A stretch of 64,000 nucleotides of DNA. Origin: Herminiimonas contaminans (GTDB lineage: Bacteria > Pseudomonadota > Gammaproteobacteria > Burkholderiales > Burkholderiaceae_D). The notes below the pieces were generated by a model, which was given only the letters and a program-made list of their open reading frames with translations, was not told the origin of the DNA and searched no databases. Every line of letters starts with the position of its first letter. The first letter of the stretch is position 1. A program made the translations under genes and the position numbers. The stretch is taken from contig NZ_JADOEL010000014.1 in the NCBI RefSeq assembly GCF_015645465.1, positions 1 through 64,000 of the forward strand. Reading direction: 5' to 3'. Of this stretch, positions 1-64,000 are shown piece after piece.

Positions 1-226
1 CCACTGTGACGATGCCGTTTGTGCGGGACAGAAAATGGAAAAAGAAGTGGGTGTGTCTGAGCGCAGCGAGTTTCGCCCACTTCCCATTTTTTGTCCCGCA
101 CAAACGGGAACCCCGCAGGGGCAGCGGCGCCGTGGTCGCCTTTCTTTGCTTACTTTCTTTGGCGAAGCAAAGAAAGTGAGTGGCCGCCGGGCCACCCCCG
201 GCAACCCCGCTCTCCACGGAGAGCAA
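1..226. repeat. Dispersed palindromic element, copy 1 (left edge may be cut)
   Basis: A non-coding element with a second copy at 30019-30254. Positions 98-198 are identical to 30128-30228. The first half is a long inverted repeat: arms 15-30 and 92-107 pair perfectly over 16 bp, and an inner stem pairs AAGTGGG (45-51) with CCCACTT (76-82). The second half has its own hairpin, CTTTCTTTGCTT pairing with AAGCAAAGAAAG. It lies just beyond the terminator of the desaturase gene. Short ORFs across it are not conserved between the two copies. Similar agaaagtgag-containing repeats are common in beta- and gammaproteobacterial intergenic regions (recalled, not searched). Confidence 0.85.
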
Positions 227-266
227 ACAGAATCAGCAACAATCAACACGCAAACCAAACACCAAT

Positions 267-293
267 AAAAAAGCCCGCATCAGCGGGCTTTTT
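267..293 (-). terminator. Rho-independent terminator of the desaturase gene
   Basis: The stem AAAAAGCCCGC / GCGGGCTTTTT with a short loop sits 20 bp beyond the stop codon of the minus-strand desaturase gene. The A/T-rich flanks on both sides would allow termination in either direction. Confidence 0.8.
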
Positions 294-312
294 ATTCAAT
301 ACATCAGACTAC

Positions 313-1506
313 TTAAGCGTAACTACGCAAACGCAACGAGAAATCACGCAAAGCAGTAATCCCCGAAGCCTCAGCACGTGCACACCAATCCTGCAACTGC
401 TGCAGCAACTGATCACGGCTAGCATGTGAACGCTCCCAGATCGCACCCAGTTCAACGCGCATTTCATGCATTGTTTTGAGCGGCTTGCTGTGTGCGAACA
501 AAGTCGTCAGTTGTTCTTTATGCGGTGCTTCCAGCTTGTTAGGCTCGCGATGCAGGAGCTTCTTCGCGGAACGCAAGAAGCCGGACTCCAGCTGCGCTTT
601 TTCTTTCAGGTGCTCAACTTCATCGTGCCAGGTTTGCTTCAGCGACTTCGCGTATTTTGCAGTCACGTCATAACGGTTGGCGATGACGGATTGCAGCGTG
701 TCGAAATCGAGATGCAATTTGCTGGTGTCGAATTTCGGTTGCGGTGCGACTTTCTTGACCTTGGCCAGACCTACTGTTTCCAGCATGCGGATGTACATCC
801 AGCCGATGTCGAATTCGTACCACTTGGCCGACAGCTTGGCCGAAGTACCAAAGGTGTGGTGATTGTTGTGCAGCTCTTCGCCACCGATCAGGATACCGAT
901 AGGGAAGATGTTGGTTGCTGCATCGCTGCATTCGTAGTTACGGTAACCCCAGTAGTGGCCGATACCGTTGATGATGCCAGCCGCAGTGATAGGTATCCAT
1001 GCCATTTGCAGGGCCCATACCGAAACACCGATCACGCCGAACAAAGCGACGTTGATGAACAGCATCAGGACGATACCCATCGCGCTATGACGCGTGTAAA
1101 CATTACGTTCGATCCAGTCGTCCGGCGTACCGTAACCATACTTTTCCATGGTTTCCATGTTTTTCGATTCTGCGCGATACAACTCAGCACCTTCGAAAAA
1201 CACTTTCTTGATACCGCGGGTAACCGGGCTGTGCGGATCTTCTTCGGTTTCGCATTTGGCGTGGTGCTTGCGATGGATCGCAACCCATTCTTTGGTGACC
1301 ATACCAGTGGTCAGCCACAGCCAGAAACGGAAGAAATGACTAGGAATCGGATGCAGGTCCAGGCCACGGTGGGTGGCGCTGCGATGCAAATAGATAGTGA
1401 CCGCCGCAATCGTGATGTGTGTCACGGCGAGCGCGTAGAAAAACACTTCCCAACCGCTGGCGCGGGTCAGGCCGTTCGATAGGAAATCAAGTACTGCGTC
1501 GATCAT
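313..1506 (-). CDS. Acyl-CoA/fatty acid desaturase (delta-9 type)
   Basis: Integral-membrane di-iron desaturase of 397 aa that introduces a double bond into acyl chains and so tunes membrane fluidity. All three histidine boxes are present: HRSATH at residues 41-46, HRKHH at 78-82 and HNNHH at 213-217. Hydrophobic segments lie before box 1 and between boxes 2 and 3. The C-terminal ~130 residues are charged and helical, longer than in minimal desaturases. It is a single-gene unit ending in a strong terminator, with about 100 bp to the next gene. Substrate (acyl-CoA or acyl lipid) cannot be decided from sequence. Confidence 0.9.
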   Translation of the reverse strand: MIDAVLDFLSNGLTRASGWEVFFYALAVTHITIAAVTIYLHRSATHRGLDLHPIPSHFFRFWLWLTTGMVTKEWVAIHRKHHAKCETEEDPHSPVTRGIKKVFFEGAELYRAESKNMETMEKYGYGTPDDWIERNVYTRHSAMGIVLMLFINVALFGVIGVSVWALQMAWIPITAAGIINGIGHYWGYRNYECSDAATNIFPIGILIGGEELHNNHHTFGTSAKLSAKWYEFDIGWMYIRMLETVGLAKVKKVAPQPKFDTSKLHLDFDTLQSVIANRYDVTAKYAKSLKQTWHDEVEHLKEKAQLESGFLRSAKKLLHREPNKLEAPHKEQLTTLFAHSKPLKTMHEMRVELGAIWERSHASRDQLLQQLQDWCARAEASGITALRDFSLRLRSYA

Positions 1507-1611
1507 TGTGGCTCCAATATGAATGCCATGGATAATGGTATCCCCTAGATGGTATCGCTAAATCGAATTGCTAGGGTTGCTGGCAAATTTTCGAGACGAA
1601 TTGTACCCTTT

Positions 1612-2976
1612 TTAAGGGCCTATATCCGATTTTGCAGGGTTTTTCGCGGTATTTAAACGTTCTTTTACCGGCTGATATTGCTCGTCAATCAACCTTATTT
1701 CACGTTGCGGGAACGGTACATTGATCTCATTCGCCTGAAATGATCGCCATATTGCACGATTGACATCAGACAAAACCGTACCGCGTCCATCCAGTTCATT
1801 GACCCAGAACCCCAGCTGCAGGTCGATCCCATCCGCACCAAAGGCCACCATGGTGGCTGCTGGTACGCGATCCGGCCCCTTGCGCACTTTATCCACTCCA
1901 AGTGCGGCCTCTTCCAGCAATCGCAATGCCAAATCGATATCAGTCCGGTAATCAACTGAAACCTTTGTTGTCATTTGAATCACAGTGTCGCTGAGGGATA
2001 AATTCTGCACCGAATTCGCCACGAAGACCTCGTTCGGCACGATGGTGTCGCTGCCGTCGCCATTGCGCAACACGGTGTAGCGGGTATTGATCTGTGCCAC
2101 GCGGCCGGTGAATTTATCTATCGTCACCGTGTCGCCTATGGTCATGCTGCGTTCGAGCAGGATGATGAAACCGGAAACATAACTGCTGGCTATCTTTTGC
2201 AAACCCAGGCCCAGGCCGACGCCCAGCGCACCACCAAATACCGACAGTACGGTCAGGTCGATACCGACCATGGACAAGCTGACCAGCAAGGCGATCAGGA
2301 TCAGGACTGCACGGCTCATGCGTGACAGCACGGCGCGCATCGACGAATGCATGCCGTCGAGTCGCATCAGGCGTTCTTCGATCAGGGCCGATCCCCACAG
2401 CGCAAAAATCAGCGTCACACCCACCGAGACGATCGCTTGCAGCATCGTCATGATGGAGACTTTATGTTTGCCCAGCGGGACAAAGGTGTCGTCGAGGAAT
2501 TCGATGAACTCCGGCAGCACGCCCGTGATATGCAGCGCTACGATGATCCACACCAGTGAAGCAAAGCTGCGTTCAAACAGCAGGACGAATGCACTGACCT
2601 TGCCGCTGCGCGCAAACACGCGTCGCATGACATAGAAAGCCAGGCGTATCAACGCAAACGATGCGACCAGCGGCATCACGACGCGCAAGACATCCACACC
2701 GTCGACACCATCCAGCCGTTCCAGGACAGCTTTAGAGATAGCCAACAGCAGCCAGGTCAGCAGTGGCCACAAAACACGCGTGAAACTTTCTACTCCCAAC
2801 CTGCGTAATGCATTTTGCTGTGGCTCTTGTGTCGCCAGCAGGCTGCGCACCACACGTGCGATACCCCAACCCAATGCAAAACACAGTACTACAGCAACAA
2901 TTTGCCAGCGCAGACCAGGTATGCCCAGGTCAGTCCACAAATCAGCCCAGAGAGTAGTTAGCAGGTTTTGTTTCAT
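1612..2976 (-). CDS. MscS-family mechanosensitive ion channel
   Basis: 454-aa membrane protein of the small-conductance mechanosensitive channel family, which releases solutes on hypo-osmotic shock. Several hydrophobic segments in the first ~230 residues precede the conserved pore-lining helix and beta domain; the stretch GLGLQKIASSYVSGF followed by GDTVTI is typical. It is longer than E. coli MscS (286 aa), with extra N-terminal transmembrane helices, so it belongs to the larger YbdG/YnaI-like type. Its ATG directly follows the TAA of the upstream methyltransferase gene (zero spacing), suggesting translational coupling. Confidence 0.9.
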   Translation of the reverse strand: MKQNLLTTLWADLWTDLGIPGLRWQIVAVVLCFALGWGIARVVRSLLATQEPQQNALRRLGVESFTRVLWPLLTWLLLAISKAVLERLDGVDGVDVLRVVMPLVASFALIRLAFYVMRRVFARSGKVSAFVLLFERSFASLVWIIVALHITGVLPEFIEFLDDTFVPLGKHKVSIMTMLQAIVSVGVTLIFALWGSALIEERLMRLDGMHSSMRAVLSRMSRAVLILIALLVSLSMVGIDLTVLSVFGGALGVGLGLGLQKIASSYVSGFIILLERSMTIGDTVTIDKFTGRVAQINTRYTVLRNGDGSDTIVPNEVFVANSVQNLSLSDTVIQMTTKVSVDYRTDIDLALRLLEEAALGVDKVRKGPDRVPAATMVAFGADGIDLQLGFWVNELDGRGTVLSDVNRAIWRSFQANEINVPFPQREIRLIDEQYQPVKERLNTAKNPAKSDIGP

Positions 2977-4233
2977 TTATTTTTTACGTTCGAGTACCGC
3001 CGCGAAAAATCCATCAGTATGATGCTGCGCCGGCGACAGCTTCAGATAATCACCCATCTTCAAATCTATCTTTTGTTCCGCCAGCACTTCACTCATGGGG
3101 ATCAAAACAAAGTCATCGCGCGATGCCAGGAAGCTGGCAACAATCGCTTCATTTTCTTCATCCAGAATACTGCAGGTTGCATACACCAGACGACCACCTG
3201 CTTTAACCAGGCGCGCTGCACCGGCCAGGATGGAAGCCTGCTTTTCATTCAACTCTACCAGCGATTGCGGAGTCTGACGCCACTTCACGTCAGGATTGCG
3301 ACGCAAGGTACCGAGGCCGCTGCATGGAGCATCGACCAGCACGCGATCTATCTTGCCTGCCAGACGTTTTACCTTGGCATCGTTTTCATGCGCGATGAGT
3401 ACCGGATGCACATTCGACAGTCCGCTACGCGCGAGACGTGGTTTCAGTTTGGCCAGGCGTTTGTCGGAGATATCGAACGCATACAGACGGCCGGTGTTGC
3501 GCATCGCGGCACCCAGTGACAAAGTCTTGCCGCCCGCGCCTGCACAGAAGTCGACCACCATTTCGCCACGCTTGGCACCGACCACTTGTGACAGCAACTG
3601 GCTGCCTTCGTCCTGCACTTCGATCGAACCATTCTTGAACAAAGGCAGGTTCTGCAATGCAGGCTTCTTGATGACACGGATACCCAAAGGTGCGTACGGT
3701 GTAGGCTCACACAAGATAGGTGCTTCTGCCAGCGATGTAATCACTTCTTCGCGCGTCGCCTTCAATGCGTTGACGCGCAGATCCAGCGGTGCTGGCTGGT
3801 TCACGGCGTGCGCCAGTTCCAGTGCAGTTGCTTCGCCATCACGAGCCACCAGTTTGTCGAACAGCCATTCCGGCAAATTCGAACGCAACAGCGACGGCAA
3901 CAAGGTGCGATCGATTTGCATCACGTGCTTGAGCCATTCGGTTTCTTCTTCGGTCAGGCCACCCAACGATTCAACGCCGACTGCATCAGCCAGACCAAGC
4001 AAAGTCATACGACGCATGGTCGGGCCATTGCCGGATTCGGCAAAGCTGGTGTACACCGCTTTATTGCGCAGCAAACCGTATACCGCTTCTGCCACGACAC
4101 CGCGCTCACGCGAACCGAGCTTAGGATGTTCGCGGAAGTAACGCGATAAGGTACCGTCGGCCGGACCTGTGAAACGCAGGATCTCGCGCAGTACTTCTTC
4201 GGTGTTATTAATGATCGCTGGAGGCAATCTCAT
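2977..4233 (-). CDS. rsmB: RsmB/NOP-family RNA (cytosine-5)-methyltransferase
   Basis: S-adenosylmethionine-dependent m5C RNA methyltransferase, 418 aa, probably acting on 16S rRNA. It shows the SAM-binding region VVDFCAGAGGKT, the DAPCSGLGTLRRNPD motif IV and the catalytic-cysteine motif YATCSILDEEN. I chose ATG 4233 over the longer frame start at 4305 because a GAAGGA ribosome-binding site lies just upstream and the extra 24 residues look like non-coding translation. The symbol is by family resemblance; RsmF-like activity is not excluded. It is followed without a gap by the mscS-type gene. Confidence 0.85.
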   Translation of the reverse strand: MRLPPAIINNTEEVLREILRFTGPADGTLSRYFREHPKLGSRERGVVAEAVYGLLRNKAVYTSFAESGNGPTMRRMTLLGLADAVGVESLGGLTEEETEWLKHVMQIDRTLLPSLLRSNLPEWLFDKLVARDGEATALELAHAVNQPAPLDLRVNALKATREEVITSLAEAPILCEPTPYAPLGIRVIKKPALQNLPLFKNGSIEVQDEGSQLLSQVVGAKRGEMVVDFCAGAGGKTLSLGAAMRNTGRLYAFDISDKRLAKLKPRLARSGLSNVHPVLIAHENDAKVKRLAGKIDRVLVDAPCSGLGTLRRNPDVKWRQTPQSLVELNEKQASILAGAARLVKAGGRLVYATCSILDEENEAIVASFLASRDDFVLIPMSEVLAEQKIDLKMGDYLKLSPAQHHTDGFFAAVLERKK

Positions 4234-4328
4234 GCATATTCCTTCATAAAATATTCTTGTCTGACAGTCGCCGGGCAAGCTGGTTCGGGTAGCGAACCGC
4301 TGCATCAGTTTCGTCAGGACTCTGGGCG

Positions 4329-4940
4329 TTAAGCTGCTTGATTAATACGCACCACACCGTCCAGCACGGACAATCGTCCGTCTATGAAGCAGCGTATAGC
4401 GCGTGGATAAATAATGTGTTCCTGTTCCAGCACACGGGCGGCCAGGGTATCTTCCGTATCGTCGGCCAGTACCGGCACCGCCGCCTGCGCCACGATAGGA
4501 CCATGATCCAGCTCGGCAGTGACAAAATGCACAGTTGCGCCATGCAATTTGACACCCGCAGCCAAAGCCTGTCTGTGCGTTGCCAAACCAACAAAACTTG
4601 GTAACAGCGATGGATGGATATTGAGCATGCGTCCGGCGTAATGTGCGACGAAAGGTGTCGTCAACACACGCATAAAACCTGCCAAAACCACCAAATCAGG
4701 CGTAAAAGAGTCGATCTTGCTCTGGAGTGCTGCGTCAAAGGCCTCCCGGCTCGGATAGTCCTTGTTTGCCACAACCAGTGCCGGAATACCGTGTTCGGCA
4801 GCATAGGCCAGGCCCGATGCATCGGCCTTATTGCTAATAACGGCCGCGATCTGTGCTGGCCACTCTTCATTTTGCGCAGCGCGGATGATGGCCCGCATAT
4901 TACTACCGCGCCCGGAAATCAAAATGACGATTCTTCTCAT
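4329..4940 (-). CDS. purN: Phosphoribosylglycinamide formyltransferase (GAR transformylase)
   Basis: Third step of de novo purine synthesis: transfer of a formyl group from 10-formyl-THF to GAR. The protein from M(RRIVILISGRGSN) is 203 aa, the normal PurN size. Visible are the phosphate-binding GRGSN near the N-terminus, the catalytic-region NIHPSLLPSF and the HGATVHFV..LDHGPI motif carrying the essential Asp. Start codons at 4940 and 4949 are both possible; the longer frame to 4997 adds residues not typical of PurN. No strong Shine-Dalgarno is seen. Confidence 0.95.
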   Translation of the reverse strand: MRRIVILISGRGSNMRAIIRAAQNEEWPAQIAAVISNKADASGLAYAAEHGIPALVVANKDYPSREAFDAALQSKIDSFTPDLVVLAGFMRVLTTPFVAHYAGRMLNIHPSLLPSFVGLATHRQALAAGVKLHGATVHFVTAELDHGPIVAQAAVPVLADDTEDTLAARVLEQEHIIYPRAIRCFIDGRLSVLDGVVRINQAA

Positions 4941-5120
4941 GGCGCGCATTGTACCGTACCGCGGGCCGATCAGAACGACGGCAACCGGCCGGATCATTAA
5001 CTATCAGCGCAGTACAGAGCGCGCCAACGCTCAGCGACGACGAAGCAAAACCGAGGAAATGTGCCCGGAATTCAGGCGAGGCAGCGAGCCGCGATGTACC
5101 AGCGGCTGCGAGAATACGAC

Positions 5121-5519
5121 TTACTGAAAGGAGTAAAACACCCGGAATGCGATTTTCTTGTCAGCCCAGAAATCAGCGGCATCGCGGAATACGTCGAGCA
5201 AAGTCTCGCGTGCTTCCTTGTCGAATTTCGGTGTATTCGGCAGTTGCTCCAGCACCACCAGGAAACCAGGCTGCGGGCCTGCTTTGTGTGCCAGGCTGGT
5301 CAGGCAATCGGACAAGGCATCGAAATTCTTGCCAAAATGCTTGGGAAACTGGAATGCCTCCGCAATCACGGCCAATACCTGCTGCTTGGTGGTCGCATGT
5401 GCGCAATGTGCGTACAGGAAGTGCTGTCCAAGATGCGCGGCTTCTGCCTGCAAATCTGCGACCCGGAAGGCCCGGATCGACTGCACTACATTGAGCGGCA
5501 CGGTTTTAAACAAACTCAT
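5121..5519 (-). CDS. Barstar-family ribonuclease inhibitor
   Basis: 132-aa cytoplasmic protein of the barstar family, which plugs the active site of barnase-type ribonucleases. The diagnostic segment FPKHFGKNFDALSDCL is present, including the Asp/aromatic region that contacts the RNase active site in the family. Compared with Bacillus barstar (90 aa) it has an N-terminal extension of about 40 residues. It starts 44 bp downstream of the stop of the exported RNase gene, on the same strand, behind a GAGGGAGAA ribosome-binding site, so the two form a toxin-first, inhibitor-second operon. Confidence 0.9.
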   Translation of the reverse strand: MSLFKTVPLNVVQSIRAFRVADLQAEAAHLGQHFLYAHCAHATTKQQVLAVIAEAFQFPKHFGKNFDALSDCLTSLAHKAGPQPGFLVVLEQLPNTPKFDKEARETLLDVFRDAADFWADKKIAFRVFYSFQ

Positions 5520-5563
5520 TTCTCCCTCATCTCCAGCTATTTATTATCAACATAACACCCCGC

Positions 5564-5938
5564 TCACTCCATGACTCTTTTGAAGCTTCTGTAGTGATCG
5601 GCGGTGTAATAATATTCGCGCGGCCTGGTCTTCTCGCCGCCGGTAATGATCCGTTTCGCACCACGATTGCGAGCCCGCGGTGTCTTTACAGTGTATTCGC
5701 GGTAATACCCGCGCTTTTGCTGAGGCAAAACCTTTTCATAATTGCCAAATATGGAACCATCCTTGTCATAAGGGAAAGGTCCACCCTGGCGTATCAAGGC
5801 GATCGTCTCCTGCGCTTCACGCGGCAATTCATTAACTGAAACAACTCCAAGCGCGCCGGAATCGAAAGCAAAAGCGTTGAATGAAAGTAAGAATGTAGCG
5901 AAAAGCAGGAAAAAGCGCGTGATAAATTTAACTTTCAC
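5564..5938 (-). CDS. Secreted barnase-type guanyl-specific ribonuclease
   Basis: 124-aa extracytoplasmic RNase of the barnase/RNase N1 family. I use the GTG at 5938, preceded by AAAAGG at proper spacing; the frame upstream to 5989 lacks a ribosome-binding site. Residues 1-24 form a classic signal peptide (KVKF basic start, hydrophobic core, cleavage after AFA). The catalytic triad is intact by alignment with barnase: Glu81 (in YYREYTV), Arg96 (in AKRIITG) and His115 (in TADHYRSF). It is paired with the barstar gene downstream. Export makes it a candidate secreted weapon or nutritional RNase; the inhibitor protects the cytoplasm. Confidence 0.9.
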   Translation of the reverse strand: MKVKFITRFFLLFATFLLSFNAFAFDSGALGVVSVNELPREAQETIALIRQGGPFPYDKDGSIFGNYEKVLPQQKRGYYREYTVKTPRARNRGAKRIITGGEKTRPREYYYTADHYRSFKRVME

Positions 5939-6087
5939 CGAAATACCTTTTCTTAATAATGGGTGTCGTCTATCGACGCACCCTATCAACGCAGCCTATT
6001 GAATTAACGAGTCCAATACCCGAGAGTAACGTGTTGTGTTGTCCGAATCAACACTAATTGCTTGACAAGCATGGGATAGGCTGCTGC

Positions 6088-7290
6088 TTAGATATCGGCG
6101 TTTTCGGCCACACCTGTGTCTTGCGAAGAGAAAAATGACAGGATTTCAGTCTTGTGCGCCAAGGCATCCTTGCGTCCCAGATTAATGAGTTCGCAGGTGT
6201 AGCTTTTTTCAAACAACAGGTAAGAAGCCAGCGCTGCACCACGCACTTCAGCCGCACCTATGCCCGACAGCAACATACGGACCGGACGTGGCAGGCTGCT
6301 GATGTGGCGACTTGCAATTGTGTCAAGTCGTTCAGATGGCGCGATGGTCAGCATCTCTATCGGCCGCAGCGGAGTCTTGGTTCTTTGTTCGTCGGTCAGC
6401 ACCGACAAGGTTTGATTGATGCGATTCAGGCGTTCGATATCGCTGGCGATACTATCAAGGAAGATACTGGACAAGGCATGCCCGGCAATTTGCGCCAGGC
6501 TCGGATACTGCGCATTGCGCGACTGATCGATTGCCGGTTCCATCAACCGCCCCGCCCCTATCACCAGCACTTTGTCGGCACCCAGATGGATGGCCGGTGA
6601 AATCGGCGCCACCTGCCGCATTGAGCCGTCACCGAAATACTCGCGTCGACCTTCGCAAAAAATCGGCGTCGCCGGAAAAATCAGCGGGATCGCCGCCGAC
6701 GCCAGCAAATGTTCAACACCGATCTGACTGCGTACCGCGATACGCTGGGTCCTGACCCACGGTTCTATATCAGCTTCGCTTTGATAAAACGTCATATGCT
6801 TGCCCGCCGTATAGGACGAGGCAGTGACGGCCAGCGCGTGCAACTTGCCGTCCACCAGTGCCGCATCCAGGCGCGGCAGGTTGAGCATGCGATTCAGCAG
6901 GCTGACCAAAGGCGTATTGTCGAGCAAGGAATTTGGTGGATTGGCTTTCCATGTGCGCAGCAGCCAGCCAAACGACAGCAGTGATAGCCACTTCGCGCCG
7001 GAACGCAGCACGCCCAGCGAGTCCGCGCGGTAGACCTGTTCAGCCGTGAAGTTTTCCCATACATGCACAATTCGTTGCAGGCCGGGACAGAAATCGTCGG
7101 CGTGACAAGCCAGTGCAGTCGCATTAATCGCACCGGCGGAGGTGCCGCAAATAATGTCGTAGGGATTTTTCTCCGGCGCCCAGCCAGCCTCACACAGGAT
7201 GGCCGATACCGATTCCAGCACGCCGACCTGATAGGCCGCGCGCGCTCCGCCTCCCGTCAGCACCAGGCCAATTTTCTTTTTGTCTCGCAT
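6088..7290 (-). CDS. Patatin-like phospholipase
   Basis: 400-aa patatin-family acyl hydrolase. The N-terminal oxyanion motif GLVLTGGGARAAYQVG, the serine nucleophile motif GTSAG and the DG of the Ser-Asp dyad (YFGDGSMRQ) are all present, so it should be catalytically active. There is no signal peptide; a cytoplasmic or peripheral location is expected. I choose ATG 7290; the frame upstream to 7299 opens with TTG. About 150 bp of featureless sequence separates it from the RNase gene. Confidence 0.9.
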   Translation of the reverse strand: MRDKKKIGLVLTGGGARAAYQVGVLESVSAILCEAGWAPEKNPYDIICGTSAGAINATALACHADDFCPGLQRIVHVWENFTAEQVYRADSLGVLRSGAKWLSLLSFGWLLRTWKANPPNSLLDNTPLVSLLNRMLNLPRLDAALVDGKLHALAVTASSYTAGKHMTFYQSEADIEPWVRTQRIAVRSQIGVEHLLASAAIPLIFPATPIFCEGRREYFGDGSMRQVAPISPAIHLGADKVLVIGAGRLMEPAIDQSRNAQYPSLAQIAGHALSSIFLDSIASDIERLNRINQTLSVLTDEQRTKTPLRPIEMLTIAPSERLDTIASRHISSLPRPVRMLLSGIGAAEVRGAALASYLLFEKSYTCELINLGRKDALAHKTEILSFFSSQDTGVAENADI

Positions 7291-7346
7291 AGACACCAAT
7301 TATTCAGGCCTTTCGGATTTCAGACAAGCGGGCACGACACCAAGGA

Positions 7347-9125
7347 TCAGTCTCCTTTGGCGATGCCTTCACGACGAGGATCTGTCCCACCAAACCAGAC
7401 TTCTTCACCATGGATACTCAAGCGCATGATGCCTTGCAAGCCCGAAGTCTGCTCCACCAGTTGCACCTCATGCTGGCGTTCCGTCAGTGCCCTGACCAGG
7501 GTATTCGGCACACGACCGCGCTCCAGCTCAGTCGGTCCGTTACGGCTGCCGACGTTAGGCAAATCAATCGCCTGCTGTACCGTCAGCCCCCAATCCATCA
7601 TACCGACCAATACCTTGCCGACGTAATTGATGATGTAAGCACCACCTGGTGAGCCTACCGCCAGCACCAGTTTCTTCGTACCCTTTTCAAACACGAAAGT
7701 CGGTGCCATCGAACTACGTGGTCGCTTGCCGGGTTGCACACGGTTGGCGATGAAGCCATTCACATCGCTGGGATCAAACGAGAAATCGGTCAGTTCATTA
7801 TTCAGCAGAAAGCCATCGACCATCTGGCGCGAACCAAAACCGTTTTCAATGGTAGTCGTCATGGCGACCGCATTGCCCTTCGCATCCACCACGGAAATAT
7901 GCGAAGTCGAAGGCAGCTCAGGGGAAGTACTGGTGGCCCAGGCCAGGCGCGTATTGAAAGGATCACCAGGCTGCGCCTTACCCATGGACTCATCACCTAT
8001 CAACGCGGCGCGGCGTGCCAGGTATTTTTTATCGAGCAGCGGTTGCACACTACCACCCGGCAGCGGCGCAAAATCCGGATCGGCTATATAGCGATCGCGA
8101 TCCGCGTAAGCGAGACGCCCTGCTTCCGCGAACAGATGCACGGCATTCGCATTCCACGCACCATTAACCGGCGAATAGGCCGCGATGTTTTTCTTTTCGA
8201 GTATGCCCAGGATTTGCGCTATCGCGATACCACCCGACGAAGGTGGCGGCATACCGCACACAGTCCATGCTTTGTAATCGCTGCAAACAGGTTCACGTAC
8301 CTTGGCCTTGTAACTGGAGATATCGTGCAAACCCATTTCACCGGGATTGGTAGGATGCTGCGCAACCTTGGCTGCAATATCGTGCGCGATCTGGCCGCGG
8401 TAAAACGCATTTGCGCCATCGCGCGCTATCGCTTTCATGGTTTCAGCCAGTGCCGGATTTTTCAGGATGTAGCCGACAGGTCTGGGCTTGCCTTGCGCAT
8501 CGTAAAAGTAAGCGGCGGCGACCGGGTCCTGCTTCAGATAAGTTTCATGTTGCAGCAAGATGGCGAGGCGCGGACTGACGGCAAAACCTTCAGTCGCCAG
8601 CTTGATCGCCGGATTGAACAGGGTTGCCCATGGCAGCTTGCCGTTCTGCTTGTGCGCCAGCTCCAGCATGCGCAATACACCCGGCACACCGACAGCGCGA
8701 CCACCAACTACCGCTTCGTGGAAAGGCATGGCCTTGCCTTCCGCGTTCTGGAACAATTTACCCGTCACATTGCGCGGCGCTGTTTCGCGGCCATCATAGG
8801 CCAGTACACGCGCGCCATCGAAGTGCAACATGAACGCACCACCGCCCAGGCCGGACGATTGCGGTTCCACCAGGCCCAGCACCATTTGCGTTGCGATGGC
8901 AGCATCAACTGCAGAACCACCGGCCTTCAACATTTGGTAACCTGCATCCACCGCCAGTGGATTGGCGGCTGCCACCATGAATTTCTTTGCGACCCAACCG
9001 CTCTTTTCGGTATAGCCGCTACTGCCTTCCGGCTCTATCGGGATGTATGGCTTGACTACTGGCGGGCTGCTGCAGCCGGTAAGCAAGGCTGATAATACGG
9101 CGACAAAAACAGTCGTTTTAATCAT
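7347..9125 (-). CDS. ggt: Gamma-glutamyltransferase (periplasmic lipoprotein)
   Basis: 592-aa proenzyme that cleaves gamma-glutamyl bonds such as that of glutathione. A lipoprotein signal peptide is visible (LLTGC, Cys18), unlike the soluble E. coli periplasmic enzyme. The autoprocessing and catalytic threonine is Thr407 in STSHISVVD, where E. coli has TTHYSVVD; the downstream motifs PRSSMAPTF and VGSPGG are conserved. Processing should give ~45 kDa and ~20 kDa subunits. It is probably monocistronic, with 190 bp upstream containing the terminator of hppA. Confidence 0.93.
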   Translation of the reverse strand: MIKTTVFVAVLSALLTGCSSPPVVKPYIPIEPEGSSGYTEKSGWVAKKFMVAAANPLAVDAGYQMLKAGGSAVDAAIATQMVLGLVEPQSSGLGGGAFMLHFDGARVLAYDGRETAPRNVTGKLFQNAEGKAMPFHEAVVGGRAVGVPGVLRMLELAHKQNGKLPWATLFNPAIKLATEGFAVSPRLAILLQHETYLKQDPVAAAYFYDAQGKPRPVGYILKNPALAETMKAIARDGANAFYRGQIAHDIAAKVAQHPTNPGEMGLHDISSYKAKVREPVCSDYKAWTVCGMPPPSSGGIAIAQILGILEKKNIAAYSPVNGAWNANAVHLFAEAGRLAYADRDRYIADPDFAPLPGGSVQPLLDKKYLARRAALIGDESMGKAQPGDPFNTRLAWATSTSPELPSTSHISVVDAKGNAVAMTTTIENGFGSRQMVDGFLLNNELTDFSFDPSDVNGFIANRVQPGKRPRSSMAPTFVFEKGTKKLVLAVGSPGGAYIINYVGKVLVGMMDWGLTVQQAIDLPNVGSRNGPTELERGRVPNTLVRALTERQHEVQLVEQTSGLQGIMRLSIHGEEVWFGGTDPRREGIAKGD

Positions 9126-9265
9126 GCAGAATCCCGGAGTAACGTAGAAGAAGGCAAAAGGTGCGTCCCCAGTGTAAACCGCTTGGGCGCAGATGTCAGT
9201 TTGTTAGGACGAGGTTTTTTCAATTGAGTTCGCTGCATCTGGCCGGAAATACAGGCCGCGGATAA

Positions 9266-9292
9266 AAGAAAAGGCAGCCTGCGCTGCCTTTT
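9266..9292 (-). terminator. Terminator of hppA
   Basis: The hairpin AAAAGGCAGC / GCTGCCTTTT with a short loop, followed on the minus strand by T-rich sequence, lies about 25 bp past the hppA stop. Confidence 0.8.
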
Positions 9293-9314
9293 CCGCATAA
9301 CCATCATCTAAAAC

Positions 9315-11462
9315 TCAAGGACGCGTCGGGGTAATCGGCGCAGAATCCACCGGCACGACAATGGTCTGTACCGGCGTGACGATAGTGACATTGGTGACGG
9401 TATCCACCACTTGCAAACCTGTTGCTGGCAACAAAGGCACAATCAGCAAGGCTACGATGTTGATGATCTTGATCAAGGGATTGACTGCAGGACCAGCCGT
9501 GTCCATGTACGGATCACCGACCGTATCACCGGTCACTGCTGCCTTGTGCGCATCCGATCCCTTGCCGCCGTGATGGCCGTCTTCGATATGCTTCTTCGCG
9601 TTATCCCAGGCGCCACCACCGGTAGTCATCGAAATCGCAACAAAGATACCGGTTACGATTGCACCCATCAGCAAACCACCAAGCGCCGCAGGTCCGAGGA
9701 TCAGGCCAACCAGAATAGGTATCACCACCGGCAACAGCGACGGAATAATCATTTCCTTGATGGCTGCAGTGGTCAGCATATCGACCGCCTTGTCGTATTC
9801 CGGCTTGCCGCTGCCATCCATGATGCCCTTGATCTCGCTGAACTGGCGGCGCACTTCGACCACCACCGCACCGGCAGCGCGACCTACTGCCTCCATCGCC
9901 ATCGCGCCAAACAAGTATGGAATCAAGCCACCGATGAAAAGCCCAACGATGACCATGGGATTGGACAAGTCGAAGGTCGTGCTCTTGCCGACCGAATCCA
10001 GTGCATGCGTGTAATCGGCAAACAGCACCAACGCAGCGAGTCCGGCTGAGCCGATCGCATAGCCTTTGGTCACTGCCTTGGTGGTATTGCCAACCGCATC
10101 CAGCGGATCAGTAATCGCACGTACCGATTCCGGCATGCCGGACATCTCGGCGATACCGCCAGCGTTATCGGTAATCGGGCCATACGCATCAAGCGCAACA
10201 ATAATGCCCGCCATAGACAACATGGAGGTCGCCGCAATCGCGATCCCGTACAAACCACCCAACCAATACGAAGCCAGGATAGCGAAACACACCGATACCA
10301 CCGGCCATGCAGTCGAGCGCATCGAGACGCCGAGACCCGCGATGATGTTGGTACCGTGGCCGGTAGTAGAAGCCTGCGCCACATGTTGCACCGGTTTGAA
10401 ATCGGTACCGGTGTAGTACTCGGTGATGTAGACCATCAAACCGGTCAGGATGATGCCAACTACCGCCGAACCCATCATCGCGACACGCAATTCAGGCGGA
10501 ATCACCAGCCAGGTCACAACTGCAAAACCGATCAGCGACAAACCGGCAGCCCACCATAAACCGGTGTACAGCGCCGACATGATTTTCTTACCTTCTTTCG
10601 CTTTGACCATAGAGCAACCGACTATCGACGCGAGGATGGACACACCACCCAATAGCAACGGATAAATTGCCGCCTGCACTTCCAGTCCGCGCATCACCAG
10701 TGTGCCGAGCAACATGGTCGCGATCAGGGTCACCACATAAGTTTCAAACAAATCTGCCGCCATACCGGCGCAGTCGCCTACGTTGTCACCCACGTTATCT
10801 GCGATCACGGCCGGATTGCGTGGATCGTCTTCCGGAATGCCTGCTTCCACCTTGCCCACCAGGTCAGCGCCGACGTCCGCACCTTTGGTGAAGATACCGC
10901 CTCCGAGCCTGGCAAAAATCGAAATCAGCGATGCGCCGAAAGCCAGGCCGATCAGCGGCGTAATGATGTCGTGCAAGGTGACGTGATACACGCCGCCATC
11001 GCGCGCCATGCTGGTCAGGATCAGGAAGAAAATGGCCACGCCAAGCAAACCGAGGCCGACCACCAGCATGCCGGTAATCGCCCCGCCCTTGAACGCCACA
11101 TCGAGCGCCTCATTCATACCTTTGGTTGCCGCCTGCGCCGTGCGTACATTGGCTCGCACCGACACATTCATGCCGATGAAGCCGCAAGCACCCGACAACA
11201 CCGCACCCGCGAGGAAGCCGATCGCAGTCATCAGCCCGAGTCCGGGCACCAATGCAATGATGATGAAGAGAACGACGCCGACGATGGCTATCGTGCGGTA
11301 CTGGCGCGCCAAGTAGGCAGCAGCACCTTGTTGAATCGCGGCGGCAATGTCCTGCATGCGTTCATTACCGGCGTCTTGCTTGAGTATCCAGCTACGTGAG
11401 ATCAGGCCATAGATAACGGCAACAACGCCGCACGCAATGGCGAACCATAGACTTGATGCCAT
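9315..11462 (-). CDS. hppA: K+-independent H+-translocating pyrophosphatase
   Basis: 715-aa membrane-embedded pyrophosphatase that couples PPi hydrolysis to proton export. The substrate site [20 protein letters not shown] and the [19 protein letters not shown] segment are intact. The sequence GNTTKA carries lysine where K+-dependent enzymes have alanine, which marks the K+-independent class. There are about 15-16 hydrophobic segments. The start at 11462 is fixed by a GGAGGAG ribosome-binding site six bases upstream; the longer frame to 11513 is not supported. Beyond it, 220 bp of leader runs up to the adk terminator. Confidence 0.95.
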
Positions 11463-11682
11463 ATCGACTCCTCCTGTTTTTTCACGACCAAGTTGACCAC
11501 TACGACTATGCAACAGACATAAACATGTTCCGTGCTGCGTACTGCAAAACTTTCTGTCGCCCTTTTTATTATTTGGATGCCAGGGCTGGCTGAGTCTGTT
11601 GCGGGATTGCTTCCCTGATTCTGTTACTACTGCATCAATACAATACCGATGCTATAGCGATAAGGCAATTTGAGCAAATAAG

Positions 11683-11711
11683 AAAAAAGCGGACATGGTG
11701 TCCGCTTTTTT
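11683..11711 (-). terminator. Terminator of the exbB-adk gene string
   Basis: The arms AAAAAAGCGGACA and TGTCCGCTTTTTT enclose a 3-nt loop immediately past the adk stop codon. It separates adk from hppA. Confidence 0.88.
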
Positions 11712-11714
11712 TGT

Positions 11715-12380
<666 letters not shown>

Positions 12381-12526
12381 CTAAAACGAGTTTTTGAATT
12401 CTATTACCGAAGGGCGCTAATGCGGCACCGGAGGATAGTCGTGATTTATAGATTTGAACTATGAACTTTGCACGAAACTTACCACAAAATTATATCAAAG
12501 CGCTGTTTTGCGCTTGCTGCAGCGCA

Positions 12527-13279
12527 TCATTGACCGAAAAATTGCCTTACGCGCTGCAGGTCTTCCGGGGTGTCCACACCCGTCACCGGGGCATGCGGCG
12601 TCACGTGCACGGCGATAGGAACGCCATGCCATAACACGCGTAATTGCTCCAGCGCTTCCAGTTGCTCCAGCGGCGAAACGCTGAGCTGCGGGTATTCCTG
12701 CAGGAAGGCATTGCGATAAGCATACAGACCGATATGGCGCAGCGGCGCATAGCCCGCTGGCATCGCATCCCGACTCACGGCAAAAGCATCACGGTGCCAG
12801 GGAATAGTCGCGCGTGAGAAATACAGCGCACGTCCGGCTTTATCCAGCACCACTTTCACTACATTCGGATTGAAGATTTCCTCAATATCACTGATGGTAT
12901 GCGCCGCAGTTGCCATCGGCACATCACGCGAAATCAGTGTCGCCGTCGCCGCGATCAGCGACGGGTCTATCAACGGCTCATCGCCTTGTACATTCACCAC
13001 CACCGCGTCATCCGGCAGACCGATCAACGCTGCTACTTCGGCTATACGATCGGTACCCGATGGATGGTCAGCCCGCGTCATCTGCACCGCTACCTTGTGC
13101 TGCGCGCAGGCGGCAAAAATATCGGCATGATCGGTAGCGACGATGACCTGGGCTGCACCAGACTGCATCGCACGTTCAGCCACGCGCACTATCATCGGCT
13201 TGCCACCGAGGTCTGCCAGCGGTTTATTCGGCAGGCGGGTTGACGCCAGGCGGGCAGGAATAATGACGGTAAAAGACAT
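12527..13279 (-). CDS. kdsB: CMP-KDO synthetase (3-deoxy-manno-octulosonate cytidylyltransferase)
   Basis: 250-aa enzyme activating KDO with CTP for the LPS inner core. The N-terminal nucleotide motif [18 protein letters not shown] and the [10 protein letters not shown] motif are intact. It starts 9 bp after the Trm112-like gene and belongs to an LPS-biosynthesis gene string with lpxK. No strong Shine-Dalgarno is seen, consistent with translational coupling. Confidence 0.96.
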
Positions 13280-13288
13280 CAGTAATGA

Positions 13289-13471
13289 TCAGTTTGCGCC
13301 GGAGTTGACTTGCAGGTCACGTGCCTGGTCCGCCCACATGATAGGAATGCCATCACGTATCGGATAGGCCAGTTTATCGGCCTTGCAAATCAGTTCTTGC
13401 GCTTTTTTGTCATGCTCAAGCGGACCTTTACAGATCGGGCAGACCAAAATATCAAGCAATCGAGCGTCCAC
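13289..13471 (-). CDS. Trm112-family zinc-ribbon protein
   Basis: 60-aa protein of the YcaR/Trm112 family. The segment [17 protein letters not shown] supplies a CxxC pair; the second pair typical of eukaryotic Trm112 is absent, as in many bacterial members. The start is a GTG at 13471 with GGAG eight bases upstream; longer in-frame ATG reading to 13510 is not supported. It overlaps the 3' end of lpxK by 20 bp and lies 9 bp before kdsB, the standard beta/gammaproteobacterial order. Function in bacteria is not settled. Confidence 0.88.
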
Positions 13472-14495
13472 GGAGTTTCTCCACAATTTTTTCAGCAAGC
13501 GCGCCGTCAAGCTGCGCTGTTACAGGCACGACCCACAAACGGGTGTCGTTTCTCAAACCTTCGTTTTGCCGACATTTTACTGCATCCTTCTCGGTAATCA
13601 GGATCACATCCGCCTGCACATGCACAAACGGATTGTCGGAAAAATCATAATGGTCGGGCAAAGCCATTTCCTCGAATTGCAAACCGGCACTGCGCAGCAA
13701 GCCAAAAAATCGCCCCGGATTGCCTATACCAGCCGCTGCCAGGATCACCGGCGCATGCTTGCCGTCAGTCGCAGCGAAGGAGCTTAACAGGCTGACCTGA
13801 GAACGATCATTCAGTTTTTCTGCGGTATTGCCGACCAGCTGCATATGGATCGCATCCGGTGGCAAACCCGGCGCATGGTCCGCACCATTCAATACGGTGA
13901 AATCGCGCTGGCGTGAAGTCGGCTCGCGCAAGGGACCGGCTGGCAGCAGCCAGCCATTACCGGCACCGCGTCCGTCGAACAGGACGATTTCGATATCCCG
14001 CTGCATACGGTAATGCTGCAAGCCATCATCCGATACCAGCACGTCGACTTCCGGATGCGCGGCCAGCAAGGCTGTCGCCACCGCTACCCGGTCGCGTCCG
14101 ACCATCACCGGACACTCGGCGCGATACGCAATCAATAAAGGTTCATCGCCAACTTCGTGCGCCAGCGATTGCGCAGTAACTTCCTGCGGCACTTCATTGT
14201 GCACACCATAGCCGCGCGAAATCACGCCCGGCGTATAACCAGCCTGACGCAATGCCTGCACCAGCCATATCGTCAGCGGTGTCTTGCCGGTACCACCGAC
14301 AAAGATATTCCCCACCACCACCACCGGCACCGGCAAACGCTCGCTCTTGGCAAGACCGGCGCTGTAGGCGGCGCGGCGCACGGCCGACAAACCGCCAAAC
14401 AGGGCAGCTACCGGCAGCAGCATGCAAGCCGCCAAGCCGCGCTGCGACCAGGTACGCGTCAGGAATTCTTCAAGATTGGAGCGCTGAAGACTCAA
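13452..14495 (-). CDS. lpxK: Tetraacyldisaccharide 4'-kinase
   Basis: 347-aa inner-membrane kinase that adds the 4'-phosphate to the lipid A precursor. The P-loop [13 protein letters not shown] is present after an N-terminal hydrophobic stretch, and the [10 protein letters not shown] motif follows. The best start is an uncommon TTG at 14495 ([10 protein letters not shown]...), with only a weak GGA upstream. It sits in the exbB-exbD-lpxK-Trm112-kdsB string. Confidence 0.94.
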
Positions 14496-14558
14496 GGGTG
14501 GATTCCGTATGAAGGTGACGGTACCGACATCGTCAGTACCGCCACATGATAGAACTAC

Positions 14559-14993
14559 TTATTTCTTGCCGCTGGTTTGCGCAGCAAACGTGACCTTGGA
14601 ATAACCGGCGATACGCGCCGCTTCCAGTACATTGATCACAGTCTGGTGCGTAGCGGTCGCATCGGCTGCAATGATGATAACCGGATCGGCATTCGGCTTG
14701 CTGGAAGCCGCCACCGCCGCACTCAGCTCTGCTGCCAGCGCATCCGGATTTTGCACGGCGACGCGTGCATTATTAATCGAGTAGCGACCTTGCGTATCGA
14801 CGCCGACATTGATTTCAAATGGCCGGTCCATCGCCTTCTCCGCATCGGCGGTCGGCAACGTAATCTGCAAGGCGGTAAATTTGCTGTAACTGGTCGAAAC
14901 CATCAGGAAAATCAGGATCACCAGCAATACATCTATGAAGGCAATCAGATTGATTTCCGGATCTTCGCGGCCTTGTCCTTTGCGGAAATTCAT
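14559..14993 (-). CDS. exbD: ExbD/TolR-family biopolymer transport protein
   Basis: 144-aa protein with one N-terminal transmembrane helix containing the conserved Asp (INLIAFIDVLLVILIFLM) and a periplasmic domain. It pairs with the ExbB/TolQ-type protein 21 bp upstream to form a proton-driven energy-coupling complex. No TonB or TolA gene is adjacent; neighbours are LPS genes, as in many Burkholderiales, so its energised partner is not evident here. Confidence 0.9.
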   Translation of the reverse strand: MNFRKGQGREDPEINLIAFIDVLLVILIFLMVSTSYSKFTALQITLPTADAEKAMDRPFEINVGVDTQGRYSINNARVAVQNPDALAAELSAAVAASSKPNADPVIIIAADATATHQTVINVLEAARIAGYSKVTFAAQTSGKK

Positions 14994-15014
14994 CAGGCGT
15001 CTCTTTCCGGACTG

Positions 15015-15626
15015 TTACTTGCGTGCGCCATGCACGATGTCGACAAACTTCACAGCCTGTTGCTCCATATCGATGATGAAGCTATCGACCAGGGCGCGGA
15101 AGTGGCGGTAGAACACCAGCGACGGCATCGCAATCGCCAGGCCGAAACCGGTGTTGTACAGGGCAATCGAAATACCATGTGCCAGTTGCGCCGGATTCGC
15201 GCCGGTACCGGTTGCGTTTTGTGAACCAAAGATTTCAATCATGCCGACCACGGTACCAAACAAACCCATCAGCGGTGCCAGCGTGGCGATGGTACCCAGC
15301 GTCGTCAGGAAGCGTTCCAGCGTATGCGCAGTGCCGCGCCCTGCTTCTTCGATCGACTCCTTCATCACATCACGCGGCGCATCGACGTTGCGCAAACCGG
15401 CAGCCAGTACGCGGCCCAAAGGCGAATTCTGTTCCAGCGTCGTCACCACGTTCTCATCGATACGGCCACTGCGATAGACCCGCACGACCTCGTCCAGCAA
15501 GCTGGGCGGCAATATGCGATTGCGGCGCAAGTACATGCTACGTTCGATAATCAGGGTCAGGGCAATAACGGAGGCAATCAGCAACAGCCAGATAGGCCAG
15601 CCTGCTGCATGAATAATGGCGAGCAA
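15015..15626 (-). CDS. exbB: ExbB/TolQ-family proton channel
   Basis: 203-aa MotA/TolQ/ExbB family protein with three transmembrane helices: an N-terminal one, then two around LGTIATLAPLMGLFGTVVGMI and the later ISIALYNTGFGLAIA segment. It starts at a TTG (15626) with AAGGAG seven bases upstream, so the unusual start is well supported. It is the first gene of the string leading to adk. Confidence 0.9.
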   Translation of the reverse strand: MLAIIHAAGWPIWLLLIASVIALTLIIERSMYLRRNRILPPSLLDEVVRVYRSGRIDENVVTTLEQNSPLGRVLAAGLRNVDAPRDVMKESIEEAGRGTAHTLERFLTTLGTIATLAPLMGLFGTVVGMIEIFGSQNATGTGANPAQLAHGISIALYNTGFGLAIAMPSLVFYRHFRALVDSFIIDMEQQAVKFVDIVHGARK

Positions 15627-15905
15627 AATAAGCTCCTTCTGTGGGATTCAATAAGTATGGATGGAGAATGTAACGGTTTGACGCTGCGAGAGCAAGTTAC
15701 ATTCATAGCCTTGCCTACATTGCTTGCGGACAGATAAGCACATGCCTATGCCTTTTAACGCGATCATGAGAACGCACACATGGCTTGTGCACATTTTCTG
15801 TGGATAACATTGTGCGTAACTGTGTGCAAGCAGTCGAAGCCATTGATTTCAAAGAACAAATTTCCCGCGCTCAAAAATGAGGCGGCTTATATCTGCTTGT
15901 CTGCC
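15627..15905. other. Intergenic region upstream of exbB
   Basis: 279 bp between the exbB start and the 3' end of the NifA-like gene. It must hold the exbB promoter, but no clear -35/-10 pair stands out. A lone DnaA-box match (TGTGGATAA, 15799-15807) is present without companions. No terminator or ORF is supported. Confidence 0.4.
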
Positions 15906-17570
15906 TCAGCTTTGCAAGGTGATTTGCAGCACCTTGATGCGGTAATTCAGTTGCCGCAAGGTCAACCCCAATATTTGTGCCGCGCGTGATTTATTGCCGC
16001 CGCATTCGGTCAGCGCCGACACAATCTGCTCGACCTCATCGCCGCGCACTGCCTGATTGGTCCGTACCGAGCGGGTCACTGTATTGGTTCCGGCAGCGAC
16101 TGTCATGCTCGACAACACAGCATCCACGGCACGCTCCGACTCCAGTACCCGGCTGACATCCGCGGCTTCGATTTCGGGTTGTTCGGCCAGCAGGACCAGG
16201 CGTTCGATAATGTTTTGCAGTTGACGGATGTTGCCAGGCCAGGGGAAACGTATCAGTTGTTCCATCGCGCCCGGCGTCAGGGTGGCATGGCGCTGGAAGG
16301 TATCGTTGGCCAGGCTGATGAAATGACGCGCCAGCGCAGGAATATCTTCAGCCCGCGCACGCAGCGCCGGTAGTTTAACCGGCACCACATTCAAACGATA
16401 GAACAAGTCGAGCCGGAAGCGTCCACTCGCCACCAACTGCTGCAAGTCACGGTTGGTAGCGGCGACTATGCGCACATTCACCGGTATCTCCTTGCGTCCG
16501 CCGACACGCTGGATTTGCTGCTCCTGCAAGGCACGCAGCAACTTGACCTGCAACAACAATGGCAAGTCGCCCACTTCATCCAGGAACAACGTGCCGCCGT
16601 CTGCATCTTCAAAGCGTCCGGGCTTGGCGGCGTGCGCGCCGGTGAACGAACCTTTTTCATGGCCGAACAATTCAGACTCGAACAAGTTCTCCGGAATGGC
16701 ACCGCAATTCACTTTGATGAAAGGTGCATCGCGCCGGTCACTTGCCATATGCAAGGCACGCGCAAACAATTCCTTGCCGGTACCTGATTCGCCCAACAGC
16801 AATACGGTAGCCACCGTATTCGCCACCTGCGTGATCTGACGCAAGGCTGCGCGTGACGCCACCGACTCGCCTATGATGCCGCCGTGCTGCGCCTGCTTGC
16901 CCAGCGCCTTCTTCAGTTCACGGTTCTCAACTGTCAACGCCGCAGTACGCCGCTCGACTTGCTCGTTCACCAAATGTTCTATGCGCAGCAACTGCGCAAT
17001 CTGCGCTGCCACCAGACGCACAGTCACCAGATCGTCACTGAGCGGACGATGCAAACCGCGAAAGCGATTTACTGCCAGCACACCACGCACCGTACCGTTG
17101 ACGATGATGGGCAAGGCAAACATGGAGATCGTTCCCTTAGGCAGCGTATCGCGATCTACCGTGCGCGCCAGGTAATTGGGTTCGGTATCAATATCCTGAA
17201 TGATCGCCACTTCGCCCGACTGGAACACTTTGCCTGTAATCCCCTCGCCGGGACGAAACACGCCGCGCTTGATCTCCTCTTCATCCAGCCCGTATGAATA
17301 GCGAATCACCAGACGCTGCTTTTGCGCATCGAATAAAAACAAACGGCCACGATTCAAGCCGAGGAATTCGGATAACAGGTGCAACATATTGCGTATCGCA
17401 AAAGCCGGATCCAGGCTCTTGCCTATCAGCTTCGATATCTCTCGCGTCACAAAGAGCTGTGTCTCCGACCAGTCGACGATGCCATGTACATTCTTCGACA
17501 GCTCTGCCTGTGCCGTCGAATGCAAATACGGCCGGATTCCTGTACTGAATTCCTTGCTCTTCATTTCCAT
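15906..17570 (-). CDS. NifA-like sigma54-dependent activator (GAF-AAA+-Fis)
   Basis: 554-aa enhancer-binding protein. Domains in order: GAF sensor (about 45-190), a short coiled linker, AAA+ sigma54-interaction domain with GESGTGKE Walker A, GSFTGA loop (Ser variant of GAFTGA) and the [13 protein letters not shown] Walker B region, then a C-terminal Fis-type helix-turn-helix. ATG 17570 is preceded by AAGAGG at good spacing; the open frame continues to 17798 but has no start signal and would cover the palindrome at 17796-17825. It is divergent from an ABC importer/nitrilase operon that has a -24/-12 promoter, so it is the likely activator of that operon, with the GAF domain sensing an unknown effector. 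NifA resemblance is architectural; no nif genes are near. Confidence 0.9.
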
Positions 17571-17795
17571 ACTCAACCTCTTATCGACATCCCGGACATT
17601 GTGTAAGCAATGTCCCTGCCATGTACCAAGCTGCGGTTTACCTTCTTGCTTGCTTGTTTTTGAGCAATACGCATGTGCCATATGCACGGTCTTCGCGCAT
17701 ACGCCCTGCTGCAACAATTTAATGCGCCAAAGCGAGGCGTAGCAAAAACACAATTCCATCAGTATTTGGCCGAGGAAAAAGAAACAGGGACAGGT

Positions 17796-17825
17796 CATCT
17801 TGTTAACAATTTGGTTAACAAGATG
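17796..17825. promoter_or_regulatory. 30-bp palindrome, candidate activator binding site
   Basis: Perfect 12-bp arms CATCTTGTTAAC and GTTAACAAGATG are separated by 6 bp. It lies about 200 bp upstream of the sigma54 promoter at 18014, the usual distance for an upstream activating sequence, and about 225 bp upstream of the activator gene start. The inner TGT...ACA spacing is 14 bp, not the 10 bp of the classical NifA site, so the recognition sequence is probably specific to this regulator. Confidence 0.6.
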
Positions 17826-18013
17826 GTCGAGAAATCCACCTCTGTTATCCCGCCCATGCTTCCGTTTTTATCCATCCCCGACTGTGCCAAATCGGCCTTT
17901 AAAAGTTCACCGTGTATCAGTCATTTCTCCTATGAAGACATGTCTTTTAACGGCTTTTCTACACCTGCATTCAGGCACGCGTTTTAAGCAGCACAGCGCG
18001 CTGATTTTCCGTG

Positions 18014-18030
18014 CTGGCATATCAATTGCG
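18014..18030 (+). promoter_or_regulatory. Sigma54 (-24/-12) promoter of the importer-nitrilase operon
   Basis: The sequence CTGGCATATCAATTGCG matches the consensus TGGCAC-N5-TTGC with GG and GC exactly 12 bp apart. The predicted start of transcription is near 18041, about 80 bp before the first gene. The divergent sigma54 activator supports it. Confidence 0.75.
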
Positions 18031-18121
18031 TTAAGGAACATAACTCGATGTCATGTTGAGACAAATGTGTACGCAAATCTGCATGCCTGGACTAGCAGCG
18101 TTTTATAAGGAAACCAGAAAC

Positions 18122-18940
18122 ATGAATTCAGTCGTTGATTTTTCCTTGCACAGCTACCGCGACGATGCCGCGCCGGAAGCCACTGCACGGCCGCACATTA
18201 CAGTGCGCGGCCTGAGCAAATCATTTGGCGGTGCGCCGGTATATTCCGATTTCAATCTCGACTTTCCGAAAGGTCGTGTGACCTGTGTCTTCGGCCCCAA
18301 CGGTTGCGGCAAGTCGACGCTGATCAATATGATCGCTGGTCTGATTCCATACGACGACGGCGACATCCTGTTCGACGGCAAAACCCTGCAGCAAACCACC
18401 ATCGGCTATGTATTCCAGAACTACCGCGAAGCGTTGTTCCCGTGGATGCGTGCGATAGACAACATCAAATATCCACTCGTCATCAAGGGCATGAGCAAGG
18501 CCGATTGCGACGCGCGAGTCGAAGAACTGATCGCGTCCTTCGACGTGAAGTTTGATTTGAATCGTTACCCGTATGAATTCTCCGGCGGCCAGCAGCAGTT
18601 GATTTCCATCATGCGTGCATTGGCACCGCATCCTGAAGTGCTGTTCCTCGATGAACCCTTCTCAGCGCTCGACTATGAAATGACTCTCTTCATACGGGAG
18701 AAGCTGCAGGAAATTTTTCACACCACCGGCGTCACCATGATCGTCGTTTCGCATGACCTGGAAGAAGCGGTCTACCTCGCCGATCATGTCTTGCTGTTGA
18801 CCAAACGACCGACCCGGGTTGCCGACACGGTGCGCTTCGATGCGCCGCGTCCGCGCGATATCGCCACCCTTTCCAGTGCTGCTTTTGTGCAAACCAAGGC
18901 GCGCTGCCTGGACATCTTCCAACGCGAGGTGCGCAAATGA
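18122..18940 (+). CDS. ABC importer ATPase (SsuB/TauB/NrtD type)
   Basis: 272-aa nucleotide-binding subunit. The Walker A FGPNGCGKSTL, the Q-loop in YVFQNYREALFPW, signature SGGQQQL and Walker B VLFLDEPFSALD are intact. ATG 18122 has an AAGGA upstream; the longer frame to 18053 runs into the promoter leader. The ATG of the permease overlaps its stop codon. Together with the permease, binding protein and nitrilase it forms a likely nitrile, amide or related N-compound uptake and hydrolysis operon. Confidence 0.9.
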   Translation: MNSVVDFSLHSYRDDAAPEATARPHITVRGLSKSFGGAPVYSDFNLDFPKGRVTCVFGPNGCGKSTLINMIAGLIPYDDGDILFDGKTLQQTTIGYVFQNYREALFPWMRAIDNIKYPLVIKGMSKADCDARVEELIASFDVKFDLNRYPYEFSGGQQQLISIMRALAPHPEVLFLDEPFSALDYEMTLFIREKLQEIFHTTGVTMIVVSHDLEEAVYLADHVLLLTKRPTRVADTVRFDAPRPRDIATLSSAAFVQTKARCLDIFQREVRK

Positions 18941-19722
18941 AAAGCACACAATACCCACCCTTCATGAACAACAGCATGCGCGTCGGCCGCAGCCTGATCG
19001 GGCCGGTCGCATTGATAGCGGTCTGGTGGATCGCCAATGATTCGGCATGGGTCAGCAACAAACTGCTGCCGAATCCATTCGCCACTTTCGGCTCCCTATG
19101 GGACAGCCTGGTCTCTGGCTCCATGACCAAAGACCTGGCAGCAACGCTGTATCGCACGCTGTATGCATTTGGCCTGGCCGCCCTGTTCGGTATCCCGGCC
19201 GGGATCGCGCTCGGTTCGAATGACCGTATTTATCGCTCGATTGAATCGCTGGTCGACTTCTTCCGCTCGACGCCAGCCACTGCCATGTTCCCGCTCTTCC
19301 TGCTGATCTTTGGCATCGGTGATTTCGCCAAGATCGCGGTCGCCGGTTTCTCCGCCTGGCTGGTGGTGCTGTTCAACGTGGCCTATGGCGTCATGAACTC
19401 GCGCAAGACGCGCATCCTCGCAGCACGCGTAATGGGTGCTTCGAAATGGCGTGTATTCCGCGACGTGCTGTTCTTTGAATCGCTGCCACAAACCTTTGTC
19501 GGCCTGCGCATGGCAGTTTCGCTGGCGCTGGTCGTCATCATCGTGGCCGAGATGTTCATCGGCTCGATGGATGGCATGGGCCATCGCATCATCGATGCAC
19601 AGCAGGTATTCGATCTGCAGCAAATGTATGCCTCCATCCTGATGACCGGCGGCGTCGGTTACGGCTTCAATCTTTTATTCATCGCACTCGAGAAATGGGT
19701 AGTGCATTGGGCAGGTCGCTAA
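18937..19722 (+). CDS. ABC importer permease (SsuC/TauC/NrtB type)
   Basis: 261-aa inner-membrane permease with about six hydrophobic segments. The cytoplasmic EAA-like loop is visible around AARVMGASKWRVFRDVLF. It overlaps the ATPase gene by four bases (ATGA), a sign of coupled translation. Confidence 0.9.
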   Translation: MKSTQYPPFMNNSMRVGRSLIGPVALIAVWWIANDSAWVSNKLLPNPFATFGSLWDSLVSGSMTKDLAATLYRTLYAFGLAALFGIPAGIALGSNDRIYRSIESLVDFFRSTPATAMFPLFLLIFGIGDFAKIAVAGFSAWLVVLFNVAYGVMNSRKTRILAARVMGASKWRVFRDVLFFESLPQTFVGLRMAVSLALVVIIVAEMFIGSMDGMGHRIIDAQQVFDLQQMYASILMTGGVGYGFNLLFIALEKWVVHWAGR

Positions 19723-19748
19723 TTTAATTTTCAATTCTGGAGAATGGT

Positions 19749-20732
19749 ATGAAAAAGTTCGTCTTGGCATCTATCGTCGGAACCCTGCTGCTGAATTCAT
19801 CGCTCGCACTGGCACAGGAAAAAATGGAAAAGGTCACTGCGTCGTGGTTGCCCATCATGCAAACCATGGCTTACTACGTGGCACTGGAAGAGAAGCTGTT
19901 TGAAAAGGCCGGGATAGAAATTAACTCAGTTAAATTCCAGAACCCGAACCAGATCATCGATTCACTGGTGTCCGGCCAGGCTGACTTCGGACCACCAGGT
20001 GCGGCAGCCGGTATCACGGCGCTGGCTGAATCGCGCTATCCGGGTACTTTCAAAGTCTTTGGCCTGCAAGGTGGTGGCATCAAGGTAGGCATGATCAATG
20101 ATGGCCTGATCGTTTCGAATGCATCGACCATTTCCTCGTTCAAGGATCTCAAGGGCAAGAGCATAGGCACCCTGCCCGGCATCCAGTGGAAAACCATCAC
20201 GCGCTACATCCTGCGTCAAAACGGCCTGGACCCGGACAAGGATGTGCGCATCAATGAAATCGCCGTGCCTATGCACATTCCATCCGTGGTTGCCGGTACT
20301 GTCGATGCCACACTGTCGCTGGAACCGGTAGGTTCGATCGCCATCGCATCGAAAGAGGCCCGACGTGCGATGACAAATCCGGTCGCCACCTTCATCGCTG
20401 ATCCTTTCTACTCCGGCGTCTCGGTACTCTCGACCAAGTTCATGAAAGAGCGTCCGGAAGTCGCGAAGAAAGTCGTCGCCGTGCTGGACCAGGCGACCAA
20501 GATGGCGAATGAAAACTTCGACAAATACCGTCCCATCATCGCCAAGTACACTGCAATCCAGCCTGACCAGGTGCAATACGTCGCGCAACCCTATCTGCGC
20601 GCCAACAAGGATTTGACTGCCAACGATGTGAAGTCGTATCAGGCGCTGGTCAATGTATTTGAAAAAGAAGGCGTGCTGAAAGAACACATGGATATACAAA
20701 AAATCATGTTGAAGCCCACTGACCTTAAATAA
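19749..20732 (+). CDS. ABC importer periplasmic binding protein (SsuA/NrtA/TauA family)
   Basis: 327-aa secreted binding protein with a clear signal peptide (MKKFVLASIVG...ALAQ, cleavage after ALA). The fold markers of the NMT1/SsuA-like family follow (ASWLPIMQTMAYYVALEEKLF near the N-terminus, SGQADFGPPGAAAG). The ligand is unknown; the nitrilase encoded 150 bp downstream suggests a nitrile, amide or ureido compound. A TGGAGAA ribosome-binding site precedes ATG 19749. Confidence 0.88.
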   Translation: MKKFVLASIVGTLLLNSSLALAQEKMEKVTASWLPIMQTMAYYVALEEKLFEKAGIEINSVKFQNPNQIIDSLVSGQADFGPPGAAAGITALAESRYPGTFKVFGLQGGGIKVGMINDGLIVSNASTISSFKDLKGKSIGTLPGIQWKTITRYILRQNGLDPDKDVRINEIAVPMHIPSVVAGTVDATLSLEPVGSIAIASKEARRAMTNPVATFIADPFYSGVSVLSTKFMKERPEVAKKVVAVLDQATKMANENFDKYRPIIAKYTAIQPDQVQYVAQPYLRANKDLTANDVKSYQALVNVFEKEGVLKEHMDIQKIMLKPTDLK

Positions 20733-20880
20733 ACCAGGCTAAGACCAGCGCCGGTCCCGGCGCTGCTTCTTGCCACACCTCTCGCTCCACTTCCGGGGCA
20801 AATACCACACGCAGCAAGCAGCGATGGCCAGGCCCTCGCCGGGCCGCTGCATTAATTAAATTTTCTGAAGGAGCAACATC

Positions 20881-22578
20881 ATGGCAACAGCACCATTCCG
20901 CGCAGCAGTCGTCCAAACCCTGGCCGCACTCGGCGATCTCGATATCAACATCGGCCTCTTGCGTCGTTACACCGAGGAAGCAGTCCGTCAGGGCGCACGC
21001 CTGGTGGTCTTCCCTGAATGCATGAATACCGGCTACCTGTTCGACTCTGCCGAGCACTGCGCCGAGCTGGCAGAAACAGTCGATGGCCGCTTCGTGCAGG
21101 CGATGGCTGACCTGTGCCGCGAACACAACATCTTCATCGCCAGCGGCTTTACCGAAATGAATGAAGAGAAAAACAAAATCTTTAACACCGGTTTGCTGCT
21201 GGACCCGAAAGGCGACATCATCGTCCACTACCACAAGCAATTCCTCGCCACACATGACCAGAACTGGTTCGAGCTCGGTGAAAACGGCTGCCCGGTGGTC
21301 GATACGGAACTGGGACGCATAGGCTTGCTGATCTGCTTCGATGGCCGCATTCCCGAGATCACACGCAACCTCGCACTGCAAGGTGCCGAAGTTATCGTCG
21401 ACATGGCCAACTTCTTTGCGATGGACCAGGCCGATATGTGGGTACCGGCACGCGCTTATGAAAACGGCGTCTGGTTTGTTGCCGCCACCAAGGCGGGTGT
21501 GGAGCGCAGCATCTACTATCCCGGCGGCAGCATGATAGTCGCGCCCGGCGGTGAAGTCGTCGCCAAAATCCCGTACGACACGCACGGTGTGGTAACAGCC
21601 GAAATCGATACCAGCAAAGCGCAAAACAAATCCTGGCACCATGAAGGTGATCGCATGCTGGATCGTCGCCCTGACCTGTACGGCATCATAGGCAAGCCGG
21701 TCAGCGATACCCCACTGGCAGCAATACTCGCACAGCCCCTCGTTCCAGAACAAAGTGTGGCCAAGGCAGCAGCGGTGCAAATCCATGCGACCAGTGCCGC
21801 CGACAGCTTGCACGACGCCTACGAAATGATAGATCACACCGCCAAGCTCGGCGTCAAAGTCATCGTCTTGCCGCAGTTCTTCGCCTCCTCCAGCTGGCTG
21901 CCCAGCCTGGCCGAAGCGCATCTTGCAGCGAGCCAGAGCGAAGCGACTATCCAGCGCGTCGCGACCATCGCCAAACGCTACGCTTGCGTCATCGTGCTGC
22001 CCCTGCTGGAAAAACGTCAGGACAAGATCGCGTCAACAGCTGTCGTCATCGGACCGGATGGCGAACTGATCGGTCGCTACCAGCAATGCCATGTCGAGCC
22101 TGAAATGAAATCGTGGTGTGTCGCTGGCAGCACCTTGTCGGTCTTTGATACACCGTTTGGCCGACTCGGCGTCATCCTCGGTTACGACGGCATGTTCCCG
22201 GAAGCAACGCGGGTACTGGCGCTGCAAGGCGCAGACATGATCGCGTGGTGCAGCGCATGGCGTCGCCCGCAAGACCGCGCGCTGCTGACCGTACCCAAGG
22301 CGGAAGACAATCGCATCTTCCTGATTGCCGCCAACCGCAGCGACGCTCCGTATCCTGGTGGCTCCTTCATCGTGCCGCCGAATGGCTTCCCGCTATGGAA
22401 CCTGGATGTCGTTGCCCCTGCGACGAATCGTCACGGCGCAGTGATGCCTGGCTTTATGAACCTGGCACTGAGTCGTCAGAAATTCATGATCCCGAAAGTG
22501 AATATGCTGCGCAATCGCATCATCGCCAGCTACACGCCTATCACTGCCACCGCAGCTGCGCATGAACTGGCCGCCTGA
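20881..22578 (+). CDS. Tandem nitrilase-superfamily hydrolase with degenerate second domain
   Basis: 565-aa fusion of two carbon-nitrogen hydrolase domains (about 5-270 and 295-555). The first has the full Glu-Lys-Cys triad: Glu46 in VFPECMN, Lys119 in HYHKQFL and Cys152 in LLICFDGRIPE. In the second the aligned positions are Gln332 (VLPQFF), Gln402 (RYQQCH) and Gly434 (VILGYDGMFPE), so it should be catalytically dead and may serve as a structural or regulatory half of an internal pseudo-dimer. It is the last gene of the sigma54 importer operon, preceded by GAAGGAG and followed by a strong terminator. It hydrolyses a C-N bond (nitrile, amide or carbamoyl); the exact substrate is unknown. Confidence 0.9.
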   Translation: MATAPFRAAVVQTLAALGDLDINIGLLRRYTEEAVRQGARLVVFPECMNTGYLFDSAEHCAELAETVDGRFVQAMADLCREHNIFIASGFTEMNEEKNKIFNTGLLLDPKGDIIVHYHKQFLATHDQNWFELGENGCPVVDTELGRIGLLICFDGRIPEITRNLALQGAEVIVDMANFFAMDQADMWVPARAYENGVWFVAATKAGVERSIYYPGGSMIVAPGGEVVAKIPYDTHGVVTAEIDTSKAQNKSWHHEGDRMLDRRPDLYGIIGKPVSDTPLAAILAQPLVPEQSVAKAAAVQIHATSAADSLHDAYEMIDHTAKLGVKVIVLPQFFASSSWLPSLAEAHLAASQSEATIQRVATIAKRYACVIVLPLLEKRQDKIASTAVVIGPDGELIGRYQQCHVEPEMKSWCVAGSTLSVFDTPFGRLGVILGYDGMFPEATRVLALQGADMIAWCSAWRRPQDRALLTVPKAEDNRIFLIAANRSDAPYPGGSFIVPPNGFPLWNLDVVAPATNRHGAVMPGFMNLALSRQKFMIPKVNMLRNRIIASYTPITATAAAHELAA

Positions 22579-22592
22579 AGCAAGGCACTAAT

Positions 22593-22632
22593 AAAAACGC
22601 CCGGCATCTTTAAAGGATGCCGGGCGTTTTTT
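22593..22632 (+). terminator. Terminator between nitrilase and AAA ATPase genes
   Basis: The arms AAAAACGCCCGGCATC and GATGCCGGGCGTTTTT pair over 16 bp with a short loop. It sits between the convergent nitrilase and AAA-ATPase genes and should serve both. Confidence 0.92.
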
Positions 22633-22648
22633 AATGTACTACTTTATT

Positions 22649-24277
22649 TCACTGAATACCGCGGAATACCGCACATTGCCTGAAGGCGTCTTCAGAGAAC
22701 GGTATCTGCTTGCTCTTGCAATACTTCGAGGTCAGCTTCAACAGTTCCTTGATGTCGCGGCCGCTGCACTTCGCGTAGATATTGCTCAACGAGTCGACCA
22801 GTTCATCCGACAAGTCAGCGTGGAACTGTGTCGCCAGCGATTTCCACAAACGCATCGCGTCTTCCTTCGGCGGCACTTCATACTTGATGGTGGCTATGCA
22901 GCGCGACAGGATTGCATCGTCCACATCGCCAACACGGTTGGTCGTCATGAACAACAAGCCTTTGAAGTATTCCAGCGTACGCAGGAACTCAGCAACAATG
23001 GCATTGTGCTGCAAGTCGTTATCGCGGCAACGGATGTAAACGTCAGCTTCATCCAACAGCAGGATCGCATCCCAGCGCGCTGCGCGACGCAGGATTTCCG
23101 ACAGGTTTTGCTCTACCGAGGCCGCGGTAATACCGAGCTGGCCGGAATGCACACGGTACAAAGGTTTGCCCACTACTTCCGAATACACTTCAGCAGTCAG
23201 GGTTTTACCCAGGCCAGGTGCGCCCTTGCACAGGATGGTGGTACCGCCCGATTTGCCTTCGACGATGTCTTCCATCAAGACATTCATATCGGCAGTCAGG
23301 ATATCGATCAGCTCACGATGCTGGGTCGGCAGGATCAGTTTCTCGCGCAGTTCCGGCTTGTATTCGTAGGACGTCAGGTTTTGTACGTGCACCCAGATGT
23401 TCTGGTGCAGTTCCAGATGGAACAGGTGTACATAGCAATGCAGCGGGATCTTTTCGAAGCCTTGCTCGAAACCGTTCTGACGCCAGAATTCGGCGTCGGT
23501 CATCATTTCAAAGCGACGATCCAGGATCTCTTCATCATTCACGCACTTCGCGGTGGTACCTGCCTTGAACGGCAGCATGCCGATGCGGAATTTTTCATCC
23601 ATCGTGAAGGCGGCATTGCGCGCGATGAATTGCTTGCCGAACTGGCGCTGGTATTTCAGGAAACGCTTGGCCTGTACTTCGTATTCTTGCTTGAATTCCG
23701 GGCATTCCTTGAAATAGCCGAGCTCGGTCAGCAGTTCAGGAATCGTGCGATTGGCGATGTCGTGCGAGTTGATAACAATCGCATTCGTCATACCGGCACG
23801 GCGCATGCGCAAGTCGGACGACTCTTCGCGTCCGGCTGCCTGCATGGTATTGGCGATCAGGTCGATCACCACATACGGTGCGCCCTGGTCCGGCACCACA
23901 TGGCGCAGGCGATGGATCAACCACGGCAACAGCACGCCGTCCTTGTTGCGTTTGTACAGCCAGCCATCGATTACATCGCGCGAGAAGTACGCGGCGAGGC
24001 CTGGTACCAGTTTGTCGAGGTCGGGAATCTTGCGTGCCTGCGGCGCGCCCAGGATGTTATCCAGTGCCAGCATCTGGAACATCAACGCACGGTCGTCCTG
24101 CGCTTTGCACAGGCTATACAGCGTGTTCATCGCTTTCGCGTCGAACAGCTTGCTGTTGACTATCATGCGGCCATGGCAGACGCCATGTTCGGAAAGACGC
24201 TTGGCCAATGGAGACTCGGACTCGATCATCTCCAACAGCACATTTACCATCGATTCCGGTATTTCAAAATCCATCAC
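22649..24277 (-). CDS. AAA-family ATPase of unknown role
   Basis: 542-aa protein with a single C-terminal AAA domain: Walker A GAPGLGKT at residues 352-359, Walker B ILLLDEADVY, then an arginine-bearing sensor region (TTNRVGDVDDAILSRC). The first ~300 residues match no domain I recognise. There is no transmembrane segment or signal peptide. No substrate or partner gene is adjacent, so the role (remodelling, protease adaptor or defence) cannot be inferred. Confidence 0.82.
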   Translation of the reverse strand: MMDFEIPESMVNVLLEMIESESPLAKRLSEHGVCHGRMIVNSKLFDAKAMNTLYSLCKAQDDRALMFQMLALDNILGAPQARKIPDLDKLVPGLAAYFSRDVIDGWLYKRNKDGVLLPWLIHRLRHVVPDQGAPYVVIDLIANTMQAAGREESSDLRMRRAGMTNAIVINSHDIANRTIPELLTELGYFKECPEFKQEYEVQAKRFLKYQRQFGKQFIARNAAFTMDEKFRIGMLPFKAGTTAKCVNDEEILDRRFEMMTDAEFWRQNGFEQGFEKIPLHCYVHLFHLELHQNIWVHVQNLTSYEYKPELREKLILPTQHRELIDILTADMNVLMEDIVEGKSGGTTILCKGAPGLGKTLTAEVYSEVVGKPLYRVHSGQLGITAASVEQNLSEILRRAARWDAILLLDEADVYIRCRDNDLQHNAIVAEFLRTLEYFKGLLFMTTNRVGDVDDAILSRCIATIKYEVPPKEDAMRLWKSLATQFHADLSDELVDSLSNIYAKCSGRDIKELLKLTSKYCKSKQIPFSEDAFRQCAVFRGIQ

Positions 24278-24777
24278 AACTCCCTGCTAATTTCGTGCTC
24301 GGCACAGGTAAATGCCCCTAACTTGCGGGCGTAATCAAGGCAGAAAACCAAAAAACAGATGTTCAGTGTGCAATGCAACATTACAAAATAAAACGGCTTC
24401 CATATCTGGAAGCCTGCTGTATGTGTGATGCTGGTTGCGGAAACAATGTTCAGCAGCCCACCTCTGTCATGTCTTCCCGTCTTCAGTGCGCTGCTGTATG
24501 TCTCTGGGAACAGATCCTTCCCGCATTGCCTCGCTCATCATAAAGCATTAAGTTGGGCATGTGAAGCCGGGGGCTGGCCAGGAGCGGACGACCGATAGGC
24601 GATATCCAGCCAAACACCGTGCATATCCGGCCACGACCCGAATGTGCGCTGTCAGACCGCCGTTTGCGGATGATGCTAATAACCCCAGGAAAAGAAAGTC
24701 TTTATACTAGCGGCGCAATCAAGCACCCACTATAGCAAACCCGCATAATTTATAAGAACCATCTATCCGGAGTCTCA
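24278..24777. other. 500-bp non-coding region between AAA ATPase and rarD
   Basis: No ORF of 60 codons or more is present on either strand. It carries a hairpin with 8-bp arms, GGCTTCCA / TGGAAGCC (24395-24414), which on the minus strand is followed by GTTTTATTTTG and so resembles a terminator for a minus-strand transcript starting within this region. Two imperfect direct repeats (ATATCCAGCCA near 24602, ATATCCGGCCA near 24624) lie inside. It must also hold the promoters of both flanking genes. Confidence 0.5.
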
Positions 24778-25665
24778 GTGTCCAAAGGTATTACGTTTTC
24801 CGTCACCAGCTCCGTCCTGTTTGCGGTCCTCTATTTTTATTCGACCTTACTGACGCCGCTGAACGGCGAGGAAATTTTTGGCTGGCGCACGCTGCTGACC
24901 TTCCCGTTCCTGACGCTCTTCATCTGGTCGCGGCGGCAACAGGGCCTGGTGCTGAACCTGCTGCACCGGATGCGACAAAACCCGTCACTGGTGATCGGCG
25001 TACTGGCTACCTCGGCTTTCCTCGGTGTGCAATTGTGGTTGTTCATGTGGGCCCCGCTGCATGGCCGGGCGCTGAATGTCTCACTCGGCTACTTCCTGCT
25101 GCCGCTGACGATGCTGATGACGGGCCGCATTATCTACAAGGAACGCTTGTCGCGCCTGCAAAACCTGGCCGCCATGTGTGCTGCGGTCGGTGTCACCAAC
25201 GAGCTGATCAACGTCGGTAGCCTGTCATGGGAAACCATGGTGGTCGCGCTCGGCTATCCGGTCTACTTTGTACTGCGTCGCCGACTGGGCTCCAACAATA
25301 TCGGCGGACTGTGGTTTGACATGATCTTCCTGCTGCCTGCAGGTGCGTGGTTTGTCTACACCGGCGATGTCGGCATCGCGTCGCTGGCCGACTATCCGCG
25401 CCTGTATGCGCTGATCCCTATACTCGGCGTAATCAGTGCGTTTGCCCTGCTGTTTTACATGATCGCCAGCCAGACCCTGAGCCTCAGCCTGTTTGGTTTG
25501 CTTGGTTATGTCGAGCCGGTATTACTGGTAGTAGTCGCACTGCTGCTGGGTGAAACCATAGAAGGTGCACAATGGCTGACTTATATCCCGATCTGGATCG
25601 CGGTCTTGTTGCTGATTGTCGAAGGCGTGAAGAATGTTTACACGCGTCATAACCTGAAGATTTAA
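24778..25665 (+). CDS. rarD: RarD-type EamA-family transporter
   Basis: 295-aa membrane protein with about ten hydrophobic segments in two EamA repeats. Overall length and pattern fit the RarD (chloramphenicol-sensitivity protein) group. The start is GTG 24778 with GGAG six bases upstream. Substrate is unknown; the symbol denotes the family only. Confidence 0.82.
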   Translation: MSKGITFSVTSSVLFAVLYFYSTLLTPLNGEEIFGWRTLLTFPFLTLFIWSRRQQGLVLNLLHRMRQNPSLVIGVLATSAFLGVQLWLFMWAPLHGRALNVSLGYFLLPLTMLMTGRIIYKERLSRLQNLAAMCAAVGVTNELINVGSLSWETMVVALGYPVYFVLRRRLGSNNIGGLWFDMIFLLPAGAWFVYTGDVGIASLADYPRLYALIPILGVISAFALLFYMIASQTLSLSLFGLLGYVEPVLLVVVALLLGETIEGAQWLTYIPIWIAVLLLIVEGVKNVYTRHNLKI

Positions 25666-25668
25666 AAA

Positions 25669-25689
25669 AGGCCGGAAACATCCCGGCCT
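25669..25689. terminator. Bidirectional terminator between rarD and the chemoreceptor gene
   Basis: The hairpin AGGCCGG / CCGGCCT with a 7-nt loop lies between the two convergent stop codons, with an A-run on its left (U-run for the minus strand). Confidence 0.7.
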
Positions 25690-25698
25690 CTCCCCTCC

Positions 25699-27420
25699 TT
25701 AAAACTGTTCCCATTCATCGCCGACTACCGCCAGCTCGGCGCGCTTCTCCTGTCTGGACGGCGTGACCTCCTTGGCTGCGATCTGTACCGGTGCTGCCTT
25801 CGGCGGCAGTACTGATATGCCAGCCTTGGCGCTTGGCTGCACTGCGGTCGCTGGCAAGACATGTAGCGCCTCGCTGTGATGCAGCTTGAATACCCCGACC
25901 ACCTGCGCCAGGCTACCTGCCTGATGCTGCAAGGAAGCCGCAGCGGCCGCAGCCTGTTCGACCAGCGCCGCATTTTGCTGGGTCACGGAATCCATCTGGA
26001 TCACGGCCTGATTGATTTGTTCGATGCCGGTGGTTTGCTCCTGGCTGGCCGCAGTGATTTCACCCATGATGTCAGTCACGCGGCGCACACTGGCCACCAC
26101 TTCCTGCATGGTGCTGCCAGCGTCATCCACCAGGCGTGAACCGGCATTCACCTTTTGTACCGAATCACCAATCAGGTTTTTAATCTCTTTCGCCGCTGCT
26201 GCCGAACGCTGTGCCAGGTTGCGCACTTCGCCTGCCACTACCGCGAAGCCGCGTCCCTGTTCACCGGCACGTGCTGCCTCTACCGCAGCATTCAGCGCCA
26301 GGATATTGGTCTGGAATGCGATGCCGTCGATAACGCCTATGATGTCGGCTATCTTCTTCGCCGAGTCATTAATGGATCCCATGGTATCAACCACTTGCGA
26401 CACCACATCCCCGCCTTTGCTCGCGACTGACGATGCTGTCAACGCCAGTTGATTCGCCTGCCGCGCATTGTCCGCATTCTGGCGCACAGTACCGGTCAGT
26501 TCTTCCATCGAAGAAGCGGTCTCCTCCAGTGAACTGGCCTGCTCTTCAGTGCGTGACGACAAATCCATATTGCCGCTGGCGATCTGCGTCGAGGCGATCG
26601 CTATCGCTTCGGTGCTGTGTCGCACTTCACCGACTATGCGGATCAGGCTGCTGTTCATATTCTTCAGTGCCTGCAGCAACTGGCCGGTTTCATCCTGGTA
26701 TTTCGCGTCGATGACGCTGGTCAGATCACCGGCAGCCACGGTTTGCGCAATCTTCACAGCTTCATGCAGCGGTTTGGTAATCGAATGTGTGATCCAGTAA
26801 GCGAGTGCGATACCGCCAATTGCAGCCAGCACACCCAGCACCATCATCATCTGGATCGCTGCTTCTATATGTCCAGTCGCGGTGGCACCACGCTCTTCCA
26901 CCATTTTCTTTTGCGCTGCGGTCAGGCGCGCCACTATGCCTTGAACGACATCCAGCGCAGGCAGGGTTTCGGCCAACATCATTTGCCGCGCTTCTTCTTT
27001 ACGGTTGTCAGCAACCAGTTTGCCGACCCTGCCAAAGGACGCGACATACTTGCCGCGCGCCTGCTTGAACTCCTGCATGATCGCCTTGCCCTGCTCGGTG
27101 TACACCAGCTTATCCAGCACCACCACCGCGTCATCTATCGCCTTCTTGTTCTTCGCGATCTCTGCGTACAGCGCAGCTACTTTGGTCGGATCAGTCTCTA
27201 CCAGCAATTCCATATTGCGTCGGGCATTCGCGCGTGTGGTGCTGTCTATGGTCGCCGCGGCTTCGGCCTTGACCCAGTCGCTCTCGACCAGTTGATGGTT
27301 GATTTCACCTATGCTGTTAAAACGCAGCAAGGCCAATACGATCAGCGTGGCCATCAGGATGAATATCGTTCCAAAGCCCAGCGCCAGGCGGGCACCAATT
27401 TTTACATTCAAGATATTCAT
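25699..27420 (-). CDS. Methyl-accepting chemotaxis protein
   Basis: 573-aa chemoreceptor. A transmembrane helix (about 10-30) and a second one (about 190-210) flank a helical four-helix-bundle periplasmic domain; HAMP follows, then the signalling domain with the highly conserved hairpin [20 protein letters not shown]. The C-terminal end is EWEQF, matching the xWxxF pentapeptide that tethers CheR/CheB. ATG 27420 has AGGGA upstream. Ligand unknown; no che genes are near. Confidence 0.93.
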
Positions 27421-27552
27421 TTTTATTTTCCCTGTACTAGAACTCATTTCAATAGCCAAAATCCATTACCATCTGCGTTTGTTACTCACGAATTGCTGGC
27501 GATTGCCTGCGGTGCTGCATGCTAAAGTTGCTCTATTGCACTATTTCCGTGC

Positions 27553-28959
27553 ATGAGCGACCCGTCCGGCACTGAATTGCCCCACGCACGACCATTTATG
27601 AATTCCGACCGCTACTCCGTTCCGCCACCCGCTGCCCCGGCCGTACTCAGTGTCTCTGCCCTGAACCAGGCTGTATCGCGCATGCTGGAGCGCAATTTCC
27701 CGCTGTCCTGGGTCTCCGGCGAAATCTCCAACTTCACTTGCGCCGCCTCCGGCCACTGGTACTTCACGCTCAAGGACAGTGCTGCCCAGGTGCGTGCAGT
27801 GATGTTCCGTGGTCGAGCTCAATATGCAGATTTCATGCCACGCGAAGGTGACAAAGTGGAAGTACGCGCGCTGGTCACGCTGTACGCACCGCGCGGTGAT
27901 TACCAATTAAGTGTGGAGGCGATACGCCGTGCAGGCGTCGGCAATTTGTATGAAGCCTTCCTGCAGTTAAAAGAGAAACTGAACGCAGAAGGTTTATTCG
28001 ATCCGGCACGCAAACGTCCGATTCCGGAATTCGCACGTACCATAGGCATAGTCACCAGCCCGCAGGCAGCCGCCTTGCGCGACATCCTCACTACCTTGCA
28101 ACGGCGTGCACCGCACGTACGCGTCATCCTCTACCCGACACCGGTACAAGGCGAAGGCTCGGCCAACAAGATTGCGCAAGCGATAGCCACTGCTTCCGCG
28201 CGTGCCGAATGCGACGTACTGCTGGTGTGTCGTGGCGGTGGCAGCATAGAAGACCTGTGGTCGTTCAACCATGAAATAGTGGCACGCACCATCGTCGGTT
28301 GCGACATTCCCGTCATCGTCGGCGTTGGTCATGAAACCGATTTCACCATCGCCGACTTCGCCGCCGACCTGCGTGCACCGACACCGACCGCAGCCGCGGA
28401 ACTGGCGGCAACGCCGCGCGCCGACTGGCTGGCACGACTGGAAGCGCAAGCAGATGACATGCGTTATGTGTTGAAGCGACAGCTGTCCGACACAGCACAA
28501 ACACTGGACTGGTTGTCGCGCCGCCTGATCAGTCCGGCCGCGTATATCGCGCATGAAAGAATGAAGCTGCAAAACCTGCAGGCACGCCTCGGTCACGCGA
28601 CCCGCATCCCACTCAGCAAAGCGCAATTCGCATTGGCGCAACTACGCAACCGCTGGTTGTCTCAATTGCCGGATACACAGGCGCAACGTCTGCACGTCAT
28701 CAACCATGCGCGTCGCATGAGCAACCAGATCAGCAACAACATCGCGACGCAAAAGCAAAGCCTCGCTGCGCTATCAGCACAACTGGAAATGCTGAACCCG
28801 CAACGCACGCTGGAACGTGGTTACGCAATAATTACCGACGACAAGGGCAAGATAGTGCGTGCGCCGAAAGAACTGCAGCCACGTCAAAGTGTGACGGTAA
28901 GGTTGGCGGATGGCACAGCGCAAGTGGGTATCGCCAGCGTGCAGGAAACCCTGGAATAG
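27553..28959 (+). CDS. xseA: Exodeoxyribonuclease VII large subunit
   Basis: 468-aa nuclease subunit that degrades single-stranded DNA to oligonucleotides together with XseB. The N-terminal OB-fold ([20 protein letters not shown]) and the catalytic-domain motifs ([29 protein letters not shown]) are present, followed by a coiled-coil region. The start may be ATG 27553 or ATG 27598; neither has a strong ribosome-binding site. xseB is not in this window. Confidence 0.95.
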
Positions 28960-29317
28960 AAAATATCTGCAAGTCTGCGCAAGCTGCGTTAACACCAAAA
29001 AACCAGATGCGCAAATGCGCTGCACATTCATCACGAACCAGCACGAAACACAAAAATCACCTCAAATAATAACGAGAATCATTCTCAATTTATGCGCGTA
29101 AGATGATGCACTGTAAATCGTACAAATCCTTATATTCATTGGCTTTGCGCGACATCACAGAAATTTTTCCCACTGAATTTTTCAGCGTTTTTTACGTGTG
29201 ATTTTTCGCGTTGCCGGAAATTGATCTGCGTCGTGTGCAAGCAAGCCGTAACCGCTTTACAATGAGTGCCTTTCAAAAAGAACATCTTCATTTTCAACCC
29301 CATAAAGAAGGACGACC
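28960..29317. other. Intergenic region upstream of sodB
   Basis: 358 bp between xseA and sodB, AT-richer than its surroundings in the distal half. It carries the Fur-box-like site listed below and the AAGAAGG ribosome-binding site for sodB. No other ORF is supported. Confidence 0.6.
29068..29086. promoter_or_regulatory. Fur-box-like site upstream of sodB
   Basis: AATAACGAGAATCATTCTC matches the 19-bp Fur consensus at 15 positions and contains the symmetrical GAGAATCATTCTC core. It lies 232 bp before the sodB start codon, so either the transcript has a long leader or another transcript starts here. Confidence 0.6.
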
Positions 29318-29896
29318 ATGGAACATACCCTGCCGGCACTGCCCTATGCGTTGGATGCACTTGCTCCACACATCTCGAAAGAGACGCTCGAATTCCATTA
29401 CGGTAAACATCATCAAACATACGTAACGAATTTGAACAACCTGATCAAAGGTACCGAATTCGAAAACGCAACCCTCGAAGAAATCATCAAAAAATCTTCC
29501 GGTGGCGTATTCAACAATGCAGCACAAGTATGGAACCACACCTTCTACTGGAACGGCCTGAAGCCAAACGGCGGCGGCGCTCCAACTGGTGCAGTTGCTG
29601 ATGCGATCAACGCAAAATGGGGTTCCTTCGACAAGTTCAAAGAAGAATTCACCAAATCCTGCGTCACCAACTTCGGTTCCGGCTGGACATGGCTGGTGAA
29701 AAAGGCTGACGGCTCGCTCGACCTGGCTAACACCTCGAACGCTGGCTGCCCACTGACCGGCGCTGACAAACCATTGCTGACCTGCGACGTTTGGGAACAC
29801 GCTTACTACATCGACTACCGCAATGCGCGTCCTAAGTATGTTGAATCGTTCTGGGCATTGGTTAACTGGGATTTTGTTGCTAAAAACCTGGCTTAA
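29318..29896 (+). CDS. sodB: Superoxide dismutase, Fe type
   Basis: 192-aa cytoplasmic enzyme that dismutates superoxide. Metal ligands are visible: His27 in [11 protein letters not shown], the His in QVWNHTFYW, and Asp/His in [23 protein letters not shown] and length favour the Fe form over Mn, though cambialistic use is possible. It has an AAGAAGG ribosome-binding site and its own terminator. Confidence 0.95.
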
Positions 29897-29942
29897 TTAT
29901 GTTTAAGCATGAGCCTTTGAGCTGATGCTTTGGCCTGATACA

Positions 29943-29972
29943 AAAAACGCCTCGAGAAATCGGGGCGTTTTT
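29943..29972 (+). terminator. Terminator of sodB
   Basis: The hairpin AAAAACGCCTCG / CGGGGCGTTTTT (one mismatch) is followed by TGTTTTG, 46 bp past the sodB stop. Confidence 0.88.
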
Positions 29973-30018
29973 GTTTTGAAAGTCAGATACAGCAACCCAA
30001 AGAGGCTGTGGCAGTTAT

Positions 30019-30254
30019 CCACTGTGACGATGCCGTTTGTGCTGGGCAGAAAATGGAAAAAGAAGTGGACGTTGTTTGAACGGAGCGTTAGCGCAGTGAG
30101 TTTCGTCCACTTCCCATTTTTTGTCCTGCACAAACGGGAACCCCGCAGGGGCAGCGGCGCCGTGGTCGCCTTTCTTTGCTTACTTTCTTTGGCGAAGCAA
30201 AGAAAGTGAGTGGCCGCCGGGCCACCCCGGCAACGCACTTCTCCACGAAGAGAG
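30019..30254. repeat. Dispersed palindromic element, copy 2
   Basis: Second copy of the element at 1-226, again directly downstream of a gene terminator (sodB). Outer arms 30033-30048 and 30122-30137 pair with two mismatches, and the inner stem AAGTGGACG (30063-30071) / CGTCCACTT (30104-30112) pairs perfectly. The terminal loop is longer and diverged. The right half is identical to copy 1 over 101 bp. Confidence 0.85.
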
Positions 30255-30377
30255 AACAATATTAAGTAAGGCAACACAGCCGCTAAACCGGTGTCATGCA
30301 ATCCGCCCAAACCCCGAACTCATAACAAAATCCCTCCCTTATGCGTTTTTAGCATGAAGACATGCAAAAACTATAGT

Positions 30378-30405
30378 TTGAACGAATAAGCAAATTTGTT
30401 ATATT
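30378..30405 (+). promoter_or_regulatory. Sigma70-type promoter of the sulfate-binding protein gene
   Basis: A TTGAAC -35 and a TATATT -10 are separated by 16 bp, about 120 bp before the start codon at 30524. The AT-rich flanks would suit a CysB site, but none is clear enough to call. Confidence 0.55.
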
Positions 30406-30523
30406 CATTTCCGTTCGGTAAGTTACTCGATTGCACAGATGGAATCAGGCTATATCCGTCCCGTATGCCGACTCGTCGGCAATCCTGCTACCACCCCTTT
30501 TTATCAAAATATGGAGAATGTTC

Positions 30524-31534
30524 ATGTTTAAGAAAGTTGTTTTACTGGCAGCGGCTTCCGCCACTTTGCTGTCCGGCGCTGCCCAGGCTCAGGAAAAACC
30601 TTTGCTGAACGCGTCGTATGACGTTGCTCGCGAAGTATTCGCTGCGATCAATCCTAAATTCCTGGCTAAATGGAAAGCTGAAAGCGGCCAGGATCTGAAG
30701 ATCGACCAATCGTTTGCCGGTACCTCGCGTCAGGCTCAGGACATCATCCAGGGTAAAAAGGTAGATACCGTTACTTTTAACCAGGTCACCGACATCGACA
30801 TCCTGGCGCAACGCGGCCTGGTGCGTAAGGACTGGCAAAAAGCCTTCCCTAACAATAGCTCGCCTTACTACAGCACCATCGCTTTCCTGGTCCGCAAAGG
30901 CAATCCTAAAAACATCAAAACCTGGGACGACCTGGTACGTGATGACGTGAAAGTTGTTTTCCCTAACCCAAAAACATCCGGTAACGCACGCTACACCTAC
31001 CTCGGCGCATGGTTGTACGCAAACGAGAAGTTCAAGGGTGACGATGCCAAAACCAAGCAATTCGTCGGCAAACTGTTGCACAACGTCGTTAACTTCCCTA
31101 CCGGTGGCCGTGGCGCAACCGTAGCGTTTGCTCAAAACAACCAGGGCGATGCATTGCTGACCTTTGAATCGGAAGTGATCAACATCGCGAAGAGCGATGA
31201 GTTCAAAGCTGGCGGCTATGAAATCGTGGTTCCACCAGTCTCGGTACTGGCTGAATTCCCGGTTGCAGTTGTTGACAAGGTCGTGGATGAAAAAGGTACC
31301 CGTAAAGTCGCAACCGCTTACCTGAACTATCAGTACTCGCGTGAAATCCAGCTCTTGCTGACCACCTTCAACTACCGCGTGCATCACCCAGACGTCGCTA
31401 AAGTTGTGGCTGACCGTTACTCGAAAGTCCGCCTGATCGACCCGACCAAAGTACTGGGTTCGTGGGATGACATCCAGGCCAAGCACTTCGCTGGTGGCGC
31501 TGTACTCGACCAATTGCTGTCGCAACGTCGTTGA
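30524..31534 (+). CDS. sbp: Sulfate/thiosulfate-binding periplasmic protein
   Basis: 336-aa binding protein for sulfate (or thiosulfate) uptake. A signal peptide ends at AQAQ; the mature part begins LLNASYDVAREVF, typical of Sbp/CysP, and SFAGTSRQAQDI plus GNARYTYLGAW are family hallmarks. ATG 30524 has GGAG upstream; in-frame codons back to 30431 are leader. It is separated from cysT by a hairpin (31622-31645). Whether it is Sbp or CysP is not decided. Confidence 0.92.
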   Translation: MFKKVVLLAAASATLLSGAAQAQEKPLLNASYDVAREVFAAINPKFLAKWKAESGQDLKIDQSFAGTSRQAQDIIQGKKVDTVTFNQVTDIDILAQRGLVRKDWQKAFPNNSSPYYSTIAFLVRKGNPKNIKTWDDLVRDDVKVVFPNPKTSGNARYTYLGAWLYANEKFKGDDAKTKQFVGKLLHNVVNFPTGGRGATVAFAQNNQGDALLTFESEVINIAKSDEFKAGGYEIVVPPVSVLAEFPVAVVDKVVDEKGTRKVATAYLNYQYSREIQLLLTTFNYRVHHPDVAKVVADRYSKVRLIDPTKVLGSWDDIQAKHFAGGAVLDQLLSQRR

Positions 31535-31621
31535 TAAGGGGCTGGCGGCGTGAATTTAGCACTGCGCCAGCATCACCTTTGTCATACAGGATGATGGTGG
31601 TTTACAATGCCGCCATCCACA

Positions 31622-31652
31622 CGACCATCCGTTACTGGATGGTCGTTTGTTT
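31622..31652 (+). terminator. Intra-operon hairpin between sbp and cysT
   Basis: The arms CGACCATCC and GGATGGTCG enclose a 6-nt loop and are followed by TTTGTTTTT. It sits in the 169-bp gap between sbp and cysT and looks like a partial terminator that would give more binding protein than permease. Confidence 0.75.
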
Positions 31653-31703
31653 TTACAATTACCGTTTTGCAGTGACGCCGCACTGCCCTGACCCGCACAT
31701 ATC

Positions 31704-32540
31704 GTGAATCTGTCTCTTCGCTTCTTCCGTAGTACGCCCATCCTGCCGGGCTTTTCGATGAGCTTCGGCTTTTCGACGCTGTATATCAGCCTGGTGATTC
31801 TGTTGCCGATTTCGGCGCTGTTGCTGTACGTCAGCGGCATGAGCTGGGACCAATACTGGTTTGCGATTACCGACGCACGCGTGCTGCAAAGCTACAAGGT
31901 CACGATACAGGGCGCGTTTTATTCCACCATCGTCGTTACCTTCATCGGTTTCCTGCTGGCGTGGATCGTTACCCGTTACGATTTCCCTGGCCGTCGCCTG
32001 ATCGATTCACTGGTCGACCTGCCGTTTGCACTGCCGACTTCGGTCGCAGGTATTACGCTGTCTGCCCTGTTCATCCCATCCGGCTGGCTCGGCCAATGGT
32101 TTGAAATATTCGGCATCAAGATTTCCTATGCCTTCCCCGGCATCGTGGTCGCGATGATTTTCACCAGCCTGCCCTTCATCGTGCGCTCGGTACAACCAGT
32201 GCTGGAAGATATGGAAAAGGAACTGGAAGAAGCCGCGCTGATGCTGGGTGCCAATAAATGGCAAATTTTCTGGCGCGTGATTTTGCCGACGCTGATCCCG
32301 GCACTGATTACCGGTTCGTCGCAAGCCTTCATCCGCAGCCTCGGTGAATTCGGTGCGGTCATTATGATCGCCGGTAATATCCCGTTCGAAACAGAAGTGA
32401 CGTCGCTGATGCTGTTCGTGCGTCTGCAGGAGTACAACTATCCTGCCGCTGCCGCCATCGCTTCGGTCGTGCTGCTGGCCTCCCTCATCCTCTTGTTCCT
32501 GCTGCAAGTTGTGCAGGGACGATTCTTCAAGAAAGCGTAA
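31704..32540 (+). CDS. cysT: Sulfate ABC transporter permease CysT
   Basis: 278-aa membrane subunit, six or so hydrophobic segments, with the EAA loop EEAALMLGANKWQIFWRVILP. GTG 31704 is the longest start but lacks a clear ribosome-binding site; ATG 31758 is the alternative. It pairs with CysW immediately downstream (10-bp gap). Confidence 0.92.
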   Translation: MNLSLRFFRSTPILPGFSMSFGFSTLYISLVILLPISALLLYVSGMSWDQYWFAITDARVLQSYKVTIQGAFYSTIVVTFIGFLLAWIVTRYDFPGRRLIDSLVDLPFALPTSVAGITLSALFIPSGWLGQWFEIFGIKISYAFPGIVVAMIFTSLPFIVRSVQPVLEDMEKELEEAALMLGANKWQIFWRVILPTLIPALITGSSQAFIRSLGEFGAVIMIAGNIPFETEVTSLMLFVRLQEYNYPAAAAIASVVLLASLILLFLLQVVQGRFFKKA

Positions 32541-32550
32541 GGGGATAATC

Positions 32551-33402
32551 ATGGCTAAAGCAATCAAACAACCCCGCGAACTGCATCAATGGCTGTTGAT
32601 CGGCCTCGGTATCGTAATGACGATACTGTTGCTGGTGCTGCCGCTGATACTGATTTTCACGCAAGCCTTCAGTGGCGGCCTCGAACTCTTGTGGGCCAAT
32701 CTGAATGAAGACTACATGAAGCACGCACTCGGCCTGACCATACTGGCTGCGGTGCTGACGGTCCCTATCAACCTGGTGTTCGGCATCCTGCTCGCATGGT
32801 GCGTCACGCATTACGACTTCTTCGGTCGTCGCCTGCTGGTGACGCTGGTCGAGATCCCGTACGCAACCTCGCCGGTCGTAGCAGGCTTCTGCTATCTGGT
32901 GGTGTACGGTCTGGAAGGCACCATCGGTAAATGGCTGTATGCGAAAGACGTGCAATTGATGTTCGCATGGCCGGGCATCATCATGGTCACGGTCTTTGTC
33001 ACTGCACCGTATATCGCACGCATCCTGATGCCGCTGATGCAGAAGCAAGGTACCGAAGAAGAAATCGCAGCACTGTCGCTGGGTGCAACCGGCTGGCAGA
33101 TTTTCTGGCGCGTTACTTTGCCGAATATTAAATGGGCCTTGCTGTACGGTGCAGTCATTACCAATGCACGTGCGGTCGGTGAGTTCGGTGCAGTCGCTGT
33201 GGTGTCCGGTACCATCATGAACCAAACGCTGACCCTGCCTTTGCTGGTCGAGCAACTCAACAACGATTACAAAACCGCTGCCGCCTTCACCGCTGCTGCA
33301 TTGCTCGCATGTATGGCATTGCTGACACTGGTGTTGAAGACTGCAATGGAATGGCGTCAGGAACGACGCGAAGCGGAGCCGGACGAAGTACACATGGGTT
33401 AA
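32551..33402 (+). CDS. cysW: Sulfate ABC transporter permease CysW
   Basis: 283-aa partner permease to CysT, with the EAA loop EEIAALSLGATGWQIFWRV. ATG 32551 has AAGGGGAT upstream; the frame start at 32509 lies within cysT. The usual next gene, cysA (ATPase), is absent: 430 bp of non-coding DNA follow. Confidence 0.93.
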   Translation: MAKAIKQPRELHQWLLIGLGIVMTILLLVLPLILIFTQAFSGGLELLWANLNEDYMKHALGLTILAAVLTVPINLVFGILLAWCVTHYDFFGRRLLVTLVEIPYATSPVVAGFCYLVVYGLEGTIGKWLYAKDVQLMFAWPGIIMVTVFVTAPYIARILMPLMQKQGTEEEIAALSLGATGWQIFWRVTLPNIKWALLYGAVITNARAVGEFGAVAVVSGTIMNQTLTLPLLVEQLNNDYKTAAAFTAAALLACMALLTLVLKTAMEWRQERREAEPDEVHMG

Positions 33403-33834
33403 CTCCCACGAGTTAATCCGCACAATACATCCCGCAGCGGTGTGGTGAAAAACAGAAGCAATAAAGCAACTCACTTCATCATTCCCCACCCCGCTGCAAA
33501 ATCAACTATCATTACGCCGCTGCAGCTCATCTGCTCGCAGCACTCATTCCCGTGATACGGGATGCCAAGCAAGCATCATTCGCCGGCACAATAATTTGTG
33601 CCACTTGTTTTCACCCATAGTCGGCAACATGGCAACAATGCCATTTGCACAATCAAGTCAGAGCCTTCCTACAAAACTTTAGGATGATCTCTGATCGCCA
33701 TCTCCGGACGGCTCCTTTATTCTCGCAACTCAGGTCGTGCCACACGATTTAAACGGCACGGGCAGTGCGACATGCCATCACAACAATCAGCAGCTTTCGA
33801 AATTTGATCGCTGTGATCTATAAGGATATCGACC
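33403..33834. other. Non-coding region downstream of cysW
   Basis: 432 bp without a supported ORF. A small stem TTAACTC/GAGTTAA overlaps the cysW stop (33399-33416) without a U-run. A sigma54-like element lies at 33753-33769 (listed separately). No remnant of cysA was seen. Confidence 0.5.
33753..33769 (+). promoter_or_regulatory. Possible sigma54 promoter for the small gene at 33835
   Basis: ACGGCACGGGCAGTGCG keeps the GGCACG block and the GC at the right 12-bp distance but has GTGC instead of TTGC. It lies 66 bp before the start codon. A match of this quality could occur by chance in 64 kb. Confidence 0.35.
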
Positions 33835-34029
33835 ATGTACAAAAACTACGATAACGCCCACCACACGGCTAAACCTATCCACGCTGGCAAGCATATCTCC
33901 GACAAGGAACATAAGCAGATCAGTGAAGAGCAGGACAACGATACCGGCTCGATCGAGCAAGACAAGTCCGAAGGCTCCACCACCATCGTCGTACCATTCA
34001 ACACCACGCAAACTGGTTCCTTCCAGTAA
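33835..34029 (+). CDS. Small hydrophilic protein, unknown
   Basis: 64-aa protein, strongly polar (rich in His, Lys, Asp, Glu, Ser, Thr) with no hydrophobic segment, signal peptide or cysteine; probably disordered. ATAAGGAT precedes the ATG at good spacing, which is the main support. I recognise no family. It stands alone between cysW and the FAD monooxygenase. Confidence 0.55.
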   Translation: MYKNYDNAHHTAKPIHAGKHISDKEHKQISEEQDNDTGSIEQDKSEGSTTIVVPFNTTQTGSFQ

Positions 34030-34283
34030 GCGCCTATCCTGCCCGGTCAGATTCGCGCAAGCGCGGCTGATCGTTCTGCATCCTACAAGCAATTTCCTGC
34101 TTAATTAGTCACTACCCAGCTACACGTCTTGCCCGCGAACTATCGTAGGCAAGCGCGTAGTCACGTCTGCGCTGTACATTAAGCGAATTACGCCTGCGAA
34201 TACCTTTGCGCACAGCCACAACTATCGCCATAATCAATTCAGGTAGTTGCACTAGTGATGCGCTGACTGCAAGGAGTGTTTCC

Positions 34284-35549
34284 ATGCCGGATCAAATACA
34301 TACACGCTGTTGTATCGCCGGTGGCGGTCCGGCTGGCATGATGCTGGGGCTGCTGCTGGCGCGCGCTGGTGTCGATGTCATCGTGCTCGAAAAGCATGGC
34401 GACTTCCTGCGTGATTTCCGTGGCGACACCGTGCATCCGTCCACACTGCAAATCATGCATGAGCTAGGCTTGCTCACATCCTTCCTGCAAAGACCACATG
34501 ATGAAGCGCGCGAGCTGAGCATCAATATAGGTGGTCGCATATTAAAGGTCGCTGATTTTTCGCGATTGAGTACGCAGTGCAAATTCATCGCACTGATGCC
34601 GCAGTGGGACTTCCTCGATTTCCTGCGCGATGAAGCGGTGCGCTATGCCAACTTCCGTTTGATCCAGAACGCTCGCGTAGATAGTTTGCTGGAAGACAGC
34701 GAACGCGTCACCGGTGTACAAGTCACGACCAACGACGGTCCTTTGCAGGTCCATGCCGATCTGGTCATAGGTGCCGATGGCCGCCACTCAACCGTGCGTG
34801 AAGCAGCACAACTGCAAGTACGCAACCTGGGCGCACCTATCGATGTCCTGTGGTTACGCCTGCCAACAGCGGAAGGTGACCCGACCAGTACCGGCGCACG
34901 CCTCGATGCCGGACAGTTCTTTGTGATGCTGCACAGGGGGACTTACTGGCAATGCGCATATGTCATAGCGAAAGGCGGCATAGAAGAAATCCACGCGCGT
35001 GGCTTGCCTGCCTTCCAGGCGGAACTCAGTCGCATTGCGCCTATGTTTGCTGATCGTGTCGCCAGCCTGCAAAGCTGGGACGATATTAAATTACTGAGTG
35101 TGTCGGTAGACCGGCTGGAGCAATGGTGGAAACCGGGCTTGCTATGCATAGGTGATGCCGCACATGCAATGTCACCGGTCGGCGGTATAGGTATTAATCT
35201 AGCGATACAGGATGCAGTGGCAACAGCCAATATACTCGCGCTGTCACTGGCCAATCCGGAGGTCGCACCGCTGGCACTCACACCTTTCCTCGACAAGGTA
35301 CAAACCCGTCGCCTCTTCCCTACCCGTGTCACGCAGGCAGCGCAGGTTGCGATCCAGAATCGCATCCTGGTGCCGGTCGTGAGTCGTGCGCAGGATAAAC
35401 CGCTGAGTGTGCCGTGGCCTATGCGTCTGCTGAACCTGATACCGCTGTTACGCGGAATACCGGCCTATGCGGTCGGCATAGGCGTACGACCGGAGCATGT
35501 CTACTCTCCTGCCAACGCGAAGCAGCAAGACATCCGCGCACCTGATTAA
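34284..35549 (+). CDS. FAD-dependent monooxygenase (PHBH/UbiH-like)
   Basis: 421-aa flavoprotein. The N-terminal dinucleotide-binding motif CCIAGGGPAGMMLGLLLARAG, the mid DLVIGADGRHSTVRE (DG motif) and the C-terminal GDAAHAMSPVGGIGINLAIQD (GD motif) identify a class A aromatic hydroxylase-type enzyme. AAGGAG precedes ATG 34284; the longer frame to 34206 is not supported. Substrate unknown. Its stop overlaps that of the convergent nhaR-type gene by four bases. Confidence 0.88.
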   Translation: MPDQIHTRCCIAGGGPAGMMLGLLLARAGVDVIVLEKHGDFLRDFRGDTVHPSTLQIMHELGLLTSFLQRPHDEARELSINIGGRILKVADFSRLSTQCKFIALMPQWDFLDFLRDEAVRYANFRLIQNARVDSLLEDSERVTGVQVTTNDGPLQVHADLVIGADGRHSTVREAAQLQVRNLGAPIDVLWLRLPTAEGDPTSTGARLDAGQFFVMLHRGTYWQCAYVIAKGGIEEIHARGLPAFQAELSRIAPMFADRVASLQSWDDIKLLSVSVDRLEQWWKPGLLCIGDAAHAMSPVGGIGINLAIQDAVATANILALSLANPEVAPLALTPFLDKVQTRRLFPTRVTQAAQVAIQNRILVPVVSRAQDKPLSVPWPMRLLNLIPLLRGIPAYAVGIGVRPEHVYSPANAKQQDIRAPD

Positions 35550-36445
35550 CGAATCAGGCTTTCACGTGCAGCCGAGCTGATGGCGACTACCGCCGGATGC
35601 GTCAATTGGCGTTCTACTGAAATCGCATAAAACTGTTCCGACACTGCATTCGTACGGCCTATCTCGGTCACACCATATTGCTTTTTAATCTGGTCGGCGA
35701 CAGCGGAAGGCGCGGCGAAGATACCCTTGCCTGCCTCACCGAATGCCTGCAATAACGCACCGTCGTCAAACTCGCCGACGATGCGCGGCCGGACTTTTTC
35801 CTTTTCAAACCAGCGTATCAGGCGCGGACGCACGGCAGCATCTTCACCCGGCATCAGGAAGGGAGCGCCATCCAGGCTCTTGGGGAAATCCTTCTGGTAT
35901 TTCTTCGCCAGCTCATCGGTGGCAAAGAAAGTCATCCCGCATTCACCCAGCAAATGGTTGTAGCCGCGCACATCAATATTGGCAGGCATCGGGCTATCGG
36001 CAATCACGATATCCAGCCTGTGCACGGCCAGGTCGGCCAGCAGATTGGTCAGCTTGCCTTCGCGGCATACGATGCGCAGTGATTCGGGCAACTCCATCGC
36101 CGGTTCCAGCAGCAGATAGGCAATCGCCTTAGGCACCGCATCCGCGACCCCGACCCGGAACTGCAAGGGCCAGCCGCCCGGACGGAAACGCAGCACTTCC
36201 TGCAACTCCTCACCCAGCGTGAAGATTTCATCCGCATAGCCGAGCACCACGCGACCGGCGTCGTTCAACTCCAGCCGTCGCCCGACCCTGTTGAATAATT
36301 TATAACCAAGCACATCCTCGAACTGGCTGATCTGGCCGCTGATGGTTTGCGGCGTCAAATGCAGGCGTTCACTGGCGCGGCCTATGCCACCGGACTTGGC
36401 GACCACCCAAAAATAGTGCAAATGCTTGTAATTTATTCCACTCAT
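35546..36445 (-). CDS. nhaR: NhaR-type LysR-family regulator
   Basis: 299-aa LysR-family protein whose N-terminal HTH begins NYKHLHYFWVVAKSGGIGRASERL, the characteristic NhaR form, followed by the substrate-binding domain. NhaR activates the Na+/H+ antiporter gene nhaA in enterobacteria; no nhaA is adjacent here, so the target may be elsewhere. Two TTCGAA boxes, 22 bp apart, lie just upstream. Confidence 0.85.
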   Translation of the reverse strand: MSGINYKHLHYFWVVAKSGGIGRASERLHLTPQTISGQISQFEDVLGYKLFNRVGRRLELNDAGRVVLGYADEIFTLGEELQEVLRFRPGGWPLQFRVGVADAVPKAIAYLLLEPAMELPESLRIVCREGKLTNLLADLAVHRLDIVIADSPMPANIDVRGYNHLLGECGMTFFATDELAKKYQKDFPKSLDGAPFLMPGEDAAVRPRLIRWFEKEKVRPRIVGEFDDGALLQAFGEAGKGIFAAPSAVADQIKKQYGVTEIGRTNAVSEQFYAISVERQLTHPAVVAISSAARESLIR

Positions 36446-36466
36446 GCAAGATCTCTCTTCTGTTTT

Positions 36467-36494
36467 TTCGAATGAAAAATTGATTATATTCGAA
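36467..36494. promoter_or_regulatory. Paired TTCGAA boxes upstream of nhaR
   Basis: Two copies of the palindrome TTCGAA (36467-36472 and 36489-36494), embedded as TTCGAAT...ATTCGAA, form an inverted pair with AT-rich spacing 22-49 bp upstream of the nhaR start. Spacing of two helical turns suits a LysR dimer or autoregulation site. Prediction only. Confidence 0.4.
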
Positions 36495-36570
36495 TTTTCA
36501 AACAGTTAAAGAGCGCCTAGAGTGCAGCTTATCGCCCGTAATGGGCGACTTTAACGACGAGGATATCAAG

Positions 36571-36852
36571 ATGAAATGTCCGGCCTGCAATGAAATGCAC
36601 TTGATCACTTCTGATCGCCACGGAATTGAAATTGATTACTGCCCAAACTGCCGCGGTGTGTGGCTGGATAGGGGCGAACTCGACAAACTGATCGATCGTT
36701 CCGCCAATGCCCTGCCACCGGAAGCACCGCCGCTGCCGCGTTATCGCGGTGAGCGCAGCAGTCCTGTGCGCGCCATGCAACATGGCTACAACAAGGAAGG
36801 CTACGGGCAAAAACAGAAAAAAGACCTGATCGGCGAATTATTCGATTTTTGA
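36571..36852 (+). CDS. TFIIB-type zinc-ribbon protein
   Basis: 93-aa protein with one zinc ribbon (MKCPACNEM...YCPNCRGVWLDRGELDKL), the zf-TFIIB domain family. The C-terminal half is basic and Pro/Gln-rich. ATG 36571 with GAGG upstream fits the family's usual MKCPxC start better than ATG 36541. It is a single gene of unknown role. Confidence 0.8.
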   Translation: MKCPACNEMHLITSDRHGIEIDYCPNCRGVWLDRGELDKLIDRSANALPPEAPPLPRYRGERSSPVRAMQHGYNKEGYGQKQKKDLIGELFDF

Positions 36853-37161
36853 ATACTGTATATGGATAGTCGGCAAGCCGGCTATCCGCCATGCTGCGTC
36901 GCACCACCATCTCACGCCTTCCTCGCACTTCTCCATTTAAGTTCGCTCAAACATAGCCATTCGTCGCCGTTCATGCCTGCATGAGCTTGCGTCACTGTCC
37001 CCATTTGCACTGAAAAATTTGCCAAGCAAGCCGCTAAAGAATGCTTTAAAGTAGCGAACGCCTGCCTTTGCACACGATAGCGCCAGCGCGCGCCGTCATG
37101 CTTCCCCACGCAAATGCATCCCTCCCGCAGGCACCAGACAGCAATCGAAAGAAAGAACCTA
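36853..37161. other. Intergenic region upstream of carbonic anhydrase
   Basis: 309 bp without an ORF or terminator that I can support. It presumably carries the carbonic anhydrase promoter. Confidence 0.4.
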
Positions 37162-37800
37162 ATGGAAACAGCAAAAGCCGCACTAAAGCGTCTGCGCGAC
37201 GGTAACCGCCGTTTTGTCGCAGATGTCCGTAACCCCGACAATGCCTCCTCCCATGCCCGCCGCAGCGAAATCGCCGCTGGCCAGGAACCGTTCGCCATTA
37301 TTCTTGGCTGCTCCGACTCGCGCGTACCGGCAGAACTGGTGTTCGATCAGGGTCTGGGTGATTTGTTCGTGATCCGCGTCGCCGGTAATATCGTGGCACC
37401 GTCACAGGTTGGCAGCGTGGAATTTGCTGCTGATCGTTACCGCACCAAGCTGGTAGTCGTGCTCGGCCACTCGCAATGTGGTGCCATCCTGGCGACACTG
37501 GACGAATTGAAGCGTCCTAGCGAAAACCAGTCACGCAACCTGAAGTCCATTGTTGACCGCATCCGTCCTTCGATCGAAACCCTGATGGAAACGGATCTGA
37601 AGCACGACCATGATGCGCTGGTACATCAATCGGTACGCGCCAACATCCGCGCTTCCGTCAATCACCTGCGCCACGGTTCGGAAATACTGGAAAGCCTGAG
37701 CCAGAACGAAGGTTTGCTGGTGGTCGGTGCCGAGTACTCGCTGGAAACCGGTGAAGTCGAATTCTTCGACGGCCTCCCGGCTGACTTCAGCTTCGACTAA
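37162..37800 (+). CDS. Beta-class carbonic anhydrase
   Basis: 212-aa zinc enzyme interconverting CO2 and bicarbonate. Zinc ligands Cys50 and Asp52 (GCSDSRVPAE), His103 and Cys106 (LGHSQCGAI) are all present, in the beta-CA order. ATG 37162 (METAKAALKRLRDGN) fits family length; upstream codons to 37114 are leader. No signal peptide, so cytoplasmic. Confidence 0.93.
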   Translation: METAKAALKRLRDGNRRFVADVRNPDNASSHARRSEIAAGQEPFAIILGCSDSRVPAELVFDQGLGDLFVIRVAGNIVAPSQVGSVEFAADRYRTKLVVVLGHSQCGAILATLDELKRPSENQSRNLKSIVDRIRPSIETLMETDLKHDHDALVHQSVRANIRASVNHLRHGSEILESLSQNEGLLVVGAEYSLETGEVEFFDGLPADFSFD

Positions 37801-37809
37801 TATCGCCAT

Positions 37810-37840
37810 ACGTCATGCACAGCATGCCTGTGCATGACGT
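37810..37840. terminator. Long hairpin between carbonic anhydrase and lpxR-like genes
   Basis: Perfect 13-bp arms ACGTCATGCACAG and CTGTGCATGACGT with a 5-nt loop lie between two convergent stop codons. There is no long U-run on either side, so it may act as a 3'-end stabiliser rather than a simple terminator. Confidence 0.6.
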
Positions 37841-37853
37841 TCCATCCTGAGTG

Positions 37854-38942
37854 TCAGTATTCGAGGCTAAGCGTAATCGAGCCGTAGCTTTGCGCCTTGT
37901 CCTGACCGCGGAATTCCTTGCTGCGCAAATACTGCGCATAAGTGATCTTGCCCCCTACCCATTGCCAGGCCACACCGGCCGCGACGTCACCAACGAAATA
38001 GCGTTTCGAAATACTGTGGCTGTCGGAGAAGGTATTCCCATCGAGGAAGATATTGCGGGCGACTGCACGACCATCTACCGACGCGAAGAAATGTACACCG
38101 CCATCTGCCATCCGGCGTGAGGCATTGGCTGGCAGCGGCGCATTGCTGTCACTGGCCGGACGGATAGGCGCAGTACCAAAATCGTTGGGCAGGAAACTAC
38201 CTATACGCACTTCCAGCCCGCCATTCAGATAAGTATTTACATTACCCAGCGCAAAACCGTAATGGCTGATCGCATCCATCTTCGGCCAGCCTGAACGCGA
38301 CCAGTTGAAGAACTTGGTTTTTCGTTCCTTCACGAACTGTATGCCCAGTTCATTATTGAGCTGGTTGTCCCAACCGTTGAAGCGATCGATGCCGCGTATG
38401 CGGTGGATGAAGTTTTGTGACTGGCGTGCCAGCGAAGCCGGGCCGACCATACCGATATCGATCTCGGTCACTTCCATGTCCGTATCGTTACGTGCGTTGT
38501 AGGCCAGGCCGAGGTAGAGCCAGCCTGCATACGGCCGGTCATTGGTAATCAGGTCACTCCGTGTCTTATCGGTCGGCGTGTACATCTCCTGGCCCAGACT
38601 GATCACCATATTGCGTGAATCAAATACACCCGGTTGCACCCATTCTGAAACCCGATTCAGTTGGCGCACCCATTTCGGCAAGCAAGGATCGTTGATGTAA
38701 TCCTCGAGGTTGGCCGAGATCCAGGAAAACTTGGCGCCGCTGGTGTAGTTATTATCCGTACCGGCAAACAAATCGTTTTCGTAATAGAAGTTGTACACAT
38801 CAGGGTAATTTTTCAACGCCCTGACGCCGGGCTTGGAGCTACAGACTTCTTCGTCAGCCCACACCGCGCCGGAAGAGAAAGCGAAAAGTGCAGCAACTAA
38901 CAAATGGGGAAAACGCGGACGGGAATGACAGTCTGTATGCAT
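37854..38942 (-). CDS. LpxR-like outer-membrane lipid A deacylase family protein
   Basis: 362-aa outer-membrane beta-barrel protein of the LpxR/DUF2219 family; LpxR removes the 3'-O-acyloxyacyl chain from lipid A. A signal peptide ends at AVWA. The family motif FYYENDLFAGTDNNYTSG, with the Asn-Asp pair, and NDRPYAGWLYLG are present; the C-terminal residue pattern (...SLEY) suits barrel insertion. No lipid A modification gene is adjacent. Confidence 0.82.
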   Translation of the reverse strand: MHTDCHSRPRFPHLLVAALFAFSSGAVWADEEVCSSKPGVRALKNYPDVYNFYYENDLFAGTDNNYTSGAKFSWISANLEDYINDPCLPKWVRQLNRVSEWVQPGVFDSRNMVISLGQEMYTPTDKTRSDLITNDRPYAGWLYLGLAYNARNDTDMEVTEIDIGMVGPASLARQSQNFIHRIRGIDRFNGWDNQLNNELGIQFVKERKTKFFNWSRSGWPKMDAISHYGFALGNVNTYLNGGLEVRIGSFLPNDFGTAPIRPASDSNAPLPANASRRMADGGVHFFASVDGRAVARNIFLDGNTFSDSHSISKRYFVGDVAAGVAWQWVGGKITYAQYLRSKEFRGQDKAQSYGSITLSLEY

Positions 38943-39147
38943 TAATTAATAGCGGAGGTAGTGTTTAACGCGTGCCAACGGGAACGCAGATTGAATCATG
39001 CTGTCCATCATCACCTGCCTGACAGGATAACAAAGACTACTTGCCGTGCCTGCATGCGTCAAGCTGTCAGGCTGGCGTAAGCAACACTGGACTTTGCGAT
39101 GGCAGGCGCTACACTTCCTCATCGCATGTCATTTTCAGGAAACCAAC

Positions 39148-39882
39148 ATGAAAAAATTACACACTCTGCGTACCATCCTCACATTGCTGGCACTGACCGT
39201 GGCCGCGAGCGGTTGTGCCAAATGGTACAAAACCGAGAGCAAACCCAATTTATCCGGTCGCATCAGCGGCTCTGTCATTTATCGTGAACGCATTGCGCTG
39301 CCACCTGATGCCAAGATAGTCGTCAGCCTGGAAGACGTCAGCCGTGCCGACGCCAGCGCCATCTTCGTCGCACAGCAAACCTTGCGTCCTAGCGGCCAGG
39401 TTCCTATTCAGTTTGATTTGCGCTACATCCCGTCGGCTATCGACTTGCGTCATCGCTACAACGTACGTGCAGTGATTCTGGATAACCGGGATGAACTGAT
39501 GTGGACATCGACTGAAGCTTATCCGGTCAATTTCAACGAAGCGGAAAAACCGATCAGCATCATGGTGCAACGTGTCGGCAATCCGGTCGCTGCAAATGCA
39601 CCGAAGAGCAATATCGCTGCATTCAAGTGTGATGACCTGGAATTCATCGCCAAATTCCCGAACAACGACAAGGTAGAAATCATGTTGGCGGGCCGCACCA
39701 TCACCCTGCCACATGTGATCTCGGGTTCCGGTGCTCGCTACTCGGACGGCTCCACTACCTTCTGGAACAAAGGTAACGAAGCGTTGTTTGAAATGAATGG
39801 CGTCAGCTACAAAGGCTGCAAAACAGATCCACTGCCACCACCTCCTGCCACGGCTCCTTCACCGCAAGCCAAAGGCAAATAA
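39148..39882 (+). CDS. Lipoprotein with YbaY-like and MliC-like domains
   Basis: 244-aa lipoprotein: signal peptide with lipobox ASGC (Cys23). Residues ~35-140 resemble the YbaY/YscW-like lipoprotein domain (SGSVIYRERIALPPDAKIVV). Residues ~155-228 resemble MliC, the c-type lysozyme inhibitor (ARYSDGSTTFWNKGNEALFE), with Cys161 and Cys224 placed for the family disulfide. The tail is Pro-rich. ATG 39148 has AGGAAA upstream. The likely location is an outer-membrane anchor facing the periplasm. The domain assignment is by motif recall. Confidence 0.78.
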   Translation: MKKLHTLRTILTLLALTVAASGCAKWYKTESKPNLSGRISGSVIYRERIALPPDAKIVVSLEDVSRADASAIFVAQQTLRPSGQVPIQFDLRYIPSAIDLRHRYNVRAVILDNRDELMWTSTEAYPVNFNEAEKPISIMVQRVGNPVAANAPKSNIAAFKCDDLEFIAKFPNNDKVEIMLAGRTITLPHVISGSGARYSDGSTTFWNKGNEALFEMNGVSYKGCKTDPLPPPPATAPSPQAKGK

Positions 39883-39892
39883 GTCAACTCCA

Positions 39893-40486
39893 TCAAACGC
39901 GCTGCCAGACCAGTAAGCGATTATTGGCTGGCATCGCGTGATCTGCGTGCAACTGCAAACCCTGCTCCTTTGCTAAAGCGTTGACCGCTTCACTATCGCG
40001 TATGCCCATATGCACAGCCTGCGCCCTGAGTGATGCATCGAATTGCGCATTCCCGGCGCTGGTAAATTTTCCATCGTAATTGAATGGTCCATACACACAG
40101 AACTTGCCGCCCGGGTTCAGGCGCTGTGCAATCCCCTTGAACATATTCTGTACCTGATGCCAGGCCATGATGTGACACGTGTTAGCAGTGAACGCCGCAT
40201 CATAAGTCTGCACCGGCCAATCCGGCTGCTCCATATCCAGCACCAGCGGTGACAACACATTCGGTAAATCCGCTTCCTGCATCCATGCGGCTATGCTCGA
40301 ATGGTTCTGCGGCAAGTCACTGGTTTGCCAAATCAGATGCGGCATGTGCGCAGCAAAGAAAACCGCATGCTGGCCCGTACCGCTACCGACCTCCAACACG
40401 GTCTTGCTGCTCGCGAGCTCGCTGCTTAATACTGCCAGTATCGGTTCACGATTACGTTCACTGGCACTGGAAAATTGTTTGCTCAT
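39893..40486 (-). CDS. DUF938-family class I methyltransferase
   Basis: 197-aa SAM-dependent methyltransferase-like protein with VLEVGSGTGQHAVFFA as motif I. Family DUF938 by overall sequence (SSASERNREPILAVL, FTANTCHIMAWHQV). Substrate unknown. Single gene, convergent with the lipoprotein gene and 16 bp from the GIY-YIG gene upstream, which may be its operon partner. Confidence 0.85.
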   Translation of the reverse strand: MSKQFSSASERNREPILAVLSSELASSKTVLEVGSGTGQHAVFFAAHMPHLIWQTSDLPQNHSSIAAWMQEADLPNVLSPLVLDMEQPDWPVQTYDAAFTANTCHIMAWHQVQNMFKGIAQRLNPGGKFCVYGPFNYDGKFTSAGNAQFDASLRAQAVHMGIRDSEAVNALAKEQGLQLHADHAMPANNRLLVWQRV

Positions 40487-40502
40487 GGCGTTCTTCTTAC
40501 GA

Positions 40503-40802
40503 TTAATCAGTTGATAGCCGGGCTATATGGTCAGCCAGGGAAATAGTCCATAGCGCATCGCGCTGCAGGCACAAGCTGCGCTTCTGGGCAGCGCTCAGAC
40601 GCTTCATTGCATATTCAGCCTTGGAAGCCGTCGAACGATCCGGATACTCCAGCACCGCCAGCAAACGTCGCGGCGGATTAGAACGCGTGTAGCGTGCACC
40701 CTTGCCGCTCGCATGCGCCTTGTAACGCGCGTGTACATCGACGGCAATACCGGTATAGATGCTGCCGTTCCTGCATTCGAGGAGATAAAGAAACCATGTC
40801 AT
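40503..40802 (-). CDS. GIY-YIG domain protein (UPF0213 type)
   Basis: 99-aa protein consisting of one GIY-YIG nuclease domain (FLYLLECRNGSIYTGIAVDVHARYK), with the catalytic Arg and Glu (SKAEYAMKRLS) in place. Members of this YhbQ-like group are linked to DNA processing, but the function is unsettled. It reads divergently from the cytochrome gene. Confidence 0.87.
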   Translation of the reverse strand: MTWFLYLLECRNGSIYTGIAVDVHARYKAHASGKGARYTRSNPPRRLLAVLEYPDRSTASKAEYAMKRLSAAQKRSLCLQRDALWTISLADHIARLSTD

Positions 40803-40875
40803 GCGCGCTAGTATAAAGAGCTTTCACCGGCACAGCGATTCGTATCACACGCTGTATGGTTATACTGGCAGCACT

Positions 40876-41691
40876 ATGCGAGCACCTGCCTTCTTCCGTT
40901 CCGTCTTCATCAGCGTATTGCTGCTAAGCGCCCACTTGCTTCCGGCACATGCCCAGGATGCCAGGCTGCAGCTGCGCGTCGGCAGCCAGCAGCAAACCCT
41001 GGCTCTCACCGATTTACTGAAGCACCCGGCAATACGCACCATCAAAATCCCGGCCGATGTAAGCTATAAACGTGCGATGGAATATCGCGCCTTGCCTTTA
41101 CTGGCGATACTGCGCGACATCAGCAAGATCGATACCCTGCAGTTCAAAGCCAGCGATGGCTTCGTCGCGAATATTCCAGTCTCGTCGTTTCTGGGTGAGT
41201 CCGAAGCATGGCTGGCAATAGAAGTACCGCAAGCACCGTGGCCGGCATTAAAGGCAGGCGGCCCCAGCGCCGGACCTTTTTACCTGGTCTGGCTGGCACC
41301 GGAGAAAAGTCAGATCACGCAAGAACAATGGCCGTACCAGATCGCCAGCATCAGCGATGTCACGCCACTGCACAGCCGCTACCCGCAAATCAAACCACAC
41401 ACCGCAGCTGACAGCGCCGCCTATCGCGGCATGCAAATCTATGCGACGCAATGCGCCAGCTGTCATCAGGTTAATGGTGGCGGCGATGCAGCAGTCGGCC
41501 CGGACCTGAACCGTCCGGCCAATCCGACTGAATACTTTAACGAAGCCTACCTGAGAAAATATCTGCGCGATCCGGCAGCGGTGCGCAGCTGGCCAGGCAT
41601 GACGATGCCGGGCTTCGCCGACAGCGTCATGAGTGAATCACAGATGGATGATTTACTGGCCTACCTGCGCCAGATGGCACTGCAGAAGTGA
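40876..41691 (+). CDS. Periplasmic mono-haem cytochrome c with SUOX-like N-domain
   Basis: 271-aa exported protein. A signal peptide (ending AHAQ) is followed by ~150 residues resembling the oxidoreductase molybdopterin-binding-like fold without a recognisable cofactor cysteine, then a class I cytochrome c domain with CASCH at 193-197 and a probable distal Met in GMTMPGF. It probably shuttles electrons in the periplasm; the partner is not evident. ATG 40876 suits the signal peptide; the longer frame overlaps the GIY-YIG gene. Confidence 0.82.
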   Translation: MRAPAFFRSVFISVLLLSAHLLPAHAQDARLQLRVGSQQQTLALTDLLKHPAIRTIKIPADVSYKRAMEYRALPLLAILRDISKIDTLQFKASDGFVANIPVSSFLGESEAWLAIEVPQAPWPALKAGGPSAGPFYLVWLAPEKSQITQEQWPYQIASISDVTPLHSRYPQIKPHTAADSAAYRGMQIYATQCASCHQVNGGGDAAVGPDLNRPANPTEYFNEAYLRKYLRDPAAVRSWPGMTMPGFADSVMSESQMDDLLAYLRQMALQK

Positions 41692-42534
41692 TTAGTTATC
41701 AGGCGTTGCATCGGTAAAGAAACGCGGCTGCATCTCTTCCAGTCCCAGCGTCTGCAATACTTCGTGCAAACGTTCGGTTGGACGTCGACGTGGCAAGCCC
41801 TTATAGCTGGCGATGATCAATTCATTCTTCATCGAATGCTCCCAGCCCACCAGCTCTGTCACATTGACCTGATAGCCATGTGCTTCCAGCTGCAAACAAC
41901 GCAGCACATTGGTAACCTGGCTACCGAATTCGCGTGTGTGCAAAGGATGACGCCAGATTTCAGTCAGTGCGCTTTTCGCCAGCGTCTTGCCCTTGTTCTT
42001 CTTCAGGACTGAGGCGACCTCTGCCTGGCAGCACGGTACCAGCACGATGAACTTGGCCTGCTTCTTCAAGGCAAAATGAATCGCATCGTCCGTTGCGGTA
42101 TTGCAGGCATGCAGTGCGGTGACCACATCTATCTTCTCCGGCAACAAATCCGAGGTGATCGATTCCGCCACTGACAGATTGAGGAAGGACATGCCAGGGA
42201 ATTCCAGCTTTTTGGCCAGTGCTTCTGACTTCTGCACCAGCTCGTCGCGTGTTTCTATGCCGTAAATGCGTGAATTGTCCTTGCGTTCCTTAAAGAACAA
42301 ATCATAAAGGATGAAGCCGAGGTAGGATTTACCGGCACCATGATCAGCCAGCGTAATATCTGGATGATCATTCTGGATTTCCTGCAGCAGCGGCTCAATA
42401 AACTGATACAAGTGATAAACCTGCTTCAGCTTGCGGCGGCTATCCTGATTCAGCTTGCCGTCACGTGTCAGGATGTGTAACTCTTTCAGTAGCTCTATCG
42501 ACTGGCCGGGACGTATTTCGTGGGTGTTGCTCAT
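41692..42534 (-). CDS. SAM-dependent methyltransferase (GSTCD/Methyltransf_32-like)
   Basis: 280-aa protein with a methyltransferase core starting at ITLADHGAGKSYLGFILYD and the acidic-loop ALHACNTATDDAIHFAL and VPCCQAEV motifs, as in the RNA-methyltransferase-like group that includes GSTCD. ATG 42534 (MSNTHEIRPGQ) fits better than the upstream start. Its stop abuts that of the cytochrome gene. Substrate unknown. Confidence 0.82.
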   Translation of the reverse strand: MSNTHEIRPGQSIELLKELHILTRDGKLNQDSRRKLKQVYHLYQFIEPLLQEIQNDHPDITLADHGAGKSYLGFILYDLFFKERKDNSRIYGIETRDELVQKSEALAKKLEFPGMSFLNLSVAESITSDLLPEKIDVVTALHACNTATDDAIHFALKKQAKFIVLVPCCQAEVASVLKKNKGKTLAKSALTEIWRHPLHTREFGSQVTNVLRCLQLEAHGYQVNVTELVGWEHSMKNELIIASYKGLPRRRPTERLHEVLQTLGLEEMQPRFFTDATPDN

Positions 42535-42738
42535 CTGGCGGATTTCCGTGAATCGTGGGGTGCGCCCACTATAGGGATTTTGCCTCTGTGCGGCAAGCAT
42601 AGACCGGATACATGCAGGTGATCCATGCCTTTTCCGCTGTCAAAACGACCATACGCCGGGCAAATACTGATAATACTGATAAGATTGGGCAACTCGTGGC
42701 TGTCAGCGAATTTGCAAAATCGACATGCTTGTCTTGTC

Positions 42739-44538
42739 ATGCCGCTTTTCCAATTACCCATCATTACCAACAACGTGCCAAGAGTTACCCTTAACAAACT
42801 TTCAGCGTGGCGGCTCCTGCTTTGCTCCTTACTGATTGCGCTGTGCCTGCCTTTCACCAGCGTAGCCGCCCCTTCCTACACTGTCTCCATCAGCGGTGCG
42901 GATAGTTACACCTCGCTGCTTAACGAACATCTGGACGTCGTCAAACGCAGCAAGTCCGAAGACATCAACGAAGAAGAAGTGCAGAGACTGGTCGCGGTCG
43001 CCCCGACCCAGGTGCGCTCACTGCTGGCGACCGAAGGCTACTTCGCTCCTGTCGTGAACGCGACGCTGGACCAGCAAAGCACACCATGGGTGGCGCACCT
43101 CAATATAGAACCGGGTCCGGCAACCAAAATCGAGTCGGTCAACATTAGCTTCAGCGGTGACATTGAGCAAAAGAATCCGCGCCGCATCGAACAGCTACGC
43201 GAAAACTGGGGTCTGAAAATAGGCTCCACCTTTCGTCAAAGTGCATGGGACAGCGCCAAGGGCGATTTGCTCAAAGCCATGCTCAACCGTGATTATCCAG
43301 CCGCCGCTGTGTCCCATAGCGAAGCGCGCATCGATCCGACGACACACACCGCAGCACTGATAGTGCAAGTCAACTCCGGCCCAGCCTTTACCTTCGGCGA
43401 ACTCGAGATCGTCGGCCTGAATCGCTACTCACGCACCATGGTGGAAAAACTCAACCCGATCAAACCAGGTGAGCGCTATTCACAGGAAAAACTCAACGAG
43501 CTGCAGGCACGGGTACAAGACACAGGCTATTTCCGCTCAGCCTTTGCCACTATCGAAGTCAATCCCGCGCATCCGCATAACGTACCGATCAAGCTCGACC
43601 TGACAGAGAATGAACGCCGTCGTTTGTCGCTGGGTCTGGGCTTCTCCACCGACAATGGCGCACGTGCGCAAATGAAATGGACCGACCGTCACTTCCTCGG
43701 CAAGGACTGGCGTCTGGAATCCCAGCTGCGCGCCGATCGTGACAACCGCCTGCTGGGTGGCGATGTCTACCTGCCGACTTTGGAAAACGACTGGCGTCCC
43801 AGCGTCGGTGCCAACTATGAATACACCAACAGCTCAGGCGAGGCGAACGATAAATTCCGTACCGGCGCACGCCTGATCAGCCCGGACAAACGCAATGAAA
43901 GCATAGTCGGCGTCGCCTTCCTCACGGATCGCCAGCGCATCGGTAATGTCTACAGCAATAACCGTGAAGCACTGATCGCGTCCTACACCTACACCATGCG
44001 TCGCGTGAACAATCTGATTTCACCGACACGTGGTTACTACGCTTCGATCGAACTGGGCGTCGGCCCGGGTGGCGTGGTCAACAAAAAAGGACTGGTACGC
44101 ACAGTAGGCCGCGCCACCTGGCTCTCACCCAGCTATGGTCGCTTCCAGGCTGTGCTGCGCGGTCAGGTCGGTCAGGTATTCGGTGCCAATTCCGACACCG
44201 TGCCTAGTGATTTGCTGTTCCGCACTGGTGGTGACCAGACGGTACGCGGCTATGGCTACAACACATTGGGCGTCGCACAAGATGGTGCGATCGTCGGCGG
44301 TACCGTCAGCGCAGTAGTGAGTGCGGAAGTAATTTACAGCGTCACGCCGGAATGGGGTGCCGCTGTATTTACCGATGCCGGTAACGCGGCCGACTCATGG
44401 AAAGGTTTCCGCCTCGCGCAAGGTAGCGGCGTAGGTGCGCGCTGGCGCAGCCCTATCGGCCCGGTCAACCTCGATCTCGCTTACGGTCACGACACGAAAG
44501 ACCTGCGTCTACACTTCTCTATCGGTTATGGCTTCTGA
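42739..44538 (+). CDS. tamA: Translocation and assembly module outer-membrane protein TamA
   Basis: 599-aa Omp85-family protein of the TAM complex, which helps insert outer-membrane proteins. After a signal peptide (LLLCSLLIALCLPFTSVAA) come POTRA domains (to about 300), then a 16-strand barrel ending in Phe (LHFSIGYGF) with the family motif VRGYGYNTLG. It starts at ATG 42739 or a little downstream. It overlaps tamB by 11 bp. Confidence 0.93.
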   Translation: MPLFQLPIITNNVPRVTLNKLSAWRLLLCSLLIALCLPFTSVAAPSYTVSISGADSYTSLLNEHLDVVKRSKSEDINEEEVQRLVAVAPTQVRSLLATEGYFAPVVNATLDQQSTPWVAHLNIEPGPATKIESVNISFSGDIEQKNPRRIEQLRENWGLKIGSTFRQSAWDSAKGDLLKAMLNRDYPAAAVSHSEARIDPTTHTAALIVQVNSGPAFTFGELEIVGLNRYSRTMVEKLNPIKPGERYSQEKLNELQARVQDTGYFRSAFATIEVNPAHPHNVPIKLDLTENERRRLSLGLGFSTDNGARAQMKWTDRHFLGKDWRLESQLRADRDNRLLGGDVYLPTLENDWRPSVGANYEYTNSSGEANDKFRTGARLISPDKRNESIVGVAFLTDRQRIGNVYSNNREALIASYTYTMRRVNNLISPTRGYYASIELGVGPGGVVNKKGLVRTVGRATWLSPSYGRFQAVLRGQVGQVFGANSDTVPSDLLFRTGGDQTVRGYGYNTLGVAQDGAIVGGTVSAVVSAEVIYSVTPEWGAAVFTDAGNAADSWKGFRLAQGSGVGARWRSPIGPVNLDLAYGHDTKDLRLHFSIGYGF

Positions 44539-47500
44539 CGATCAAAAAACTTCCGCTCCGCCACGCAAGCACAGATTACGCGTCTGGCTGTTCTGTTTGC
44601 TTGCGGTCGTCATTGTCGTGCTGGCGGCGGGTGGCTGGCTGCTGAAAAGCGAAAGCGGTGCGCAGTTTGCCCTCGGCCTGGTCGACAAATTAAGCGGCGG
44701 CATGGTGCAGAGTCGCGAGGTCAGCGGTCAACTGAGCGGCCCGCTGCAAATCAAACAGCTCAACATCAAGCTGGAAAATCAAACCATCACACTGGACGAT
44801 GTGCTGCTTGAAACGCAGCTTTCAGCCTTGCTGGCCGGGAAGGTACACATCCCGCTGCTGCAAATCGGCAAGCTGGGCATCATCAGCAAAATCGACCAAA
44901 GCAAGGAACCGTCCACTCTGCCGGATAGCATCAGCCTGCCCGTCAAACTCAAGGTAGACCAGCTGCAAGTCAATGGCGGTAGCGTGGCCTGGGGGCCGCT
45001 CGATGTAGTGACACTGGGCGCGTTCGCCGTCAAGCTGGATTTCGATGGCAAGCGCTATCTGCTCGATCTCGATCAACTGGCCGCACGCTCTTCGTCCGGC
45101 AACAATAGCTACAGCGGCAAAATCAACGGTCATGCTTCGCTGTCGACGACCAAGCCCTACCCGCTGCAGGCGAGTCTGGTCAGCAGCACCGAAGCCATGC
45201 TCGACGAACAGCATCTGGGTGCCAATGCACGCATAGACCTGGATGGTTCGCTGGCCGAAATCGTGAGCACTATCGATGCACAAGTAAACAAAGCCATCAT
45301 CAAGGGCAAGGTCGTCGCCAAACCGTTTTCCGATAGCATGCTGGGCGCAGCCGACCTGACGGCAACAGCACTCAACCTGAACGAACTCGGCAAGGACTTA
45401 CCGAAGACCAATATCAATCTGCAACTGCATGCCACTGAAAACGGTACCGGCACACTGAGCATCAACAACGCTGCCGCCGGTACCTATGATGAAGGTCGCA
45501 TACCGCTGACAGATCTGTCGCTCAGCTTCGCACAAAAGGAGGAAGCCTTCCTGCTGGATCCGCTGGTCATCAAGCTCGGCAGCACGCAACGCCCTGCGGG
45601 CAGCATCAACGGCCATGGTAAATATGCCGATGGCGCATTGAACATCACACTGAAGACCGACGCGCTGGACCTGAAGAAACTGGATCAGCGCATGCGTGCC
45701 ACCAAACTGGCGATCAAGCTGGATATCGCACATAGCGAAGGCAAGCAAGTCATCACGCTGGCTGCCACCGAACCATTAAAGAAAAGCAGGCTCAGCCTGA
45801 ACGCGCACGGCGTCATCGCGGATGAAGCATTGACGGTAGACAAGCTGGAACTGCGCGCCGATGCCAGCGCGATTGATGCCAGCGCACATATCGCTTTCAG
45901 CGGTAAGCAGGCTTACAGTGCGAAAGGCGTTATCCGTCAATTCAATCCGCGCGTGCTCGGTGACTTCGCACAATTGCCGACGCTGAACCTGAACGGCAAC
46001 TTCTCCGTCAGCGGCGCACGTCTGCCGCATCTGGAAAGTGATCTCAGCTTCCGCATCCATGACAGCCAGCTGGCAGGCAATCCTTTGAGCGGTGAAGGCG
46101 AAGTGCATTTGCGCGCGCAAACGCTGAACATCCCCAAGCTGCTGCTGATCGCAGGCAAAAACCGCCTGACCGCCAACGGCAGGCTGGATGAAAACAACTC
46201 GCGCCTGAGCTTCGATCTGCAAGCACCGGCATTGGCGCAGCTGGGATCGGAATTCGTCGGTGAGCTGCAAGTCAACGGCGAAGTACGCGGCAAGTTGCAG
46301 CAACCGCGCATCATCGCCGACTGGAAAGGCAATCAGGTACGCGTACCCGGCCAGACCCGCATCGGCACTGTAGTGGGCAAAGCCGACCTGACACTGAACC
46401 TGAATGACAACGCTTTCCTGCTCAGCAATCTCACGCTAAATACGAATGCCACAGCGGTGCAGTCCAGTGGACAGCAATTCGCCAAACTGGATGCGCAAGC
46501 GCAGTTCGCAGCACAAGACCATGCACCACTCTCCATCCTCGTCCATGCAGATAATCTCAGCGGACAGCTGCGCGCCAACACCTTTGATCTCAAGGTCAGC
46601 GGCACAACGGCGCAACACACACTGAGCAGCAGTCTCGACGAGCGTGAACAAAAATGGAAGTTCAGCGCAGCAGGCGGCTTGAAAAACCTGGCCCGCGCGG
46701 CGCGCTGGGAAGGCAATATCAACGTCCTCGATACCACCGGACGTTTCAATGCCAAACTGGAAGCACCTGCGCCTTTGCTGATTTCGCAAAAGCAGGTGCA
46801 ACTGGATCAGTTCAAAATTAACGCCAACAACGCCAGCATCCAGGTCGAGCAATTCCTGCGCACCGAACGCAGCATCAGCACACGCGGTAACTTTAAACGT
46901 GTGCGGCCGGGTGAGATTCTGCATTTACTGAACCAGGCACCTATCGCAACCGGTGACCTCACCTTAGGCGGCGAATGGAATCTGGTGATGGCCGACAAAC
47001 TCGATGGCAATCTCAGCATCCGCCGTGAAAGCGGTGATATCGCGATACACGGTAGCGCATCGACCGCACTGGGCCTGAACGCATTCGAAGTGAACGCCAC
47101 TGCCAACAAAGGTCAGCTCACAGCACAGCTGCTGGCTGACGGCAAACGTACCGGTCGCATCGAAGGACAGCTGGCAACAACCATAGGCGGCGACGGACGC
47201 TTCTCGATTGCACCGAATGCACCGCTGTCAGGCAAGCTCAAGATGAATACGCCTACCCTTGCCTGGCTGGGTCCGCTGATTTCGCCATCACTGGTGATGG
47301 AAGGCAATCTGCAAGCCGACGTCGTACTCGATGGCAGTTTCGCCAAACCGCGCCTGCAAGGGCCGGTCAATGCAGATGGTTTACGTCTGTTGTTTACCGA
47401 CACCGGCATAGACCTGAAACAAGGCGTATTGCGCAGCAGCTTCCAGACCGATCAGCTGATGATTACCCAACTCAGTTTCAAGAACGATGGCGACCTGCTG

Positions 47501-48475
47501 ATCTCCGGCCCTATCAGTTTGCTGCGTGAGCAACTGGCACTGGAACTGAAAGTCAAAGTAACGCGTTATAAATTGATAGACCGCAGCGACCGCAAACTGG
47601 TCATCAGCGGCGACAGTGTGGTCGGCTGGCAGGCAGGTGTCGCCAAAGCGAACGGACAGTTTGAAGTCAACTCCGGCCTGGTTGATATCGGTGTGTCCGG
47701 CACGCCGGAGCTATCGGACGACGTCATCATAGTCGGCCAGGGCGAAGATACCAGCAAGAAGACAGCCATCGCACTCGACGTCAGCATCAGCCTGGGCGAC
47801 GGCATCAAACTGCAAGGCCGCGGACTGGATGCGACGCTGGTCGGCCAGGTACGCTTGCAAGCGAATGCCGGTGATACCTTGCGCGCAGTGGGCACGTTGC
47901 GTGTCTCATCAGGTACTTTCAAAGCCTATCAACGTGAATTGAAAATCGAGCAAGGTTCGGTCCTGTTCAGTGGCCCGCTGAATAATCCGGCACTCGATAT
48001 CCGTGCCATGCGCCGCGGGCAGGAAGTGGAAGCTGGTGTATCAATACGCGGCACTGCCCTCGCCCCACGCATCACGCTGGTGTCGGAACCGACTGTCAGC
48101 GATGCGGAAAAACTGTCGTGGCTGGTCTTGGGTCGCGGCTTGTCCGGTACCGGCGATGCAGACCGCGATGCACTGCAAAGTGCCGCCACTTCACTGCTGT
48201 CCGGTACTGCAGCGGCTGGTTTGCAGTCGCAAATCGCCAGCGCTTTCGGCTTTGACGACGTCAGCATAGGCAAAGGCGGCACTGACCTGCAGGATCGCAT
48301 TATCACCCTCGGCAAACGTATCTCGTCGCGCCTCTACCTCAGCTTCAAGCAAAGCCTGGATACCGTCGGCAGCGTCCTGTTGCTACGCTATACGCTGACA
48401 CCACGCATTACACTGGAAGGCGAAGCCGGTACCAGTAGCGCGCTATCTGTGTTCTACAACTTTGCCTTCGACTGA
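44528..48475 (+). CDS. tamB: Translocation and assembly module inner-membrane protein TamB
   Basis: 1315-aa inner-membrane-anchored periplasmic protein, partner of TamA; TamB-like proteins bridge the periplasm and may carry lipids. One transmembrane helix near residues 20-40 (LFCLLAVVIVVLAAGG), a long beta-rich AsmA/YhdP-like middle, and the C-terminal DUF490 domain ending in aromatic FNFAFD... form. The ATG at 44528 overlaps the tamA end, indicating coupled translation. Confidence 0.93.
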   Translation: MASDDQKTSAPPRKHRLRVWLFCLLAVVIVVLAAGGWLLKSESGAQFALGLVDKLSGGMVQSREVSGQLSGPLQIKQLNIKLENQTITLDDVLLETQLSALLAGKVHIPLLQIGKLGIISKIDQSKEPSTLPDSISLPVKLKVDQLQVNGGSVAWGPLDVVTLGAFAVKLDFDGKRYLLDLDQLAARSSSGNNSYSGKINGHASLSTTKPYPLQASLVSSTEAMLDEQHLGANARIDLDGSLAEIVSTIDAQVNKAIIKGKVVAKPFSDSMLGAADLTATALNLNELGKDLPKTNINLQLHATENGTGTLSINNAAAGTYDEGRIPLTDLSLSFAQKEEAFLLDPLVIKLGSTQRPAGSINGHGKYADGALNITLKTDALDLKKLDQRMRATKLAIKLDIAHSEGKQVITLAATEPLKKSRLSLNAHGVIADEALTVDKLELRADASAIDASAHIAFSGKQAYSAKGVIRQFNPRVLGDFAQLPTLNLNGNFSVSGARLPHLESDLSFRIHDSQLAGNPLSGEGEVHLRAQTLNIPKLLLIAGKNRLTANGRLDENNSRLSFDLQAPALAQLGSEFVGELQVNGEVRGKLQQPRIIADWKGNQVRVPGQTRIGTVVGKADLTLNLNDNAFLLSNLTLNTNATAVQSSGQQFAKLDAQAQFAAQDHAPLSILVHADNLSGQLRANTFDLKVSGTTAQHTLSSSLDEREQKWKFSAAGGLKNLARAARWEGNINVLDTTGRFNAKLEAPAPLLISQKQVQLDQFKINANNASIQVEQFLRTERSISTRGNFKRVRPGEILHLLNQAPIATGDLTLGGEWNLVMADKLDGNLSIRRESGDIAIHGSASTALGLNAFEVNATANKGQLTAQLLADGKRTGRIEGQLATTIGGDGRFSIAPNAPLSGKLKMNTPTLAWLGPLISPSLVMEGNLQADVVLDGSFAKPRLQGPVNADGLRLLFTDTGIDLKQGVLRSSFQTDQLMITQLSFKNDGDLLISGPISLLREQLALELKVKVTRYKLIDRSDRKLVISGDSVVGWQAGVAKANGQFEVNSGLVDIGVSGTPELSDDVIIVGQGEDTSKKTAIALDVSISLGDGIKLQGRGLDATLVGQVRLQANAGDTLRAVGTLRVSSGTFKAYQRELKIEQGSVLFSGPLNNPALDIRAMRRGQEVEAGVSIRGTALAPRITLVSEPTVSDAEKLSWLVLGRGLSGTGDADRDALQSAATSLLSGTAAAGLQSQIASAFGFDDVSIGKGGTDLQDRIITLGKRISSRLYLSFKQSLDTVGSVLLLRYTLTPRITLEGEAGTSSALSVFYNFAFD

Positions 48476-48627
48476 CTATGCACAATCAGCCTGAAACTGA
48501 TATAACAACGCTATTGCGCATGTTTTCCTGTTGAAACCGTGCTGAACACCCGCCGTTTCCAGGAAAGGCATGCATCGCGGGGCTGATCGTCCCGCCGCTC
48601 ACGATTTTCAACAATTGGAGAGTAGCT

Positions 48628-49998
48628 ATGTCTAACGATCTTGATGGAGATGTAAACCAGAGTAGCCAGACCAACACTGAATCACAAACCTTGACCGACA
48701 ACGCTGCGGCAGTACATCGCATCGTCATCGTCGGCGGTGGTGCCGGTGGCCTTGAATTGGCCACCGCGCTCGGTGACAAGCTCGTCAAAAGCGGACGCAT
48801 CAGTGTCGTACTGGTCGACCGTTCATCCACCCACATCTGGAAGCCTCTGCTGCATGAAGTAGCAGCGGGCAGCATGGATGCAAACTCACACCAGCTCGAA
48901 TATGCGGCACAAGCCCGCTGGCACCGCTTCGTCTATCAACCGGGTGAACTGCAAGGGCTGGATCGGGCACGCCAGACCATTACGATAGGCAGCCTGAACG
49001 ACGACGATGGCGTCGAGTTATTGCCACGCCGTGAGATTCCTTACGACACGCTGGTCTTGTCGATCGGCAGTGTGACCAACTTCTTTAATGTGCCAGGCGC
49101 AGAAAAGAATGCGATCTCGATAGACACCATGCACCAGGCCGAGCACTTCCGGCGTCGCATGATAGGACTGTGCGTACGTGCCGACCAGGCTCAAAGCAAG
49201 CTCAACATCGCGATCATCGGTGGTGGTGCTACCGGTGTCGAATTGTCGGCCGAGCTGCGCAACACGGCAGAGATACTCGGTGCCTATGGCTTGCATCACC
49301 TCGATCCGCACCGCGATATCCGCATCAGCGTGATAGAAGCGGCACCGCGCATCTTGTCTGCATTGCCGGAACGTGTGTCGAGCAAGACCACCGAATTGCT
49401 CAACCACATGGAAATCGATGTCCTCATCGATGCCAAGGTTTCCGAAGTTCAGGAGCATGCAGTCATGCTCGCGAACGGCGACAGTGTGCCAGCCGACCTG
49501 ACAGTATGGGCAGCAGGCATACGCGCGCCGCAGATACTCAGCGAACTCGGCTTGCCGGTGAATCGCCTCGGTCAGGTGGTAGTGACACAAAGCCTGCAGA
49601 CCGAAATCGATCCGAATATTTTTGCTTTCGGTGATTGCGCTGCATGCCCCTGGCCGGAGAAAAATAGCACGGTGCCTCCACGTGCACAGGCGGCACATCA
49701 ACAGGCCAGCTTCCTGTTCCATGCCATCAAGAAACGCCTCGACAATGAAGAGTTGCCGCTGTTCCAGTATCGCGATCTTGGTTCATTGGTATCACTCGGT
49801 CGCTTCGATGCGGTCGGTAACCTGATGGGGCCTTTGCTCGGCCGTGCGATGTTTATTGAAGGTGTGCTCGCGCGCCTGCTGTACATCTCGCTGTATCGCA
49901 TGCATCTGGTTGCATTGCACGGTGTGATACGCACTTGCGCTGATACCATGGCACATTGGTTAAGGCGCAAAACTTCACCACGCGTAAAATTGCACTAA
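48628..49998 (+). CDS. ndh: Type II NADH:quinone oxidoreductase (NDH-2)
   Basis: 456-aa single-subunit respiratory NADH dehydrogenase. FAD-binding motif IVIVGGGAGGLELATAL and NADH-binding motif IAIIGGGATGVELSAEL are intact, and the PLLHEVAAGS segment is typical. It is non-proton-pumping and membrane-attached through a C-terminal amphipathic region. TTGGAGAG precedes ATG 48628. Single gene. Confidence 0.88.
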   Translation: MSNDLDGDVNQSSQTNTESQTLTDNAAAVHRIVIVGGGAGGLELATALGDKLVKSGRISVVLVDRSSTHIWKPLLHEVAAGSMDANSHQLEYAAQARWHRFVYQPGELQGLDRARQTITIGSLNDDDGVELLPRREIPYDTLVLSIGSVTNFFNVPGAEKNAISIDTMHQAEHFRRRMIGLCVRADQAQSKLNIAIIGGGATGVELSAELRNTAEILGAYGLHHLDPHRDIRISVIEAAPRILSALPERVSSKTTELLNHMEIDVLIDAKVSEVQEHAVMLANGDSVPADLTVWAAGIRAPQILSELGLPVNRLGQVVVTQSLQTEIDPNIFAFGDCAACPWPEKNSTVPPRAQAAHQQASFLFHAIKKRLDNEELPLFQYRDLGSLVSLGRFDAVGNLMGPLLGRAMFIEGVLARLLYISLYRMHLVALHGVIRTCADTMAHWLRRKTSPRVKLH

Positions 49999-50402
49999 AC
50001 ACACCTTAATCGCGTGCAGGTGTAGAAAAAAAGTAATTGCACTATAATGCGCCGCTGCCTGTGTATCGGGCATGCGGCGTATTTCGTAATATGCATCGCA
50101 GAAAAATGTATACGGCCTTTTGCTAAAACTGCTGCTACACTTTCGGCAGTCAAATTAATAAAACGGTATCTCCGTTAAGAACCTAACAGTCTTATTCGCT
50201 AATGTGTCCTTAGTATCACGACACAACAAACCGGATGACACCTGCAGTGAGTGCAGGCAGTAACATCCAAAACAATCTGTGAGTAAAGTTGCTCGACCCA
50301 ACACATGGTCGCCGCTGTACTGTCTGCGGAATAGACAAGGCGTCCTGCTACACAAGTCGTCTGATCTTGCGTGGACACTTACTTTAAATTGCCGGGAACA
50401 AC
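49999..50402. other. Long leader/intergenic region upstream of the Kef-type antiporter gene
   Basis: 404 bp without a supported ORF. A TATAAT at 50043-50048 lacks a good -35. Just past it lies a GC-rich hairpin (50050-50079), then smaller stems AACGG/CCGTT near 50162-50177 and CCTGCA/TGCAGG (50239-50255). If transcription starts near 50055, the leader would be ~345 nt, long enough for an RNA regulatory element, but I cannot match it to a known riboswitch. Confidence 0.45.
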
Positions 50403-51605
50403 ATGACATCACATAGTTTTTTTCCGTCCATGCCGCACGCTCTGAATGTGCTGACCGCCACCGGCCTGATCCTCATCGTCGGTATCCTCGGCTCGCATTT
50501 GCTGCGCCGTTTCTTTCCGCAAATACCTGCTATCAGCTGCTACGTGCTGACAGGTTTATTGATAGGTCCATCGGTACTGAATCTGATCGACGCCGCCATG
50601 CTGGAAGAAATCAGCATCATGGTCGACCTCGCACTGGGACTGGTATTGTTTGAACTCGGCCGCCGGGTCGACTATAAGTGGTTGCTGCGTGAACGCGGCT
50701 TGCTGATTACCGGCGTCTTGCTGAGTCTGGTTACCTTCTTCGCACTGTTCCTGCTGCTGACGCAATTCGGCGTCAGCAAACTGGTCGCCAGCATGGTCGC
50801 CGCACTCGGCATGGCGACCTCACCTGCCGTGATCCTGAACGTGGTACGTGAAGTCAAAGCTGAAGGACAATTGACCGAGCGCATGCTCAACATCGTCGTG
50901 ATCGGTAATGCACTGGCTTTCATTATCTTTTCTATGGGGCTGGCAGCGGTACACGTTGAATACGCGGCAGGTTGGCAAAGCTACATCCTGCACCCGCTCT
51001 ACCTGTTGCTGGGCTCCGCTGCACTTGGCTGGATCATCAGCCGCCTGCTGGTATGGATAGGTCAATGGCTGGGTCGTGATAGCCAGGCGCAGCTGATACT
51101 GGTGCTGGCGCTGATCGCCGCCACAGTCGGTATCTCCGTCATGTTCAATTTGTCGGCGCTAATCGCACTGCTGGTGTTTGGTATCGCCAGCCGCAGCTAC
51201 GATGCACGCCACGCGATTGTTGAGCCTGACCTGAGCCAGTTCAGCGGTTTGTTCTATGTCGCGCTGTTTGTCTTTGCCGGTGCCAAGCTGGAACTGTCCC
51301 ACCTGTTGACCTTGTGGCCGGCAGTGCTGGCCTTCATCGCACTGCGCCTCGCAATCGCGATGACCACCACCACCGCCATGGCACGTATCAACGGCGTAAC
51401 CCTGCGCAAAGGTGCGTTGCTGGGCATAGGCCTGATGCCGCTGTCCGGCTTCAACATCATCATGGTGCAGCATGCAGTCGGCTACTATCCGCAGTTCGGT
51501 TCGCAACTCGCGGCACTGGTCGTATCGATACTCGTCATCCTGGAAATCATAGGCCCGGTCTGCACCCGCTATGCACTCGTTGCATCCGGTGAAGCCAAGC
51601 AATAA
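50403..51605 (+). CDS. Kef/CPA2-type cation:proton antiporter
   Basis: 400-aa integral membrane protein with about 12 hydrophobic segments, monovalent cation/proton antiporter-2 family (LLIGPSVLNLIDAAMLEEIS, ALGMATSPAVILNVV). It ends after the membrane domain, so the TrkA-N/RCK regulatory domain of KefB/C is missing. The ion (K+ or Na+) is undecided. The ybdK-like gene starts 17 bp downstream. Confidence 0.9.
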   Translation: MTSHSFFPSMPHALNVLTATGLILIVGILGSHLLRRFFPQIPAISCYVLTGLLIGPSVLNLIDAAMLEEISIMVDLALGLVLFELGRRVDYKWLLRERGLLITGVLLSLVTFFALFLLLTQFGVSKLVASMVAALGMATSPAVILNVVREVKAEGQLTERMLNIVVIGNALAFIIFSMGLAAVHVEYAAGWQSYILHPLYLLLGSAALGWIISRLLVWIGQWLGRDSQAQLILVLALIAATVGISVMFNLSALIALLVFGIASRSYDARHAIVEPDLSQFSGLFYVALFVFAGAKLELSHLLTLWPAVLAFIALRLAIAMTTTTAMARINGVTLRKGALLGIGLMPLSGFNIIMVQHAVGYYPQFGSQLAALVVSILVILEIIGPVCTRYALVASGEAKQ

Positions 51606-51622
51606 GCAAACAAGGAAACCCT

Positions 51623-52735
51623 ATGCTGGAATTCAATAATTCGACTCCGTTGACGATGGGCGTGGAACTCGAACTGCAAATCGTCAACCGCCGCGACTAC
51701 AACCTCACACGCGGCTCCAGCGATTTGCTCGTCATTATCGACAAGACCGATCACGGCTATGACATCAAACCGGAAATCACCGAGAGCATGATCGAGATCG
51801 CCACTTCCGTGCATACCGATCACAAGGAAATGCTGGCCGAGTTGACCGCCATGCGTACCTTGCTGGTGAGCGCTGCCGACAAGCTCAACCTCGGCCTCGC
51901 CGGTGGTGGTGCGCATCCGTTCCAGCACTGGGAAGACCAGCGCATTTATCCGACTGATCGCTATCGCCTGGTGTCCGAGTTGTATGGCTACCTCGCGAAA
52001 CAGTTCACCGTGTACGGCCAGCACATACACATAGGTTGTGCCACCGGTGATGAAGCGATACGCCTGGCACATATGCTGGCGCGCTACATTCCACACTTCA
52101 TCACACTGTCGGCATCATCACCGTTTTACCAGGGTGTGGATACCACCTTCCAGTCCTCGCGCCTGACCAGCATCAATGCTTTCCCGCTGAGTGGCTACAT
52201 GCCTTTCGTCACCGACTGGGATGCGTTCAATGCCTACTTCGACAAGATGTCCAGCCTCGGCATCGTGGCCAGCATGAAAGACTTTTACTGGGACATCCGG
52301 CCCAAGCCGGAATACGGCACGGTAGAGATCCGTGTCTGCGATACCCCGCTGTCGATAGAAGTGGCGGTCGCACTGGCAGGTTACGCACAGACGCTGAGCA
52401 AGTTCTTCTTTGCGCAACAGGAACTGAAGCCGGCGCAAGACACTTACCTGACCTATTCCTACAATCGCTTCCAGGCCTGCCGCTTCGGCTTCAACGGTGC
52501 CATCATCAATCCGATCAACGGCACCCAGACTTCGATCAAGGAAGACATACTGCAAACCTTCGATATGCTGGCCGATATTGCCCAGGAGCTAGGTACCACC
52601 GAAGCGATAGAGTTGTTGCGCCAGCGCATACAGGCAGGTCAGTCCGACGCCGACTGGCTGCGCGCTTGCTACGAGAAATCGGGTTCGCTAAGCGATGTCG
52701 TGCGTCAACAAAGTGCGGTGTGGATGGCCCGCTAG
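51623..52735 (+). CDS. YbdK-family carboxylate-amine ligase
   Basis: 370-aa member of the glutamate-cysteine ligase type 2 family. The N-terminal motif MGVELELQIVNRR and active-site segment HIHIGCATGDEAIRLAHML match YbdK, which has weak glutamate-cysteine ligase activity in E. coli. AAGGAAA ribosome-binding site. It may be co-transcribed with the antiporter; Kef proteins respond to glutathione adducts in E. coli, which makes the pairing suggestive, though this antiporter lacks that domain. Confidence 0.88.
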   Translation: MLEFNNSTPLTMGVELELQIVNRRDYNLTRGSSDLLVIIDKTDHGYDIKPEITESMIEIATSVHTDHKEMLAELTAMRTLLVSAADKLNLGLAGGGAHPFQHWEDQRIYPTDRYRLVSELYGYLAKQFTVYGQHIHIGCATGDEAIRLAHMLARYIPHFITLSASSPFYQGVDTTFQSSRLTSINAFPLSGYMPFVTDWDAFNAYFDKMSSLGIVASMKDFYWDIRPKPEYGTVEIRVCDTPLSIEVAVALAGYAQTLSKFFFAQQELKPAQDTYLTYSYNRFQACRFGFNGAIINPINGTQTSIKEDILQTFDMLADIAQELGTTEAIELLRQRIQAGQSDADWLRACYEKSGSLSDVVRQQSAVWMAR

Positions 52736-52813
52736 GCATGTTTCCTTGCTGCACTGCACAGCAAATCTCCCCAATCTCCCTCTGCTGCTTGCACATGTAA
52801 GCGCTTTCCCACA

Positions 52814-52840
52814 GCAGAATCGGAAAACCACCGATTCTGC
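52814..52840. promoter_or_regulatory. Inverted repeat upstream of the sigma54 activator gene
   Basis: Perfect 10-bp arms GCAGAATCGG / CCGATTCTGC with a 7-bp spacer lie between ybdK and the activator gene. No U-run follows, so an operator is as likely as a weak terminator. Confidence 0.45.
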
Positions 52841-52905
52841 AATGTTATCAACTACTTCACAATTCACTCTGTAAAAGTCGTAGCTGCCTAACAGAGGAGA
52901 AGTGA

Positions 52906-54021
52906 ATGTCGAACGGATTGAATGGTAGCGCTGAAGTCACAGATATATCGATTTCCAGCCTTCATGACATGGCCGTATTGCAAGCCCAGAATAGCTCCCA
53001 CACCCATACGCTCAGCCAGCTGGCGCGTTGCGGCGACCTGTATGGCGCGTCCGCACCCATGCAGCAGTTATTCCAAATGATAGGCAAAGTGGCGCCGACC
53101 ACTGCCAACGTCCTGATCGCAGGCGAAAGCGGCACCGGCAAGGAATTGGTCGCACAGGCCATTCATCAACTGAGCCGCGAACAGGACCAACCTTTCGTCG
53201 CCTTGAACTGTAGTGCCGTCTCTCCACAATTGATCGAAGCCGAATTGTTTGGCCATGAACGCGGCAGCTTTACCGGTGCAATCCGCATGCAAAAGGGTTG
53301 TTTCGAACGTGCGAACGGCGGCACCCTGTTCCTCGATGAAGTGACGGAAATGTCGCTCGATATGCAAGTCAAACTGCTGCGCGTACTCGAGAGCAGCCGC
53401 TTCTGCCGTATCGGCGCAGAAGAAGAAACCGAAGTCAAAGTCCGCGTTATCGCGGCGACCAACCGCGATCCGCTGGAAGCCATGAAGAGCGGCATCCTGC
53501 GTAGCGATCTCTTTTATCGCCTGGCAGTGTTCCCGCTGGATCTGCCGCCGTTGCGTGAGCGCAGCGAAGATATCCGCCTGCTGGCCAGCCTGTTCCTGCA
53601 TCAGCTGAATGAGGAAGACGGTCGCGACCGCGTCTTTTCCAAAGCGTCGTGGCGTCTGTTGAATGAATACAGCTGGCCCGGCAATGTACGCGAATTGAAA
53701 AACGTCGTGCACCGCGCCTACATCATGGCAGACCACGAGCTGGAGTTGTTACCGCTGGTCAATCCGAACAAAACCATGGTCAGTGAGCAGATCGGCGATT
53801 GCGTCACCGTACAGCTGGGCAGCAAGCTGGCGGATGCCGAGCAACGCCTGATTTATGCCACTTTGGGTCACTGTGGCGGCAATAAGACTCTGACCGCCGA
53901 GGTGTTAGGTGTGAGCCTGAAAACCCTTTACAATCGTTTGAATGAATACCAGGCCAAGCTGTTCCTGGGCGATGTCATACCGCACGTGCGCCCCTATGGC
54001 GCACAAAGCCGGAATCAATAA
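52906..54021 (+). CDS. Sigma54-dependent activator without receiver domain
   Basis: 371-aa enhancer-binding protein. Only about 40 residues precede the AAA+ domain (GESGTGKE at 73-80, GSFTGA at 120-125, [12 protein letters not shown]); a Fis-type HTH ends the protein (NKTLTAEVLGVSLKTLYNRL). Without an N-terminal sensor it resembles PspF-like activators controlled by a partner protein or by expression level. GAGGAG precedes ATG 52906. It is followed by two response regulators, and a good sigma54 promoter lies in front of csbD (57718). Confidence 0.9.
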   Translation: MSNGLNGSAEVTDISISSLHDMAVLQAQNSSHTHTLSQLARCGDLYGASAPMQQLFQMIGKVAPTTANVLIAGESGTGKELVAQAIHQLSREQDQPFVALNCSAVSPQLIEAELFGHERGSFTGAIRMQKGCFERANGGTLFLDEVTEMSLDMQVKLLRVLESSRFCRIGAEEETEVKVRVIAATNRDPLEAMKSGILRSDLFYRLAVFPLDLPPLRERSEDIRLLASLFLHQLNEEDGRDRVFSKASWRLLNEYSWPGNVRELKNVVHRAYIMADHELELLPLVNPNKTMVSEQIGDCVTVQLGSKLADAEQRLIYATLGHCGGNKTLTAEVLGVSLKTLYNRLNEYQAKLFLGDVIPHVRPYGAQSRNQ

Positions 54022-54056
54022 TCGGCCAGGTAGTCAGTTAAACGCGCATAACCATA

Positions 54057-54689
54057 ATGATAAAAATTCTTGTAGTCGATGATCACGCAGTAGTACGAGC
54101 CGGTGTGCAATATTTCATTGCCCAGGTGCCGGACATGAAAATCGAAGGTGAAGCTGCTACTGCACAGGAAGCCATACGCCTGGTTCGCTCCCAGGATTGG
54201 GACATCGTGCTGCTCGACATCAATATGCCGGACAAAAGTGGTGTCGAAGTACTGAAACAGATCAAGCGTGAGAAACCGGACCTGCCGGTACTGATCCTGA
54301 GCATGCATCCGGAAAGCCGCTATGCGGTCCAGATCCTGCGCAGCGGTGCCAGCGGTTATGTACAGAAAGAAGCACTGGCTGAAGAGTTGGTGAACGCGAT
54401 CCAGACCATACTGCGCGGCCACAAATACATCAGCCATACCGTTGCCGAATTACTGACGACAGAACTCGATACCAGTACCGAAAAGCCATTGCACGAAACC
54501 CTGTCGAAACGCGAGTATGAAATTTTCTACAAGCTGTGTCAGGGGCATGGCGTGACCAAGATAGCGGAAGAACTGTGCCTGAGCGTGAAAACAGTCAGCA
54601 CCTATCGGGCACGCGTATTGCAGAAGATGAATATGGAAAATAACGCCGGCATCATTTATTACGCAATCAAGCAAAACCTGATTGATTGA
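54057..54689 (+). CDS. NarL/FixJ-family response regulator
   Basis: 210-aa two-component regulator: receiver domain with phospho-acceptor Asp54 (VLLDINMPD), Thr/Ser switch (ILSMH) and Lys (YVQKEA), then a LuxR-type HTH (TKIAEELCLSVKTVSTYRARV). The likely partner is the histidine kinase at 55200-57239. 36 bp after the sigma54 activator; no strong ribosome-binding site. Confidence 0.92.
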   Translation: MIKILVVDDHAVVRAGVQYFIAQVPDMKIEGEAATAQEAIRLVRSQDWDIVLLDINMPDKSGVEVLKQIKREKPDLPVLILSMHPESRYAVQILRSGASGYVQKEALAEELVNAIQTILRGHKYISHTVAELLTTELDTSTEKPLHETLSKREYEIFYKLCQGHGVTKIAEELCLSVKTVSTYRARVLQKMNMENNAGIIYYAIKQNLID

Positions 54690-54747
54690 TGCAGCCGGAA
54701 GTAGCAAGGCAAGTACAGCAATCGAAATTCTTAACCGTGGTTGAAAT

Positions 54748-55182
54748 ATGACTCAAGCGACGACTTTTGAAAACACAGTGAGCCAGCCCTTACGGGTCTT
54801 CCTCGTAGAAGATTCTCTGGACGTCCGTGAACTGATGATAGAGAACCTGGCGATGATCCCCGGCGTAGTGGTAGCTGGTGTGTCGGAGTCGGAAGGCGAT
54901 GCACTGAATCAGTTGAACGCACTGCCCTGCGATGTGCTGATCGTTGATATCCAGCTGAAAAAAGGCAATGGCATCAACCTGCTGCGCCAGATTTCCGAAA
55001 AAGCCAAAGCAGTGAATGCCTTGAAAATCATATGCAGCAACAATGCCACCGAAGTGTTCCGCCGCGTCGGTCGTCAATACGGCGTCAACCACTTCTTCGA
55101 CAAGACGTCCGAGTTTCCGCAATTGTTTGAATTGGTCAAGAGCCTGAGCTCTGCCAACCTGGAATACAACGCCCGCGGCTAA
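54748..55182 (+). CDS. Stand-alone receiver-domain protein
   Basis: 144-aa CheY-like protein with no output domain. Acidic pocket (LVEDSLDV), Asp67 (LIVDIQLKKG), a Ser (IICSNNA) and Lys (HFFDKTSEF) are all present, so it should be phosphorylatable. It converges with the histidine kinase gene 17 bp away and may act as a phosphate sink or protein-interaction switch. Confidence 0.88.
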   Translation: MTQATTFENTVSQPLRVFLVEDSLDVRELMIENLAMIPGVVVAGVSESEGDALNQLNALPCDVLIVDIQLKKGNGINLLRQISEKAKAVNALKIICSNNATEVFRRVGRQYGVNHFFDKTSEFPQLFELVKSLSSANLEYNARG

Positions 55183-55199
55183 ACACCTGCCCTCGCCAT

Positions 55200-57239
55200 T
55201 CAACTACGCGATTTTTCCGCCTCTATACCTTCTTCGTTTTCGTCATCCACTTCTATCTGCATGTTCTCAGCCGTCTTCGGTATGCTGATCGCGATAGTCG
55301 TCCCGCCCCCCGCACTACTGCTCACCCGCACTGAACCACCAAGATAACCGGCGCGCTCACGCATCCCGCGCAAGCCATGTGTAATCACGCCCGATTGTGC
55401 AGTCGGTATGCCGACGCCATTGTCGCGTATGGTCAGCATGATTTCATCGTCAGCATCATCCAGGATCACGTCGACCCGCGTTGCCTGTGCGTGCTTGGCG
55501 ATATTATTGAGTGACTCCTGCACCATGCGGAACAAAGCGATATCCACGCGCGGCGCATAAATCAATCTGTCGTCCGGCAGGCTCGCATTACAGGTTACAC
55601 CTGTGTACTTCTCGAACTCCGCAGCCTGTTCAGCGATCGCAATTTTGATACCAAACACATCCAGCTTGTCCGGCCGCAAACCATTCTGGATACGGCGTGT
55701 CGCATCTGTAATCGAACTCAGCAAGGCTTTGATTTTGAGTGAGCGCTCGGTAAATTTAGGCTCTGCCGGTATTTGCTGGAACAGCAAAGACAAATGCATA
55801 TTCAAGGCTGTGAGTGCGGAGCCCAGGTCGTCATGCAATTCGCGTGCGATCGAACGCTTCTCTTCTTCACGTGTAGTTTCCAGATGGCCGATCAATTCGC
55901 TGACTTCAGCAGTACGCGCCGCGACCAGTGCTTCCAGTTGCGTCTCGTGCGCTTTCAGTGAATCTTCCATGCGCTTGCGTTCGGTAATGTCGGTACTGAT
56001 GCCGACCAGTCCCATGACTTGTCCGTTCGCATTCAGCCAAGGCGCTTTGGTGGAATGCATCGTATGCACGCCGCTGGCAAAATGTATCGTCGTTTCAAAT
56101 ACCTTGGGCACGCCGGCATCCAGCACGCTCTGGTCTTCCAGCTTGACTTGCTCCGCGTCTTCCCGCAACGGATAGAGGTCTATGCTGCGGTAACCGATGA
56201 CTTCATCACGCTGCTTGCCGAGCAAACGCAGCTTGGCCGGATTCGCAAACACCATGCGACCACTGCTGTCCTTGACGAAAATCGCATCCGGCGTGTTATC
56301 GCTGACGGCACGCAACAGCGCATTACTCTCTGCCAGCGCCGCCTCACCTTGTTGCCGCCCTTCATACTCGCGGTTGAGCAATGCAGCGGTACGACAAAAC
56401 ATAATGAACAACAGCGAGCTGCTCAGCAGAATCAGCAAAGGCGAAGCCTTGTCGGCATCGTAGTAACGATTCTGTACACCCCACTTGATCGCGAAATCGA
56501 GGATCACCAGCAGGATCAGGCTGTTCGGCAACAAACGTCGCAACAAGGGGCCACCGGGCGAAGTACTGTTCCACAAGCTCATCAGCCTGTGCTCCGGCCG
56601 CGCCGACAAAATGCCGAGCGCCAGGATGAAGAAGATGATGGAGATAAACGGTGTGACGGTATGCGCGGCATTCAGCTCGTCAACCGACATCACATTGTAT
56701 AAATGGCCGATCAGCGGGATACCCATCACGCCGGCGAGGATGAAGGCTCCGTACTCGGACGGATAGTGATCGCGCGCAGTACGGTAATCCAGCAGTAATA
56801 AGCTTAGGCCAGCCAGCGTAAAGCCGAGCGCAGGCAGCGGTGCCATACGCTCCAGATAGGCTTTGTATTCAGATGTTGCCAGGGTCGGGAATACGCGCTC
56901 GATACCGACATGCACACCAAACATATACTGCAGCAGGGTCGACAAACCGAGCAAGGCGACACAAAGCGCAACGATGGATGCCAGTACGGCAAATACGGTG
57001 CTGGCACGCGGCGTGGATACCTTGAAGGAGCGTAGTACCAGCGCCAGACCGGCCAATACAAAAGCCAGCGCGGTATTTGCCAGGATAGGCACCAAATCAA
57101 ACAAGCGGTAATTCAGCACCCACAGGTCTTGCCGCACATTGACCATAGCCAGCACGCCCACACCCGCCATCAGCAATGCAGCCAATAGCGGCGCCCACAA
57201 CGGAGTGAACGTGGTACGTACCGGCGGGGTAGTCAGCAT
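55200..57239 (-). CDS. Membrane sensor histidine kinase with PAS domain
   Basis: 679-aa NarX-type kinase. About eight hydrophobic segments in residues 1-290 form a membrane sensor; a PAS domain follows (DNTPDAIFVKDSSGRMVFANP), then a HisKA_3 dimerisation domain with phospho-accepting His469 (RELHDDLGSAL) and an HATPase domain (DNGVGIPTAQSG, GLRGMRERAGYLGG). ATG 57239 is chosen over 57269. HisKA_3 kinases pair with NarL-type regulators, so the gene at 54057 is the obvious partner. Confidence 0.92.
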   Translation of the reverse strand: MLTTPPVRTTFTPLWAPLLAALLMAGVGVLAMVNVRQDLWVLNYRLFDLVPILANTALAFVLAGLALVLRSFKVSTPRASTVFAVLASIVALCVALLGLSTLLQYMFGVHVGIERVFPTLATSEYKAYLERMAPLPALGFTLAGLSLLLLDYRTARDHYPSEYGAFILAGVMGIPLIGHLYNVMSVDELNAAHTVTPFISIIFFILALGILSARPEHRLMSLWNSTSPGGPLLRRLLPNSLILLVILDFAIKWGVQNRYYDADKASPLLILLSSSLLFIMFCRTAALLNREYEGRQQGEAALAESNALLRAVSDNTPDAIFVKDSSGRMVFANPAKLRLLGKQRDEVIGYRSIDLYPLREDAEQVKLEDQSVLDAGVPKVFETTIHFASGVHTMHSTKAPWLNANGQVMGLVGISTDITERKRMEDSLKAHETQLEALVAARTAEVSELIGHLETTREEEKRSIARELHDDLGSALTALNMHLSLLFQQIPAEPKFTERSLKIKALLSSITDATRRIQNGLRPDKLDVFGIKIAIAEQAAEFEKYTGVTCNASLPDDRLIYAPRVDIALFRMVQESLNNIAKHAQATRVDVILDDADDEIMLTIRDNGVGIPTAQSGVITHGLRGMRERAGYLGGSVRVSSSAGGGTTIAISIPKTAENMQIEVDDENEEGIEAEKSRS

Positions 57240-57800
57240 AAATATTCCTGTGTGAGTAATGGGTAGCAACAGCTACTACGAACAACCATGCATGCGATGG
57301 CGACGGCTACGCTGCTGAACTGAACCGGACTGCGAAAATACACTATGCGCACTAACCGCAATACGGGCGGCACACGCAGCGATGGTGACTGCAGCTGTTC
57401 CTACCTGAATATAGATGTGATCGGAATCAGCATAGCAGCATGCATAGAGTCTGCAAACACCTGCAAACCGACGCAATTTTTGATGCCGGTTCTCGCTGCT
57501 TTCCGGCAAACAGCAGTTCAGATGCTGCCCCTGTGAAATGGTTCCAAAAAGCCAACAAATTGTAGCATCCGTTTTGCTGATCAGCGTCGCCTCCTGCCCT
57601 TGCCGAGAGGCAAACAAAGTCCGCTTTTCCCACATGTAGCGTGTTCAAGCTACCCGGTAATTTTTACAAAAATATCAAAAAATAAACATAAGTCATTGAT
57701 TTATATAGGCGCAAAAGCTGGCCTGCACCTTGCGTAGTAAAAGGCAGGCACTTTGCCTTACCGCGATTTACTCGTGAGAAATTTGAACAAGGAGAATGCT
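57240..57800. other. Intergenic regulatory region upstream of csbD
   Basis: 561 bp, AT-rich near 57655-57715, without a supported ORF. It contains the sigma54 promoter at 57718-57734 and an imperfectly spaced inverted repeat GTAGC-N8-GCTAC (57636-57653) about 65-80 bp further upstream. Confidence 0.6.
57718..57734 (+). promoter_or_regulatory. Sigma54 promoter of csbD
   Basis: CTGGCCTGCACCTTGCG has TGGC and TTGC with GG and GC 12 bp apart. It lies 67 bp before the csbD start codon, giving a ~55-nt leader. Two sigma54 activators are in this window, one 4 kb away. Confidence 0.65.
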
Positions 57801-58019
57801 ATGAATTGGGACGTTATTGAAGGTAACTGGAAACAACTCAAAGGCAATATCAAAGAGCAATGGGGCAAGCTCACCGATGATCATCTGGACACGATCGCCG
57901 GCAAGCGCGACCAGCTCGCGGGCAAGATACAGGAAGCCTACGGCATCAACAAGGATGAAGCCGAGAAGCAGATCAAGGCTTTCGAAGACCGCAACCGCAA
58001 CGACAAGCGCTACATGTAG
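57801..58019 (+). CDS. CsbD-family stress protein
   Basis: 72-aa hydrophilic, helical protein of the CsbD family: starts MNWDVIEGNWKQLKGNIKEQ, the family hallmark. CsbD proteins accumulate under general stress in many bacteria; the biochemical role is unknown. AAGGAG ribosome-binding site. A sigma54-type promoter lies in front, which is unusual for this family. The exported Cys-repeat protein follows. Confidence 0.9.
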   Translation: MNWDVIEGNWKQLKGNIKEQWGKLTDDHLDTIAGKRDQLAGKIQEAYGINKDEAEKQIKAFEDRNRNDKRYM

Positions 58020-58107
58020 TTAGCAGACAGTAGCGATGCAACGCTTTGCAGTGCGGGCCTATGGCTCGCCAGCAGCAAGACCTTCTAAACAACTATAAGG
58101 ATGCCAA

Positions 58108-58650
58108 ATGAAAAAATCCCTCTCTATGATAGTCATGGCTGCAGCCAGCTTCGGTTTTATGAGCGCTTCCTACGCAGCACCATCTGAAGCCAAGGCCAAC
58201 TATGACGCGGCCAAAACCCGCGCGGAAGCCGATTACAAAGTCGCACGCGCAGCCTGTGACAATATGAAAGGCAATGCGAAAGACGTCTGCCAGGAAGAAG
58301 CCAAGGCTGGTGAAGTAAAAGCCAAAGCCGAAGCGGAAGCGACCTATAAAGGTACGCCTGCAGCTCAAAAGAAAGCACGTACTGACATTGCCGACGCCAA
58401 CTACAAAGTGGCCAAGGAAAAATGTGATGACTTTAGCGGCAACAAAAAAGATGTCTGCGTAAAAGAAGCAAAAGCTACGCATGACTCCGCTGTTGCTGAT
58501 GCCAAAGCATCGAAAGAAGTAAGCGATGCACGTAAAGATGCACGCGATGAAAAGAAAGATGCGCACGTAGCCGTGCAAAAAGAGAAGTGTGAAGCATTGG
58601 CGGGCGACGAGAAATCACGTTGTATCGCCGCCGCTAACGCTGGCAAGTAA
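58108..58650 (+). CDS. Exported protein with three C-x10-C repeats
   Basis: 180-aa protein, signal peptide to about residue 23 (MSASYAA), then a Lys/Ala/Asp/Glu-rich helical body. Three repeats each carry a Cys pair with ten residues between: Cys50/61, Cys106/117 and Cys161/172, in the pattern C(D/E)xxxGxxKxxC. The repeat period is ~55 residues. Such proteins are often mis-annotated as TolA-like. An AAGGA precedes the ATG, and it is probably co-transcribed with csbD. Function unknown. Confidence 0.8.
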   Translation: MKKSLSMIVMAAASFGFMSASYAAPSEAKANYDAAKTRAEADYKVARAACDNMKGNAKDVCQEEAKAGEVKAKAEAEATYKGTPAAQKKARTDIADANYKVAKEKCDDFSGNKKDVCVKEAKATHDSAVADAKASKEVSDARKDARDEKKDAHVAVQKEKCEALAGDEKSRCIAAANAGK

Positions 58651-58705
58651 GCACTGATGACCGATAAGGTCGCATAACCTTATCCAGTCTGACTCTTGGA
58701 AGACA

Positions 58706-58737
58706 ACGGCCCCGGTATCACTACCGGGGCCGTTTTT
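58706..58737 (+). terminator. Terminator of the csbD unit
   Basis: Perfect 12-bp arms ACGGCCCCGGTA / TACCGGGGCCGT with a 4-nt loop are followed by TTTTG. Confidence 0.92.
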
Positions 58738-58766
58738 GTATGCCTGCCGTATCCGTCTGCTTATCT

Positions 58767-60155
58767 TCAGCCCGGATGGATCATGTCCTGCGGCTTAACC
58801 CACAAATCGAATTCCTCACTCGTCACGTAGCCGAGCGCCAGCGCAGTTTCCTTCAGGTTGGCACCTTGCTGATGCGCCTGCTTCGCTATCTTCGCCGCCT
58901 TGTCGTAACCGATATGTGGTGCCAGTACGGTCACCAGCATGAGTGAACGTTCCATCAAATCCGAGATGCGATCGCGATTGGCGACAATGCCGTGCGCGCA
59001 ATGCTCATCGAAGCTATGGATGCCATCGGCCAGCAAGCGTACGCTTTGCAGAAAGTTATGTGCCATCAGCGGCTTGAACACATTCAACTCAAAATTGCCG
59101 GAAGCACCGCCGAAATTGAGCGCCACATCATTACCAAACACCTGACAACACAACATCGTCACCGCTTCACTCTGCGTAGGATTGACCTTGCCCGGCATGA
59201 TGGAACTACCGGGTTCATTTTCCGGGATGCTGATTTCACCGAGACCGGAGCGCGGCCCGGAAGCCAGCCAGCGCACATCGTTGGCGATCTTCATCATGCT
59301 GGCGGCCAAGGTTTTCAAGCCGCCATGCACACTCACCATCGCATCATGCGCGGCCAGTGCAGCAAATTTATTGTGTGCACTTTTAAACGTCACACCGGTG
59401 CGATGCGTCAGCTCAGCGGCGACACGCACACCGAATTCGGGATGCGTGTTCAGGCCGGTACCAACAGCTGTGCCACCTACCGCGAGATCCTGCAACGGTG
59501 GCAGCAAGTGAGTGATGGCGGTAGCAGACTGCGCCAATTGCGCGACATAACCGGAGAACTCCTGCCCCAGCGTCAGCGGTGTCGCATCCTGCAAATGGGT
59601 GCGGCCTATCTTGACGATATCGGCAAACTCCTCAGCCTTGCCGTTCAATGTGGTTTGCAATGCTTGCGTCGCTGGCAACAGCGTCTTGACGACGGCCACG
59701 CTGGCCGCGACATACATCGCGGTCGGAAAGATATCGTTGGATGACTGGCCGAGGTTGACATCATCATTCGGATGCACCAGACGCTGCTCGCCACGCTCAC
59801 CACCGAGCAATTCGGAAGCGCGATTCGCCAGCACTTCATTCATATTCATATTGCTTTGCGTGCCGGAGCCGGTTTGCCACACGGCCAGCGGGAATTCATG
59901 CGGATGCTGGCCGTTGATGACTTCCTCCGCTGCCTGGGCAATGGCTTGTGCCTTGTCCTTGGACAGCTTGCCGAGATCCAGGTTGACGATGGCGGCCGCA
60001 CGTTTGACTTCGGCCAGCGCCACTATCAATTCCTGCGGCATCTTCTCGGTGGATATCTTGAAGTGTTCGAGTGAACGTTGCGTCTGCGCGCCCCACAAGC
60101 GTTGGCTATCCACCTCTATCGGGCCGAATGTGTCGCGTTCTGTACGGGTCGTCAT
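58767..60155 (-). CDS. fumC: Class II fumarate hydratase
   Basis: 462-aa oxygen-stable fumarase of the TCA cycle, interconverting fumarate and malate. The superfamily signature [15 protein letters not shown], the [19 protein letters not shown] segment and [16 protein letters not shown] are intact. It converges with the csbD unit. Confidence 0.96.
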
Positions 60156-60225
60156 GGGTTGATCCTGATTAGACTGTAAGAAGTAAAGACTACTGCAAAG
60201 CGCGCTTATTTGCTGAAGAGCACTC

Positions 60226-60894
60226 CTAATTGTTCTCCGCCAGCGGACTGCGATCCAGGTGATACAGCGCCACGATCAGACCCAGCGTCGACAGGAACAG
60301 GAACAGCGGGCCAAACAGCCAGAAGGTCAGCGGTACCGCCACAAAGAAGGCGCGCATACCCAGCGTATAAAACACTCCGGCGCTATTCAGACGCTGCCCT
60401 ACCCGCTCCGGAGACAGCGAACCTTGTGCATCGGTTTGCGACAGATTGACCATAAACACCACATGGTTCAGCAGGCGCAGCGACATAGCAAAGGCAAAGA
60501 ACGCCACCAGCAATACTGTCAACAGGCAGATGATTTTGATCACCCACCACTCGGCCGCACGCGAACCACCGGCAAAGTCGAGCACATGCCAGGTACGCGA
60601 CAAACTCTCGGCCTGGCCGGACAAGGTCAGCGTACCGAGGATCAGGAGGATGGAAGAAGAAGCCTTGAAGGTGGCAGTCATACCGAAGTTGCGCAGCGTC
60701 TGAACCGCCATCACATCCTTCTTGCCGCCGCTGGCCATCACATCTTTGACCCACAAGGCACGGGCACGATGATTGACCGAGTGCACGGAAAAATCAGGAT
60801 CACGCCGTACCCGCATCATCAGGTACAGGTAATAAGCCAGCAACAACACACCACTCGCGCACAGCGCCATGACATCGACGTCGATCCCACTCAT
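60226..60894 (-). CDS. DUF599-family membrane protein
   Basis: 222-aa integral membrane protein with four clear hydrophobic segments. DUF599 by overall pattern ([11 protein letters not shown] near the N-terminus, [21 protein letters not shown] in part). ATG 60894 has GAGGGAAAT upstream; the upstream frame to 60996 is not supported. Function unknown. Confidence 0.8.
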
Positions 60895-61245
60895 ATTTCC
60901 CTCTGCATAATGAAGTAAACAGGATAGTCCTGCTATCTGCCGGCTAGCATAGCAGACCACACAGCGCCTACCCGATCCTACCCATAGTTTTCGCATGTGC
61001 TTATGACGAAAGCGACTTATGCGAAAACCGATGATGCATCAACGAAGAGATTCGTTCCGTTAATTTACAGCTGTCGTTAATCTTATTCCCAACAACGATA
61101 ACGATTGAGTAAACACTGATTTGGTCATCTTCCTGTGCGCAAACGCAGGCATCCAATCCAGCAGCCGCCTCCGGCAATCTCACATCCGATACGACTCGAT
61201 AAACCGGGCACGCACTCGTGCCTGCTTCACTATTCAAGGTAGAAC

Positions 61246-62244
61246 ATGGATCGCAGATTTTTTATCAAAAATACCGCATTGCTGACGCTGGCTGGCCTGG
61301 GTTCAGGTCTCTCACTCTCGGCACGTGCCGCCGCAGCACCCGATGAAATTCGTCTCGACTATGCGTACTACTCACCTACCAGCCTGGTACTGAAACACTT
61401 CGGCTGGCTCGAAGAGCAAGTCAAATCCAGCGGCATCAAAGTGAAATGGACACTGTCGCAAGGCAGTAACCGCGCACTCGAATACCTGAGCGCCAACAGC
61501 ATAGACTTCGGCAGCACCGCGGGCCTTGCCGCCGTCCTGTCGCGCGCCAACGGCAATCCGATCAAGAGTGTGTACGTGTACTCGCGTCCGGAATGGACCG
61601 CACTGCTGGTACCTAAAGACTCACCGATCAAAACCGTGGCCGACCTCAAGGGTAAGAAAATCGCCGCCACCAAAGGCACCGACCCTTACCTCTTCCTGTT
61701 GCGCACACTGAAGGTCAACGGCCTGAAAAAATCCGATGTTGAAATCGTCCACCTGCAACATGCCGATGGTCGTGCAGCACTGGAAAGCGGCCGTATCGAC
61801 GCCTGGGCAGGCCTGGATCCGCATATGGCTTCCAGCGAGTTGCAAGCTGGCTCGCGCCTGCTGTATCGCAATGTCGCCTTCAACACCTATGGCTTCCTCA
61901 ATGTGACCGAAGACTTCGCGAAGAAGTATCCGGATCAGGTCAAACAAGTCTTGCAAGCATATGAACGCGCACGCTTGTGGATACTGGCCAACCCGCGTGA
62001 AGCATCACAAATCCAGGCGGATGAAGCGAAGATTTCGCTGGCTGTCGCCAAAGTGCAATTGAACCGCACCGACTTCTCGAATCCGTATATCGGCCGTGAA
62101 CATCGTGAAGCCTTGCAGGCGGCCGCACCTATCCTGCTGCAGGAAGACCTGGTCAAGAAAGGAACGGACTTGAATAAAGTCATTAACGACCTGATCGATC
62201 CGAGCTTCGTGCAAACCCTGGCACCGAAGAAATCGGCGGCCTGA
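61246..62244 (+). CDS. ssuA: ABC importer binding protein, sulfonate/nitrate/taurine type
   Basis: 332-aa SsuA-family periplasmic binding protein. The N-terminus DRRFFIKNTALLTLAG fits a twin-arginine signal, and cleavage is expected after ARAAA. SRPEWTALLVPKDSPIKTVADLKGKKIAATKGTD is typical when read in parts. Ligand probably an aliphatic sulfonate, but taurine- or nitrate-type ligands are possible. First gene of a sulfur-uptake operon with the permease and ATPase downstream. Confidence 0.85.
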   Translation: MDRRFFIKNTALLTLAGLGSGLSLSARAAAAPDEIRLDYAYYSPTSLVLKHFGWLEEQVKSSGIKVKWTLSQGSNRALEYLSANSIDFGSTAGLAAVLSRANGNPIKSVYVYSRPEWTALLVPKDSPIKTVADLKGKKIAATKGTDPYLFLLRTLKVNGLKKSDVEIVHLQHADGRAALESGRIDAWAGLDPHMASSELQAGSRLLYRNVAFNTYGFLNVTEDFAKKYPDQVKQVLQAYERARLWILANPREASQIQADEAKISLAVAKVQLNRTDFSNPYIGREHREALQAAAPILLQEDLVKKGTDLNKVINDLIDPSFVQTLAPKKSAA

Positions 62245-62264
62245 TCTCACCGGATACCCAGCTC

Positions 62265-63152
62265 ATGGATAACAGTCACAGCGCCCGCTTTATACCTGTC
62301 AACACCAGCCCTATCCGTTCGTCGCATGCAAGCACAAACACGCACGCAACGAGCAAGGATGCGCCAGTTGCGACTGTCCAAGCCACGGGGCGCAGCCTGG
62401 GTTGGCTGGGCTGGATACTGCCGCTGGCTGCGCTGGGCCTGGTTGAAGTCTCCGCCCACCTGGGCTGGATACAGGCACGCCTGTTGCCACCACCCTCCGA
62501 AGTCGTGCAAACCCTGTCCGCATTACTCGATCAGGGCTTGCTGACGCATATCAGCGCCAGCGTTGCGCGCGTGTTTTCCGGCTATGCCATCGGCGCCGTG
62601 CTCGCTGTCCTGTTCGGCTTGTTCGTCGGCCTCAGCAAACATGCAGAAGCCTTCTTCGAACCGACCTTCCAGGCCTTGCGCGCCATTCCCAGCCTGGCCT
62701 GGGTACCGCTGCTCCTGCTGTGGTTCGGTATCGATGAGACACCGAAGATCACCCTCATCGCCATAGGCGCTTTCTTCCCTATCTATCTCGGCCTGGTCTC
62801 CGGCATCCGTAACGTTGATCGCAAGCTGATCGAACTCGGTGAAATCTATGGCCTGTCTGCCCCGGCACTGGCGCGTCGCATCGTGTTGCCTGCCGCACTG
62901 CCCAGCCTGTTCACCGGCTTGCGCAACGGCTTGTCGCTGGCATGGATGTTCCTGGTCGCAGCAGAACTGATTGCCGCAACCAAGGGCATAGGCTATCTGC
63001 TCACCGATGGTCGCGAAACCAGCCGCCCGGATGTGGTACTGGCAGCGATCTTCCTGCTGGCCATACTCGGCAAAGTAACTGATGGCTTATTGAAGTGGCT
63101 GGAAACACGCAAGCTGGCGTGGTCTGATTCCCTCGCCACACGGTCGGTGTGA
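62265..63152 (+). CDS. ssuC: ABC importer permease (SsuC type)
   Basis: 295-aa permease, about six hydrophobic segments after a polar ~35-residue N-terminal extension. EAA loop at LGEIYGLSAPALARRIVLPA. ATG 62265 follows ssuA by 20 bp. Confidence 0.88.
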   Translation: MDNSHSARFIPVNTSPIRSSHASTNTHATSKDAPVATVQATGRSLGWLGWILPLAALGLVEVSAHLGWIQARLLPPPSEVVQTLSALLDQGLLTHISASVARVFSGYAIGAVLAVLFGLFVGLSKHAEAFFEPTFQALRAIPSLAWVPLLLLWFGIDETPKITLIAIGAFFPIYLGLVSGIRNVDRKLIELGEIYGLSAPALARRIVLPAALPSLFTGLRNGLSLAWMFLVAAELIAATKGIGYLLTDGRETSRPDVVLAAIFLLAILGKVTDGLLKWLETRKLAWSDSLATRSV

Positions 63153-63162
63153 GGTCGTAACG

Positions 63163-63915
63163 ATGAACACAGCAACTAAACCTTTACTCGACCTGCATGT
63201 ACGCAGCAAGAGCTTCGGCGACCATATCGTCCTCGACCCGGTCACACTGACACTCGCCGCCGGTGAAGTGGTCAGCCTGGTCGGTAAATCCGGTTGCGGA
63301 AAAAGTACCTTGCTGCGCCTGATCGCCGGTCTCGACCAAAACTATAGCGGTGAGATTTCACTGGCTGGCGTACCGCTCAAAGGTGTCACGCCCGACATCG
63401 GCCTGATCTTCCAGGAGCCGCGTCTATTGCCCTGGCTTAGCGTCGCAGAGAACGTCGGCTTCAACCGTCCGGATCAGGACCGCACTCGTGCACATGACAA
63501 CCCGCAAGTACAGGCCTTGTTGCATGAAGTCGGACTGAGCGCCGCGATTGATTATTTACCCAAGCAATTATCCGGCGGCATGGCGCAACGCGCCGCCATA
63601 GCGCGCGGCCTGTTCAACCAGCCGCGCCTGCTATTGCTGGATGAACCGTTCTCAGCAGTCGATGCCTTTACCCGCATGCGCCTGCAGGACTTGCTGCTGA
63701 CGCTGGCTGCTGAACATGGCTTTGCCGTGCTGCTGGTGACACACGATATCGATGAAGCAGCCTACCTCAGTGACCGTGTGCTGACCATGGGACAAGGTGA
63801 AATCATCGAAGACACCCGCGTCGCCCTGCCACGTCCGCGCAATCGTCATTCGCCGGAGCTGGCCACTGCACGCGACAACATCCTCAGGGTGCTGGAAGAA
63901 ATCCACGCCATTTAA
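63163..63915 (+). CDS. ssuB: ABC importer ATPase (SsuB type)
   Basis: 250-aa ATPase. Walker A VGKSGCGKSTLL, Q-loop IFQEPRLLPW, signature LSGGMAQR and Walker B LLLDEPFSAVD are intact; IFQEPRLLPWLSV is typical of SsuB. 10 bp after the permease gene. Confidence 0.9.
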   Translation: MNTATKPLLDLHVRSKSFGDHIVLDPVTLTLAAGEVVSLVGKSGCGKSTLLRLIAGLDQNYSGEISLAGVPLKGVTPDIGLIFQEPRLLPWLSVAENVGFNRPDQDRTRAHDNPQVQALLHEVGLSAAIDYLPKQLSGGMAQRAAIARGLFNQPRLLLLDEPFSAVDAFTRMRLQDLLLTLAAEHGFAVLLVTHDIDEAAYLSDRVLTMGQGEIIEDTRVALPRPRNRHSPELATARDNILRVLEEIHAI

Positions 63916-63937
63916 ATATTCAACATCGGGAGTAATC

Positions 63938-64000
63938 ATGAAAACCAATTCCAAACTACGCCGTACACTACTGACCCTGCTGGCATTCAGCCCGCTGTTT
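63938..64000 (+). CDS. Exported protein, cut by the window edge
   Basis: The first 21 codons (MKTNSKLRRTLLTLLAFSPLF) show a basic start and hydrophobic core of a signal peptide, after a GGGAG ribosome-binding site, 22 bp past the ATPase gene. Position suggests another binding protein or an enzyme of the same operon; nothing more can be said. Confidence 0.6.
   Translation, partial: MKTNSKLRRTLLTLLAFSPLF

Follow-up and report, generated by a model that had tools for sequence, protein, structure and literature searches.

The gene at 20881..22578 of the window, by which we mean the whole 64,000-nucleotide stretch of Herminiimonas contaminans DNA that was analysed, codes for a tandem nitrilase with one predicted catalytic half and one half that lacks the nucleophile. 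The initial annotation had described a fusion whose second domain (D2) lost Glu, Lys and Cys, next to an intact first domain (D1). The finding is real and wider than that description: the protein is best read as an old one-working-half nitrilase, a pair of an enzyme and its dead partner. The features of the gene were assigned as follows.

20881..22578, + strand: tandem nitrilase gene, an open frame of 565 aa with two PF00795 stretches and ABC genes upstream
20899..21624, + strand: D1, CN_hydrolase domain, predicted catalytic
21016..21018, + strand: E46 codon of D1 (alignment)
21235..21237, + strand: K119 codon of D1 (alignment)
21256..21258, + strand: D126 codon of D1, where the superfamily has its second glutamate (matched to Glu of 1j31)
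21334..21336, + strand: C152 codon of D1, nucleophile (alignment)
21763..22386, + strand: D2, CN_hydrolase pseudo-domain without nucleophile
21874..21876, + strand: Q332 codon, Glu site of D2 (alignment)
22084..22086, + strand: Q402 codon, Lys site of D2 (alignment)
22180..22182, + strand: G434 codon, Cys site of D2 (alignment)
22396..22578, + strand: C-terminal tail, residues 506-565, with conserved RQKxMIPxV (alignments; pLDDT at least 80 up to residue 550)

A Pfam search with the 565-aa protein returned CN_hydrolase alone, and the PF00795 cut-off of 23.2 bits was exceeded by both D1 (182.7 bits) and D2 (95.9 bits). The triad that had been assigned to D1 (E46, K119 and C152) was confirmed at the aligned sites. 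At the corresponding sites of D2 the alignment placed Q332, Q402 and G434, at the coordinates originally given, and the segments described as well kept, YDGMFPE (435-441) and ALQGAD (447-452), are both present. Of the named relatives, the closest is contig L008 from Herminiimonas (97% over the best segment).

In the window's family (family A, 47 sequences), D1 held Glu, Lys and Cys in every row. The Cys site of D2 held no Cys in any of them (G in 43, D in 4), and its Glu and Lys sites held Glu and Lys in 30 rows each. Loss of Cys from D2 is universal in this set, and the triple loss is confined to the window's branch. When 53 loci, drawn from 55 relative loci by leaving out L061 and L062, were aligned with the window, the D2 Cys site was G in 50 and D in 3 of the 53 filled rows, one of which (L059) is frameshifted around this site; Cys was never found. 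A mixed set of 29 tandems had Cys in D1 (29/29) and none in D2 (25 G, 4 D), and it was present in 26 of 26 single-domain proteins compared beside them. Seven tandems found later, three of them alike and one (L139) hard to align, had Cys in all seven D1 and in no D2 (G in 6, A in 1), and the ten single-domain proteins compared with these all had it. The Cys site was scored without many of the fetched loci, which are also absent from the trees, among them L102, L108, L109, L111, L120-L122, L124-L129, L131-L133, L143 and L145. A catalytic Cys at another place in D2 was also considered. The commonest D2 Cys column (C369, 42 of 47 family-A rows) lies just before a core strand, away from the nucleophile elbow, and was rejected as a candidate. 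Homologues with an intact second triad at shifted positions had been named as evidence that would speak against the initial annotation; no shifted Cys was found in the 47 family-A sequences.

Judged from its sequence, D2 is a homologous fold and not an enzyme of the Cys-dependent nitrilase mechanism. It might instead catalyse some unrecognised reaction in which Gly occupies the elbow and different residues do the work; H404, E441, R444 and N477 of D2 are indeed invariant in the 18 tandems of alignment A3. We regard this as highly improbable, since three of these residues (E441, R444 and N477) match the invariant D1 residues E159, R162 and N195, and D2 has no invariant Cys across the 47 family-A rows.

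The Q/Q/G state of D2 was rejected as a conserved state. In the 60-tandem tree, the combinations at the Glu, Lys and Cys sites were E-K-G (37), Q-Q-G (8), E-Q-G (6), L-Q-G (3), L-Q-D (2) and four others with one each, where the counts are of sequences and include many closely related ones from Bradyrhizobium and Rhodopseudomonas. Q/Q/G is a late state of one branch, and 37 of the 60 tandems lack Cys alone. The minimum number of changes on this tree was three for Glu, four for Lys and one for the Cys site (Gly to Asp). The distribution of states and these fewest changes point to a loss order in D2 of Cys, then Lys, then Glu; L023 (D-K-G) is an exception, in which Glu changed with Lys still present. 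On this reconstruction, Lys and Glu were lost later, in the window's branch. Two metagenome tandem copies, L059:6001-7678 and L028:6001-7659, contain internal stops, and the L059 frame is also lost, which may reflect sequencing error or decay.

Selection on the two halves was compared by dN/dS in 18 chosen pairs, several of which had dS above 1. The ratio was 0.034-0.247 in D2 and 0.016-0.099 in D1. D2 is under purifying selection. It was faster than D1 in 15 of the 18 pairs, which counts against the dead-partner reading. A second domain that is not conserved had been named as a further ground for doubt, and here D2 is kept across phyla at these dN/dS values. The initial annotation had proposed that loss of all three residues reflects a selected non-catalytic role. 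What stands of this proposal is a selected D2 without a nucleophile, in view of its retention across phyla, its dN/dS and the lack of Cys there in any tandem examined; Q/Q/G as the selected state does not stand. The same data bear on the view that D2 is a spacer or relic kept for solubility only, with a sequence of little importance. Such a view would accommodate the weakly conserved stretch at residues 325-420 (blocks of entropy 1.1-2.2) and the limitation of Q/Q/G to one branch. We consider it improbable, because D2 with the same defect was retained across phyla under the dN/dS given above, and because the sole unbroken single-domain match among the 55 relative loci was the distant L061 (32%).

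Mean entropy was 0.81 for D1, 1.24 for D2 and 1.07 for residues 506-555, in an alignment made without L028, L052, L053, L055 and L057-L062; alignment A1 comprised 36 of the 55 relative loci. For the regional entropies, the family-A rows were split by the D2 Lys into 30 rows that kept it and 17 that lost it, and the pocket positions were chosen by us from D1. In the Lys-kept and Lys-lost rows, respectively, the pocket values were 0.00 and 0.03 in D1 against 0.47 and 1.15 in D2, and those for the rest of the domain were 0.36 and 0.72 in D1 against 0.74 and 1.28 in D2. The helix at 183-199 gave 0.16 and 0.45 in D1 against 0.17 and 0.57 in the aligned part of D2, and the helix at 156-169 gave 0.24 and 0.37 against 0.38 and 0.66. 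The D2 helix equivalent to 183-199, after the Cys site, is conserved like that of D1; the D2 pocket is not. The helices that follow the Cys site (156-169 and 183-199) would, as we take it, make up the dimer face of nitrilases.

These values also bear on a regulatory D2, in which the nucleophile-free pocket would bind the substrate, the product or another nitrogen signal and control D1. By the regional entropies, conservation within D2 is higher in the pocket than elsewhere in the Lys-kept rows, and barely higher in the Lys-lost rows. The former rows, with Gly at the Cys site, hold Glu in 29/30, Lys in 30/30 and the second Glu in 29/30, and N485, R486, D488 and YPGGS are highly conserved elements of D2, all of which suits a ligand-binding regulator. 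Retention of both Glu and Lys in D2 of 37/60 tandems (many of them close kin) also argues against a pure scaffold, which would not need both. On the other side, the D2 pocket is much less conserved than the D1 pocket, and the window's branch has lost Lys and Glu from it. We therefore hold a regulatory D2 to be rather unlikely. A substrate gate or ligand sensor is conceivable, above all in the E-K-G branch.

The whole protein was modelled with AlphaFold2 (pLDDT 92.5, pTM 0.92). D1 was packed on D2 in the model, and the pTM value indicates that this packing of the two halves is predicted with confidence. Structure prediction had been suggested as a check, and the packing together with the location of conservation in D2 favours the pseudo-dimer among the roles first proposed. 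In VIA-align comparisons with chains carrying extended tails (2plq, 2uxy, 4lf0, 5g3p, 2e2l and 2dyu), 278-290 residues were aligned and the model ranges ran from 2-5 to 539-540. These range ends, which are what the comparison gives, are as expected if the swapped tail falls on D2, and hint weakly at such an arrangement. PMC4700190 states that all known functional members of the nitrilase superfamily have an underlying dimer; the same paper names one solved member without that dimer, 3ILV, which counts against the dead-partner reading. We infer that D1 and D2 would meet in the canonical dimer geometry, across the A-surface.

On balance, we consider it likely that the protein is a fused pseudo-heterodimer, in which D1 is the sole catalytic unit and D2 a built-in dead dimer partner, encoded in a transporter-hydrolase operon of sigma54 type that would supply nitrogen from a small nitrile, amide or ureido compound. 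In this mechanism D1 would be the only catalytic unit, with E46, K119 and C152 acting together with Asp126. D2, an old dead copy, would stand in for the second protomer of the superfamily dimer; packed on D1, it would help to shape or stabilise the D1 active site, help that we infer from the evidence above. The conserved C-terminal tail would probably join D2 in supporting that site. The ABC importer, the NifA-like sigma54 activator and the enzyme would provide for uptake and then hydrolysis of the nitrogen source. The contribution of the partner protomer is hard to judge in nitrilase dimers because both protomers are identical. Where nature supplies an enzyme in which one half works and the other is dead, the role of the partner can be tested by mutating the partner alone.

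The D1 active site departs from the superfamily pattern at one position. The Glu-Lys-Cys triad is present, and the C-E-E-K tetrad of the superfamily is not, the site of the second glutamate, set by alignment to 1j31, being Asp126. It is Asp in 47/47 family-A rows; across the 60 tandems it is Asp in 47 and Glu in 13. PMC6946656 describes the second glutamate as essential in some superfamily members, and a work cited there reports, by its title, that mutating it inactivates an amidase. Since Asp126 lies at that site, the activity of D1 is only predicted. A structure of an E142D mutant (4lf0) exists among the matched chains.

The two halves were placed in trees, all of which were quick, with SH-aLRT as the sole support and with a long-branch warning. 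In a tree of 84 domains, 29 of 29 D2 lay to the same side of a single branch (SH-aLRT 98). Once the active-site columns had been taken out, D2 were grouped in 28/28 cases (SH-aLRT 96; tree without L003, L106, L113 and both halves of L086) and, in a later tree, in 33/33 (SH-aLRT 97; without L003, L106, L113 and both halves of L066, L135 and L136). D1 did not form a single clade in free trees, and a single clade was not rejected (p-AU 0.449). The simplest reading of the trees would be a single ancient fusion whose second half is dead; the grouping of D2 fits this and falls short of proof. More tentatively, and with a somewhat less than even chance of being right in full, tandem nitrilases may be an old and wide lineage in which the homodimer was replaced once by an obligate covalent pseudo-heterodimer. 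The D2 nucleophile would have been lost with the fusion or soon after, and D2 would be integral to the catalytic site of D1, so that D1 works with Asp for the second glutamate in the window's family. If the single-fusion reading is true, the tandems offer a long-lived pair of enzyme and pseudo-enzyme with a loss order (Cys, Lys, Glu) that is readable on the tree, and also a family of candidate nitrogen-scavenging hydrolases with a defined operon.

Tandem relatives were seen in Pseudomonadota, Cyanobacteriota, one Actinomycetota MAG and Thermomicrobium. Some of the phylum labels depend on MAGs (L013), and the cyanobacterial label also on named strains. Outside the window's family, tandems without the D2 Cys occur as family B, on replicons of Rhizobium, Agrobacterium, Klebsiella and Thermomicrobium, as a Novosphingobium form (L087) and as the form in L057/L058. 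Within the window's order, one genome in 150 had a tandem, namely the window's own, and 11 of 398 genomes of its phylum matched most of the tandem model (4 at full length, 7 of family B). The phylum of L013 gave one genome in 246, the seed itself, and the class of G497 gave 7 in 289. These genome counts are lower bounds, as E-value limits were strict and at most three to nine candidates were scored per genome. The distribution of tandems is patchy. Among plasmid records with a match, 103 of 205 covered 80% or more of the query at a single location.

Several known systems resemble the tandem in part. Family B (the Rhizobium, Agrobacterium and Klebsiella plasmids and Thermomicrobium) has the same layout, with Cys in D1 and Gly at the Cys site of D2; it shares 26-30% identity with the window's family and, unlike it, keeps the second Glu in D1. 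Pyrococcus amidase/nitrilase (1j31, 6ypa and 3ivz) is a single domain with no dead partner, and 1j31 and 3ivz have a glutamate at the site of Asp126. Two enzymes with extended C-terminal tails, aliphatic amidase and formamidase (2uxy, 2plq, 5g3p and 2dyu), have the same fold, with model ranges from D1 to about residue 540, but are built of single-domain subunits. NitFhit (1ems) and glutamine-dependent NAD synthetase (3n05) carry a nitrilase domain in a fusion, as the window protein does; there the fusion partner has another fold, whereas in the tandem it is again a nitrilase fold. DRT1 differs as a homo-oligomer whose nitrilase domain is described with catalytic residues. Among the matches listed in a search of open-licence literature, no paper dealt with tandem or double nitrilases or with inactive nitrilase domains.

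Upstream of the tandem gene, the following features were assigned.

15906..17570, - strand: NifA-like sigma54 activator, likely start 17570 (TIGR01817 449.9 bits, below the cut-off of 528.85)
17607..17621, - strand: sigma54 promoter-like TGGCAGGGACATTGC, before the regulator (motif in 5/5 aligned loci)
17796..17825, no strand: inverted repeat CATCTTGTTAAC/GTTAACAAGATG, putative activator site (core largely kept in 5 aligned loci)
18015..18029, + strand: sigma54 promoter-like TGGCATATCAATTGC, before the ABC-nitrilase operon (motif in 5/5 aligned loci)
18122..18940, + strand: ABC transporter ATPase (conserved ATG at 18122, not the ORF start at 18053)
18937..19722, + strand: ABC transporter permease (conserved neighbour)
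19749..20732, + strand: ABC transporter substrate-binding protein, SsuA-like (TIGR01728 128.4 bits, below the cut-off of 163.5; conserved neighbour)

The motif before the operon has the sigma54-type form TGGCA-N6-TTGC. The looser TGGC-N7-TTGC occurs 13 times in the window against 5.1 expected, so the evidence for these sites is their conservation. The conserved elements at 17607-17825 point to the later starts of the regulator (17570) and the ATPase (18122). Genes for an ABC ATPase, permease and binding protein lie directly upstream of the tandem gene in 47 of 53 loci; the other six are L052, L053 and L055, which are fragments starting inside the gene, and L057, L058 and L060. The importer genes run in the order ATPase-permease-binding protein in the beta, cyano and actino loci (L008-L018, L020 and L050), and permease-binding protein-ATPase in mostly alpha loci (L019 and L021-L049). 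A divergent NifA-like regulator was found in 7/53 loci, and on a Klebsiella plasmid (L083) a sigma54-interacting regulator is annotated at that position.

Named enzyme families did not account for the protein. Nitrile_Arch NF040852 (240 bits, cut-off 500), N-carbamoylputrescine amidase TIGR03381 (182.9, cut-off 410.25) and formamidase NF009803 (148.1, cut-off 406) were rejected, as was glutamine-dependent NAD synthetase (no synthetase domain in Pfam; PRK13981 67.8 bits, cut-off 479). Among the matches listed, no NCBIfam cut-off was reached for the nitrilase, the transporter or the regulator (for the ATPase, the best 25 of 189 matches; for the regulator, the best 25 of 30).

The neighbourhoods were scanned in 53 loci (L008-L059 and L083), 14 of which have short flanks. 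Nitrile hydratase genes were found in the flanks of seven (L014, L015, L018, L045, L050, L056 and L083), together with an isochorismatase-like hydrolase in all seven, although in L050 this is only a 74-aa match. For the isochorismatase-like enzyme of L083, the nearest solved structures were described as "putative amidases" (6azo, E 2e-72) in one case and as a biuret hydrolase (6xjm, E 4e-70) in the other. Allophanate hydrolase (at least 45% identity) was found in 5/53 loci (L020, L035, L038, L041 and L056). The window's operon contains no nitrile hydratase, isochorismatase-like or allophanate hydrolase gene, and most of the 53 loci are likewise without them, so the substrate class drawn from neighbour genes, small nitrile, amide or ureido nitrogen compounds, is only a guess. 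N-cyano compounds such as dicyandiamide may perhaps be substrates. Dicyandiamide breakdown is said, in PMC11410670, to yield guanylurea. The window's own genome encodes an allophanate hydrolase elsewhere; a search of it for the nitrile hydratase alpha subunit gave no match, and the same search was silent in every control genome too.

On the Klebsiella wastewater plasmid, L083:2277-15563 carries a regulator-ABC-tandem nitrilase unit, a second ABC system, nitrile hydratase and the biuret-hydrolase-like enzyme, and adjoins a recombinase and a transposase; it is possibly a mobile nitrogen-source island. Family B loci on Klebsiella, Agrobacterium and Rhizobium plasmids (L084, L085 and L088) stand next to genes for a urea-type ABC system, for an ANTAR regulator and for a substrate-binding-domain protein; L086 does not lie beside urea-type ABC and ANTAR genes. 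In the window's own genome (C1, L147:3184-9441), a further nitrilase is encoded near an allophanate hydrolase gene, as are an enolase-superfamily protein and a lactate permease.
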